A DNA stretch of 45,718 nucleotides from Ignavibacteriaceae bacterium (GTDB lineage Bacteria; Bacteroidota; Ignavibacteria; Ignavibacteriales; Ignavibacteriaceae), in the NCBI GenBank assembly GCA_031292455.1, contig JARLHC010000077.1:1-45718 (forward strand), given 5' to 3'. Every line of letters begins with the position of its first letter. Position 1 is the first letter of the stretch. Shown here one piece after another: positions 1 through 45,718 of this stretch. The notes under the pieces were generated by a model. That model saw only the letters and a program-made list of their open reading frames with translations. It made no database searches and was not told the DNA's origin. Both the position numbers and the translations under genes were made by a program.

Positions 1-133
1 CTTAGATTATCATCGTTTCCAACGATAACCCGGCTTCTCGCTACATGGCTTTAGAGTTTTACCATGACGGGACTCAGCAGAATCGCAACTCTCCGACTCA
101 CCCGATTAGTAATGTCCAAGCTTAGCTTGGCGC
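1..133. other. Non-coding window edge with two short hairpins
   Basis: No credible reading frame lies in this stretch. It holds two 6-bp palindromes with 3-nt loops: ATCGTT/AACGAT at 12-26 and CCAAGC/GCTTGG at 116-130. The second sits four bases beyond the stop codon of the minus-strand gene that follows and could help end its transcript, but no T-run follows it on that strand. The stretch looks richer in G and C than its surroundings and I do not recognise it. Confidence 0.4.
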
Positions 134-3100
134 TCATTTCATCAGAACAAACTTTTTAATATCAGAATAACTGCCCGATTCCAACCTATAAAAATAAATT
201 CCGCTTGGAAGAGCATTTGCGTTGAATTGAACGGAATAAATACCTGCGGGTTTATTTTCATTAACCAAAACAGCAACCTTACTTCCAAGTATGTTGTATA
301 TAGTAATTTTAGTATGTCCTTCCCTGGAAAGCGAATAGTTAATTGTGGTGGAAGGATTAAACGGATTGGGGTAATTCTGCTGAAGTTTATAGGACAAACT
401 TTTATTGTTATCCCTGATTCCGGTGACCGGTCTGATAGCAAAATAATTCATCGAATAAACTGCCGGATTGGAAATGTCACTTATTCTTAATGCGCAATTC
501 TCTGAGGGAGTGTTCGGAACTGTCCACACATAGCTTCCTGATATACAGTCTGTACTTCCGATAATAGTGATCCATGATGTTCCCTGATCTGTAGAATATT
601 CTATCTTCACATTACTTACCATATTACTTTTCCATGACAAACTATACACTGATGCAATTGTAAGTGCTTCACTGGCAGCCGGAGAAGTAAGTTGTATAAA
701 AGGTGCATTAAAATCATTCAGTAATACTTTCTGTAACAGATTTTTAACACTTCCGGGGATGCCATTTATCTTATGTAAAGGCATACCGATAAAGAAGATG
801 TTTTTGCTGCTGTTTTCAAATCCGATATATCCCGATAGTTCCTTGTTGGGGAAATAATAAATGGGAGTAGCATTCGGAGTTAAATAGAATCCTCTTAACC
901 TCTGGAATGAAGTAGCTATTGTAAGTGCAGGATAACCGGAATGGCTTGTATCGCTAACCATTTTATTAGGGGCTATTACAGAAAGATATGAACTTGTATC
1001 AGAGCGGACAGGTAAAAATCCCTGAATCTGAGTAAGATTTATAGTCTGAGGAAAAAGCATTGAGAAGAAAATCTTTACCCCTGCGTTTGTAATTTTCTGT
1101 ACTGTTGCATTTGCAAGGTCAAGTGATGGGTTATTATCGGTATACCATAGAATATTATTAAATAACTTTGCTGTTTCAAAAAAAGTAAGATTGATATATG
1201 GGAGTGGTTGGTTTACTAAATCTATAATATCATATTTCCCGCTAAGGTTAAGGCTATCCATCATATTAGGATAAAAGGTACCCGGATTATCGTAGGCAGA
1301 ATAATTATTAACTAACGCAATTTTACCCTGGGGTTTTTTAACAAACCAACCAGGATTACTCTTTGGCTGGGTGGCAGAGCTTATCCAGGGTGATTTAGCA
1401 TTATAAATATCGATCGCCTGAACATAGAATACGTTATTTGAATTATAAACCAGTCCGGGAAGTTTTACTCTATTCCCAAGGGAATCTACCGGCTGGTTAG
1501 CAGGATCTCCATTTATATAAATATCCATTAAAGGGTTAGGATTACTGAAATCGCTTGTCCGAATAGTGATTGAATTTGTTGCTGCATTCAAGGTTACAAA
1601 ATGAGTTGTATCATTAAGAGCTATATTAATTTTCTGAATATTATTATTACCGTCGATATCGGCGGCATCCCAGCCAAAAGTCATAGCAGTAAATGAAGTA
1701 TCCGGATGAGTGGAGAGAGTGTTCCACGCTATCTGAGGGGGAGTATTAGTTGCCGAAATAGTGAAAACATCTTTACTAATCCATTGAATAGCCGGGAAAG
1801 CATTATAAGTTATTCGTATGTGGCAAGTTGTAGAAGGAGTGTTAGGAACCAACCATGAATAACTTTCAGTATTTGCCGGCGTAGCAGAAGTAATTGTAAT
1901 CCAATTTACACCATTATTTGTACTATATTCAATTTTAACATTGTCTGAAATACTACTCCTCCATGTTAAGTTATGCGGATAGCCAGCGACACAGTGTTCG
2001 TTCGCAACGGGAGATGTAAGTATAAGCGGATAAAAAGTATAATGATGAACAAGACCATCGCCATATATGTCTTCATGCGGATCGACTATGCCATTTCTAT
2101 TTAGATCATTACCGAAATAAGTGCTTAAAGCCATATCAGCATTGTTGTATAAATTAGTTCTTTCCAGTCTTGTATCTAAAGCGGTTGGTTCATCTCCAAA
2201 TTTCCCAGCGCATACAACTGCATAAGCAATATTTATTGATTCGCCGGGAGCAATATTCTTATAATATCCATGTGTGATTAGTTCTGATCTATCAGCGCCA
2301 GCAATTTTTAAAACATCAGGATTTATACCAGTATGGTAAAGAGGACCAGGCGAATTGTAATAGGGATTAAATCTATTAGTTCCACCGAACCATCCCTGCA
2401 TTTTTTGATATCTAACCAAATCTCCGGTAGGACCATCCGGAGGGGCAAAGAAATTGGGATCGGTGGTATTATTAAAGCCCCAGCTATTAAAGCAGGTAGC
2501 AGGGAGAGTATCCTTTCCGCCTGAGCCATTATCTACCAAAAACAATGAGTTTATAGTAGGAGTTGAGCCTAAATATAAAAATCCGACATAGCTATTAGTG
2601 TAAGGGACATCTCCATCAACATCAAAAGCGTAAGCCATATTTAAAGAATCATCGTACCCAACACCGCCATGTACATAAAAAGCCGCATTTTTGGTATAAC
2701 TAATTTTTACATCTCTTACAACCGCCTCTGTCCATAATCCCACATAGACACTATCTAACCACTTCCCGGTTATATTTGTAATAGTATAATTCTTAATAAC
2801 AAAGAAATTAGCATAGGAGAAATTCCATGCATAATTTTCTTCATGAACCGTAATACCTAAAGGATTGTGGTCTACAATGGGGGTACCATCAAGAGTATAT
2901 CTGTTGGTATCAGTAAAATCCGAAATGAAGTCCTGATGAGATATTGCAAGGGGGGTGTAATACCTTGAATCCAGGAGAGACGATCTTTCAACAACGGAAG
3001 AGCCATAATTGTTTGTGAATTCATATCCTGACCTACGATATCCGCTTGTATTATCAACAGCACCGGTCGTAACAAAAGGACCTGTTTTGGACAAGCTGTT

Positions 3101-3385
3101 AATTGTATTTTTTATAAAACCTCCGACCCATAGCCCCCCTTGGAAAATATGTTCAATACCACTGCCGATAGGGTATTCGCAGGAAGGCTGATGACCGAGC
3201 TGGGTAAGATTTACCAGTCCATTTCCATAAATACCATAATTGGACACAGCAAGACCAATATTGCCGACATTGGTATATTTGCTATTATCATCATCCAATG
3301 GTTTTGATAAATGTTTTTGCTGAGGGAGAGAGAAAGAGGAACAAATCAGAATAGCGGCTCCGACTAAGACACATTTAATGCCCAT
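134..3385 (-). CDS. Large T9SS-secreted protein with C-terminal sorting domain
   Basis: Secreted protein of 1083 residues, function unknown. The ATG at 3385 is chosen over an upstream frame extension because GGAGG lies at 3392-3396 and a signal peptide (MGIKCVLVGAAILICSSFS) begins there. Around residues 423-441 the stretch DLNRNGIVDPHED resembles a calcium-binding dockerin-type loop. Two copies of an Ig/fibronectin-like module share the pattern VKIEYSTxxGxxWITI...Y.W.VPNTPS (about residues 457-550 and 901-985). The last 85 residues form a T9SS type A sorting domain starting LQQNYPNPFNPSTT and ending in GIYFYRLESG...KKFVLMK. In this family the domain directs export across the outer membrane and is removed or anchored. 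Substrate or partner cannot be told from sequence. It is separated from neighbours and probably monocistronic. Confidence 0.85.
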   Translation of the reverse strand: MGIKCVLVGAAILICSSFSLPQQKHLSKPLDDDNSKYTNVGNIGLAVSNYGIYGNGLVNLTQLGHQPSCEYPIGSGIEHIFQGGLWVGGFIKNTINSLSKTGPFVTTGAVDNTSGYRRSGYEFTNNYGSSVVERSSLLDSRYYTPLAISHQDFISDFTDTNRYTLDGTPIVDHNPLGITVHEENYAWNFSYANFFVIKNYTITNITGKWLDSVYVGLWTEAVVRDVKISYTKNAAFYVHGGVGYDDSLNMAYAFDVDGDVPYTNSYVGFLYLGSTPTINSLFLVDNGSGGKDTLPATCFNSWGFNNTTDPNFFAPPDGPTGDLVRYQKMQGWFGGTNRFNPYYNSPGPLYHTGINPDVLKIAGADRSELITHGYYKNIAPGESINIAYAVVCAGKFGDEPTALDTRLERTNLYNNADMALSTYFGNDLNRNGIVDPHEDIYGDGLVHHYTFYPLILTSPVANEHCVAGYPHNLTWRSSISDNVKIEYSTNNGVNWITITSATPANTESYSWLVPNTPSTTCHIRITYNAFPAIQWISKDVFTISATNTPPQIAWNTLSTHPDTSFTAMTFGWDAADIDGNNNIQKINIALNDTTHFVTLNAATNSITIRTSDFSNPNPLMDIYINGDPANQPVDSLGNRVKLPGLVYNSNNVFYVQAIDIYNAKSPWISSATQPKSNPGWFVKKPQGKIALVNNYSAYDNPGTFYPNMMDSLNLSGKYDIIDLVNQPLPYINLTFFETAKLFNNILWYTDNNPSLDLANATVQKITNAGVKIFFSMLFPQTINLTQIQGFLPVRSDTSSYLSVIAPNKMVSDTSHSGYPALTIATSFQRLRGFYLTPNATPIYYFPNKELSGYIGFENSSKNIFFIGMPLHKINGIPGSVKNLLQKVLLNDFNAPFIQLTSPAASEALTIASVYSLSWKSNMVSNVKIEYSTDQGTSWITIIGSTDCISGSYVWTVPNTPSENCALRISDISNPAVYSMNYFAIRPVTGIRDNNKSLSYKLQQNYPNPFNPSTTINYSLSREGHTKITIYNILGSKVAVLVNENKPAGIYSVQFNANALPSGIYFYRLESGSYSDIKKFVLMK

Positions 3386-3487
3386 AATAAACCTCCAATC
3401 ATAGAATGTTAAAGTGATATTACGATAATTAAAGGAATAGAGCAAATATTTTTTTTGCTTCGAGGTTCAATCGGGTAATACTAATAT

Positions 3488-3519
3488 AAAAAAAAGCCGT
3501 CCCTATAATGGGGACGGCT
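3488..3519 (-). terminator. Rho-independent terminator of the SnoaL-like gene
   Basis: A perfect 9-bp stem (AGCCGTCCC at 3495-3503 with GGGACGGCT at 3511-3519, 7-nt loop) is followed on the minus strand by a run of T (the A-run at 3488-3494 on the plus strand). It lies about 85 bases after the stop codon of the SnoaL-like gene. Confidence 0.85.
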
Positions 3520-3602
3520 ACTCTTCGATCATTTGTATACTAACCGATTCTGATATTAGGAGGATCCGAAGATATCATGTCGTGATCATTAAAATATTTA
3601 TG

Positions 3603-3956
3603 TTAGTTGCCATAGAAGAACTGTTCCTTAACTATCTTACCGTTTTCCCATGTCTGAACAGCCACCTGAGTATATTTTCTAACGCCCCAATCCTTATGTG
3701 TATAATCAAATTCCCATACTACGAAAGAAGTGTTATCACCGAAGCCAACACTTTTTACAGATGCTCCACGGAAATCTGTAATGCTGGAAAAGAATTCTAT
3801 TTCACGCTGACGGTTCAGTTCTTTACCGACCATCGGTTCGCTTGAATTCTCCTGCATTACAACGTTATCGGCATAATATTTATCGAAAGCTTCTATTGCT
3901 TTGCCTGTTAAAACAAGGTTATTAAGATTTTCTAAATTTTTCTTGATTGATTCCAT
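3603..3956 (-). CDS. SnoaL-like / NTF2-fold protein
   Basis: A 117-residue protein with the length and pattern of the SnoaL-like branch of the NTF2-fold superfamily: an N-terminal helix pair (residues 1-30), then alternating strands with aromatic residues (FVVWEFDYTHKDW, about 74-86) and a closing strand GKIVKEQFFYG. Members are small cytoplasmic proteins that act as isomerases, hydrolases or simple ligand binders; the reaction here cannot be predicted. The ATG at 3956 has AAGGAG at 3964-3969. No signal peptide. It is transcribed alone: a Crp-like gene ends 104 bases upstream and a strong terminator lies downstream. Confidence 0.8.
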   Translation of the reverse strand: MESIKKNLENLNNLVLTGKAIEAFDKYYADNVVMQENSSEPMVGKELNRQREIEFFSSITDFRGASVKSVGFGDNTSFVVWEFDYTHKDWGVRKYTQVAVQTWENGKIVKEQFFYGN

Positions 3957-4036
3957 GATTTTACTCCTTAAGATTTTTTATTTTCTGTTTTTCTTATGGA
4001 GTAAACATAAGGAGGGAAAGGGAAGTCAGGAATAAG

Positions 4037-4063
4037 GTAGATTAAGAAATTAACTTAATCTAC
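4037..4063 (-). terminator. Hairpin spanning the end of the Crp-like gene
   Basis: A perfect 10-bp stem (GTAGATTAAG at 4037-4046, CTTAATCTAC at 4054-4063, 7-nt loop) includes the stop codon of the Crp-like gene at 4060-4062. The minus strand beyond it is pyrimidine-rich but has no true T-run, so termination is plausible rather than clear. Confidence 0.4.
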
Positions 4064-4659
4064 TTCAAGGTTTTAGAGGAGTCAACAAGTATTTTCTTTC
4101 TGATTTTGCTAAGGAATTCGGGAGTAATTCCGAGATATGAAGCTATATGTATCTGGGGCAGCCGCTGTTCAAACAGGGGGTATTTATTAATAAACTCAAG
4201 ATATCTTTCCTCCGCTGATCTGCTAATTGTTGATATAATCCTCTGTTCAAATGTAATGAATGCATTCTGAAGAAGTATTCTGAAAAAGCGTTCAAGCTTA
4301 GGGATCTTGACATAAAGTTCTTCCATAGATGGGTAGTCCAGCTGCAAAACATCGCTGTCTTCCAGTGCTTCAATAAAGAGGGAACCGGGTTTTTTAGTCA
4401 GAAAGCTTGCCATATCTCCAATCCACCAGTCCTCTATAGCAAACTGGACATTATGTTCGAACCCATTTTCATCTACATAATAGGAGCGGAGGCAGCCCTT
4501 ATTAACAAAATTCTGGTACCTGCTTATTTCGCCAGCCTCGCCAAGGAACTGATGCCGTTTAACTTTCTTTGATCTTAATGAAGAGCAGAATATTTCCTTT
4601 TCTTCATCAGTTAATTCGATGTGCCTTTGTAAGTTTTGCAGTATAAGGTTGAATTCCAT
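4060..4659 (-). CDS. Crp/Fnr-family transcriptional regulator
   Basis: A 199-residue DNA-binding regulator of the Bacteroidetes-type Crp/Fnr group. Residues 1-115 fit a cyclic-nucleotide-binding beta-roll (GEAGEISRYQNFVNKGCLRSYY, then EDWWIGDMASFL). A long dimerisation helix follows (about 115-150), and a short winged helix-turn-helix occupies about 167-190 (LPQIHIASYLGITPEFLSKI). The canonical cAMP phosphate-binding arginine motif is absent, so the ligand is unknown. No cysteine cluster for an FNR-type iron-sulfur centre is seen. The ATG at 4659 is preferred to the TTG at 4674 because the GGAAGAAAG ribosome-binding site lies just upstream. That site is buried in a 13-bp inverted repeat (4660-4701). 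It follows the bcp gene by about 50 bases and could be cotranscribed with it. Confidence 0.85.
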   Translation of the reverse strand: MEFNLILQNLQRHIELTDEEKEIFCSSLRSKKVKRHQFLGEAGEISRYQNFVNKGCLRSYYVDENGFEHNVQFAIEDWWIGDMASFLTKKPGSLFIEALEDSDVLQLDYPSMEELYVKIPKLERFFRILLQNAFITFEQRIISTISRSAEERYLEFINKYPLFEQRLPQIHIASYLGITPEFLSKIRKKILVDSSKTLK

Positions 4660-4701
4660 GTATCTTTCTTCCAAATATTCTAAAATACGGAAGAAAGATA
4701 C
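4660..4701 (-). promoter_or_regulatory. 13-bp inverted repeat over the RBS of the Crp-like gene
   Basis: GTATCTTTCTTCC (4660-4672) and its exact complement GGAAGAAAGATAC (4689-4701) flank a 16-bp AT-rich spacer. On the transcript the downstream arm contains the Shine-Dalgarno-like GGAAGAAAG and ends directly at the AUG. It can act as a translation-blocking hairpin, as a DNA operator for an autoregulating dimer, or both. The pairing is seen; the role is inferred. Confidence 0.6.
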
Positions 4702-4711
4702 GGAAAATATT

Positions 4712-5230
4712 TTACTTTAACGTTAAGGCTTTATCCAATACCATCTTGGAATGATTTGCTATATCCTTGACCTCTATTATATCAGCAATTTTGGAATTCT
4801 TATCGACAATAAATGTTACTCTCTTATCAAAGCCAAGTATTCCGACCACGTCATATTCTTTGGAAACTTTCTTATCAGCATCAGAAAGGAGAGGGAAGTT
4901 AAGCTTGTAATCATCAACGAATTTTTTAATAGCAGGTTTATCATCAACGCTGATACCGAGTACAGGAATATTATTTTCCTTGAATTTGCTCCAATCGTCT
5001 CTGATTCCACAGGCTTCTTTAGTGCATCCGGGAGTACTTGCTTTAGGGTAGAAATAAACTATTACAGGTGACTTTCCTTTATAATCGGAAAGTGTATATG
5101 ATTTTCCGAACGCATCCTGCAGTGTAAAATCGGGGGCTTTATCTCCTACTTTCAACTTCATATCACTCTTTGCAGAAACAGCATATATGGCTATCAAAGC
5201 TATAGCGACAATAATTATAATCTTTAACAT
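4712..5230 (-). CDS. bcp: Thioredoxin-dependent peroxiredoxin, Bcp/PrxQ type
   Basis: Reduces hydrogen peroxide and organic hydroperoxides using thioredoxin. The 172-residue protein has the AhpC/TSA fold: GDKAPDFTLQD at residues 29-39, then peroxidatic Cys69 in STPGCTKEACG with Cys74 five residues on, the spacing of the one-subunit disulfide of Bcp/PrxQ. A conserved TFIVD strand lies near 138-142. Residues 1-20 are hydrophobic (LKIIIIVAIALIAIYAVSA), so unlike cytoplasmic Bcp this copy is probably exported or anchored to the inner membrane facing the periplasm. The start has AGGAGT eight bases upstream. It lies upstream of the Crp-like gene on the same strand, which would fit peroxide defence linked to that regulator, but this link is inference. 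Confidence 0.92.
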   Translation of the reverse strand: MLKIIIIVAIALIAIYAVSAKSDMKLKVGDKAPDFTLQDAFGKSYTLSDYKGKSPVIVYFYPKASTPGCTKEACGIRDDWSKFKENNIPVLGISVDDKPAIKKFVDDYKLNFPLLSDADKKVSKEYDVVGILGFDKRVTFIVDKNSKIADIIEVKDIANHSKMVLDKALTLK

Positions 5231-5271
5231 ACAAACTCCTATTTAATTTCATCCGTATGCTTTAGTCCTGT

Positions 5272-6576
5272 TTATTTAGTTTCATCAATAGTTCTTGAGA
5301 AAATATAATCTACATTCTGAAGCAAATTATTATTATCGAATATATTTAATATTTCTTCCTTTGTAAGGTATTTCGTCACTTCCGGAGATTTGATCAATTC
5401 TTCTTTAAGGTGCAGATTTATATCTTTCTGCACATTCATTGATATTTGCTGAATGATCCTATAGGCATCTTCCCGGGGTGCACCTTTATTGGTCATTTTT
5501 AACAGAGCTGCCTGAGAGAAGATCAGTCCTCTTGTTAAATTAAGATTCCTCATCATATTCTCAGGATAGATAACCAAATCTTTGATCAGATTTGTCATTT
5601 GGTCAAGCATATAGTAAAGGACAATACAGCTATCGGGAATAATTATTCTTTCGACAGATGAATGTGATATATCTCTTTCGTGCCATAAGGCAACATTTTC
5701 AAGAGCTGCCGCAGAGTTGCTACGAAGTATTCTTGCAAGGCCGGATATTTTTTCACTTATTATAGGATTTCTTTTATGAGGCATAGCAGAAGAACCTTTC
5801 TGTCCGGGGGAAAAATACTCTTCCACCTCCTGAACTTCCGATCTTTGCAGGTGGCGAATCTCAGTTGCAATTTTTTCAAGAGAAGCACCGATTATTGCAA
5901 GTACAGTCATGAATTCCGCATGTCTATCCCGCTGGATTATCTGAGTAGAGATTGGAGCAGGGGAGAGACCTAATTTACTGCATACATATTCCTCCACTTT
6001 AGGGGAGAGATGTTCAAATGTTCCGACAGCACCTGATATTTTTCCTACGCTAATTATTTTAACAGCATTTTGGAGCCGGGTGATATCTCTTAATATTTCT
6101 TCATACCAGAGGGCAAATTTTAATCCCATAGTAGTGGGTTCAGCGTGCATTCCATGGGATCGGCCGACGCAAATAGTATGCTTATGTTCGAGGGCTCTCT
6201 TTTTTAATTCAGATTTTAGCTCATGCAATCTTTTAAGCAGAAGATCGCCGGAAGTTTTCATCTGAAGGGATAAAGTAGTATCAAGAATATCGGAAGAAGT
6301 CATACCATAATGTATATGCCTGGATTCAGATCCAAGGGATTCGGCGACATTAGTAAGAAAAGCTATTACATCATGTTTTGTAGTTTCTTCAATTTCCAAT
6401 ATACGATTAACATCATACTTTGCATTCCGTTTAATTAAATCCAAATCCTCTTTTGGGATATCACCCATTGAAGATCTGGCCTCGCAGGCCAGAATTTCTA
6501 CTTTCAGCCATGAATCAAATTTGAATTGATCACTCCAGATTCTTCCCATAGCCGGAAGTGTATAACGTTGGATCAT
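5272..6576 (-). CDS. purB: Adenylosuccinate lyase
   Basis: Catalyses two purine steps: SAICAR to AICAR plus fumarate, and adenylosuccinate to AMP plus fumarate. The 434-residue length fits the bacterial enzyme. The fumarase/aspartase superfamily signature GSSAMPHKRNP sits at residues 261-271, in the flexible loop that carries the catalytic serine. GRSHGMHAEPTTMG at 138-151 supplies the general acid/base histidine (His141), and TSSDILDT at 93-100 is the first conserved block. It is the last gene of plsY-htrA-purB; its ATG overlaps the htrA stop codon by four bases, so translational coupling is likely. Confidence 0.97.
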   Translation of the reverse strand: MIQRYTLPAMGRIWSDQFKFDSWLKVEILACEARSSMGDIPKEDLDLIKRNAKYDVNRILEIEETTKHDVIAFLTNVAESLGSESRHIHYGMTSSDILDTTLSLQMKTSGDLLLKRLHELKSELKKRALEHKHTICVGRSHGMHAEPTTMGLKFALWYEEILRDITRLQNAVKIISVGKISGAVGTFEHLSPKVEEYVCSKLGLSPAPISTQIIQRDRHAEFMTVLAIIGASLEKIATEIRHLQRSEVQEVEEYFSPGQKGSSAMPHKRNPIISEKISGLARILRSNSAAALENVALWHERDISHSSVERIIIPDSCIVLYYMLDQMTNLIKDLVIYPENMMRNLNLTRGLIFSQAALLKMTNKGAPREDAYRIIQQISMNVQKDINLHLKEELIKSPEVTKYLTKEEILNIFDNNNLLQNVDYIFSRTIDETK

Positions 6577-7736
6577 TTTTTCTCCAGCTTTAATTTTTCA
6601 ATGAGTGGTGTGTTATCACGAAGTATGCTGATATCAATTGTTTGTCCTGTTCTGAATTCCTGGAAAACTCCATTAAGCATCTGATCATTTGAAATTGAGT
6701 ATCTATCGACTTTAGAGATTATATCCCCAACCTTAAGACCTGCTCTGCTGGCAGAAGAATTAGGTACAATTTGAGTAATAATAACACCTTTAGTTGTTTT
6801 GAGGTTATAATAATTTGCTATACCCTCATCAATATTTTGAATTACCATTCCGACACTAAAGTCGCGCTCTATTTTTCCTTTTGCTTTAAGTTCGGTAATA
6901 ATTTTTTTGATTTTGTTGATAGGAATTGCAAAACCGAGTCCAATATTTCCCTGAACGCCGCCGGCAGTATAAATTATAGTATTCATACCTATAACTTCGC
7001 CGAGACTGTTAACGAGAGGTCCTCCGCTGTTTCCGCCATTGATAGCGGCATCCGTTTGAATCATATTAAGGTAATACCTATAGTCTATTGGTTCAAGATT
7101 CAAGCCCGTGGAAGAAACCACACCTACAGTGACCGTAGGTTTATCATTTACCTCAAACAAACCGAAGGGATTTCCCAATGCGATAACCCATTCACCTATA
7201 ATTACATCATCAGAATTACCGAATATTACAAAGGGAAGGTTTGTCCTATTAATTTTTAACAGGCAGATATCGGAAGACTTATCGCTTCCGATTAATTTAG
7301 CGGGAACCTGTTCGCCGTTAGTCATAGTAACTGTAATTTCAGAGGCATTTCCTGCAACGTGGTCATTGGTAACGATATACCCATCAGAGGAGATCAGATA
7401 TCCTGAACCTAAGCTTTTCACTTTCTGATTATAAGACTGGTTTCCGAAGAACTGTTTAAAGAAAGGGTCATTATTAAACATAGAGCCGAATGGATCCTGA
7501 TATTGGACAACCTGGGTTACATTTATACCAACGATAGCCGGGCTAACTTTTTTAACAGTTTCTGTTATAATGTTATGACGCGAATTTGTTATATCATCAT
7601 TCTTCTGCTGAACATATTCAGGGTTGTTATTTGATTCATGATACAGCGTATCTTTATTTTCAATAAAAAATATCATGGAACCGGAGAAGATCAGGAATGC
7701 CAAAGCAAGGGAAAGAATTTTTTTCTTAGTCAACAT
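6573..7736 (-). CDS. htrA: HtrA/DegP-type periplasmic serine protease
   Basis: A 387-residue envelope quality-control protease that degrades or chaperones misfolded proteins. Residues 5-25 form an N-terminal signal or anchor helix. The trypsin-like domain has the triad His126 (TNDHVAGNA), Asp156 (SSDICLLKI) and Ser237 (GGNSGGPL). A single PDZ domain follows at about 285-380, with a GVIITQIVPNSSASRAGLKVGD core. One PDZ and the N-terminal anchor make it closer to DegS/HtrA of Gram-positives than to two-PDZ DegP. The start overlaps the plsY stop by one base (TAATG), and its own stop overlaps purB by four bases, so the three genes form one tightly packed operon. Confidence 0.95.
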   Translation of the reverse strand: MLTKKKILSLALAFLIFSGSMIFFIENKDTLYHESNNNPEYVQQKNDDITNSRHNIITETVKKVSPAIVGINVTQVVQYQDPFGSMFNNDPFFKQFFGNQSYNQKVKSLGSGYLISSDGYIVTNDHVAGNASEITVTMTNGEQVPAKLIGSDKSSDICLLKINRTNLPFVIFGNSDDVIIGEWVIALGNPFGLFEVNDKPTVTVGVVSSTGLNLEPIDYRYYLNMIQTDAAINGGNSGGPLVNSLGEVIGMNTIIYTAGGVQGNIGLGFAIPINKIKKIITELKAKGKIERDFSVGMVIQNIDEGIANYYNLKTTKGVIITQIVPNSSASRAGLKVGDIISKVDRYSISNDQMLNGVFQEFRTGQTIDISILRDNTPLIEKLKLEKK

Positions 7737-8365
7737 TATTTAATCCTTTTTTTAATAAAATTAAACTGTGTTAATTGTTCCATCATGGGATCAATGTGTC
7801 TGATAAAAATAATAATAAGTAACGAAGTTGAGAAAAACATAAGAGAAGATATTGAATCTGCCTTAGGGAACGAGTAGTTAAATGCAGTTTGAGGGAAAGA
7901 TAAAATTACTATAAGAGCAATAAAGTTTGCGAATATATTTCCGAGCAATATATTTCTTTTAATGAGGTAAACGATTATCCAGGTTGTTATCCACACTGCA
8001 GGAATAAACGGAGCGATAAGAAGAGTGCCGCCGAGAGATGTGGCTAAACCTCTTCCCCCTTTGAATTTTATCCATGGATTATAACAATGACTTAATACAG
8101 CACAGAGGAGGGAGATTGCCGGGTAACAAAATCCGAATGGGAAAAACAACAAAGGGATATAGACACTTAAGAGTCCTTTTATTGCATCAATAAAAAAGAC
8201 CATCAGCCCCGTTACTTTGGAAGAAGTAATATCGAAAGAATTCATAGCACCGACATTTCCGGTTCCTTCGGTTAAAATATTTATTCCTTTTCTTTTTAAT
8301 AGAAGGTAGGCGGTTGGAACCGAACCCAAAAGGTAGCCAATGACAGAACTTAATAAATAATACAT
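7736..8365 (-). CDS. plsY: Glycerol-3-phosphate acyltransferase PlsY
   Basis: Integral inner-membrane enzyme that transfers an acyl group from acyl-phosphate to glycerol-3-phosphate, the first step of phospholipid synthesis. The 209-residue protein is strongly hydrophobic with about five to seven membrane segments. The three PlsY loop motifs are recognisable: LGSVPTAYLL at 13-22, GTGNVGAMN at 34-42 (usually GSGNIGATN), and KFKGGRGLATSLG at 100-112. It is the first gene of the operon with htrA and purB. A TAnnTTTG element lies 26-33 bases upstream of its ATG on the minus strand. Confidence 0.95.
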   Translation of the reverse strand: MYYLLSSVIGYLLGSVPTAYLLLKRKGINILTEGTGNVGAMNSFDITSSKVTGLMVFFIDAIKGLLSVYIPLLFFPFGFCYPAISLLCAVLSHCYNPWIKFKGGRGLATSLGGTLLIAPFIPAVWITTWIIVYLIKRNILLGNIFANFIALIVILSFPQTAFNYSFPKADSISSLMFFSTSLLIIIFIRHIDPMMEQLTQFNFIKKRIK

Positions 8366-8390
8366 TATGATTTTTATATTTTATTTAATG

Positions 8391-8398
8391 CAAAATTA
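8391..8398 (-). promoter_or_regulatory. Putative Bacteroidetes-type promoter -7 element for plsY operon
   Basis: On the minus strand the sequence reads TAATTTTG, an exact match to the Bacteroidetes -7 consensus TAnnTTTG, 25 bases upstream of the plsY ATG. The nearest upstream TTG is about 27 bases away, longer than usual, so the -33 element is unclear. Confidence 0.45.
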
Positions 8399-8496
8399 CT
8401 AAAAAAAAATTATGATTAAACTTGACAAAGAGCTGATAAACTTTTACATTAAAATAAGTGATATAACCTTCCCCAAAGACAATCCCCATGAAATTG

Positions 8497-8536
8497 AGTG
8501 CGCTAAAGTGTGGTAAAGTGCGCTTAAGTGCGCTAA
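8497..8536. repeat. Four tandem 10-bp repeats, AGTGCGCTAA
   Basis: Units at 8497-8506, 8507-8516, 8517-8526 and 8527-8536 read AGTGCGCTAA, AGTGTGGTAA, AGTGCGCTTA and AGTGCGCTAA. The period is close to one turn of the DNA helix, which would place protein contacts on one face. They lie midway between the plsY and nuo starts. Confidence 0.85.
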
Positions 8537-8552
8537 AAGTCGTAATATTCCA

Positions 8553-8573
8553 GGTAGCAAGCCGGTAGCAAGC
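8553..8573. repeat. Direct repeat GGTAGCAAGC x2
   Basis: Two exact copies of GGTAGCAAGC at 8553-8562 and 8564-8573, an 11-bp period, 17 bases after the 10-bp repeat block. Confidence 0.8.
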
Positions 8574-8691
8574 AGGACAACAGTATATAAGGAAATGACA
8601 GGGAGCCAAAGCATGATATTTTAATAGTAATAAAATTGATCATGTGATATATGTTATAAGGACACAATAATAAGGTGGAAAAGTGTTTAAA

Positions 8692-8722
8692 TTGACAATC
8701 AGGCTTTAATTAAATAATTTTA
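8692..8722 (+). promoter_or_regulatory. Putative promoter of the nuo operon
   Basis: TTGACA at 8692-8697 is followed, 20 bases after the TTG, by TAATTTTA at 8715-8722, a 7/8 match to the Bacteroidetes -7 element TAnnTTTG at its usual spacing from a -33 TTG. The predicted transcript would start near 8729, giving a leader of about 30 bases before nuoA. Confidence 0.5.
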
Positions 8723-8761
8723 AGCGTTTAAAATCAAATAAAGCAATAAGTTATAGAAAGT

Positions 8762-9130
8762 ATGATTGAGCAATACATCCCGGTTTTTCTTGTAATAGCG
8801 TTTGCGATAGTTTTTGCTGTTTTAGTAGTATTTTCATCGAAATTATTGGGGCCACAGAGGCCAACGCCAGAGAAACTATCGACATACGAGAGCGGAATGA
8901 AGCCAGTGGGTTCGACGCACGAGCGGGTATCGGTTAAATATTATCTTGTTGCGATGCTTTTTATAATATTTGATTTAGAGGTGATTTTCGTTTACCCCTG
9001 GGCTGTAAAGTTCAGAATACTATATAATGAGATTGGAACTTCTGTATTTGTTTCGATGTTAATATTTCTGATAGTGCTGGAGTTAGGTTATTTGTATGTA
9101 TATAAGAAAGGCGGTTTCAAATGGGAGTAG
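8762..9130 (+). CDS. nuoA: NADH-quinone oxidoreductase subunit A
   Basis: Membrane subunit of proton-pumping complex I at the junction between the quinone site and the membrane arm. The 122-residue protein has three transmembrane helices (about 5-27, 59-80, 93-113). The conserved subunit A loop is present ([15 protein letters not shown]), and the second helix carries the family acidic residues in [15 protein letters not shown]. It begins the operon; the nuoB start lies inside its last ten bases, so the two are translationally coupled. Confidence 0.96.
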
Positions 9131-9639
9131 AGGCGAAATTAAAGCAAGACGGTTTTTTTACAACGACTATTGATGCGCTTGCTGCATGGTCGAGAAAGAA
9201 TTCAGTATGGCCAATGCCGATGGGGATATCGTGTTGTGCTATAGAGATGATGGCGGCAGGTGATCCTAAATTTGATATAGCGAGGTTTGGATCGGAGGTT
9301 ATGAGATTCACACCGCGTCAATGTGATTTAATGATTGTTGCGGGAACAGTTACATATAAGATGGCGCATGTAGTTAAAAAGATATATGACCAGATGCCAG
9401 AACCGAAATGGGTGATAGCGATGGGAGCGTGCACGGCTTCAGGGGGAATGTACAGGTCGTATAATGTAGTGCAGGGGATAGATCAATTTCTACCAGTGGA
9501 TATATATCTTGCCGGGTGCCCACCGCGACCTGAGAATTTACTTAATGCACTGATACAAATCCAGGAGAAAATCGGAAAGACGAGGGTAAGGGATTTTCCT
9601 GATGAACCATTGGAATCACCGGTACTTCAACAAAATTAA
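9121..9639 (+). CDS. nuoB: NADH-quinone oxidoreductase subunit B
   Basis: Peripheral-arm subunit that carries iron-sulfur cluster N2, the last electron carrier before quinone. The four ligands are visible: adjacent Cys38 and Cys39 ([10 protein letters not shown]), Cys104 (MGACTASGG) and Cys133 (LAGCPPRPE). Length 172 is normal. The ATG lies within the end of nuoA, preceded by the purine-rich AAAGGCGG, giving a 10-base overlap. Confidence 0.97.
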
Positions 9640-9644
9640 AACAT

Positions 9645-10133
9645 ATGGAATTCAAAGAGTTACTCGTAGATAAATTAAAAGACCAAGTGCCAGGATTCGA
9701 ATGTACCGAGGAAGAATTCAGAGGAGAGTTATCACTTACCTTTGATAAAAGAGATATCGTAAAGGTTTGCGAGATACTGAAGAATGATCCGGAGTTATCA
9801 TTTGATTTATGTGAAGATGTTACAGCAATAGACTGGGCAAAAAGAACATTAAGATACACGGTAGTATATCATATTTTTTCTTTGAAGAATAAGTTCAGGG
9901 TGAGATTAAAATGCAATATAGATGAAGAAGATTGTGCAATTGATACAGTAAGTTCAGTATGGAAGTCGGCTGACTGGGCAGAGAGGGAGACATACGATAT
10001 GTACGGCATACAATTTAATAATCATCCCGATTTACGGAGGATGTACATGCCGGAGGATTTTGAATATTATCCTTTGCGGAAGGACTTTCCACTGATGGGT
10101 ATTCCCGGTTCACTTCCACTACCGAAGAAATAA
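9645..10133 (+). CDS. nuoC: NADH-quinone oxidoreductase subunit C
   Basis: The 30-kDa-type peripheral-arm subunit that packs against NuoD near the quinone site. It is a separate gene here, not fused to nuoD as in Escherichia coli. The family signature is near the C-terminus: ADWAERETYDMYGI at about 113-126, then NHPDLRRMYMPEDFE and YPLRKDFPL. Length 162 is typical. The gap from nuoB is five bases and the gap to nuoD is eight, so it is a core part of the operon. Confidence 0.96.
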   Translation: MEFKELLVDKLKDQVPGFECTEEEFRGELSLTFDKRDIVKVCEILKNDPELSFDLCEDVTAIDWAKRTLRYTVVYHIFSLKNKFRVRLKCNIDEEDCAIDTVSSVWKSADWAERETYDMYGIQFNNHPDLRRMYMPEDFEYYPLRKDFPLMGIPGSLPLPKK

Positions 10134-10141
10134 GCGTAAAC

Positions 10142-11395
10142 ATGGAAAAGCTGACTAAAGACGATATACATCCCAAAATATTAGAAGCGCTGATGCGTAC
10201 TGAAAGCAGATATACTGTTGAGGATGCATTAGAGAATGAGATGATACTAAACATGGGACCACAGCATCCGGCAACCCATGGAGTATTAAGATTATTGTTA
10301 AGACTTGACGGAGAAACAATAGTAGCGTGCGTACCTGAGTTGGGATATCTTCACAGGGGTTACGAGAAGATGGCCGAGAATATGTCATTTTATGAATTTA
10401 TTCCTCATACAGACCGGTTAGATTATCTTGCTCCTCTATCGAATAACGTTGCATGGGTTTTGGCAGTGGAGAAGTTAACGGGAATAGAAGCTCCTCCCAG
10501 AGCACAGTATATAAGGATGCTGATATGTGAACTTTCAAGGATAGCTTCGCATCTTGTTGCTATAGGTGCTTTTGCCATGGATGTAGGAGCAATGACTGTG
10601 CTGTTATGGACATTCAGGGAGAGAGAAAAGATACTTGATATCTGGGATATACTTTGCGGAGCCAGATTTACAAATACATACACAAGGGTAGGTGGAGTTG
10701 CAAACGATATTCAGCCGGAAGCGTTAGCTAAAGTAAACTGGTTTATCGATCAGTTTGACGATAATCTTAAAGAATGTGAGCAGCTACTAAATAAGAACAG
10801 GATATTTATAGAAAGATTGGATGGGGTAGGAATTGTATCTGCAAAGGACGCAATTGATCTTGGATTGACGGGTCCAACTTTAAGAGGGAGCGGGGTTGAA
10901 TATGATTTAAGGAGAGCGAAGCCTTACTTATTTTATAATGAAATGGATTTTAATGTAATAACATATAAGGAAGGGGATTGTCTTGCGCGTTATTTTGTGA
11001 GGATTGATGAAGCGAGGGAAAGCGCTAAGATGGTAAGGCAGATATTAAGTAAAATGCCTCAGGGAGAGGTTCGACTTAATAGTGCAAAGAAGGTGCTTCC
11101 CAACAAGGCCGAAGTCTATACCAAGATGGAAGAGCTGATACAGGATTTCATGATAGTTAACTTTGGTATTAATCCGCCTGCAGGTGAAATATACAGTGCA
11201 ATAGAAAACCCGAAGGGGGAACTTGGATTTTATATTGTAAGCAAGGGGGAGGGTCATCCATGGAAGTGCAAGATACGTTCTCCTTCGTTCTGCAATTGCC
11301 AGGGGCTTCCGTTGATGATGAAGGGGCATATGGTAAGTGATGTAGTAGCGATTGTAGGAAGCATTGATCCTGTAATGGGGGAAGCAGATAAATAA
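10142..11395 (+). CDS. nuoD: NADH-quinone oxidoreductase subunit D
   Basis: The 49-kDa-type subunit that forms the quinone-binding pocket with NuoB; it descends from the large subunit of NiFe hydrogenases. Conserved blocks include NMGPQHPATHGVLRL at about 37-51, with the histidine pair facing quinone, then ELGYLHRGYEKMAE. The C-terminal region has PSFCNCQGLPLM and GSIDPVMGEADK. The hydrogenase metal-binding cysteines are not retained in their positions, as expected for complex I. Length 417 is typical. Confidence 0.97.
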   Translation: MEKLTKDDIHPKILEALMRTESRYTVEDALENEMILNMGPQHPATHGVLRLLLRLDGETIVACVPELGYLHRGYEKMAENMSFYEFIPHTDRLDYLAPLSNNVAWVLAVEKLTGIEAPPRAQYIRMLICELSRIASHLVAIGAFAMDVGAMTVLLWTFREREKILDIWDILCGARFTNTYTRVGGVANDIQPEALAKVNWFIDQFDDNLKECEQLLNKNRIFIERLDGVGIVSAKDAIDLGLTGPTLRGSGVEYDLRRAKPYLFYNEMDFNVITYKEGDCLARYFVRIDEARESAKMVRQILSKMPQGEVRLNSAKKVLPNKAEVYTKMEELIQDFMIVNFGINPPAGEIYSAIENPKGELGFYIVSKGEGHPWKCKIRSPSFCNCQGLPLMMKGHMVSDVVAIVGSIDPVMGEADK

Positions 11396-11416
11396 ATAAT
11401 ATGAAACAGCGAGATA

Positions 11417-11899
11417 ATGGAATTTAAATTCACAGAAGAAAATCTAAAGCGTGTAGAAGAAGCAATAAGCAGGTATCCTGAAAAGCGAGCTGCCTTAATG
11501 CCTGTGTTGTTTATAGTTCAGGAGCAGAATGGTTTCATATCAGGCGAAGCAATGACAGAAGTTGCACGAATACTTGAGATAACGCCAGAGGATGTACTTG
11601 GAGTTGTTACTTTCTATACCATGTATCATCAAAAACCGATGGGCAAATATCATATCCAGGTATGCACGAACATTTCCTGCCTGTTAAAGGGGGGGCTTGA
11701 AATATACAGTGCAGTTAGGGAGAAGCTTGGAATAGGCAATATGCAGGTTACAGCAGACAAACTTTTTTCTATAGAAGAAGTAGAGTGTATGGGCTCCTGC
11801 GGAACTGCACCTATGTTAGCCGTGAATGAAGATTATTTTGAGAACTTAACTAAAGAGCAGACTGAACAAATTATTGAATCCTTAAAGAACAAGAATTGA
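11417..11899 (+). CDS. nuoE: NADH-quinone oxidoreductase subunit E
   Basis: The 24-kDa-type subunit of the NADH-oxidising module, carrying the [2Fe-2S] cluster N1a. Ligands are Cys83 and Cys88 (QVCTNISCLL) and Cys124 and Cys128 (VECMGSCGTAPM), the thioredoxin-like ferredoxin pattern of the family. The N-terminal helical bundle covers residues 1-70 (QEQNGFIS...GVVTFYTMY). Its TGA overlaps the nuoF ATG by one base. Confidence 0.97.
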   Translation: MEFKFTEENLKRVEEAISRYPEKRAALMPVLFIVQEQNGFISGEAMTEVARILEITPEDVLGVVTFYTMYHQKPMGKYHIQVCTNISCLLKGGLEIYSAVREKLGIGNMQVTADKLFSIEEVECMGSCGTAPMLAVNEDYFENLTKEQTEQIIESLKNKN

Positions 11900-13221
11900 T
11901 GGAAAAAATAGTTCTTCCCGATATAAAAGATCTTCACTTAATTGATGTATACCTACAGCATGACGGATACAATGGTGCCAAGAAAGCATTTACCGAAAGT
12001 GCTGATGATATAATTGACCAGGTAAGGAAGTCAGGTTTAAGAGGGAGGGGCGGGGCGGCTTTTTCGGCGGGCCTTAAATGGAGTTTCATGCCGAAGTCAA
12101 ATGATAAGCCGAAGTACTTATGTGTAAACGGGGATGAAAGCGAACCGGGATCATTTAAGGACAGGCAGATATTTGAATCAAATCCACATCAACTGATAGA
12201 GGGGATACTTATTGCCTGTTATGCTATAGGAGCAAAGACAGCCTATGTTTATATAAGAGGTGAATACCATAAATGGATAAAGCTTTTTGAAAAAGCTTTA
12301 GCTGATGCTTATGCCTATGGATATGTTGGGGAAGGGATGAAGGAGAAATTCGGGACTGATTTTGCATGCAATATATATGCACATAAAGGAGCAGGGGCAT
12401 ATATCTGCGGTGAGGAATCTGCACTAATGAATTCGCTGGAAGGGAAAAGGGGCTATCCCCGGGTTAAACCGCCGTTTCCTGCGCAGAACGGTTTATGGGG
12501 ATGCCCTACGACAATCAATAATATTGAGACGATAACAAACATTCCCCCCATTATACTGAAAGGTTGGGAGTGGTTTTCGAAAATAGGGGAGCCCAAACAT
12601 CCGGGGACAATTCTTTACGGGTTAAGCGGTCATGTAAATAAACCGGGTATTTATGAACTTCCGACAGGGATGTTATTAACCGATCTGATTTACAAGTATG
12701 CAGGGGGAGTACCGGGAAACAAGAAGATATTATGCGTAATACCGGGTGGATCATCAATGCCACCTTTAAGGGGGGATCAGATAGACGGAGTAAAAATGGA
12801 TGCTGAATCGCTCCGTTCAGCGGGAACAGCAATAGGGACTGCTGCGGTTATAGTGATGGATGAAGAGACTGACCTTGTAAGAGTGCTTGCGAGGATAGCT
12901 AAATTTTATTATCATGAAAGCTGCGGGCAATGCACTCCGTGCCGTGAAGGGACAGGCTGGATGTTAAAGATATTGAACAGGATATTAGAAGGGAAGGGGA
13001 CTTTGAGGGATCTTGATCTTCTTATCTCTGTAGCGGGAAATATAGAAGGCAACACGATTTGTGCATTAGGTGAAGCCGCGGCCTGGCCGGTTAAATTTAT
13101 GGTTCAGCGATTCAGAGATTATTTTGAAAAGAGGGTAAGCAGGGAAGCAGAGATTCCGGTTAATAATAAAGTTCATTCTATGCGCAAAACCGGTATTCCT
13201 TTAGCCGGTATCAAGATATAG
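11899..13221 (+). CDS. nuoF: NADH-quinone oxidoreductase subunit F
   Basis: The 51-kDa-type subunit that binds NADH and FMN and holds [4Fe-4S] cluster N3. GLRGRGGAAFSAGLKW (about 46-61) is the NADH/FMN glycine-rich site, and NGDESEPGSFKDRQ is the FMN loop. Cluster ligands are Cys342, Cys345 and Cys348 (SCGQCTPCREG) plus Cys388 (NTICALGEA). The ATG at 11899 is chosen over a TTG one codon earlier because it forms the TGATG junction with nuoE. No nuoG follows: the next gene is a helicase, so the remaining complex I genes must lie elsewhere or be absent. Confidence 0.97.
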   Translation: MEKIVLPDIKDLHLIDVYLQHDGYNGAKKAFTESADDIIDQVRKSGLRGRGGAAFSAGLKWSFMPKSNDKPKYLCVNGDESEPGSFKDRQIFESNPHQLIEGILIACYAIGAKTAYVYIRGEYHKWIKLFEKALADAYAYGYVGEGMKEKFGTDFACNIYAHKGAGAYICGEESALMNSLEGKRGYPRVKPPFPAQNGLWGCPTTINNIETITNIPPIILKGWEWFSKIGEPKHPGTILYGLSGHVNKPGIYELPTGMLLTDLIYKYAGGVPGNKKILCVIPGGSSMPPLRGDQIDGVKMDAESLRSAGTAIGTAAVIVMDEETDLVRVLARIAKFYYHESCGQCTPCREGTGWMLKILNRILEGKGTLRDLDLLISVAGNIEGNTICALGEAAAWPVKFMVQRFRDYFEKRVSREAEIPVNNKVHSMRKTGIPLAGIKI

Positions 13222-13252
13222 TAATATTTCGTCCAAATTTCGTATCTAACAT

Positions 13253-13264
13253 AATCCCGGGATT
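13253..13264. other. Perfect 12-bp palindrome after nuoF
   Basis: AATCCCGGGATT has no loop and no T-run, and is flanked by AAC...GTT that could extend it with a bulge. It may be a protein-binding site or a weak transcript end between nuoF and the helicase gene. Confidence 0.35.
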
Positions 13265-13325
13265 GTTATATAGATTAATGGCCCCGTATCGAATTTCAAA
13301 CCTTTTAATTCAATATCCAAATACA

Positions 13326-13333
13326 TATATTTG
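13326..13333 (+). promoter_or_regulatory. Putative -7 element for the PcrA-like gene
   Basis: TATATTTG matches TAnnTTTG exactly and sits 21 bases before the chosen ATG. A clear -33 TTG is not seen at the expected distance. Confidence 0.4.
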
Positions 13334-13354
13334 CAGATCAAAAATCAGAGATAT

Positions 13355-15541
13355 ATGTTAAGTACAAAATCATTAAACCCAGAGCAGAAAAAAGCAGTTG
13401 AGCAAATTAATGGACCCGTAATGATAGTGGCCGGTGCGGGATCCGGTAAGACCAAAGTCTTAACTTATAAGGTAGCATATTTATTAGATCAGGGGGTTGA
13501 TCCTGAGAACATTCTTGCCTTAACCTTTACGAACAAAGCTGCCAAAGAAATGAAGGACAGAATTAAAAAGCTTGTCGGCAGCAAAGCGGATCAAATCTGG
13601 ATGGGGACATTCCATTCTATATTTGCGCGAATATTAAGAATTGAGGCAAAATCGCTTAATTACGAAAAGAATTTTTCGATATACGATGCCGAGGATTCAG
13701 CATCACTGGTATCAAATATTATATCAAATCTTAATATTGAGCTGGAATCGATAACCACAAATAATGTAAGGCACAGGATAAGCTTCCTTAAGAACCACAT
13801 GATTATGCCTCCGGAATACAAGCAGCATCATATGAAAAATCCCGTAACTGATGAGAAGATTGCAGAGATTTATGTGGAATATCAGTCGCGTCTTAAAGAA
13901 AATAATGCAATGGATTTTGAGGATTTACTTCTGAAGCCGAGTGAGCTATTCAAGGAAAACCCTAAGATACTTCAGAGATACAAAAAGAGATTTACCTACG
14001 TACTTGTAGATGAATTCCAGGATACCAACAAGGCACAATATGAGCTGCTTAAACTGCTGGTACCGAAGGACGGGAATATTGCAGTTGTAGGAGATGATGC
14101 ACAGAGCATATACAGCTGGAGGGGAGCTACAATAGAGAACATGCTTTACTTTGAAAAAGATTTCCCAAAGTTTAAGGTATTCAAACTAGAACAGAATTAC
14201 AGATCTACGAAGCATATTCTACTGGCAGCCGATTCAGTTATAAAGAATAACCGTTCACAGATCATGAAGACATTATGGACGGACAACAATGACGGCGAGC
14301 TACTTACGCTAATTAAATGTTCGGATGAGAAAGATGAAGCATTCCAGATTGCAAAGAACATTAAGCATGAAATATCTAAAAGGAAGCTGTCGTTAAATGA
14401 TATTGGGATATTGTACAGGACTAACGCACAGTCAAGGGCATTAGAAGACATTTTCAGAAGGGAAAAAATACCATACATAATTATTGGTGGTGTTGAGTTC
14501 TATAAAAGAAAAGAAGTTAAAGATGTACTTGCTTACTTAAGGATATTATCAAATCAGAACGATGAAGAGAGTTTATTAAGGATAATGAACTTCCCCCAGA
14601 GAGGGATAGGAAATACGACTATAAAAAGGATGATATCATTTGCCAGGAAACATGAGATATCGATGTTTGATACGATGTCAAGGGTATTCGAGGTTATAGA
14701 TATTAAGGAAAGAATCCAGAAAAATGTAAAAGGATTCAGGATACTGCTGGAGAAATATATCCGGCTTAAGAGCGAGTTATCTGTAAGTGAACTTTCAAGG
14801 GCTTTGCTTGATGAACTAGGCATATTAAGAATGTTCAAGGAAGAGAATACGCCTGAGTCGCTGGAGAGGTTAGAGAACATTAACGGGCTTCTTTCTGAAA
14901 TAAGTGATTATTGTATGCACCATAAAACAGTTTCACTGGAACAATTTCTGGAAGAGGTATCGTTAATCGCAGACGTAGACATGTATGACGAAGCGAAAAA
15001 TGCTGTTACATTATTAACTATTCACAGTGCAAAGGGACTTGAATTTCCGGTTGTATTTATTTCGGGTTGTGAGGAGGATATATTCCCGCTATCGAATAAA
15101 TTTAGCAGCGATGCATCACTTGAAGAAGAGAGAAGGTTGTTTTATGTAGCAATAACCAGAGCCAAGCAGAAGGTATACATTTCTCACGCAAGAAGTCGTT
15201 ACCGTTTTGGTGAAGTGGCATACCAGAGCAGATCCAGATTTATAGATGAAATTGAACCCACACTTATAGCTGAAATTAATGGCGGCATAGGGAGGAAAAC
15301 ATCAGTACGGAAATCTAAAAAAGAAATTTATTACGAATACTTTGAAAATGTAGATTACCAGAACTTTGATCAGGATAATAAAACATTAAGGCCGGGGAGC
15401 CGTGTTATGCATGATAAATTTGGATTAGGCAAGGTTACTTTAGTAGTTGGTTCAGGAGACATGCAGAAAGCAACAGTTGTGTTTGAGGGTAATAATGTAA
15501 AGCAGCTAATGCTTAAATTTGCTAAACTTAAAGTTCTGTAA
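13355..15541 (+). CDS. pcrA: ATP-dependent DNA helicase, UvrD/PcrA family
   Basis: Superfamily 1A 3'-5' DNA helicase for repair, fork restart and removal of recombinase filaments. From the ATG at 13355 it has 728 residues, a normal PcrA length. The Q-motif LNPEQKKAVE opens the protein, followed by Walker A AGAGSGKT (about 26-33), motif Ia LTFTNKAAKEM, Walker B VDEFQDTN (about 218-225), motif III GDDAQSIYSWRGA, motif IV LEQNYRST, motif V TIHSAKGLEF and motif VI EERRLFYVAITRAK. The C-terminal tail (GSRVMHDKFGLGKVTLV) is the Tudor-like element that binds RNA polymerase in PcrA. An upstream TTG frame start is rejected because it overlaps the promoter-like element. Confidence 0.95.
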   Translation: MLSTKSLNPEQKKAVEQINGPVMIVAGAGSGKTKVLTYKVAYLLDQGVDPENILALTFTNKAAKEMKDRIKKLVGSKADQIWMGTFHSIFARILRIEAKSLNYEKNFSIYDAEDSASLVSNIISNLNIELESITTNNVRHRISFLKNHMIMPPEYKQHHMKNPVTDEKIAEIYVEYQSRLKENNAMDFEDLLLKPSELFKENPKILQRYKKRFTYVLVDEFQDTNKAQYELLKLLVPKDGNIAVVGDDAQSIYSWRGATIENMLYFEKDFPKFKVFKLEQNYRSTKHILLAADSVIKNNRSQIMKTLWTDNNDGELLTLIKCSDEKDEAFQIAKNIKHEISKRKLSLNDIGILYRTNAQSRALEDIFRREKIPYIIIGGVEFYKRKEVKDVLAYLRILSNQNDEESLLRIMNFPQRGIGNTTIKRMISFARKHEISMFDTMSRVFEVIDIKERIQKNVKGFRILLEKYIRLKSELSVSELSRALLDELGILRMFKEENTPESLERLENINGLLSEISDYCMHHKTVSLEQFLEEVSLIADVDMYDEAKNAVTLLTIHSAKGLEFPVVFISGCEEDIFPLSNKFSSDASLEEERRLFYVAITRAKQKVYISHARSRYRFGEVAYQSRSRFIDEIEPTLIAEINGGIGRKTSVRKSKKEIYYEYFENVDYQNFDQDNKTLRPGSRVMHDKFGLGKVTLVVGSGDMQKATVVFEGNNVKQLMLKFAKLKVL

Positions 15542-15586
15542 AGAATAAACCAGGTGAAGAATTTATCCAATAAAGGAGTTGAGCAT

Positions 15587-16969
15587 ATGTCAATCGCACC
15601 CAAAAAATTGGCGATCTTAGTTGGTGGAGGACCTGCTCCGGGGATTAATAGTGTAATTGGCGCATCTACTATACGTGCAGTTATGGAAGGTGTTGAAGTA
15701 ATAGGTATAATGGATGGATTTCAATGGATAATGGAAGGGGATATATCGCATACAAAGCAACTTACAATTCATAATGTAAGCCGTATACATTTCAGGGGCG
15801 GATCGTATATCGGCATAGCGAGGGCAAATCCTACAAAAGATAAGAAGCATCTTGAGAATACAGTAACTTCGCTGCTACGGCTTAATGTTGATAAACTTAT
15901 TACAATTGGCGGAGATGATACTGCGTACAGCGCACTGAAAGTTGATGAGATGGCAGCCGGAAGGATACGCGTAGTGCATGTTCCTAAAACTATAGACAAT
16001 GATCTTGATCTTCCATGGGGTATTCCAACATTTGGATTCCAGACAGCAAGACATATCGGAGTTGAAATTGTTCAAAACCTTATGGTTGATGCACAGACAA
16101 CATCGCGCTGGTATTTTGTTGTTTCGATGGGAAGAAAAGCGGGACATCTTGCACTTGGCATAGGAAAAGCGACAGGTGCAACCTTGACATTAATTCCGGA
16201 GGAATTCCCAAATCATATAAGCAAGCTTTCACATGTTGTTGATGTACTGGTAGGAGCGATTATCAAAAGATTAAGTTACGGGAGGACAGACGGAGTTGCA
16301 ATTCTAGCTGAAGGGCTTGTTGAACATCTTGATCCTAAAGATCTGGAATCACTCGTAAATATTGAAAGGGATGCTCATGATAATATCAGAATTGCTGAAA
16401 TAAACTTTGGCGAGATATTAAAATATAAAGTGCAGGAAAGATTAAAGGAATTTGGTCTGAAAGTTACGATTGTTGCTAAGAATATCGGATATGAATTAAG
16501 ATGTGCTGATCCGATTCCTTATGATATGGAATATACAAGAGATTTAGGATTTGCTGCTGCTCAGTTTATTTTAAACGGCGGTTCAGGCGCCATGGTATCT
16601 ATTCAAAACGGGCGATTCGTCCCGATGTATTTCAAGGATATACTTGATCCGGTTACCAAAAAAACTAAAGTGAGAATGGTAGATCCTTCATCGGAATCTT
16701 TCTATATAGCCCGGCGTTATATGTTAAGATTGAACAAAGCTGATTTTGAAGACCCACATGAACTTGCTAAATATGCAGCCACATGCGGTATATCACTTGA
16801 AGAGTTTCAGAAACAATTCTACTATTTAATGCAGAATGATCTTCTTTATAAGAATCTAGAGGAAGGGAGGATCAGTCTTGCCGCTGTTGAAACAAATGAT
16901 ATATATAAGCCGAAAAATCAAACTGTCAATAAGACGGAAGATGAGAACGGCAATGGAATGATGATGTAA
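15587..16969 (+). CDS. pfp: 6-phosphofructokinase with pyrophosphate-type active site
   Basis: Phosphorylates fructose 6-phosphate in glycolysis; a PPi-dependent form also runs in reverse. The 460-residue protein of the PfkA family opens with GGGPAPGIN. Two diagnostic residues point to pyrophosphate as donor: GGDDT at 108-112, where ATP enzymes have GGDGS, and PKTIDND at 133-139, where ATP enzymes normally have a Gly or Ala in place of the Lys. VVSMGRKAGHLA at about 176-187 is the sugar-phosphate block. The ATG at 15587 has AAAGGAG just upstream and is preferred over a start 33 bases earlier. No PPi pump or pyrophosphatase neighbours it. The family call is firm; donor specificity is inferred from two motifs. 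Confidence 0.9.
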   Translation: MSIAPKKLAILVGGGPAPGINSVIGASTIRAVMEGVEVIGIMDGFQWIMEGDISHTKQLTIHNVSRIHFRGGSYIGIARANPTKDKKHLENTVTSLLRLNVDKLITIGGDDTAYSALKVDEMAAGRIRVVHVPKTIDNDLDLPWGIPTFGFQTARHIGVEIVQNLMVDAQTTSRWYFVVSMGRKAGHLALGIGKATGATLTLIPEEFPNHISKLSHVVDVLVGAIIKRLSYGRTDGVAILAEGLVEHLDPKDLESLVNIERDAHDNIRIAEINFGEILKYKVQERLKEFGLKVTIVAKNIGYELRCADPIPYDMEYTRDLGFAAAQFILNGGSGAMVSIQNGRFVPMYFKDILDPVTKKTKVRMVDPSSESFYIARRYMLRLNKADFEDPHELAKYAATCGISLEEFQKQFYYLMQNDLLYKNLEEGRISLAAVETNDIYKPKNQTVNKTEDENGNGMMM

Positions 16970-17086
16970 GGTGTTTAATTAACTCATTTGCTCAAATATA
17001 AGGTAAGATTACTACAGCTTTCAGGTATTTCCCGATTGTTGTAATGAATATAATGGGATAGGTTGAGTCATACAATCATTCTCATT

Positions 17087-17479
17087 ATGAACAAAATTAA
17101 AATATTAATTGTAGATTCAAATTTCAGATTCATAAAATCTGCAATTAATTATATAATGTTGAACAATGATTTAGAGATACTTGGAGGTGCAATTACTGGG
17201 GAAATCGCATTAGCCATGATCAATAATCTGAAACCTGATCTTATTCTTCTTGATTTATCGCTTCCGGATATGAAGGGAATAGACCTTCTTGAAAGAATAA
17301 AGCAGATGAAAAAGAGCCCGCGTGTTGTTATTGTATCTTTCAAAGACCACCAGCCATACCAAGAGCTATCCATTGCATCAGGCGCCGACGGATTTATATC
17401 GAAATCCGAGTTTGGAATCCAGATATTTCCTCTTATTCACAAATTATTTGCCCCGCTGAGACATATAGTAGCTATTTAA
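17087..17479 (+). CDS. Stand-alone response regulator receiver protein
   Basis: A single CheY-like receiver domain of 130 residues with no output domain. The phosphoacceptor is Asp56 in LILLDLSLPD, the switch Ser is Ser84 in VVIVSF, and the conserved Lys is Lys106 in GFISK. The N-terminal acidic pair is reduced: Asp10 is followed by Ser11 (IVDSN) where a second acidic residue normally helps hold magnesium. No histidine kinase is adjacent, so the partner is unknown. The ATG at 17087 begins the first beta strand; a TTG 24 bases earlier is less likely. A TATAAT hexamer lies at 17049-17054. It could also be a phosphorelay intermediate. Confidence 0.85.
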   Translation: MNKIKILIVDSNFRFIKSAINYIMLNNDLEILGGAITGEIALAMINNLKPDLILLDLSLPDMKGIDLLERIKQMKKSPRVVIVSFKDHQPYQELSIASGADGFISKSEFGIQIFPLIHKLFAPLRHIVAI

Positions 17480-17516
17480 TTGAATTTTAACATTTAGTTG
17501 AATAGATTTCAATTCT

Positions 17517-18662
17517 ATGAGAACAATATTTCACCTTGATCTTGACGCTTTTTTTGTTTCGGTGGAAAGAATTCTCGATCCTTCCTTAATTGGAAAGCCA
17601 GTTATAGTGGGAGGGGATCCAAAGGGAAGGGGAGTAGTTGCCGCATGTTCTTATGAAGCAAGGAAATTTGGTCTTCATTCGGCCATGCCTATACGCCGTG
17701 CCTTCAGTCTTTGTCCACTTGGTATATACCTCCATGGAAATTTCAAAGAATATTCCCGTTATTCCAAGATTGTAAAAAACATTCTTTCTGAATATGCACC
17801 GGTTATACAACAGGCTTCGGTTGATGAATATTATATGGATTTTACCGGTACAGAAAAGATTTATGGTAATTTTTTTGAGTTTGCAAAAAAACTTCAGAAG
17901 ATTGTCTTAGATGAAACCAAACTGCCTTGTTCAATAGGAATAGGGAAAAATAAAACTCTTGCCAAGATAGGATCCGACTGTATGAAACCGATGGGTGTTA
18001 CCTATATACAGCCGGGATTTGAAAGGAAATTTCTTGCTCCTATGCCGATTGAAACAATCCCAGGTATCGGGAAAAAAACTACAATTGAGCTAAACAGGAA
18101 AGGCTTTTATAAAATAGGTGATATAGCGGAAGCACCACTTGAGCCTTTTACCAAGGCATTTGGAAAAATGGGAATGGACATTTGGTATAAAGCAAACGGA
18201 GAAGGAGAAGAATTTCTCATATTAGACAGTGAGCCCAAGAGCGTCTCCAAAGAAAATACTTTTATGGAAAATGTTACTAACCCAGTGCTTATAAAGGATC
18301 AACTATTTGATATGACCGGACGAGTATGTCAGAATCTCCGGGATATTGAGATGAAGGCCATGACAGTGAACCTTAAATTGCGATATACTGATTTCAGTAC
18401 ATTGACAAGATCAAAATCAATCCATCCAACAGATGATGACAAAATTATTTTTGAAACAGTATGGGATCTTTTTAATAAAGCCTATACAAGAAAAGTTGCT
18501 ATCAGACTAATAGGAGTAGGAGTAAGCAAATTTATTAAGCTACCAAATCAGGGTTCCCTTTTTAATGATGATGAAGAGAAAAGGAAAAAAATCCTTGAAG
18601 CAGTAAACAGTATCAGGCAAAAACACGGATATGATCTGATTAAACTTGGGCTTATCCGATAA
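17517..18662 (+). CDS. dinB: DNA polymerase IV (Y-family)
   Basis: Error-prone translesion DNA polymerase of 381 residues. The catalytic carboxylates are Asp8 (HLDLDAFF) and the Asp103-Glu104 pair (SVDEYYMDF). The FF pair at 12-13 holds the steric gate against ribonucleotides. The palm/fingers (RKFGLHSAMPIRRA), thumb (IPGIGKKTTIELNRKG) and little-finger regions are all present. QGSLF near residue 350 matches the sliding-clamp-binding consensus QxxLF, although it precedes the extreme C-terminus. It follows the receiver gene by 37 bases and its 3' end overlaps the convergent esterase gene by 11 bases. No LexA-type operator is recognised upstream. Confidence 0.95.
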   Translation: MRTIFHLDLDAFFVSVERILDPSLIGKPVIVGGDPKGRGVVAACSYEARKFGLHSAMPIRRAFSLCPLGIYLHGNFKEYSRYSKIVKNILSEYAPVIQQASVDEYYMDFTGTEKIYGNFFEFAKKLQKIVLDETKLPCSIGIGKNKTLAKIGSDCMKPMGVTYIQPGFERKFLAPMPIETIPGIGKKTTIELNRKGFYKIGDIAEAPLEPFTKAFGKMGMDIWYKANGEGEEFLILDSEPKSVSKENTFMENVTNPVLIKDQLFDMTGRVCQNLRDIEMKAMTVNLKLRYTDFSTLTRSKSIHPTDDDKIIFETVWDLFNKAYTRKVAIRLIGVGVSKFIKLPNQGSLFNDDEEKRKKILEAVNSIRQKHGYDLIKLGLIR

Positions 18663-19380
18663 TCTTTGACAAATAGTAAGGGAACATTTCCCGCCACCAT
18701 TGCCAATCATGTCCCACTCCCTGTCTTACATCAAGCCAATGCTTAATGCCTTTGTCATTAAGGATATTTGAGAGATGTACATTGTCGCTTAAACAAATAT
18801 CCTGTTCGCCGGTTCCAAGAATTATATTCATTTTTTTTATCTTCTCCAGATACCATCGATCGTTAAGGCTGGGTAAATAATCCGGAGGGTTATTGAAATA
18901 ACAGTTTTCATCATAATATCCATAAATAAACCGCTTTATATCATACGCTCCTCCCATACAGATAAGTGAGTTAATTAAATCCGGATGGCGAAAGGCAAGA
19001 TTAGCAGCATGATAAGCACCAAAGCTACAGCCGGCGGCAGCTATATTTACATCCCCCATATCATCCTTTATATATCTGACAACATCGTTAAGAATTACAT
19101 TCTCATACCCGATATGTGTTTTTACCCTATTGGCCGGAGTTATTGAATAATTGTACCAACTTTGCGAATCGACACCATCTGGGCAATATATTTTTACCTT
19201 TTCGGCATCAATTAAGTATGCTACAGAATCAATTAATTTAAAATCCTTATTCTGATAATAACGTCCTTTTGATCTGGGGAATAAAATAACCGGGCGGCCT
19301 GAATGCCCAAATACAAGCATTTCAAAATCCCTGTCGAGATAATTTGTATACCATTTAAAATATTCTTCTTTCAAAGTCAT
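18652..19380 (-). CDS. Alpha/beta-hydrolase, esterase family
   Basis: A 242-residue protein of the putative-esterase (esterase D-like) branch of alpha/beta hydrolases. The nucleophile elbow is GCSFG with Ser119, and likely partners are Asp194 (GTGEQDICL) and His224 (GVGHDWQWW). The oxyanion region may be in VFGHSGRPVILFPRS. No signal peptide, so probably cytoplasmic. Proteins of this type hydrolyse acyl esters or act as acyltransferases; the substrate is not evident. It converges with dinB with an 11-base overlap, so transcripts of both genes share their ends. Confidence 0.8.
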   Translation of the reverse strand: MTLKEEYFKWYTNYLDRDFEMLVFGHSGRPVILFPRSKGRYYQNKDFKLIDSVAYLIDAEKVKIYCPDGVDSQSWYNYSITPANRVKTHIGYENVILNDVVRYIKDDMGDVNIAAAGCSFGAYHAANLAFRHPDLINSLICMGGAYDIKRFIYGYYDENCYFNNPPDYLPSLNDRWYLEKIKKMNIILGTGEQDICLSDNVHLSNILNDKGIKHWLDVRQGVGHDWQWWREMFPYYLSKIIG

Positions 19381-19546
19381 TTCCTTTAATTATCACGGTT
19401 TAAAGTAAATATAAGGAAAAGAAAATACTTTACAAGTACTATCGAAGTTAGTTAATCAATCCAGGGCCGTTATAACATGTCATGTACAAACCAAGTTTTA
19501 ATTATACAAAATAAATATTCTTGTAATAGATTTAAAAATTATTTTA

Positions 19547-19554
19547 TAACTTTG
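19547..19554 (+). promoter_or_regulatory. Putative -7 element for the barrel protein gene
   Basis: TAACTTTG matches TAnnTTTG exactly, 26 bases before the chosen ATG. A TTG at 19521-19523 lies 23 bases upstream, slightly longer than the usual spacing. Confidence 0.5.
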
Positions 19555-19579
19555 CGCTTTGATAATTAGCAGGTTGCAG

Positions 19580-20941
19580 ATGAAAAAGAATATACTATTT
19601 ATATTATTTTTACTGACAGTAAGCAAAGCCTTCCCACAGGCCGGTCAATTCAGTCAGTTTAGCCCATATCCCATGGATGGTAAAGGGAATGTGGAGGGGG
19701 GTCTGGGATTAAACTGGATAGACGGCGAACTATTCTATTCATTTCATTTTAGACCTGAAGTTTCATTGGGGAACTTTGGTTTCGGGTTAGATCTCCAGCT
19801 GGATTTTAATTCAAAAGGTAAATTCCGCACACAGGATTTCAATTCATTCGGGGATTATTTAAGGATTATCCGATATGCCCGTTACGGTGTTAAGAATGAT
19901 CCTGTATTTATAAAACTTGGCGCCATAGATTATTATACTCTTGGACACGGAAGCATAATATACCTGTATAATAATAGTCCAAGCTTTGATGCCAGAAGAA
20001 CGGGGCTAGTGTTCGATATAGATTTCGGGCAATTCGGGGTCGAGTCAATTTATAGTTCTTTTGGTGAACCCAGTGTGGTCGGAATACGGGGGCATGTCAG
20101 ACCATTAAAGTTTACAGAACTTGGTTTAATACCTATAATTGGAAATCTTGAAGTTGGCGCAACATTTGCAAGTGATTATAATAAAGATGCTTCAGTTATT
20201 AATGGATCATACAACCCGGCTAATAATATTTTTAATCAGACTGCAAGTAACGGATCACTACAGATAGCCGGAGTGGATGTTGCTCTTCCTATTTTTTCTA
20301 ACAACCTGGTAGGCGTAAAACTTTATACTGATTATTCCAAGATAATAAACTTTGGCAGCGGTGTTGCTACAGGTGTAATTGCAGAATTTAACGGACTTGG
20401 AATTGTAAATGCAACCGCTAAACTTGAAAGAAGATTTAATAACGCACGATATATACCCTCTTATTTCAATTCTTTATATGAGATTGAAAGATTCCAAATC
20501 GCTCCAAATACCGGGACATTTACAAGTAAAGCTGCGCGACTAGATACTATTGTTGCCGATAACGGTTATTATGGAGAATTATTTGTTAATGTTTTAGGGC
20601 TTGTTGGTGTAACCGGAAGTTACCAGCGTCTTGATAAAGATCCCAATAGCGGAATACTTCACATGGCAACAGAAATTGCGCCAGGCTCGATCCCCTTTGT
20701 TGCAAGAGCCGGTTACGATAAAATAAACATTCAGGGGGAGAATGATTTGTTTACACTTGATGACCGCTCATATCTTTATTTTGAATTAGGTTATAAACCA
20801 TATCCTTTTTTGCTTGTCTCTATGGTTTACCAATGGACTTATACTCCCATGAAGGATTCTGATAAGAATATTATTGGCTATGAACCGCAAAAGAGAATAG
20901 AACCAAGGATTACATTTGTGTATCCATTTAATATGCAATAG
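19580..20941 (+). CDS. Predicted outer-membrane beta-barrel protein
   Basis: I do not recognise a named family. The 453-residue protein has a clear signal peptide (MKKNILFILFLLTVSKAFPQ) from the ATG at 19580. The rest is rich in alternating aromatic/hydrophobic strands ending in polar turns (ELFYSFHFRPEVSLGNFGFGLDLQLDF, YLYFELGYKPYPFLLVSMVYQWTY). The terminal strand RITFVYPFNM resembles the end strand recognised for outer-membrane insertion. This suits a 14-18 strand barrel or porin-like protein. No plug, TonB box or sorting domain is seen. It stands alone with its own promoter-like element. Calling it a barrel is inference from strand pattern. Confidence 0.65.
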   Translation: MKKNILFILFLLTVSKAFPQAGQFSQFSPYPMDGKGNVEGGLGLNWIDGELFYSFHFRPEVSLGNFGFGLDLQLDFNSKGKFRTQDFNSFGDYLRIIRYARYGVKNDPVFIKLGAIDYYTLGHGSIIYLYNNSPSFDARRTGLVFDIDFGQFGVESIYSSFGEPSVVGIRGHVRPLKFTELGLIPIIGNLEVGATFASDYNKDASVINGSYNPANNIFNQTASNGSLQIAGVDVALPIFSNNLVGVKLYTDYSKIINFGSGVATGVIAEFNGLGIVNATAKLERRFNNARYIPSYFNSLYEIERFQIAPNTGTFTSKAARLDTIVADNGYYGELFVNVLGLVGVTGSYQRLDKDPNSGILHMATEIAPGSIPFVARAGYDKINIQGENDLFTLDDRSYLYFELGYKPYPFLLVSMVYQWTYTPMKDSDKNIIGYEPQKRIEPRITFVYPFNMQ

Positions 20942-21119
20942 CTTGGATCAAATCATTGTTTATTATTGATGAAAGTGGTAATAAATTATTATCGCATAAA
21001 CCGCTTATTATAAATCTGTTAGCTAATTGAATATAAAATAAAACTTTGAATTTCGACAATTGTTTGGCTATTTTTAAATATAAGACTAATCTTTTTTGAA
21101 CCTATATAATGGTGGAAAC

Positions 21120-23354
21120 ATGAAAAAATTTATTCTTTTCTTTGTTTTGTCTCTTTCTCTTAATTTAATCATTACTGCTCAAACATGGCGGCAAGCCTAC
21201 AATATGCCTATATATTCTACTAGCAATGGCGTTTTTTCAGATCAGAATACTGCCTGGCTTGTTGGTTCGAAGCAAAGCATTTACAAGTCAACCGATGGTG
21301 GATCGACCTGGACTACTAAATTTCGTATTGATACATCATCTTATCTTGCAAAAGATGTCTGTTTTATAACTTCGACAACAGGATTTGTCGGATGTAATCA
21401 CGGGAAGATATTAAAAACAACCGATGGCGGGGATACATGGCAGTCAATATTTGTTCCCGATACATCAACTACAAACACAAGAATCCATTTTTTTGATGCT
21501 AACCTAGGGTTTACCTTAAGTACATATTATAGTCAAACTCTTAATAAGTATTGGGCTTTCATATATAAAACCAGTGATGGGGGAGCGACGTGGACCAGAT
21601 TGGATTCAATTGGTGCAAATATGTATGCTATGGATTTTTCAAGCCCTACTACAGGGATAGTTACCGGAAATAATGGTAATATTTGGTACACAACTGATGG
21701 GACTACATGGAATATTAAATCCTCTCTTACTCTGCACCCACCTACAGGTGTAGTTTATTCAAGACTTGATCAGTGGGCAGTTAAGTTTATATCAGCTTCT
21801 ACTGCGGTTTCATGCGGATGGGGCTCTTCTGCTGTCGGGTTCGAACCTACAATCTTTCTAAAAACAACAGATGGAGGGGCAAACTGGAATCAGATGGTAC
21901 AGGCTGATGCAAATAAGACTTATGTTAATTTTAACTCAATATATTTCAAAGATCAATTAAACGGTATCTCTACCGGCGGAAGCACTTATCCCGGGACTGT
22001 TATTTGCAGAACAACAGATGGCGGAATAACATGGATCCCATTACCCACTTTCTCCGGTTTTGACGGACAAGTTGTTTCAGGATTTAATGATAAAGTGGTT
22101 ATTTCAAGCGGGAGCGGAGATGTTATTATAAGTTCTGATTTTGGAAATTCATGGAGTATTGCTAACAAGTATCCTACTACATCACCTTCAGCTATCCAAA
22201 TAATTAATAATAATATTTATGCATGCTGTTATGGAAGCTCTTTCTTTAAATCAACAAATGCAGGTGATAGTTTTGATATGAGTTATATGTTAGCAGCTAA
22301 TAAATGTCTTTGGTCAAAGGATCTTTTTTTCCTAAATGAAAATTTAGGATATGCCGTAAGCCAAAGGGGGCAGGCTTTGAAAACAACTAACGGAGGAGTT
22401 TCATGGATACAGATCATACGTGATACTCTTTCGAGTACTATAGGCAATCAGGGAGTATATTTTTTAAATGAGAACCTGGGGTTTGTAGTCGGAAACTACG
22501 GTTCAAATATTGATATAATATATAAAACTACTGATGGTGGAGGAACCTGGTCTTCTCAGACAAAGAATGCATTTCAAACACTTAATTGTGTTTCTTTTGC
22601 TGATCAGATGCATGGGGCTGCAGGCGGAAATAAATCTACAATTTTATATACTACGGATCAGGGAGTATCCTGGAATGTAGCTACTGTAAATACCACTGAT
22701 CAATTAGCTATTAATAGAATTAATTTTTACGACGGACTCAATGGAATAGCTGTCGGAGAAAAGATTATCCTAAAAACAACAGATGGCGGGGCTACATGGA
22801 ACAGGATTATTATACCTATTTACGCACAAAATTCTTCTCTTTATGGGGTTTGTCATGATCTAAACGGAATTTATGTGGCAGGAGGTAAATACTGCCTGAA
22901 ATCTACAGATACCGGTAATACCTGGGTTAACATAATGGACACCGTTTTTGCCGTACAGAATGATATTACTGAAATGAAATGTATTGATATAGATAAGTCA
23001 GGGAATCTCTGGATTGGCTGCGGCGGTTCTGGAGCCGGGATAATAACAAATTCACCCCTAGATGGTATAATAAATACTCAAGCCGAATTGAGCTCTTTTA
23101 AGCTTGAACAGAATTATCCCAATCCATTCAACCCGTCAACCAGTATTAATTTCACAATTAATAAACAAGGTTACATTACACTAAAATTATTTGATATACT
23201 TGGAAGAGTTGTCAGAGAAATTTATAAAGGTGAAATTACAGCGGGCCAGCATAAAATCAATTTTAATGCAGGTAATCTTGCAAGCGGAACCTATATTTAT
23301 ACTTTACAGGTAAATGACCAGGTTACTTCCCGTAAAATGATGCTGTTAAAGTAG
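21120..23354 (+). CDS. T9SS-secreted Asp-box (BNR/Ycf48-like) repeat protein
   Basis: A 744-residue secreted protein. After the signal peptide (MKKFILFFVLSLSLNLIITAQ) come about 13 Asp-box units of the form (S/T)xDxGxxW, beginning KSTDGGSTW and KTTDGGDTW. Some have drifted, for example SSDFGNSW and STNAGDSF. The spacing of about 45-60 residues fits blades of one or two beta-propellers, as in Ycf48-like and sialidase-type folds. No catalytic sialidase residues (FRIP motif) are seen, so binding or scaffolding is likelier than hydrolysis. A T9SS sorting domain covers about 657-744 (LEQNYPNPFNPSTS ... TSRKMMLLK). GGTGG-type RBS and the signal peptide fix the ATG at 21120. A hairpin terminator follows. 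Confidence 0.88.
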   Translation: MKKFILFFVLSLSLNLIITAQTWRQAYNMPIYSTSNGVFSDQNTAWLVGSKQSIYKSTDGGSTWTTKFRIDTSSYLAKDVCFITSTTGFVGCNHGKILKTTDGGDTWQSIFVPDTSTTNTRIHFFDANLGFTLSTYYSQTLNKYWAFIYKTSDGGATWTRLDSIGANMYAMDFSSPTTGIVTGNNGNIWYTTDGTTWNIKSSLTLHPPTGVVYSRLDQWAVKFISASTAVSCGWGSSAVGFEPTIFLKTTDGGANWNQMVQADANKTYVNFNSIYFKDQLNGISTGGSTYPGTVICRTTDGGITWIPLPTFSGFDGQVVSGFNDKVVISSGSGDVIISSDFGNSWSIANKYPTTSPSAIQIINNNIYACCYGSSFFKSTNAGDSFDMSYMLAANKCLWSKDLFFLNENLGYAVSQRGQALKTTNGGVSWIQIIRDTLSSTIGNQGVYFLNENLGFVVGNYGSNIDIIYKTTDGGGTWSSQTKNAFQTLNCVSFADQMHGAAGGNKSTILYTTDQGVSWNVATVNTTDQLAINRINFYDGLNGIAVGEKIILKTTDGGATWNRIIIPIYAQNSSLYGVCHDLNGIYVAGGKYCLKSTDTGNTWVNIMDTVFAVQNDITEMKCIDIDKSGNLWIGCGGSGAGIITNSPLDGIINTQAELSSFKLEQNYPNPFNPSTSINFTINKQGYITLKLFDILGRVVREIYKGEITAGQHKINFNAGNLASGTYIYTLQVNDQVTSRKMMLLK

Positions 23355-23408
23355 AATAATTATTTATTTAGGGAATTACATCCTGGCTAATCAGTTATAA
23401 TTTTAATT

Positions 23409-23443
23409 AATCCCTCCGTTAAATATGAGCCGGGGGGATTTTT
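23409..23443 (+). terminator. Rho-independent terminator after the Asp-box gene
   Basis: AATCCCTCCG (23409-23418) pairs with CGGGGGGATT (23431-23440) with one G-T wobble and a 12-nt loop, followed by TTT. It lies 55 bases after the Asp-box gene stop. Confidence 0.7.
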
Positions 23444-23582
23444 AACTAAAAGCCGGTTATATCGGAATACGCTCATTTTTATATTTGCTATATTATATTG
23501 CATATATCCGCCAACCACATTATTTTCATACTTTATTTATTCATAAACAAGATTAATATTAAGCTTTTATGTTGGAGAATGA

Positions 23583-25400
23583 ATGGCCCTGCTGAAGGCT
23601 AACAAAACTATCCCGGAACTATTTGTGTTCCTTACAGAAGAATACAAGGTTGATAAAAAATTTCTCTTCCGAAAAGTTAGTGGTAGATATGATGGGTTTA
23701 CGTATAGGGAGTTTAAGGTTGAAACCGAGAATTTTGCTTTAGGACTTGCGGCTCTTGGAGTAAAAAGAGGGGATAAGATTGCAATAATGGCAGAGAACCG
23801 TCCTAAATGGGTGTTCTCTGATATGGCTATTTTATGTCTGGGTGCGATAGATGTTCCATTATATCCTTCATTAACTGCCGAATCAGTTCAGTTTATTCTT
23901 AATAATTCCGAATCAAAAGGAATGATTGTTTCGAATAAATTCCAGTTAAATAAAGTACTGAAGATTAAACCATATTGTCCGTACCTGAAATTTATAATAA
24001 TAATGAATGAAAAAGATATCATCCCTGATATTCACAAGTTATATACTTTCAGGGAGATCCAGGAAATGGGAGATATTTTCGGAAAAAATCATGCAGGATA
24101 TTTAAAGGAATCAATTAAAAAAGTTAAAGAAGACGATTTGTGTACTATTATCTATACTTCCGGTACAACAGGCGAACCTAAAGGTGTAATGCTCTCACAT
24201 AAAAATATATTGTCAAATGTTACTACAACACTTAACCTTTTCCCCATCGGGCAGGATGATATTTTACTATCATTCCTTCCTTTGTGCCATATTTTTGAAA
24301 GGATGGGAGGATATTATACCGGATTTTCTGCAGGCGGAACAATCTATTTCGCAGAATCAATTGAGTCAGTCTCAGTTAATATTGTAGAAGTAAAACCAAC
24401 TATAATTACAACCGTTCCACGACTTTTTGAAAGGATTTATGCAAAGATACTGAAGAACATTGAATCCCAGTCTGAGAGGAAACAGAAGATATTTTTCTGG
24501 GCTATTGAAACCGGCAAGCAGTATATGATTGCAAAAAAGGAACACAAGATTTCTATAGTATTAACAGCAAAAAGAAAAATTGCTGATAAGCTTGTGTTCT
24601 CTAAGTTAAGGGATAGGCTTGGCGGTAAACTGAAATTTTTTATATCTGGCGGGGCAGCGCTGACAAGGGATATTGGTGAATTCTTTGAAGCAATCGGAGT
24701 TCTTATAATCGAAGGATACGGTTTAACAGAGTCCGCTCCTATAATTACTGCAAATAAGATAGATGATTATAAGTTTGGTACAGTAGGAAAGGTTTTTCCG
24801 GGGGTGGAAATTAAAATTGCAACAGATGGAGAAATACTTGCCAAAGGTCCGAATATAATGCAGGGGTATTATAAAAATAAAAAAGAAACAGACGAGTCAC
24901 TGAAAGACGGGTGGCTCCATACCGGAGATATAGGACATTTTGACAGCCAGGGATTCCTGGTAATTACCGACAGGAAGAAACATTTATTCAAAACAACTTC
25001 AGGGAAATATATTGCTCCTACTCCTATCGAAAATATATTTTTAGCAAGCAAATATATAGACCAGTTTGTTCTTATAGGGGATAAAAGAATGTTTTTAAGC
25101 GCTCTGATTGTTCCTGATTTTGATGCAATAAAAGAATATGCCGACTCGCATAAAATTGATTACAAGAATATCCATGATCTCGTAAATATGAAAGAGATAT
25201 ATGAACTATTCGATAAAGATATGTCACAGTTCCAGAAGAAACTTGCCAATTATGAAAAGGTCAGGAAGTTTACACTGCTGGATCATTCCTTCTCAATTGA
25301 GTCAGGGGAGATTACCCCAAGCTATAAAGTAAAAAGAAAATTTGTTGAAGAGAGATATGGTCCATTGATTGAGGAAATGTATGAGGTGCAGGAGAGATAA
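23583..25400 (+). CDS. fadD: Long-chain acyl-CoA synthetase (AMP-forming)
   Basis: Activates fatty acids to acyl-CoA through an acyl-adenylate. The 605-residue protein belongs to the FAA1/COG1022-like branch. The P-loop-like AMP-binding motif TIIYTSGTTGEPKG is at about 188-201; GYGLTESAP (about 378-386) and DGWLHTGDIG (about 441-450) are the adenylation motifs. TDRKKHLFKTTSGKYIAPTPIE is the hinge and lysine region of the C-terminal subdomain. No signal or membrane helix; such enzymes sit at the inner membrane face. The start has GGAGAATGA directly upstream. It precedes a tRNA gene by 27 bases and may share its transcript. Confidence 0.94.
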   Translation: MALLKANKTIPELFVFLTEEYKVDKKFLFRKVSGRYDGFTYREFKVETENFALGLAALGVKRGDKIAIMAENRPKWVFSDMAILCLGAIDVPLYPSLTAESVQFILNNSESKGMIVSNKFQLNKVLKIKPYCPYLKFIIIMNEKDIIPDIHKLYTFREIQEMGDIFGKNHAGYLKESIKKVKEDDLCTIIYTSGTTGEPKGVMLSHKNILSNVTTTLNLFPIGQDDILLSFLPLCHIFERMGGYYTGFSAGGTIYFAESIESVSVNIVEVKPTIITTVPRLFERIYAKILKNIESQSERKQKIFFWAIETGKQYMIAKKEHKISIVLTAKRKIADKLVFSKLRDRLGGKLKFFISGGAALTRDIGEFFEAIGVLIIEGYGLTESAPIITANKIDDYKFGTVGKVFPGVEIKIATDGEILAKGPNIMQGYYKNKKETDESLKDGWLHTGDIGHFDSQGFLVITDRKKHLFKTTSGKYIAPTPIENIFLASKYIDQFVLIGDKRMFLSALIVPDFDAIKEYADSHKIDYKNIHDLVNMKEIYELFDKDMSQFQKKLANYEKVRKFTLLDHSFSIESGEITPSYKVKRKFVEERYGPLIEEMYEVQER

Positions 25401-25427
25401 ATAAAATAGTAAAATATAACCAATTAT

Positions 25428-25499
25428 GGGGCTATAGTTCAATTGGTAGAACGACAGGTTCGCAATCTGTAAAACGGGGTTCAAATCCCCGTAGCTCCA
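25428..25499 (+). tRNA. tRNA-Ala, anticodon CGC
   Basis: A 72-nt cloverleaf without encoded CCA: acceptor stem GGGGCTA/TAGCTCC, D arm GTTC/GAAC, anticodon stem ACAGG/TCTGT with loop TTCGCAA (anticodon CGC at 25461-25463), a 4-nt variable loop, and T arm CGGGG-TTCAAAT-CCCCG. The acceptor has the G3:U70 wobble pair that marks alanine tRNAs and discriminator A73, which agrees with the anticodon reading GCG. CGC is an uncommon alanine anticodon in AT-rich bacteria. Confidence 0.95.
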
Positions 25500-25569
25500 C
25501 TAATACTCCTCTATATTACTTTTATAGAACCAATTTTTTATCCACAAAACATTTCATATTTTATTTCTT

Positions 25570-26913
25570 ATGAATTTTCTTCCTGAAAATAAATATTATA
25601 AGGATATATTAAGGCTTGCTTTACCGGCAATTGCCGGATTATCAACTCAAATGGTGGTTTCCCTTGTAGATGCAGCAATGGTCGGCCGGCTTGAGAATAC
25701 AAAATATGTTCTTGCGGCCATGGGAATTGGAGTTCTTGCAACATGGGCTTTGGTGAGTTTTTTTTCAAGCCTGGCAACCGGCACGCATGTAATAGTCGCA
25801 AGAAAATACGGGGAAAAGGATTACGATGCATGTTCGGTAGCTTTAAATAACTCAATAATGATTGCCCTGACATTGGGAGTGGTTGTCATGTTTGCTGCAA
25901 TTTTCGCGGCCAAACATTTTGCTCATTTATTAGCAGCAGACCCGATTGTAGGGGATTATGCCGCACAGTTTATATTTTTTAGGTTTCTTGGAATTCCTGC
26001 TTTCCTTATTTCTGTTTCCTACCGTGGATTTTTCTTCGGCATAAATAAAACAAAAATATTCATGTTTTCAGGCGTAATTACAAACATTTTGAATATTGTA
26101 TTTAATTTTTTTCTTATCTATGGATCTTTTGGAGTTGTGCCTAAAATGGGATTGGCCGGAGCTGGTCTCGGGTCAACATTAGCTACTACATTTGATTTCC
26201 TGTTTTATTTTACGGTTTGTCAATTCCCAAGTTATAGGCACAAATACAGATTTTTTAAGAATTTCAGGATTGATTTTAATGTTATAAAGAGAATATATAA
26301 AATATCGCTTCCTGTTTCATTTCAGAATGTTTTTATCCTCTTAGGTTTCCTTGCATTTATGACCATAACAGGTTTTATCGGCATAAAGGAACAGGCGGCT
26401 ACTCAAGCAGTTGTTAGTACATTATTCATCTCATTTTTACCCTGTTTCGGATTTGGTATTGCTGTGCAGACCTTAGTGGGGAATAATATTGGTTCCAGAA
26501 AATTCAATCTTGCAAAGATTTACGGGTTTGAAGCTGCCAAAATTGCTACATATTACACTGCTGTATTAGGAATTATTTTTATATTGATACCACAATATGT
26601 ACTTACTATAATTACGACAAATCAGGATATAATCGATGTGGCAAAACCTGCTTTAAGAATTGCGGGATTTGCTCAGATATTTTATGCTACCGGAGTTGTT
26701 CTTGCAAACGGACTACAGTCAGCCGGTAAAACTTTATACGTTATGCTTTCGGAAAGTATAACAAATCTGCTGGTTTTTGTTCCATTAGCTTATTTCTTTG
26801 GAATATTTCTGAAAGGCGGTTTAATAGGTGCCTGGTTAGCTCTTCCTATTTATATTATATTGTATGCCTCGGTTATATTCTGGAAGTTTAAAAAAGGGGT
26901 GTGGAATACATGA
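25570..26913 (+). CDS. MATE family efflux transporter
   Basis: A 447-residue inner-membrane exporter with about 12 hydrophobic segments in two homologous halves, as expected for MATE proteins, which export drugs or metabolites against a Na+ or H+ gradient. Family blocks include IAGLSTQMVVSLVDAAMVGRL near 18-38, the loop ARKYGEKDYDACSVALNNS, and in the second half GIAVQTLVGNNIGSRKFNLA with RIAGFAQIFYATGVVLANGLQSAGKT. Substrate cannot be told. The ribosome-binding site is weak. It follows the tRNA by 70 bases. Confidence 0.93.
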   Translation: MNFLPENKYYKDILRLALPAIAGLSTQMVVSLVDAAMVGRLENTKYVLAAMGIGVLATWALVSFFSSLATGTHVIVARKYGEKDYDACSVALNNSIMIALTLGVVVMFAAIFAAKHFAHLLAADPIVGDYAAQFIFFRFLGIPAFLISVSYRGFFFGINKTKIFMFSGVITNILNIVFNFFLIYGSFGVVPKMGLAGAGLGSTLATTFDFLFYFTVCQFPSYRHKYRFFKNFRIDFNVIKRIYKISLPVSFQNVFILLGFLAFMTITGFIGIKEQAATQAVVSTLFISFLPCFGFGIAVQTLVGNNIGSRKFNLAKIYGFEAAKIATYYTAVLGIIFILIPQYVLTIITTNQDIIDVAKPALRIAGFAQIFYATGVVLANGLQSAGKTLYVMLSESITNLLVFVPLAYFFGIFLKGGLIGAWLALPIYIILYASVIFWKFKKGVWNT

Positions 26914-26959
26914 TAAGATTTAGCTTGACATTATTGTATTACTCAAATATATTTTGCGT

Positions 26960-27358
26960 ATGAAATATTTAATTATTAAGATATTCTTAATATTAGTCCT
27001 CGTTTCTTCGGCTTTTGGAGGTGCCATCTTAAATTATTTTCAGGTAAAATCTGATGGGGATAATGTAAAATTGGAATGGCAAACCGGAACCGAATCCAAT
27101 GTCAATCACTTCTCAGTTCAAAGAAGGACACCTCAGACATCTTTTGTAGAAATTACTACAATTCAGCCTAAAGGGAATAATTCATTTTATTCATATGAAG
27201 ACCAGTCAATTTACAAAGCTAATGATGTTATTTTTATTTATCAGATTAAAATTATTGATAATGATTCGCAAACTTCTTTCTCAATTGAGAGATCCGCTTC
27301 TCCTAATATTTCCGGCGTTAAAAGAACCTGGGGCAGTATAAAAGCGATGTTTCGTTAA
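26960..27358 (+). CDS. Small secreted fibronectin-like domain protein
   Basis: A 132-residue protein with signal peptide MKYLIIKIFLILVLVSSAFG and one beta-sandwich-like domain. The core VKLEWQTGTESNVNHFSVQRR...FVEITTIQPKGNNSFYSYEDQS...YQIKIIDND is typical of the domain that precedes sorting tails in many Bacteroidota and Ignavibacteria secreted proteins (WxTxxExNxxxFxVxR pattern). Here it is alone, without a T9SS domain, ending in a short basic tail KRTWGSIKAMFR. Its start is taken at the ATG at 26960 rather than a TTG six bases earlier. It ends four bases before the SpoIID-like gene and is probably cotranscribed with it. Function unknown. Confidence 0.75.
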   Translation: MKYLIIKIFLILVLVSSAFGGAILNYFQVKSDGDNVKLEWQTGTESNVNHFSVQRRTPQTSFVEITTIQPKGNNSFYSYEDQSIYKANDVIFIYQIKIIDNDSQTSFSIERSASPNISGVKRTWGSIKAMFR

Positions 27359-27362
27359 TTTA

Positions 27363-28652
27363 ATGCTTCTTTCTCCTCAATTATTAAAAATAATTAAACT
27401 GTCGCGAAATCTTCCGGCCTCAAAACTGATTACTTTCTCTTTTTTCATGTTAATACTTTTTATTATTTCAGGATGTGGTGCATCTAAAAAATTTGAAAAG
27501 GAGGAAAGTAATGCAATTGAAAATTACAATGATAACAGTAGTCTAATCAGAGTATTACTTGATGAACGAATGAACTTGTTCAGTTATACAGTTGAGGATC
27601 CTGTCGTAATAAAAAATGAGCTAAAAACTATATCACATTCTGATAAAGGGGATATATTAAAGTTCTATCCTGATGGTAATAACGTAAAATTGGAAATGGA
27701 TGGCAAAACTTATTTATCAAAGTTCTATCAGATACTTCCTGAAACGAAAAGATCAATAAAGGTAAGCGATAAAAGTTATAAAGGTGCATTCAGGATTGCT
27801 TCGCAAAATAATAAAATCCAGGTCATTAATACAATCACACTTGAAGAATATATTAAAGGTGTTGTTCCAATGGAAATGCCTATCGGTAAGGGGACAGAAA
27901 ATTATGAAGTCTTAAAAGCGTTTTCAATCTGTGTTAGAACATATGCGATTAAGAAGCTGAATTCCAAAAATAACTTTGACATTTATAATGATGTACGTGA
28001 CCAGGTATATGGAGGCGAATCATCTGAAAGGATTTTATCCAATAAGGCCGTCCGGGAAACTCGCGGTCTGGTACTTACTTATAATAATTCTCCAGCCGCT
28101 ACATTTTATCATTCTACATGCGGTGGATATACTGAAGACGGCACAAACGTATTCCAGACAAAGAACGCCCCATATCTTCAAAGCATTAAAGACGGCGACG
28201 AGCCCTATTGCAGTATTTCTCCTAAATACCAATGGAAAGAAATTTATTCTGAAAGTGATTTTATTCATAGATTGAAAGCAGCTGAGTTAATTTCGGGACC
28301 AGAATGGAAACTTGATAAAATAAACGTTAACAGCAGGTTCCAGTCAGGAAGAGTTAATGAACTCCAGATTACACTGCAAAATGACAACGGAAAAGATAAG
28401 ATTATAAAGATATATGGAAATAATATCAGAAAAATAATCAGATCTTCAGATAATTTATCTATTCTTAACAGCACTTTATTTGACATTAGCATAGATGAAA
28501 AAAATAATGTAGTAATAACAGGAAAGGGGAATGGACACGGAGTAGGTCTGTGCCAATGGGGCGCAATAAACTTATCAAGGATGGGGAAAGATTTTGTATA
28601 TATTCTCTCACATTATTATCCAGGAACAAAGATTTTAAGATATTATGATTAA
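27363..28652 (+). CDS. SpoIID/LytB-domain lipoprotein
   Basis: A 429-residue predicted lipoprotein (lipobox IISGC, Cys38) with a SpoIID/LytB domain. In spore formers SpoIID is a lytic transglycosylase that cuts glycan strands lacking peptides; in non-spore-formers the domain is also called an amidase enhancer. Recognisable blocks are LEEYIKGVVPMEMP (about 160-173, with the catalytic-type Glu), YHSTCGGYTEDG, and GNGHGVGLCQWGA near 389-401. Its last eight bases overlap the maf start, so the two are coupled. A role in septal or cell-wall remodelling is reasonable since Maf is also linked to division, but that is inference. Confidence 0.9.
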   Translation: MLLSPQLLKIIKLSRNLPASKLITFSFFMLILFIISGCGASKKFEKEESNAIENYNDNSSLIRVLLDERMNLFSYTVEDPVVIKNELKTISHSDKGDILKFYPDGNNVKLEMDGKTYLSKFYQILPETKRSIKVSDKSYKGAFRIASQNNKIQVINTITLEEYIKGVVPMEMPIGKGTENYEVLKAFSICVRTYAIKKLNSKNNFDIYNDVRDQVYGGESSERILSNKAVRETRGLVLTYNNSPAATFYHSTCGGYTEDGTNVFQTKNAPYLQSIKDGDEPYCSISPKYQWKEIYSESDFIHRLKAAELISGPEWKLDKINVNSRFQSGRVNELQITLQNDNGKDKIIKIYGNNIRKIIRSSDNLSILNSTLFDISIDEKNNVVITGKGNGHGVGLCQWGAINLSRMGKDFVYILSHYYPGTKILRYYD

Positions 28653-29223
28653 AACCAAACAGGCCATCTACCTTGCTTCAAAATCCCCTCGCAGGAGAAA
28701 ATTATTGGAACAGGTTAACTTGGTATTTAAAGTTGTCCCGGTAGATACTCCGGAAGTTTTCGGGAAAAAAGAAAGACCTGCAAACGCAGTTCGGAGGATT
28801 GCTCTTGAAAAACTTTATGCTGCTAAAGAAATAATTAAAGACGGAATTATCATAACCGCTGATACGATTGTAGTTATTAAAGGTAAGATTATCGGTAAAC
28901 CGCTTGATAATAATGACGCTGTACGTATGCTAAAACAGTTAAGCGGGAAAACACATATTGTATATACCGGGTTTTCTGTTTATAACTCAGTCACCGATAA
29001 AACAATCACTGATTATGAAAAAACATATGTGACCTTCCGGAAACTGAATGGTGAAGAAATTAAGGATTATGTTAAGACAGGCAGTCCTCTTGATAAAGCT
29101 GGCGCTTACGGTATTCAGGATGATTACGGTGCAGTATTCATTAAGAAGATTAACGGCTGCTACTATAATGTTGTCGGTCTTCCTTTAACCAAAGTATTTC
29201 AAACTTTTCTCAGGATTATATAA
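28645..29223 (+). CDS. maf: Maf-type nucleoside triphosphate pyrophosphatase
   Basis: Hydrolyses non-canonical or excess nucleoside triphosphates such as dTTP/UTP to monophosphates; overexpression blocks septation in some bacteria. The 192-residue protein begins with the family signature LASKSPRRRKLLEQ (10-23). Catalytic Asp73 is in TADTIV, followed by GKIIGKPLD and the C-terminal GAYGIQDDYG and YYNVVGLPL blocks. It sits inside an operon: it overlaps the upstream SpoIID gene by eight bases, and the next gene starts directly after its stop. Confidence 0.95.
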   Translation: MIKTKQAIYLASKSPRRRKLLEQVNLVFKVVPVDTPEVFGKKERPANAVRRIALEKLYAAKEIIKDGIIITADTIVVIKGKIIGKPLDNNDAVRMLKQLSGKTHIVYTGFSVYNSVTDKTITDYEKTYVTFRKLNGEEIKDYVKTGSPLDKAGAYGIQDDYGAVFIKKINGCYYNVVGLPLTKVFQTFLRII

Positions 29224-30189
29224 TTGCTTCAAAAATTAAAAAAGAAACTGATGATATCAATCGCCCTGGCTGGGCTGCTTTATCTTTGTTTTACAATATT
29301 TGCTGATTACCGGCATGTAGCTGAAGCATTCAGAAGTTTTAATTGGCTCCTTTTACCGGTACTACTATTATGTGCGGTATCCAACTACCTTGTACGTTTT
29401 TCCAAGTGGGATTATTATTTAAGAATAATAAATGTAAAGATCTCAAAAATAGATTCATTTTCTGTTTTTATGTCGGGCCTTGTTATGAGTGTTACCCCCG
29501 GAAAGATGGGGGAAGTATTAAAAGCATATCTTGTAAAGCAGATTTCAGGCACTTCTATAAGTAAAACAGCACCAATAATTTTTGTCGAGAGAATTACCGA
29601 TTTTGTCTCTCTTATGCTGATAGCACTTATTGGGGCTTATTATTATAACTACGGAAGGGCGATTGTTGTAGTGGTTGCACTTTTCTTTTTTATTCTTATA
29701 GTCTTTTTAAGCAACCGGAAAATAGCACTACCGATCTTAAAGCTTATGGAAAGAAATAAATTTCTTAATAAGCATTTATCTAAAATACATGCTGCCTATG
29801 ATAGTTCCTACCAGATGCTTCGCCCCTTTCCATTATTAAAAATGACTGTGATAAGTCTGATCTCCTGGTTCTTTGAATGTTTGGGATATTATTTAATTCT
29901 GCTTAATTTACCGATAAATGTTCATGTTACATTATTATGGTCGGCATTCTGTTATTGCTTCGCAACAATTGTCGGCGCTATATCAATGCTCCCGGGAGGA
30001 CTGGGAGTAACTGAAGGATCATTAACTTTAATGTTAATCGAAAAAGGAGTTTCTAATCAATATGCAGTGGCTTCTACATTTATCATCAGAGCTGTCACAT
30101 TGTGGTTCGCAGTTTTAATAGGAATAATCAGCGTCTCAATATATCAGAAAAGATTTGGGAATATAATAATAGAACCCGAAAGAGTATAG
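29224..30189 (+). CDS. Flippase-like / lysylphosphatidylglycerol-synthase-type membrane protein
   Basis: A 321-residue inner-membrane protein with about eight helices, of the family that includes the flippase half of MprF and archaeal AglD-type proteins. Motifs are [17 protein letters not shown] (about 90-106), [15 protein letters not shown] and the late block [19 protein letters not shown] (about 258-276), the PGGxGxxE signature of the family. No catalytic lysyl-transferase domain is fused, so a lipid-handling or flippase role is likelier than synthase. The TTG start at 29224 touches the maf stop codon; an ATG at 29251 is an alternative start. Confidence 0.85.
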
Positions 30190-30197
30190 GAAAAAAA

Positions 30198-31451
30198 ATG
30201 ACTGAATATAAAAAAATTAACGTTCCTGCCCGGGGAAGTAAAATTAAGTTTGAGAACGGGAATTTAGTAATACCGGATAACCCTATTATAGTATTTATTG
30301 AAGGAGACGGCACCGGTCCTGATATCTGGCGTGCTTCAAAACGAGTATTTGATTGTGCCGTAGAAAAGGCATATAAACAAAGTAAAAAAATTGCATGGAT
30401 GGAAATATATGCAGGTGAAAAAGCTCTGTCCATTTACGGAAAGGATAAATGGCTTCCCGAAGAAACTGTCGATGCTATCCGGGATTTTCAGATAGCAATA
30501 AAAGGACCATTGACCACTCCAATCGGAGGGGGGATAAGGAGCCTTAATGTCGCACTTCGTCAACAGCTTGATCTCTTTGCATGCGTAAGACCGGTTAAAT
30601 ATTATACCGGTGTCCCGAGCCCTATGAAAAGACCTCAGGATGTTGATATAGTAATTTTCAGGGAGAATACCGAGGATGTGTATGCTGGTATAGAATTCAA
30701 ATCCGGAACTAAAGAAGCTGAAGATGTAAGGAAGTATATTGAGAAGAAATCGGGCAGATCAATAAGGAAGAATTCTTCAATAGGGATAAAACCAATGAGT
30801 GAATTCGGATCGAAGCGACTGGTAAAGAAAGCAATTGATTATGCAATAGCCAACAATAAAAAAAGTGTAACCCTTGTGCATAAGGGAAATATCATGAAAT
30901 TCACAGAGGGATCATTTAAAGAGTGGGGCTATCAGGTTGCAAAAGAAGAATATAAGGATATTTTTATTACCGAGGATGAACTGGCTTCAAAATACAATTC
31001 AAAACTTCCCGCCGGGGAAATAGTAATAAAAGATAGAATTGCCGACAGCATGTTCCAGCAATTATTACTTCGTCCTTCCGAGTATGATGTTCTTGCTACT
31101 CCTAATCTAAATGGAGATTATATATCCGATGCTGCAGCAGCTCAGGTCGGAGGTCTTGGCATAGCTCCCGGTGCCAATATAAGCTACTCTACTGCTATAT
31201 TTGAAGCTACGCATGGAACTGCACCTAAGTATGCTAACCTGGATAAAATAAATCCGGGTTCACTAATTCTCTCCGGCGTAATGATGTTTGAATATATGGG
31301 ATGGACAAAGGCAGGAGCCTTAATAGAGAATGCTTTAAAGAAAACTATTAAATCAAAAATAGTAACTTATGATTTTGCAAGACTCATGGATGGGGCAAAG
31401 GAAGTAAAAACTTCACATTTTGCTGATGAGATCATTAAAAATATGAAGTAA
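30198..31451 (+). CDS. icd: NADP-type isocitrate dehydrogenase
   Basis: Decarboxylates isocitrate to 2-oxoglutarate in the TCA cycle. The 417-residue protein is close to the E. coli enzyme in length and motifs. Ser115 lies in [13 protein letters not shown], the serine that is phosphorylated by AceK in enterics. The substrate loop is [25 protein letters not shown] carries metal-binding Asp residues. NADP rather than NAD is indicated by [12 protein letters not shown] (Lys-Tyr contacting the 2'-phosphate) and VTYDFARLM (Tyr and Arg). The ATG at 30198 has AGGAAAA before it; the frame extends upstream into the previous gene. A hairpin at 31465-31494 follows. Confidence 0.96.
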
Positions 31452-31464
31452 GTGTCACAATTAA

Positions 31465-31494
31465 AGCCATTTTCTTGATTTTCATCAAGTGGCT
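31465..31494 (+). terminator. Possible hairpin after icd
   Basis: CTTGAT/ATCAAG (31474-31479 and 31484-31489) with outer AGCCA/TGGCT pairs separated by a 4-nt bulge. The downstream DNA is AT-rich but lacks a T-run, so a terminator role is tentative. Confidence 0.3.
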
Positions 31495-31543
31495 GGTTAT
31501 ATTTTCACTGTATAATTATTCTTTAATTAAAGGAGAAAAGAAT

Positions 31544-31975
31544 ATGTCGCGCGAAAATAATCTTACTAAGGGTCTTTTTATCGGTTTACTTGCTGGCGGT
31601 GCAATCGGAGCCATTATAGCTTTGCTTTATGCACCTAAAAGTGGTAAAGAATTAAGAAAGGACATTAAAGATAAAACTGACGAGTATTATGATGAAACTG
31701 AAAAGTTTATAGCTGAAGCCAAAACTAAAGCTAAAGATATGATAAATGAAGGGAAAAAGAGATCTGAACAAATAATAACAAATGCTAAATCTAAATCAGA
31801 AGAACTTCTGAAAAATGCTGAACGCATATTTACAGAAGCCAAAGGTAAAACAGGTACGATGGTTTCATCTGGCAAGGAAGTTGTCGAAGGCGAAACTGAA
31901 AGACTTAAGACTGCTTTCAAGGCCGGTGTCAATGCTTATAAGGAGACTAAGAACCAAAATAATGAACCTGTTTAA
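31544..31975 (+). CDS. YtxH-domain membrane protein with coiled-coil tail
   Basis: A 143-residue protein with the YtxH signature: a glycine-rich membrane helix (GLFIGLLAGGAIGAIIALLYAP, about 11-32) followed by KSGKELRKDIKDKT and a long charged amphipathic stretch with LEA-like periodicity (EAKTKAKDM, NAKSKSEELLKNAE). YtxH proteins are found in general stress regulons of Gram-positives and widely in Bacteroidota; their molecular role is unknown. AAAGGAG seven bases upstream fixes the ATG at 31544. It is followed after eight bases by another single-helix, coiled-coil protein, so they probably act together at the inner membrane. Confidence 0.88.
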   Translation: MSRENNLTKGLFIGLLAGGAIGAIIALLYAPKSGKELRKDIKDKTDEYYDETEKFIAEAKTKAKDMINEGKKRSEQIITNAKSKSEELLKNAERIFTEAKGKTGTMVSSGKEVVEGETERLKTAFKAGVNAYKETKNQNNEPV

Positions 31976-31983
31976 TCAAGCAT

Positions 31984-32370
31984 ATGGAAATATTACACAT
32001 TTTCTATATCCTTCTTCTTTTATCTGCCTCGGCCCTTTGTATCTCATTAATATTTTATGTTAACAGGATAACCAGCACTGTTAGTAAAATTGAAATTGAT
32101 ATTAAAGCACTTACCGAAGAGATTAAACCATTAATAGATTCAACAACCAAATTAAGTGAAAAGATCAGCGATATTTCGTATGAAGCTAAACAGCCGGTCA
32201 TTATAGTTAAGGAAGTTATTGAAGATATTAGAGACCGAATTAATCTGATTCTTGAATTTGAAGAGAAATTGAGGATGGGAGTTGAAGGACCTTTGTCTAA
32301 ACTCCTTAACTCACTTTCCGGAATAAGTAATGGCATAAATACTTTTTGGGCTACGTACAAAAGACGATAA
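31984..32370 (+). CDS. Single-pass membrane protein, DUF948-like
   Basis: A 128-residue protein with one N-terminal helix (ILHIFYILLLLSASALCISLIFYV) and a helical remainder (ISTVSKIEIDIKALTEEIKPLIDSTTKLSEKISDISYEAKQ) that resembles DUF948 proteins, which are often encoded next to YtxH genes, as here. I recognise the pattern, not a function. Spacing to the YtxH gene is eight bases, so cotranscription is likely. Confidence 0.7.
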   Translation: MEILHIFYILLLLSASALCISLIFYVNRITSTVSKIEIDIKALTEEIKPLIDSTTKLSEKISDISYEAKQPVIIVKEVIEDIRDRINLILEFEEKLRMGVEGPLSKLLNSLSGISNGINTFWATYKRR

Positions 32371-32416
32371 TAATTAACATCTAAACCTAAACACACCTCA
32401 ATTAAGGAGGATTTCC

Positions 32417-34510
32417 TTGAAAGAATATGACTCTGGATCGATACGCAACATTGCGTTTATCGGCCACGGAGGTAGCGGTAAAACTACTATTTCCGAAATT
32501 CTTCTCTTTACGGCCGGAGAGATAAACAGGATAGGATCTGTTACAGAAGGATCTACTACTTCAGATTACTCTCCTAACGAAATAGAAAAACAAATCTCAA
32601 TTCAGACTTCTCTACTGCACCTCGAATGGAACAATACAAAAATTAACTTTATCGATACTCCGGGTTATTCCGATTTTGTCGGCGAAGTTAAAACTTCGCT
32701 ACGCGTTAGCGATACTGCTGTTATGGTCCTTAAATCGTTCGAAGGCGTCGAAGTAGGCTCTGAAACTACAAATGAGTTTGTAAAGGAATTTGGTCTTCCC
32801 TCTGCAATAATTATTAACAAGATTGATAACGAACATTCTAATTTTAAGAAAACATTCAGCCAGGCAAAAGATAGACTTACTACTTCTGCCGCAATTGTTT
32901 CTTTCCCTGTTAAAGAAGGGCTTAATTGCGAGACTGTTATTGATGTAGTTAAAATGAAAGCTTATCAATATGGCGAACCGGGAAGCAAGAAAGTTACAGA
33001 AACCGATATCCCGGCTGATATTATGGCTGAAGCTGAAGCTTACCATACAGAGCTCGTTGAAAAGGTAGCTGAAACTACCGAAGAATTAATGAATAAATAT
33101 TTTGAAGACGGCAGCTTGTCCCCTGAAGATCTTGAAAACGGTATTAAGCTTGCAATGATTAAAAGAAACCTGGTCCCGGTGTTCTGTACATCGGCATCTA
33201 AAGGCGTCGGCTTTAATAACTTTCTTGACTTCGTCTCCAAATATTTTCCTTCCCCTTTGGACAGAGGCGGTGAGGAATCTGCATTCAAAGATTCCGATAA
33301 AAAAGTATTAGTTAAACCTGACAAGTCAGGCGAACCGGTCATGTTCATATTTAAAATAATTTCTGAACAGCATGTCGGGGAAATGTCTTTATTCAGAGTC
33401 TACTCCGGTACAATCGCTTCAGGCCTTGATTTAATAAATGAGAACAACGGCAAAACTGAAAGATTAAGCCAGCTGTCAATAATAAATGGACATAACAGAA
33501 AAGAAGTTCAGAAATTATATGCAGGCGATCTTGGCGCAGTGGTTAAGTTAAAGGATACCCATACCAATAATACTCTTACTGCCAAAAGCTATCCTGTTAT
33601 AATTAAACAAATCGTATTCCCTGATCCTGTTATAAGGGCCGCCATCCAGCCTAAAGCGAAAGGAGATGAGGATAAAATTGCATCTGGACTCCATACAATC
33701 CATGAAGAAGATCCTTCGTTCAATGTTAAGTTCGATCCTGAACTGGCACAGACAATCATCTCGGGGCAGGGAGAACTTCAGCTTGCTCTTTCCATAAAGA
33801 GACTTAAAGAGCGCTACGGAGTTGATGTCGACCTGGTCGAACCCAGAGTTCCTTTCCGCGAAACTATTAAAGGACGCGTTGACGATGTCGAATATAAGCA
33901 TAAGAAACAGTCTGGCGGCAGAGGACAATACGGACATGTTCACTTTAAGATGGAACCCTTACCCCGTGGCAAAGGCTTTGAGTTTGTCAATGCAATTGTC
34001 GGCGGTGTGGTTCCGGGAAGATTTATTCCTGCAGTTGAAAAGGGCGTCATCGAAACAATGGAAAAAGGAGTAATCTCCGGAAATAAGGTTGTCGATGTAC
34101 GCGTTACCCTCCATTTCGGTTCTTACCACGATGTCGATTCGGATGAAATGTCTTTCAAAATAGCCGGCTCAATGTGTTTCAGAAAAGGATTCTCCGAATC
34201 TAAACCTGTTCTGCTTGAACCGATTTATATGATCGAGATTAAAATTCCGGAAGAATATATGGGAGATGTAATGGGTGATATCTCCAGCAGGAGAGGCAAA
34301 ATCTCAGGCATGGATTCCGAAGGTAACTACCAGCTGATAAAAGCATTTGTTCCTCTGGCTGAAATGTATAAGTATTCATCCCAGCTTAGAAGCTTAACTC
34401 AGGGACGCGGAACCCATAAGCTCACTTTTGACCATTATGAGGAAGTGCCTAAAGAAGTTGAATCGAAAATCATCGATGAATATAAAAAGCAAAAAGAAGA
34501 AGGACATTAA
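32417..34510 (+). CDS. fusA: Elongation factor G-like translational GTPase
   Basis: A 697-residue GTPase with full EF-G domain architecture. P-loop GHGGSGKT (16-23), G3 DTPGY (80-84), G4 NKID (134-137) and the G5-type TSASKG are present. Domains III-V follow, including GRGQYGHVHFKMEP and the domain V RRGKISGMDSEG. Switch I differs from classic EF-G: the usual RGITI is EKQISIQTS, and the P-loop lacks the AHIDAGKT form. These mark the EF-G-2/EF-G-like paralogue, which may act in ribosome recycling or under special conditions rather than main-line translocation. The start is TTG at 32417 behind a strong AAGGAGG. A canonical fusA would be expected elsewhere. Confidence 0.9.
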   Translation: MKEYDSGSIRNIAFIGHGGSGKTTISEILLFTAGEINRIGSVTEGSTTSDYSPNEIEKQISIQTSLLHLEWNNTKINFIDTPGYSDFVGEVKTSLRVSDTAVMVLKSFEGVEVGSETTNEFVKEFGLPSAIIINKIDNEHSNFKKTFSQAKDRLTTSAAIVSFPVKEGLNCETVIDVVKMKAYQYGEPGSKKVTETDIPADIMAEAEAYHTELVEKVAETTEELMNKYFEDGSLSPEDLENGIKLAMIKRNLVPVFCTSASKGVGFNNFLDFVSKYFPSPLDRGGEESAFKDSDKKVLVKPDKSGEPVMFIFKIISEQHVGEMSLFRVYSGTIASGLDLINENNGKTERLSQLSIINGHNRKEVQKLYAGDLGAVVKLKDTHTNNTLTAKSYPVIIKQIVFPDPVIRAAIQPKAKGDEDKIASGLHTIHEEDPSFNVKFDPELAQTIISGQGELQLALSIKRLKERYGVDVDLVEPRVPFRETIKGRVDDVEYKHKKQSGGRGQYGHVHFKMEPLPRGKGFEFVNAIVGGVVPGRFIPAVEKGVIETMEKGVISGNKVVDVRVTLHFGSYHDVDSDEMSFKIAGSMCFRKGFSESKPVLLEPIYMIEIKIPEEYMGDVMGDISSRRGKISGMDSEGNYQLIKAFVPLAEMYKYSSQLRSLTQGRGTHKLTFDHYEEVPKEVESKIIDEYKKQKEEGH

Positions 34511-34516
34511 AAATAT

Positions 34517-34548
34517 GGCGGAATTTATTTCCGCCTGTTTATTTTTAT
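34517..34548 (+). terminator. Rho-independent terminator after EF-G-like gene
   Basis: GGCGGAA (34517-34523) pairs exactly with TTCCGCC (34529-34535) across a 5-nt loop, followed by a T-rich stretch (TGTTTATTTTT). It ends just before the HIT gene start. Confidence 0.7.
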
Positions 34549-34552
34549 AACT

Positions 34553-35047
34553 ATGGATAAACTCTGGTCCCCCTGGCGCTCACAATATATCGAATCTATA
34601 AAAGTTAAGGATGGCGGCTGCATATTCTGTGAACTTTCCAATGACCTTGTTGAAAATTACGAATCACTGGTTGTCGATAAGGGAACCTATACCTTTACTG
34701 TGCTCAATCTCTTCCCCTATAATAACGGCCACCTGATGGTCATCCCTTATAGACATACAAGTGAATTGGAATCTTTAACCCCGGCGGAGAATTTGGAAAT
34801 AATGGAGAAGCTCCAGCTTGCAATGAAAGCCCTGAAAATGGTGCTCAATCCGGAAGGGTTTAATATAGGAGCTAATCTCGGCAGAGTTAGCGGCGCAGGG
34901 ATAGATGAACACGTCCATTTCCATATCGTTCCCAGATGGAACGGCGATACTAACTTTATGCCTGTCCTTGGAGAAGTAAAAGTCATTTCTCAGGATCTTC
35001 TTACCACTAAAAAGAAACTGGTCGAAGCTTACCGCAGTCTCATTTAA
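34553..35047 (+). CDS. HIT-family nucleotide hydrolase/phosphorylase
   Basis: A 164-residue histidine-triad protein. The active-site motif is EHVHFHIVPRW with His120, His122 and His124; the middle histidine forms the nucleotidyl intermediate in the family. An N-terminal CIFC (Cys23, Cys26) together with a His such as His68 forms the structural zinc site of the Ap4A-phosphorylase-like HIT branch. NNGHLMVIPYRH is the other conserved block. Likely substrates are dinucleoside polyphosphates or AMP adducts, but this is not determinable here. It follows the EF-G-like gene after a terminator. Confidence 0.93.
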   Translation: MDKLWSPWRSQYIESIKVKDGGCIFCELSNDLVENYESLVVDKGTYTFTVLNLFPYNNGHLMVIPYRHTSELESLTPAENLEIMEKLQLAMKALKMVLNPEGFNIGANLGRVSGAGIDEHVHFHIVPRWNGDTNFMPVLGEVKVISQDLLTTKKKLVEAYRSLI

Positions 35048-35107
35048 TCTGTTCCCTATTATATAATTTTTTGTATTTTTAGTTAGTTAATTTATTACCG
35101 GGGCAAT

Positions 35108-35851
35108 ATGTATCTGAAATATTATCTCTGTTTATTGATTGTATCAATACTGGTCCTTGCAGGGTGCGCTTCCAGGGAAGTTGTTAAGGAAAAGGAAGTA
35201 ACAAAACCGGTTGTTAAGGAAGTAGTCCCGCCTAAAAAAATATTAAACTTTGATCTGAGGGAAAGGGAATACGCCCGGAATAACAGGATAATGGTTATCG
35301 ATAAACTGCGCTTCGATTATGATAAAAATAATAAATTGATTCCTGCAGGTAAAATATCCACTACAAGCTACGATAAAGAAGGATTCCTTACTAACACAAC
35401 TATCTATGGTAAGAATGAAACCATCCGCGATGTCTATTCATATAAGTATGATGATAACGGCACAAGGACTGCTACATACAGAGCCGATCCAAATGGCAAA
35501 CCCTCTGAAAAATTTACTTATGAGTATGACAGGCACGGCAATAAGATAAAGTCTGTAAGGTATGACCTGAATAATAAAATGGAAAATTATTATTTGTATA
35601 AATATGATGCCCAGGGAAATCTTGTCGAGGATAAATGGTATGATGCTTCAGGTAAACTTGAATACAAAATTGTAAATAAATATGACGCAGATGGGAATAA
35701 GAAGGAATCATATAGCTATGGCGAAGATGGATCTCTGCTGGCTAAATATACTTATCGATACGATAGCAGGGGGAACATAGCTGAAGAAGCTCAGTTCGAT
35801 AGCAGGGGAAAAGCTGTGGAGATTATTCAGTATGTCTATAAATATTATTAG
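35108..35851 (+). CDS. Lipoprotein with tandem Tyr-Asp repeats
   Basis: A 247-residue lipoprotein: signal peptide with lipobox LAGC (Cys19), a charged VVKEKEVTKPVVKEVV linker, then five to six repeats of about 23-27 residues with the core (Y/K)YDxxGNxxxxxxYDxxGKxxxxY, for example YKYDAQGNLVEDKWYDASGKLEY. The pattern is close to RHS/YD repeats and to short beta-strand repeat lipoproteins of Bacteroidota, but there is no RHS core or toxin tail. Repeats probably form an elongated beta structure at the inner leaflet of the outer membrane. Function unknown. It converges with fur, leaving only 19 bases between them. Confidence 0.8.
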   Translation: MYLKYYLCLLIVSILVLAGCASREVVKEKEVTKPVVKEVVPPKKILNFDLREREYARNNRIMVIDKLRFDYDKNNKLIPAGKISTTSYDKEGFLTNTTIYGKNETIRDVYSYKYDDNGTRTATYRADPNGKPSEKFTYEYDRHGNKIKSVRYDLNNKMENYYLYKYDAQGNLVEDKWYDASGKLEYKIVNKYDADGNKKESYSYGEDGSLLAKYTYRYDSRGNIAEEAQFDSRGKAVEIIQYVYKYY

Positions 35852-35870
35852 AAGTTAACCGGGCAGACTT

Positions 35871-36332
35871 TCAGTCTTTCTTACGTTCCTTATAATGCTT
35901 GCATGTATTTATGTTCTTGCACCTGGCAAAGATGTTTAAGGAATAATTTTCCAGCTCAAATCCAAGCTCATCGCAAATCTTATCAGGGTATTCTTTTATC
36001 TTGTTACTATTAAACTCTACTATCCTGCCGCAGTCAAGACAAATTACATGATCGTGCTGCTTCTTAAAGTTGTTCTCATACTTAGTAATTGTCCCCCCGA
36101 AATTACGCTTCCTTATAAGATCACATTGTGCCAGCAGCTCTAAAGTTTTATATACTGTTGCCCGCGATATTATAAAATTCTGGTTCTTCATCAGTATATA
36201 CAGATCATCAGCACCAAAATGTCCTTCATATCCAAGTGCCGCATCAAGTACGTCAAACCGTTCTGGAGTAATCCTGTTATTCCCGGCTTTCAGGAACTCC
36301 CTTAATATCTCTGCCGCTTGCCTGTTTTTCAA
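35871..36332 (-). CDS. fur: Fur-family metal-responsive repressor
   Basis: A 153-residue Fur-family regulator. An N-terminal winged helix (NRITPERFDVLDAAL ... ISRATVYKTLELLAQCDLIRKR) is followed by the metal-binding dimerisation domain with KQHDHVICLDCGRIVEF and a second cysteine pair in FARCKNINTCKHYKERK. The CxxC and CxxxxC pairs fit a structural zinc site, and the HDH segment fits the regulatory metal site. Its position right after feoB suggests it is the iron sensor (Fur) rather than Zur or PerR, and that it controls feoAB, but this is contextual. The feoB stop lies 22 bases upstream, so it is the third gene of the feo operon. Confidence 0.9.
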   Translation of the reverse strand: MKNRQAAEILREFLKAGNNRITPERFDVLDAALGYEGHFGADDLYILMKNQNFIISRATVYKTLELLAQCDLIRKRNFGGTITKYENNFKKQHDHVICLDCGRIVEFNSNKIKEYPDKICDELGFELENYSLNIFARCKNINTCKHYKERKKD

Positions 36333-36353
36333 TTGTTATTTGAATTTAGTGGA

Positions 36354-38387
36354 TTAGTTAATACCAAATGCTCTTAGACCATTTACAGTTATAAATGTCA
36401 TAAAATAACCAAGTGAAGTAAAAATAATTACCTGCAATATAGGAATTCTCCACGATCCTGTCTCCTTCCTCGAAACCGCAATCGTGGATATGCACTGAAG
36501 TGAGAACATGAAAAAGACTATCAAACCGCAAATTGTGGCAGGAGTAAATAGTTTTTCCCCCGTACTTCCTATCTCTGCTTTCCGCATAGCATCCACTATC
36601 GAACTCTGCAAACTCTGTTCATTCCCTGTAACCTTAAATATCAATGCAAGTGAACTTACAAATACTTCCCGTGCCGCAAATGCAGATATTAGGGATACAC
36701 CTACCCTCCAGTCCATCCCGATAGGGGACATTACCGGCTGAATAAACCTCCCCATGTGGGATGCATAAGATCCTGATAAACGCTCGGCTCTCTGCAACTG
36801 ACTGATCTCCGTCTTATTAAGATTAGTCGTATCTACCTTTGGCGATGAATTGGGGAAATATGTTATCCCCCATATAATAATTGATAAAACAAAAATAATA
36901 GGACCCGCTTTCTTTAAGTAAACTTTCACACTGTAATATGTATTGGTTAAAACTACCCTTAGCTTGGGTACACGGTATGACGGTAATTCAAGTATAAATG
37001 ATGAATTATCATTTGCTTTAATCAAACTGCCGCTGAACTTATTTATAAATCCTGCTATTATAACAGAACTTGCTATGCTGAATATATAAATCCCAGCTAA
37101 CATTAATCCCCCTATCCAAGCTTTATCAGCCGGAAAAAGAAATGCTATCAATAAAAGATATACCGGAATCCTTGCACTGCAGCTCATCAAAGGGATAATA
37201 AATATTGTAAGATACCTTTCCTTCTTATTATTAATCGTTCTTGCCGCAAGCATTGCCGGTATCGCACATGCAAATCCGGATAACATCGGCACAAACGATT
37301 TACCGTTTAATCCTATCTTTGATAATGGCTTGTCTATAAGCATTGCTCCGCGCGCTAAGTACCCCGTATCCTCCATTACCCCAAGAATAAGGAATAATAT
37401 TGTTATCTGCGGAATAAACACAAGCACCGAACCCATACCCGTTATAATTCCGTTCGAAACAAGATCTCCAATCCAGTGTATCCCTATTAAATCATTCGCT
37501 TCATTGGCAAGTAATTCAAACAAGGAATCGATCGAATGCATAATCGGCTGGGCTAACCAGAATATGGAAGTAAAAGTTCCTGCCATTATGATAAAAAAGA
37601 ATACCAGCCCCCATACTTTATGTAGCAGCAGTTTGTCAATCTTCAAAGTTGTGTAATCCAGACTGTTGCAGTTCTGCTTCCCCCTGGGATCAGAAAATAT
37701 CTTAAGTTTTCTGTTTGCCTTCTCTATCTTATTAGCGGGAATTGTCTGATGGATTACCTTCTTCTCAATCTCCGCTATTTCAGCATATATCTTAATAAGT
37801 CTGCTCTTATCTATGTTTTCATCAAATACAACTGGCTGTTTAGCTATTTCGGTCTGCTCCCGCTCAATTAATTTCTCCACCTCTGCCATCAAATGATCTA
37901 CACCGAACCCCGATCTCCCATCTACTTTAACAACGGGACACCCAAGTTCCTCTGATAATTCTTTCTCTGATATCGACAACCCCTTTTTCTGAAGCATATC
38001 TGTCATGGTTAATGCTATTAAAACTGTGAAGTTGGCCTCGATAAGTTGTTTAACTAAAAAGAGATGACGCGATATCTGACTTGCATCCACCGTAATAATG
38101 ATTAAATCCGGTATTCCAAGCTGTGGATGATTATAAAGTGACTCAACTGCCACCTTTTCATCAGGAGAATTGGGGATAAGACTAATAATACCGGGGGAGT
38201 CTAATATATTTGCATTAAGATTGAATTTTCCCAATAGTTTGCAGATCGAATACTCAACTGTGGCTCCGGGATAATTGACCGTCTTAAAATTCTGTCCGCT
38301 TAAGTAATTAAATAGGGTGGTTTTACCGGAATTAGGAGGCCCGACTAACGTGATGAGTGAAAGCTTTTCCTCAACTTGTTCATTCAT
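36354..38387 (-). CDS. feoB: Ferrous iron transporter FeoB
   Basis: Inner-membrane Fe(II) importer with an N-terminal G domain. The ATG at 38387 gives 677 residues and a 4-base ATGA overlap with feoA; an in-frame ATG 15 bases upstream is the alternative. G1 is GPPNSGKT (16-23), G2 has Thr43 (GATVE), and G3 is DSPG (63-66). G4 reads TMTD (127-130) where most FeoB proteins have NxxD, so the guanine-specificity Asn is replaced by Thr. The membrane part has the paired gate domains: LSGFACAIPAMLAARTI and SCSARIPVYLLL in the first half, and SAFAAREVFVSSLA in the second. The length is shorter than the about 770 residues of E. coli FeoB. Confidence 0.95.
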   Translation of the reverse strand: MNEQVEEKLSLITLVGPPNSGKTTLFNYLSGQNFKTVNYPGATVEYSICKLLGKFNLNANILDSPGIISLIPNSPDEKVAVESLYNHPQLGIPDLIIITVDASQISRHLFLVKQLIEANFTVLIALTMTDMLQKKGLSISEKELSEELGCPVVKVDGRSGFGVDHLMAEVEKLIEREQTEIAKQPVVFDENIDKSRLIKIYAEIAEIEKKVIHQTIPANKIEKANRKLKIFSDPRGKQNCNSLDYTTLKIDKLLLHKVWGLVFFFIIMAGTFTSIFWLAQPIMHSIDSLFELLANEANDLIGIHWIGDLVSNGIITGMGSVLVFIPQITILFLILGVMEDTGYLARGAMLIDKPLSKIGLNGKSFVPMLSGFACAIPAMLAARTINNKKERYLTIFIIPLMSCSARIPVYLLLIAFLFPADKAWIGGLMLAGIYIFSIASSVIIAGFINKFSGSLIKANDNSSFILELPSYRVPKLRVVLTNTYYSVKVYLKKAGPIIFVLSIIIWGITYFPNSSPKVDTTNLNKTEISQLQRAERLSGSYASHMGRFIQPVMSPIGMDWRVGVSLISAFAAREVFVSSLALIFKVTGNEQSLQSSIVDAMRKAEIGSTGEKLFTPATICGLIVFFMFSLQCISTIAVSRKETGSWRIPILQVIIFTSLGYFMTFITVNGLRAFGIN

Positions 38388-38605
38388 AGAAGCTTGATAC
38401 ATCCGGCTTCATTTCTCCTGATCGCGATCAGAGTTCCTCTTAAAGAAAACGCCATGGGATCATTAAATATCGACTTATTAATCAGTTCTATCTCCTGACC
38501 TGGTGTAAAACCAATTTCAAGTATTCTCCTGGATGATGGGTGCGAGTTATCAACTTCACTTATTATGCATTTCTCCCCGAAATCCATATCTGCAGCTGTT
38601 CTCAT
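38384..38605 (-). CDS. feoA: FeoA, ferrous iron transport accessory protein
   Basis: A 73-residue cytoplasmic SH3-like protein that assists FeoB. Typical features are the GFTPGQEIELINKSIFNDPMAF stretch (about 32-53) and the closing GTLIAIRRNEAGCIKL, where the IAIRRxEA motif is the family end strand. It is first in feoA-feoB-fur and overlaps feoB by four bases. No clear ribosome-binding site or Fur box is seen upstream. A large structured repeat begins about 94 bases before its start. Confidence 0.93.
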   Translation of the reverse strand: MRTAADMDFGEKCIISEVDNSHPSSRRILEIGFTPGQEIELINKSIFNDPMAFSLRGTLIAIRRNEAGCIKLL

Positions 38606-38725
38606 AATTGGTATATATATGTGAATTATTATTAAGATTTAGTCTATATAAACATAAGGGTAGTAAGCGAGTTTGTCAAGTAGCTAATAAATCTATTTGT
38701 ACTTTTCTTTGAAGAAAAGAGTACC

Positions 38726-38766
38726 AAAAGAAGTATGGCTGCAATTAAAATACTATAAATTTACTT
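38726..38766 (+). repeat. Left arm core of 41-bp perfect inverted repeat
   Basis: This 41-bp block is the exact reverse complement of 39121-39161. It begins AAAAGAAGTATGGCTGCAAT. Similarity between the arms continues inward for roughly 70 more bases at about three quarters identity, and outward as a related hairpin (38699-38724). Confidence 0.95.
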
Positions 38767-38776
38767 CCTCTTCGCT

Positions 38777-38816
38777 GCGGTAAATGAACTCACTTCGTTC
38801 AGACAGCATTTACCGC
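38777..38816. repeat. Hairpin in left arm, 10-bp stem
   Basis: GCGGTAAATG (38777-38786) pairs perfectly with CATTTACCGC (38807-38816) across a 20-nt loop. The homologous stem in the right arm has G-C where this has T-A, a compensatory change. Confidence 0.9.
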
Positions 38817-38978
38817 TATTCACTTCATTACGCAAATTTTCTTTACGCATTTTATTTAATGCCATTAAATATGATCCAAATAAGGATATTTCTTTATGTT
38901 GAGTATAATTAATGCAAAATATTTAAGGCAGGTATACCTTTATTTATCTGACTGCTATTAATCTATTCCTTGTTTACC

Positions 38979-39043
38979 CGGCCTTAAATTAAAACACGTT
39001 TCCCTATTTGGTTCTTATTTAACGGCCTCAATTAAAATACGTT
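38979..39043. repeat. Imperfect direct repeat in the element centre
   Basis: CGGCCTTAAATTAAAACACG (from 38979) and CGGCCTCAATTAAAATACGT (from 39023) are near-identical direct copies 44 bases apart. Confidence 0.65.
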
Positions 39044-39071
39044 AAATAAATTTACTGTAACGGAGCGGCAG

Positions 39072-39109
39072 CGGGAAATGCTGTTTGAGCGAAGCGAGTT
39101 CATTTCCCG
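39072..39109. repeat. Hairpin in right arm, 9-bp stem
   Basis: CGGGAAATG (39072-39080) pairs with CATTTCCCG (39101-39109) across a 20-nt loop. It is the counterpart of 38777-38816 in opposite orientation. Confidence 0.9.
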
Positions 39110-39120
39110 TAGCGTAGTGA

Positions 39121-39161
39121 AAGTAAATTTATAGTATTTTAATTGCAGCCATACTTCTTTT
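39121..39161 (-). repeat. Right arm core of 41-bp perfect inverted repeat
   Basis: Exact reverse complement of 38726-38766. It is followed outward by a 12-bp perfect hairpin (39163-39174 with 39178-39189, loop TGC), whose counterpart in the left arm is imperfect. Confidence 0.95.
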
Positions 39162-39199
39162 CGTTCTTTTCTTATGCTAAGAAAAGAACATAAAAGATC

Positions 39200-39520
39200 C
39201 TACTTCAGATGCTCCTTCGCAACTTCAATAGTTACCTCATCCAGATCCATCTTACATAAAGGACATGGTTCCTGCTTGTCGGATATTACATTCGCATCCA
39301 TAGGACACTGGAATACCTTCCCGTCCTTGTTCTTGTCTATCGATGCTACATCAACATCCTTCGCTCTTATTATCGATGAGTCCGGTTTATCTGCTTTAAC
39401 TTCAGTCTGCGTTGTTGTTGCCGCACCCGACTGTGTTGTATCCTTCTTCGGCTCCTCCTGTTTGCACCCTGCAAATGTAAGAATCGAAAATGCGAATATG
39501 GATAAGATTGTTGTCTTCAT
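39200..39520 (-). CDS. Heavy-metal-binding-domain lipoprotein
   Basis: A 106-residue lipoprotein with signal MKTTILSIFAFSILTFAGC (lipid Cys19), a low-complexity Thr/Lys linker, and a C-terminal heavy-metal-binding domain. In that domain QCPMDANVISDKQEPCPLC provides Cys72, Cys86 and Cys89 plus methionines. The same motif occurs near the N-terminus of the adjacent CusB-like protein (TCPMHPQVISDKPGVCPICHMDL), so the two are homologous modules. A periplasmic copper/silver carrier that hands metal to the pump is likely. The ATG at 39520 has AAAGGA upstream; an in-frame extension to 39574 overlaps the CusB gene and lacks support. Last gene of the cus operon. Confidence 0.85.
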   Translation of the reverse strand: MKTTILSIFAFSILTFAGCKQEEPKKDTTQSGAATTTQTEVKADKPDSSIIRAKDVDVASIDKNKDGKVFQCPMDANVISDKQEPCPLCKMDLDEVTIEVAKEHLK

Positions 39521-39557
39521 TGTTTTTGTTCCTTTTATTTTTAGTTTATTTGTTGTT

Positions 39558-40772
39558 TTAATGTTTATGTTCATTATTATTTATTCCTCTTAACTGGCTC
39601 TCCGAATCAATAAGATAACCTCCAGATGCCGCTATCTCTTCTCCCGATGATAACCCGCTTAGGATCTCATAACGACCGTCAATACGGCTACCGACCTGCA
39701 CTTCCCTCGCTTCAAAATGCCCCGCACTTACTTTCACGTATACAATGTTCCTCTTTCCTGTAAGCAGCACTGCCTCAAGCGGCACCGTTATACCTGTCCT
39801 GCTCCCCCCCGCAAAATATGCCTCTCCGTACATGTTCGGCTTTAGTCTGTTCTTTGGATTCGGAATGATAGACCTTACCTTTATCGTCCTTGTCTGGGGA
39901 TTTATAACAGGATATATAAAACTTACCTTCCCTTCAAACACTTCCCCCGGATAAGAAGCAATATTTAACTTAACTCTTCCCCCCGCAGCAATCGAATTAA
40001 TATCCGATTCATACACCTCCGCAATGTTCCATAAAGTCGAAAGGTCCGATAACTCAAATAGAATCGTCCCTTCATTCACATACATCCCTTCCTGTACCTT
40101 CTTCTCAAGTACCGTCCCGCTGTAAGGTGAATAATAAGTTAAGGTCTGATTAACCGCGTTGCTCTTCTCAAGCTGATCTACCTGGCTCTCCGTCAGCCCG
40201 AATAGAAGCAGCTTCTCTCTGGCCGCCGCCAGCAGGGAATTCTTATTATCATTCGATAGCATTGTATAATTCTCATCATTCTTAAGCGAAAGTACATAAT
40301 CATTCTGCGCCTGTATAAGCTCAGGACTGTATATCTCAAACAGCGCCTCTCCCTTCTTCACATAATCCCCGGTCTTATTAACAAGCAGCTTCTCAATCCT
40401 TCCGTTAAACCTCGCTGCAATTGTCTTCCTGCTGTCCTCTGCAAAATCCAAAGTAGAGTAAGCCCTCACTTCCTTATTGTATGATTCCGCCTTTATCGTA
40501 ATTGTAGATACATTAGCCAGTATCTGCTTGCTGCTGCTGATATCGACCGACATAGGCATCGTGTCTGTATCCATGGATGAAGTCTTGATTACAAGATCCA
40601 TGTGGCAAATAGGACACACCCCCGGCTTGTCCGATATTACCTGCGGATGCATGGGACATGTATATACCACCTTATTCTGCGCCCCTGTAGATGCGCTCTC
40701 TTTTGTCTTGTTCCCCGAACACCCTGCAGCAAATAATAAAACTGCCGTTAAAACTATTATTAAATATTTCAT
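39558..40772 (-). CDS. cusB: CusB-like periplasmic adaptor of Cu/Ag efflux
   Basis: Membrane-fusion protein that links the RND pump to the outer-membrane channel. From the ATG at 40772 it has 404 residues; lipid Cys18 (FAAGC). A heavy-metal-binding domain covers 36-61, with Cys39, Cys53 and Cys56 (TCPMHP, CPICHMDL). The adaptor core follows: barrel-sandwich FNGRIEKLLVNKTGDYVKKGEALFEIYSPEL (lipoyl-like), an alpha-hairpin, and beta-barrel YSPYSGTVLEKKVQEGMYVNEG. The in-frame ATG at 40808 overlaps the tolC stop by four bases and could instead be used. CusB metal relay normally uses N-terminal methionines; here a Cys/His/Met domain sits at that place. Confidence 0.92.
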   Translation of the reverse strand: MKYLIIVLTAVLLFAAGCSGNKTKESASTGAQNKVVYTCPMHPQVISDKPGVCPICHMDLVIKTSSMDTDTMPMSVDISSSKQILANVSTITIKAESYNKEVRAYSTLDFAEDSRKTIAARFNGRIEKLLVNKTGDYVKKGEALFEIYSPELIQAQNDYVLSLKNDENYTMLSNDNKNSLLAAAREKLLLFGLTESQVDQLEKSNAVNQTLTYYSPYSGTVLEKKVQEGMYVNEGTILFELSDLSTLWNIAEVYESDINSIAAGGRVKLNIASYPGEVFEGKVSFIYPVINPQTRTIKVRSIIPNPKNRLKPNMYGEAYFAGGSRTGITVPLEAVLLTGKRNIVYVKVSAGHFEAREVQVGSRIDGRYEILSGLSSGEEIAASGGYLIDSESQLRGINNNEHKH

Positions 40773-40804
40773 TTTATAATTCCTGTTGTTCATTTTAATA
40801 ATCT

Positions 40805-42097
40805 TCATCTTGTACCTGCCATCATATAAATGTCTGCAAGCGTCATCTCGTAATCCATCTTAACTTCTGCCTGCGCTTCCTCCTTCAGAAGTATCGACCG
40901 CAATGTCTCAAGCAGAGTATTAATGCTTAACTGATTGTTCTTGTATTCGGTCAGCTGTGCATCAAACGCTTGCTTGTAAAGAGGGAGCACCTGGTTATCG
41001 TATAACAATACTTCCTCTCTCTTGCTCTCTAACTTTTTAAGTGAAGCGTTCAGCTGTGATACCATCTCTCTCTCCATATCCGTCCTCTCTAAAGAAAGTC
41101 CCGATATGTCCGCCTTGATCTCTTCCTCCTTTGATGTTATCTTCCCGGACGACCACGGCATGAAAGGTAGTGTAACCGACGCCATCACGCTGAACATATA
41201 CTCCGTTTCTCCCATCCCGTTCAGCATCATAGGATCGGACTTGGTCGTCAGCAGCATTCCGCGCGGCATCCGCATCACCATCCCCTCTATCATAAGATCG
41301 GGGATAAGCTCCTTGTTATTCGCATGCATCTCAAGCTCGCTCATCTTTAGCATGCTCCCCATCTTCTTTATCGAAGGATTATTATTCAGCACCATATCCT
41401 CAATCTCTTTCCCTGATAACGCAAGCGTATCGATCTTCCACTCATGATGCACCTCCAGGTCGCTGTTATTGATATCCCTTCCCAGCAGGTTATTCATTAT
41501 GTAGATTTCCGATTGCACATTGTTATTCATAACATTTAGTTCTGTCTGATACGATGCCAGTTCCGCTTTAAGCAGTAGCACTTCCGAATATTTCGTCTTG
41601 TTCACCTTGTACGAGTTCTCCGCTGTCCCCAGCAGGTCCTTTAATATATTTATATTATCTTCCCTTAACCCCGCATGATGCTCATTCATCCATATCTTAT
41701 AGTATTCCCCCTTTACGTCGGCAATAAGCTTCTGCTTTACTATGTCATAATCATTCTCAGCCATTGTTACATTCTGCTTCTCCGCTTCGTACATCGAGCT
41801 TAACTTTCCTCCCAGCATGAACATTTGCGAGAACGATAGGTTCTGCGAGATCGCCTGGTTAAAAGGATCAGCATTAGTAAAAGGTATCTGCTGAAACTCT
41901 ACCCCTAATGTCGGGGGAGGGAGGTAGCTTACCGTTTCACTCTTGTACCCCGCTGATTTTATCTTCTGCTCAAGCGACTTAAGCTGTTTATTGTTCCTCA
42001 GTGCCTCATTGATAAGCGAGTCAATACTCTGCGCTCTTACCATCCCCGCCGATAATATCACTAAAGCCGCTAATAATATTTTGATTCTCTTTTTCAT
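40805..42097 (-). CDS. TolC-family outer-membrane efflux channel
   Basis: A 430-residue outer-membrane channel subunit of the same tripartite system. The signal peptide (MKKRIKILLAALVILSAGMVRAQ) starts at 42097. Then comes the TolC-type helical pattern in two repeats: SLINEALRNNKQLKSLEQKIKSAG and the second-half EIEDMVLNNNPSIKKMGSMLKMSELE. GGAGG lies just upstream and the start overlaps the cusA stop by one base. The extended N-terminus to 42115 is rejected. The protein is rather methionine-rich (LMIEGMVMRMPRGMLL), which suits copper or silver handling. Probably the CusC equivalent. Confidence 0.9.
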   Translation of the reverse strand: MKKRIKILLAALVILSAGMVRAQSIDSLINEALRNNKQLKSLEQKIKSAGYKSETVSYLPPPTLGVEFQQIPFTNADPFNQAISQNLSFSQMFMLGGKLSSMYEAEKQNVTMAENDYDIVKQKLIADVKGEYYKIWMNEHHAGLREDNINILKDLLGTAENSYKVNKTKYSEVLLLKAELASYQTELNVMNNNVQSEIYIMNNLLGRDINNSDLEVHHEWKIDTLALSGKEIEDMVLNNNPSIKKMGSMLKMSELEMHANNKELIPDLMIEGMVMRMPRGMLLTTKSDPMMLNGMGETEYMFSVMASVTLPFMPWSSGKITSKEEEIKADISGLSLERTDMEREMVSQLNASLKKLESKREEVLLYDNQVLPLYKQAFDAQLTEYKNNQLSINTLLETLRSILLKEEAQAEVKMDYEMTLADIYMMAGTR

Positions 42098-45000
42098 TAT
42101 GCCTCCTTCATCCATCCTGCCATCTTGGAAATCTCAAGCTTTCCTTTGCGTAAAGCCCTTTCCTTCATGTAGGCAAATAGGATTGGTGTTACTACTAATA
42201 CGTGTACCGCGGATGTTAATAACCCCCCGATCATCGGTGCAGTAAGAGGTTTCATTACATCGGAGCCGGTCCCTGTTGACCACATAATCGGCACAAGTCC
42301 TATCATCGCGGTAAATACAGTCATAAGCTTCGGCCTTAACCTAAGCACTGACCCCTCTACAGTTGCTTCATATATATCCTTGCTGGTTATCGCCCCCCTT
42401 ATTCCTTTCTGATGATCATGGATCCTCCTGTCTAACGCTTCATGCAGATAAATAACCATAACCACGCCTGTCTCCACTGCTATTCCGTATAGCGCTATGA
42501 ACCCCACCCATACGGCAACCGAGAAATTATATCCCATAAAGTAAATCATGTACATTCCCCCGATTAGTGCAAACGGCACTGATAGCATTACAACCCCAGC
42601 TTCCTTGTAATCCTTAAAAGTGAAGAACAACAGAAGGAAAATTATAACAAACACTACGGGCATAATTATGGTTATCGTCCTCTGCGCCCTTATCTTGCTT
42701 TCATACTGACCGCTCCACGAATAAGTATATCCCGTCGGCAGTTGAAGATTCTTTGTTATCACTTCCTTTGCGTCATCCATTACGCTCCCCATATCCCTTC
42801 CTCTGGCATCCATATAAACAAGCGACATAAGCATCCCGTTCTCGCTTGATATCATCGGCGGACCCGTAACAATATTTATATCCGCCAGCTCGGAAAGCGG
42901 AAGATATGTCTTGCTGTAACTGTCTGTCTGTGTTAATGAAGTACCGCCCGATATCTCCGCACTCGGTGCACTCCCTCCGCTCCCCGTTAATCCCATTGAA
43001 CCGGAACCCATGGACGCGCTGCTCTGTCCGCCTCCCATAGATCCCATACCTGGTGAACCGCCGCTCCCCATAGAGCTCCCGCCTGTAGTCCCTTCCGGCA
43101 TTGACGTGCTCTTATATGTACTCCCTGAAACATCGGCAGATAAAACCGCTCCCGAAGTATTAACAGGAACTATCAGCCGCTTTAGCTCATCTATATTATC
43201 CCTGTACTCGCGTTCATACCTTAAGCGGATAGGGAAGCGCATCCTCCCGTCAACTATTACGCTTAGGTTCTCTCCCCCTATCGCTGTTTCAATTAAATTC
43301 TGAAGATCGGCTATGCTCACTCCGTATCGTGCGGCGGCTTCCCGCTTTATCTGTATATCAAGATAATAGCCGTTCTGAACCCTGTCCGCAACTACATCGG
43401 CCGCACCATTAACCGTCTTTAACAAACCCTCCGCTTTAATTGCGTAGTTCTCTAAAGTATCAAGGTTCGGTCCGTATATCTTAAACCCGATATCAGTCCT
43501 TACCCCCGTAGCCAGCATATTTATTCTGTTGATTATCGGCTGTGTCCATCCGTTCCGTACACCCGGTATCTGTAGCTTTTTATCCAGCTCCTGTATAATA
43601 TCGTTCTTGGTTATTCCCGGCCGCCATTCTGTTTTCGGCTTAAGTATAATGATAGTCTCTATCATGCTCAACGGAGCATTGTCCGTTGCTGTCTCAGCCC
43701 TCCCCGCCTTGCCAAGTACATTCTCAACTTCCGGCATCGATTTTATAATCCTATCCTGTACCTGCAGTATCCTGTTCACTTCGGTAATGGATGCATTCGG
43801 CATTGTTACAGGCATATATAAAATAGATCCCTCATCCAGCGGAGGCATGAACTCCGACCCGGTCGACATTATCATCGGTATCGTTAGTAATAATGCTATC
43901 ACATTAATCGCTATGGTAAACTTCCTGTGGTTCAGCACCCAGTGGATTATCGGTTCATATATCCTGTTAAAGAATCGTGTAACAGGATTCCCGTTCTCGC
44001 TCCTGAAGTTCCCCCTCATTAGATATGTCATCAGCACCGGTATAAGTGTTATTACAACAATCGCCGAACTGAACATCACGAACGTCTTTGTAAATGCAAG
44101 CGGCTTGAATAATTTCCCTTCCTGACCGGTAAGTAAAAATACCGGCAGAAATGAAACTAATATTATAAGCTCTGAAAAGAATATCGCGCGCCCTACCTGC
44201 TTTGCCGAGGTTATCGATATCCTCTTATAGTCATCCGTAGTAAGCTTTCCCTTCTCCGCAAGCTCCCTTGCAATATTGCGGTATGCATTCTCCACCATCA
44301 CAATGGAAGAGTCTACTATAACTCCCACTGCAAGTATTATCCCGCCAAGACTCATAATATTGGATGTAATTCCAAAAGTGTACATAAGAATAAACGCCAG
44401 CAGTACGCTTACCGGTAGCTCAATAAGTATCCTAACTATGCTTCTGAAGTGCAGAAGGAATATCGCAACCATGATGGAAACAACAATAGCCGCTTCCCAC
44501 AGTGCGCGCTCAAGTGTCCCCACCGCTTCCTTAATTAATATGCTCCTGTCGTAAGAGGGGACAATCGATACTCCGTCCGGAAGCCCCGGTGATATCTCCT
44601 TTATCTTCTCTTTTACACGGTCAATTACCTCCTGTGCATTCTGCCCGCTTCGCATTACAACTATGCCGCCGACTGCCTCTCCCTTACCGTTCTTGTCCAG
44701 CGCACCCGTTCTTATATCTCCCCCCATCTGGACTGACCCGATATTCTTGATCATTACAGGAATTCCGCCTGCGTTGGAGATAACAGTATTCTCTATATCC
44801 GAAACCGATTTTATATAACCCTGGCCTCTTATAAAATATTCTGCGCTGCTCGATTCAATTATCTTTCCTCCCACTTCGGAATTGCTTCTCTGTATTGCCG
44901 ATACAACATCCGAACTTGAAATATTATAAGCTCTCAGCTTGGCAGGATCGATATCAACCTGGTACTGCTTTACAAATCCTCCTATCGATGCCACCTCTGC

Positions 45001-45516
45001 AACTCCCTCAACAGCCGATAACTTATACCTCACATACCAATCCTGTATCGATCTTAAAGTGCCGAGGTCGTATTTCTTGCTGTCAAGTGTGTACCAGTAG
45101 ATATGTCCCACCCCTGTACCGTCCGGCCCGAGTGTTGGAGTAACCCCCGATGGCAATTGTGCCTGCACAGTGCTTAAACGTTCCAGCACTCTTGTGCGTG
45201 CAAAATAAATATCGGTGTTGTCATCAAATATTACGAATACAAAAGACATCCCGAACATAGATGAAGCCCTTACCGCCTTAACCTGTGGCAGACCCTGCAG
45301 CGCTGATACGATCGGGTAAGTCACCTGATCTTCCACTATCTGGGGTGATCTTCCCATAAACTCCGTGAACACTATAACCTGGTTTTCCGAAAGATCGGGT
45401 ATCGCATCAACAGGCAGATTGGCAACGCAGTATATGCCGTATCCTGTCAATAACACAAAGGCAAAAAGAACAATAAACCTGTTCTTACTGCTCCAGTCGA
45501 TTATTTTCTCTATCAT
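42097..45516 (-). CDS. cusA: CusA-type Cu(I)/Ag(I) RND efflux pump
   Basis: A 1139-residue inner-membrane heavy-metal RND pump driven by protons. Assignment to the copper/silver (CusA) rather than zinc/cobalt (CzcA) branch rests on the three methionine positions of the CusA site: LYMPVTMP, APLSMIET and RINMLATG. GVIVDSSIVMVENAYRN is the TM4 proton-relay block. The protein is longer than the about 1045 residues usual for CusA because of a Gly/Ser/Met-rich insertion at about residues 790-870 in the second porter half (see findings). First gene of cusA-tolC-cusB-lipoprotein; GGAG lies before its ATG, and an exact palindrome lies 14 bases upstream. Confidence 0.95.
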   Translation of the reverse strand: MIEKIIDWSSKNRFIVLFAFVLLTGYGIYCVANLPVDAIPDLSENQVIVFTEFMGRSPQIVEDQVTYPIVSALQGLPQVKAVRASSMFGMSFVFVIFDDNTDIYFARTRVLERLSTVQAQLPSGVTPTLGPDGTGVGHIYWYTLDSKKYDLGTLRSIQDWYVRYKLSAVEGVAEVASIGGFVKQYQVDIDPAKLRAYNISSSDVVSAIQRSNSEVGGKIIESSSAEYFIRGQGYIKSVSDIENTVISNAGGIPVMIKNIGSVQMGGDIRTGALDKNGKGEAVGGIVVMRSGQNAQEVIDRVKEKIKEISPGLPDGVSIVPSYDRSILIKEAVGTLERALWEAAIVVSIMVAIFLLHFRSIVRILIELPVSVLLAFILMYTFGITSNIMSLGGIILAVGVIVDSSIVMVENAYRNIARELAEKGKLTTDDYKRISITSAKQVGRAIFFSELIILVSFLPVFLLTGQEGKLFKPLAFTKTFVMFSSAIVVITLIPVLMTYLMRGNFRSENGNPVTRFFNRIYEPIIHWVLNHRKFTIAINVIALLLTIPMIMSTGSEFMPPLDEGSILYMPVTMPNASITEVNRILQVQDRIIKSMPEVENVLGKAGRAETATDNAPLSMIETIIILKPKTEWRPGITKNDIIQELDKKLQIPGVRNGWTQPIINRINMLATGVRTDIGFKIYGPNLDTLENYAIKAEGLLKTVNGAADVVADRVQNGYYLDIQIKREAAARYGVSIADLQNLIETAIGGENLSVIVDGRMRFPIRLRYEREYRDNIDELKRLIVPVNTSGAVLSADVSGSTYKSTSMPEGTTGGSSMGSGGSPGMGSMGGGQSSASMGSGSMGLTGSGGSAPSAEISGGTSLTQTDSYSKTYLPLSELADINIVTGPPMISSENGMLMSLVYMDARGRDMGSVMDDAKEVITKNLQLPTGYTYSWSGQYESKIRAQRTITIIMPVVFVIIFLLLFFTFKDYKEAGVVMLSVPFALIGGMYMIYFMGYNFSVAVWVGFIALYGIAVETGVVMVIYLHEALDRRIHDHQKGIRGAITSKDIYEATVEGSVLRLRPKLMTVFTAMIGLVPIMWSTGTGSDVMKPLTAPMIGGLLTSAVHVLVVTPILFAYMKERALRKGKLEISKMAGWMKEA

Positions 45517-45522
45517 TATATA

Positions 45523-45618
45523 AACTCCGGTTTATGAGCAAGCTCATAAAACTAAATTGCATAAAAGTATTGTTAAGATTTATCGGGACGTACGTATCCC
45601 TGCGAAAGAACCGGAGTT
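45523..45618. repeat. 10-bp inverted repeat around the cus promoter region
   Basis: AACTCCGGTT (45523-45532) and its exact complement AACCGGAGTT (45609-45618) bracket the probable promoter DNA, 76 bases apart. The first copy contains the GGAG Shine-Dalgarno of cusA on the minus strand. Confidence 0.7.
45531..45550. promoter_or_regulatory. 20-bp perfect palindrome, candidate operator of cus operon
   Basis: TTTATGAGC and GCTCATAAA flank a central AA, 14 bases upstream of the cusA ATG. Symmetry and placement suit a dimeric repressor or activator. No regulator gene is present in the window next to it. Confidence 0.6.
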
Positions 45619-45718
45619 GGTATTAGATCAGGAGTATCGAATTGAAAAGATAAAGATTATTGGTTACTAATCTTGGTGGTGATGTATCTGTAAATTGGAT
45701 TGTGCTGTTGAAAGACGA

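Follow-up and report, generated by a model that had tools for sequence, protein, structure and literature searches.

A two-hairpin repeat dispersed across the Bacteroidota is probably an intergenic mobile DNA element

The stretch of DNA analysed here (the window; 45,718 nucleotides, contig JARLHC010000077.1 of the Ignavibacteriaceae assembly GCA_031292455.1) carries two inverted copies of a repeat that is probably a non-autonomous intergenic mobile DNA element, without coding capacity, built of two hairpins, nesting in itself and resembling ERIC and MITE sequences. The element is dispersed in its own genome and across the phylum, its arms show DNA-type pairing, copies occupy loci shared with a sister species, and at two loci newer copies are nested in older ones.

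The host is an Ignavibacteriales MAG (G000; 3.36 Mb, 171 contigs, 96.68% complete). The original prediction had described two inverted copies sharing a 41-bp core, with further related bases around it. This pair is real and is the longest repeat pair within the window. Its inverted arms of 101 nt (38717-38817 and 39070-39170) are 88% complementary, and the identical 41-bp tract is read in the sequence at 38726-38766 and 39121-39161. Elsewhere in the window, at 21411-22801, three 32-nt direct repeats lie in a large gene and look coding (LKTTDGGxTW, BNR/sortilin-like). The features of the locus are the following.

38384-38605, minus strand: feoA, the downstream neighbour
38651-38679, minus strand: feoA promoter-like site (TTGACA, 17 nt, TATGTT), inside the segment aligning with the sister feo locus
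38699-38724, plus strand: left copy, 5′ A/T-rich hairpin, GTACTTTTCTT-TG-AAGAAAAG(AG)TAC; the extra AG damages it
38725-38736, plus strand: left copy, linker, CAAAAGAAGTAT
38737-38863, plus strand: left copy, rod; CM match 38735-38864, 107.5 bits
38777-38816, plus strand: left copy, apical hairpin, GCGGTAAATG, 20-nt loop AACTCACTTCGTTCAGACAG, CATTTACCGC; 10-bp stem
38864-38888, plus strand: left copy, right tail, ATTAAATATGATCCAAATAAGGATA, genus-specific
38914-38934, plus strand: right-arm remnant, GCAAAATATTTAAGGCAGGTA, read by eye
38977-38999, minus strand: right-arm remnant, ACGTGTTTTAATTTAAGGCCGGG, read by eye
39001-39022, minus strand: right copy, right tail, TTAAATAAGAACCAAATAGGG
39024-39150, minus strand: right copy, rod, 92% of pairs Watson-Crick; CM match 39023-39152, 138.8 bits
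39073-39108, minus strand: right copy, apical hairpin, GGGAAATG, 20-nt loop, CATTTCCC
39151-39162, minus strand: right copy, linker, GAAAAGAAGTAT
39163-39189, minus strand: right copy, 5′ hairpin, GTTCTTTTCTTA-GCA-TAAGAAAAGAAC, perfect 12 bp, 3-nt loop
39200-39574, minus strand: heavy-metal-binding-domain (HMBD) protein, last gene of the cus-type cluster

In each copy, a 12-nt linker joins a 10-12 bp A/T-rich hairpin to a 127-nt rod, in which three segments are paired and certain unpaired motifs are conserved. The hairpin with a 20-nt loop reported earlier in each copy is genuine, as is the T-A versus G-C difference between the two stems, and it forms merely the tip of the rod, which had been missed. 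The outer hairpin of the right copy had also been correctly recognised as partly kept in the left arm, where its counterpart is the 5′ hairpin with the extra AG. No ORF of at least 60 aa lies inside the ~190-nt unit in either window copy. Compared with its own shuffled sequences, the right copy folded strongly (z -5.8, 0/200). Folding of the left copy was marginal (z -2.1, 5/200), its rod shows poor outer pairing (76% of pairs), and its outer stem was not predicted because its two arms derive from different subtypes. The 5′ hairpin of the left copy is of the TG-loop class, yet the linker behind it belongs to the other class. In the right copy, the linker T that precedes ATG covaries with the A at the final position of the hairpin loop.

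The window copies are arranged tail to tail, with the cus-type efflux cluster, ending in the HMBD protein, on one side and feoA-feoB-fur on the other. The right copy is placed after the HMBD stop codon, and the sister genome, G001, of the same genus, has a copy at the same place. On the other side, the window FeoB is 87% identical to that of the Ignavibacteriales MAG PLLW01, whose feo locus looks the same as in G001; in the named genomes around the FeoB relatives, these loci hold no copies. The alignment of the window with the G001 feo locus covers the promoter-like site and ends at 38682, short of the element start at 38699, so that the conserved feoA promoter segment is outside the element and the left copy stands 17 bp upstream of it. 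Because the alignment stops before the element and G001 carries a different gene further upstream, the left copy marks a synteny break.

Covariance models were used to search for further copies. A first model, built from ten copies of the own genome, found 11 copies in G000 and 30 in G001, with the element present in 11 of the 41 genomes searched, up to the level of the order. With a second model, the element was found in 27 of 296 sampled Bacteroidota genomes. Stem sequences vary across the family while the architecture and the unpaired motifs are kept. In the rod, CTAA stands opposite TTAACG, AACTC is followed by CAAACAG, and a T-G/G-A mismatch lies near the foot; CTAA, TTAACG, AACTC/CAAACAG, CAAAAGATCAAG and the T-G mismatch are kept phylum-wide. 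No element match was found in the plasmids and phages searched, and a hairpin-linker pattern had no exact match in viral contigs. Copies occur in mixed orientation. Their right ends face gene 3′ ends in 53 cases versus 23 (p = 8e-4, the copies not being independent), a bias that could arise either because 3′ flanks tolerate the element or because it has a function in transcripts.

Several local arrangements were recorded on the way. Direct tandem arrays of elements, with a period of ~250-350 bp, occur at L189 (G185), L194 (G124) and L184 (G153). At L131 (G004), L180 (G293; e.g. upstream at L180:10534-10690) and L184, a second small hairpin repeat, TCCCG...CGGGACA(A/G)GCGCCAG, is found inside the 5′ hairpin, often directly behind TTGAT or CGAT, as if landing in loops. 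In G056, the three copies read (L185-L187) each precede a near-perfect hairpin, AGCGATCTGTAC..GTACGGATCGCT, with a T-rich tract, an arrangement that is terminator-like on the top strand of the element. In G000, contigs C94 and C139 (L069, L070) are near-identical, in opposite orientation, around a solitary element hairpin; strain variation or an assembly broken at repeats is the probable cause. G000 also has a lone 5′ hairpin, TACTTTTCTTTGAAGAAAAGGTAC, located upstream of the reverse transcriptase of a group II intron (C25, ~420-1000, L009, and C25:2635-2856); this intron is possibly a hairpin-targeting (class C) intron.

The suggestion that the element is mobile is supported by comparison with the sister genome. 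Copies are present in both G000 and G001 at the cus locus, at a coxS-coxL-like operon and at C10, C168 and C12, orthology at C12 being based on a single flank. These flank searches covered a few single loci. Compared with G001, the window copy at cus shows 94% identity to a different copy and 70% to its positional counterpart; the sites therefore persist and their occupants are replaced. G000 holds an additional element at both C10 and C168, set within the left arm of the one that G001 shows there: behind the old left hairpin and left arm stands an entire element that belongs to a different class. The right flank can be read at C10, and there the newer element is followed by truncated right arms and the old tail. 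Truncated arms also flank full copies at other sites. As judged from these sequence arrangements, the element would have inserted repeatedly into older copies, and some replacements of occupants could also be gene conversion. The expected counterpart, a clean empty site, was not seen in other genomes, nor was a target-site duplication; the unit ends are lineage-specific or decayed, and the search in the genus of G033, G040 and G203 gave no usable second flank.

The left window copy is itself a mosaic because its two arms match different subtypes. Its left arm is 100% identical to the subtype of the right copy and to two other copies; its right arm is 81-85% identical to a different subtype, versus 62% for the next-best copies. 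The 41-bp core is, in view of this mosaic, best explained by an arm that copies have in common or have exchanged by conversion.

The original prediction had taken the pairing-preserving change between the two window copies as an argument that the hairpins matter. One compensatory pair does not by itself demonstrate function, since both arms of a DNA hairpin can be mended through template switching (PMC8794818). Across the family, covariation is strong. In 56 aligned copies, 89.0% of cells were paired and double changes were found in 32 of the 37 pairs, so that the further covarying pairs that had been called for exist in number. The covariation score was 0.530 for these copies, compared with 0.155 for shuffled alignments and at most 0.132 for slid structures; for the phylum set it was 0.656 against 0.158 after shuffling. 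Alignments A2 and A3 took the model structure as their guide and are thus biased toward it. The hairpins, loops and linkers, which are outside the model, show the same pairing pattern as the rod. The 5′ hairpin was found in 86 of 101 copies with 62 distinct stems; it measures 10-12 bp, is variable in sequence and is nearly always perfect (950 Watson-Crick pairs versus 18 other, non-Watson-Crick ones). Its loop covaries with the linker as CTTGAT/ATCAAG, CTTGAA/TTCAAG, CTTGAC/GTCAAG, GCGAT/ATCGC and GCGG/CCGC; in the three-base-loop class, RCA goes with TATG and RCG with CATG (final A versus final G). A few copies break this rule.

G-T pairs are nearly absent. They account for 6 of 1673 standard pairs (0.36%) in the order set and for 15 of 1521 (1.0%) in the phylum set, one conserved T-G column being left out, as compared to 74 of 609 (12.2%) in the SRP RNA of 29 genomes of the same order. 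Therefore, pairing is kept at the DNA level. Arms that change together almost without G-T point to a mobile element whose folding or maintenance takes place in DNA, not in RNA. The covariation may originate from selection, from template switching, or from both.

Template switching alone could in principle produce such a pattern: the element would be an old immobile relic in which replication across hairpins uses one arm as the template for the other, and the pairing would need no function. The process is known to create and repair perfect stems and to invert loops (PMC8794818), and a loop inversion with an intact stem is indeed found in G056, with ATCAAG in L185 versus CTTGAT in L186 and L187. 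G-T is no commoner than other mismatches, and element positions are common to different species, both of which speak for such a relic. We nevertheless regard this explanation as unlikely, for arm copying leaves the phylum-wide unpaired motifs and the T-G mismatch unexplained, and newer copies are nested in older ones.

A structured RNA or 3′-UTR element kept for host expression, such as an ERIC-like mRNA stability element or a bidirectional terminator, is distinctly improbable. ERIC hairpins act in mRNA (PMC2229807), the orientation bias toward gene 3′ ends would agree with such a role, and G-U would be excluded if both strands had to fold. Against this, the G-T frequency of 0.4-1.0% is far from the 12.2% of SRP RNA, copies lie in mixed orientation, the family matches nothing in Rfam by gathering threshold or E-value, and no terminator-like site was found.

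As to how the element moves, the REP/BIME or MITE likeness proposed at the outset holds in that the repeat is dispersed and structured, and fails for REP sequences with RAYT. A REP/BIME or REPIN family moved by a Y1 tyrosine transposase (RAYT) would account for dispersed hairpins, asymmetric unpaired bases and inverted or tandem arrangements, and Y1_Tnp occurs in 37 of the 41 genomes. Most element-free relatives are, however, among these 37, whereas G000, at 96.68% completeness, gave no match to PF01797 (Y1_Tnp), the gene that the original prediction had proposed to look for. Near ten Y1 genes of relatives, the best element match (21 bits, E 0.02) was not significant, inspection of the aligned hairpins by eye revealed no conserved GTAG/CGTC tag at the foot, and the unit is 4-5 times the length of a REP. 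Y1/RAYT was thus rejected as the driver, being absent from G000 and without a link to the element in relatives, and we hold a REP/RAYT origin to be very doubtful. A group II maturase was also rejected as the driver; it is missing in most element genomes and does not track the element. That the copies are attC-like integron recombination sites is barely conceivable: one-orientation clusters occur in G293, G262 and G153, yet the G293 copies lie antisense between large genes, unlike cassettes, no R′′/R′ boxes were seen by eye at the fold ends, the window copies stand between the cus and feo operons, and an integron array is contradicted by the gene layout.

In the reading that we prefer, that of a non-autonomous mobile DNA element, a putative enzyme acting in trans on the folded DNA hairpin would spread the element and would insert it preferentially into older copies of the same family. 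From one insertion to the next, the arms would be kept complementary by template switching, perhaps together with selection for a foldable substrate. In the window, the right copy would be an old resident, and the left copy a mosaic at a rearrangement point, with a left arm shared with, or converted from, the subtype of the right copy. Our searches revealed no transposase or recombinase linked to the element. A driving enzyme, should there be one, would represent a new recombinase acting on hairpins.

A further, tentative proposal is that the family represents a previously undescribed, Bacteroidota-wide class of DNA-structure elements, in which the hairpin, the loop-linker pairing and the asymmetric rod might together be the substrate of a putative hairpin-recognising recombination machinery inserting into older copies. 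No earlier description of the family was found, by sequence strings or topic, in the papers searched, which is not proof of novelty. One architecture recurs in scattered lineages across the phylum while the stem sequences are exchanged with hardly any G-T intermediates, providing a natural test of whether template switching or selection acting on the folded DNA gives rise to such covariation. The loci that are shared but have different occupants show how an element without genes is able to survive by inserting into its own copies.

Finally, the element was compared with known systems. The intergenic hairpin repeats known so far (ERIC, REP, Correia) are mostly restricted to narrower groups. Set beside ERIC/IRU by description, not by alignment, the element is likewise ~127 bp long, intergenic, non-autonomous and dispersed, and forms a long imperfect palindrome. 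It differs in its second, upstream hairpin with loop-linker covariation, its phylum-wide spread and its nested copies; ERIC, for its part, has a TA target duplication. As a dispersed, multi-copy, foldable repeat of ~100-150 bp with no ORF of its own, the element would be placed among ERIC/MITE-type sequences (PMC2229807, PMC2267715) by its architecture only, since neither a target duplication nor a parent transposon or IS sharing the element ends was seen. With REP/BIME/REPIN and RAYT systems it shares dispersed hairpins and inverted arrangements. Unlike them, it is a 127-nt rod plus a hairpin, has no GTAG/CGTC tag and resides in a genome, G000, in which no RAYT was found. The hairpins produced by template switching resemble it in their perfect stems, paired changes and loop inversion; PMC8794818 describes a mutation mechanism for RNA genes, whereas the element is a dispersed family. 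The survey of PMC2267715 names no Bacteroidota family under the terms searched. Correia/NEMIS, RUP, YPAL and the stem-loop families, among them the Efa-1 and Pae-1 double hairpins, are likewise short, gene-less, foldable and intergenic, and some of these MITE-like and stem-loop families also have two adjacent hairpins.
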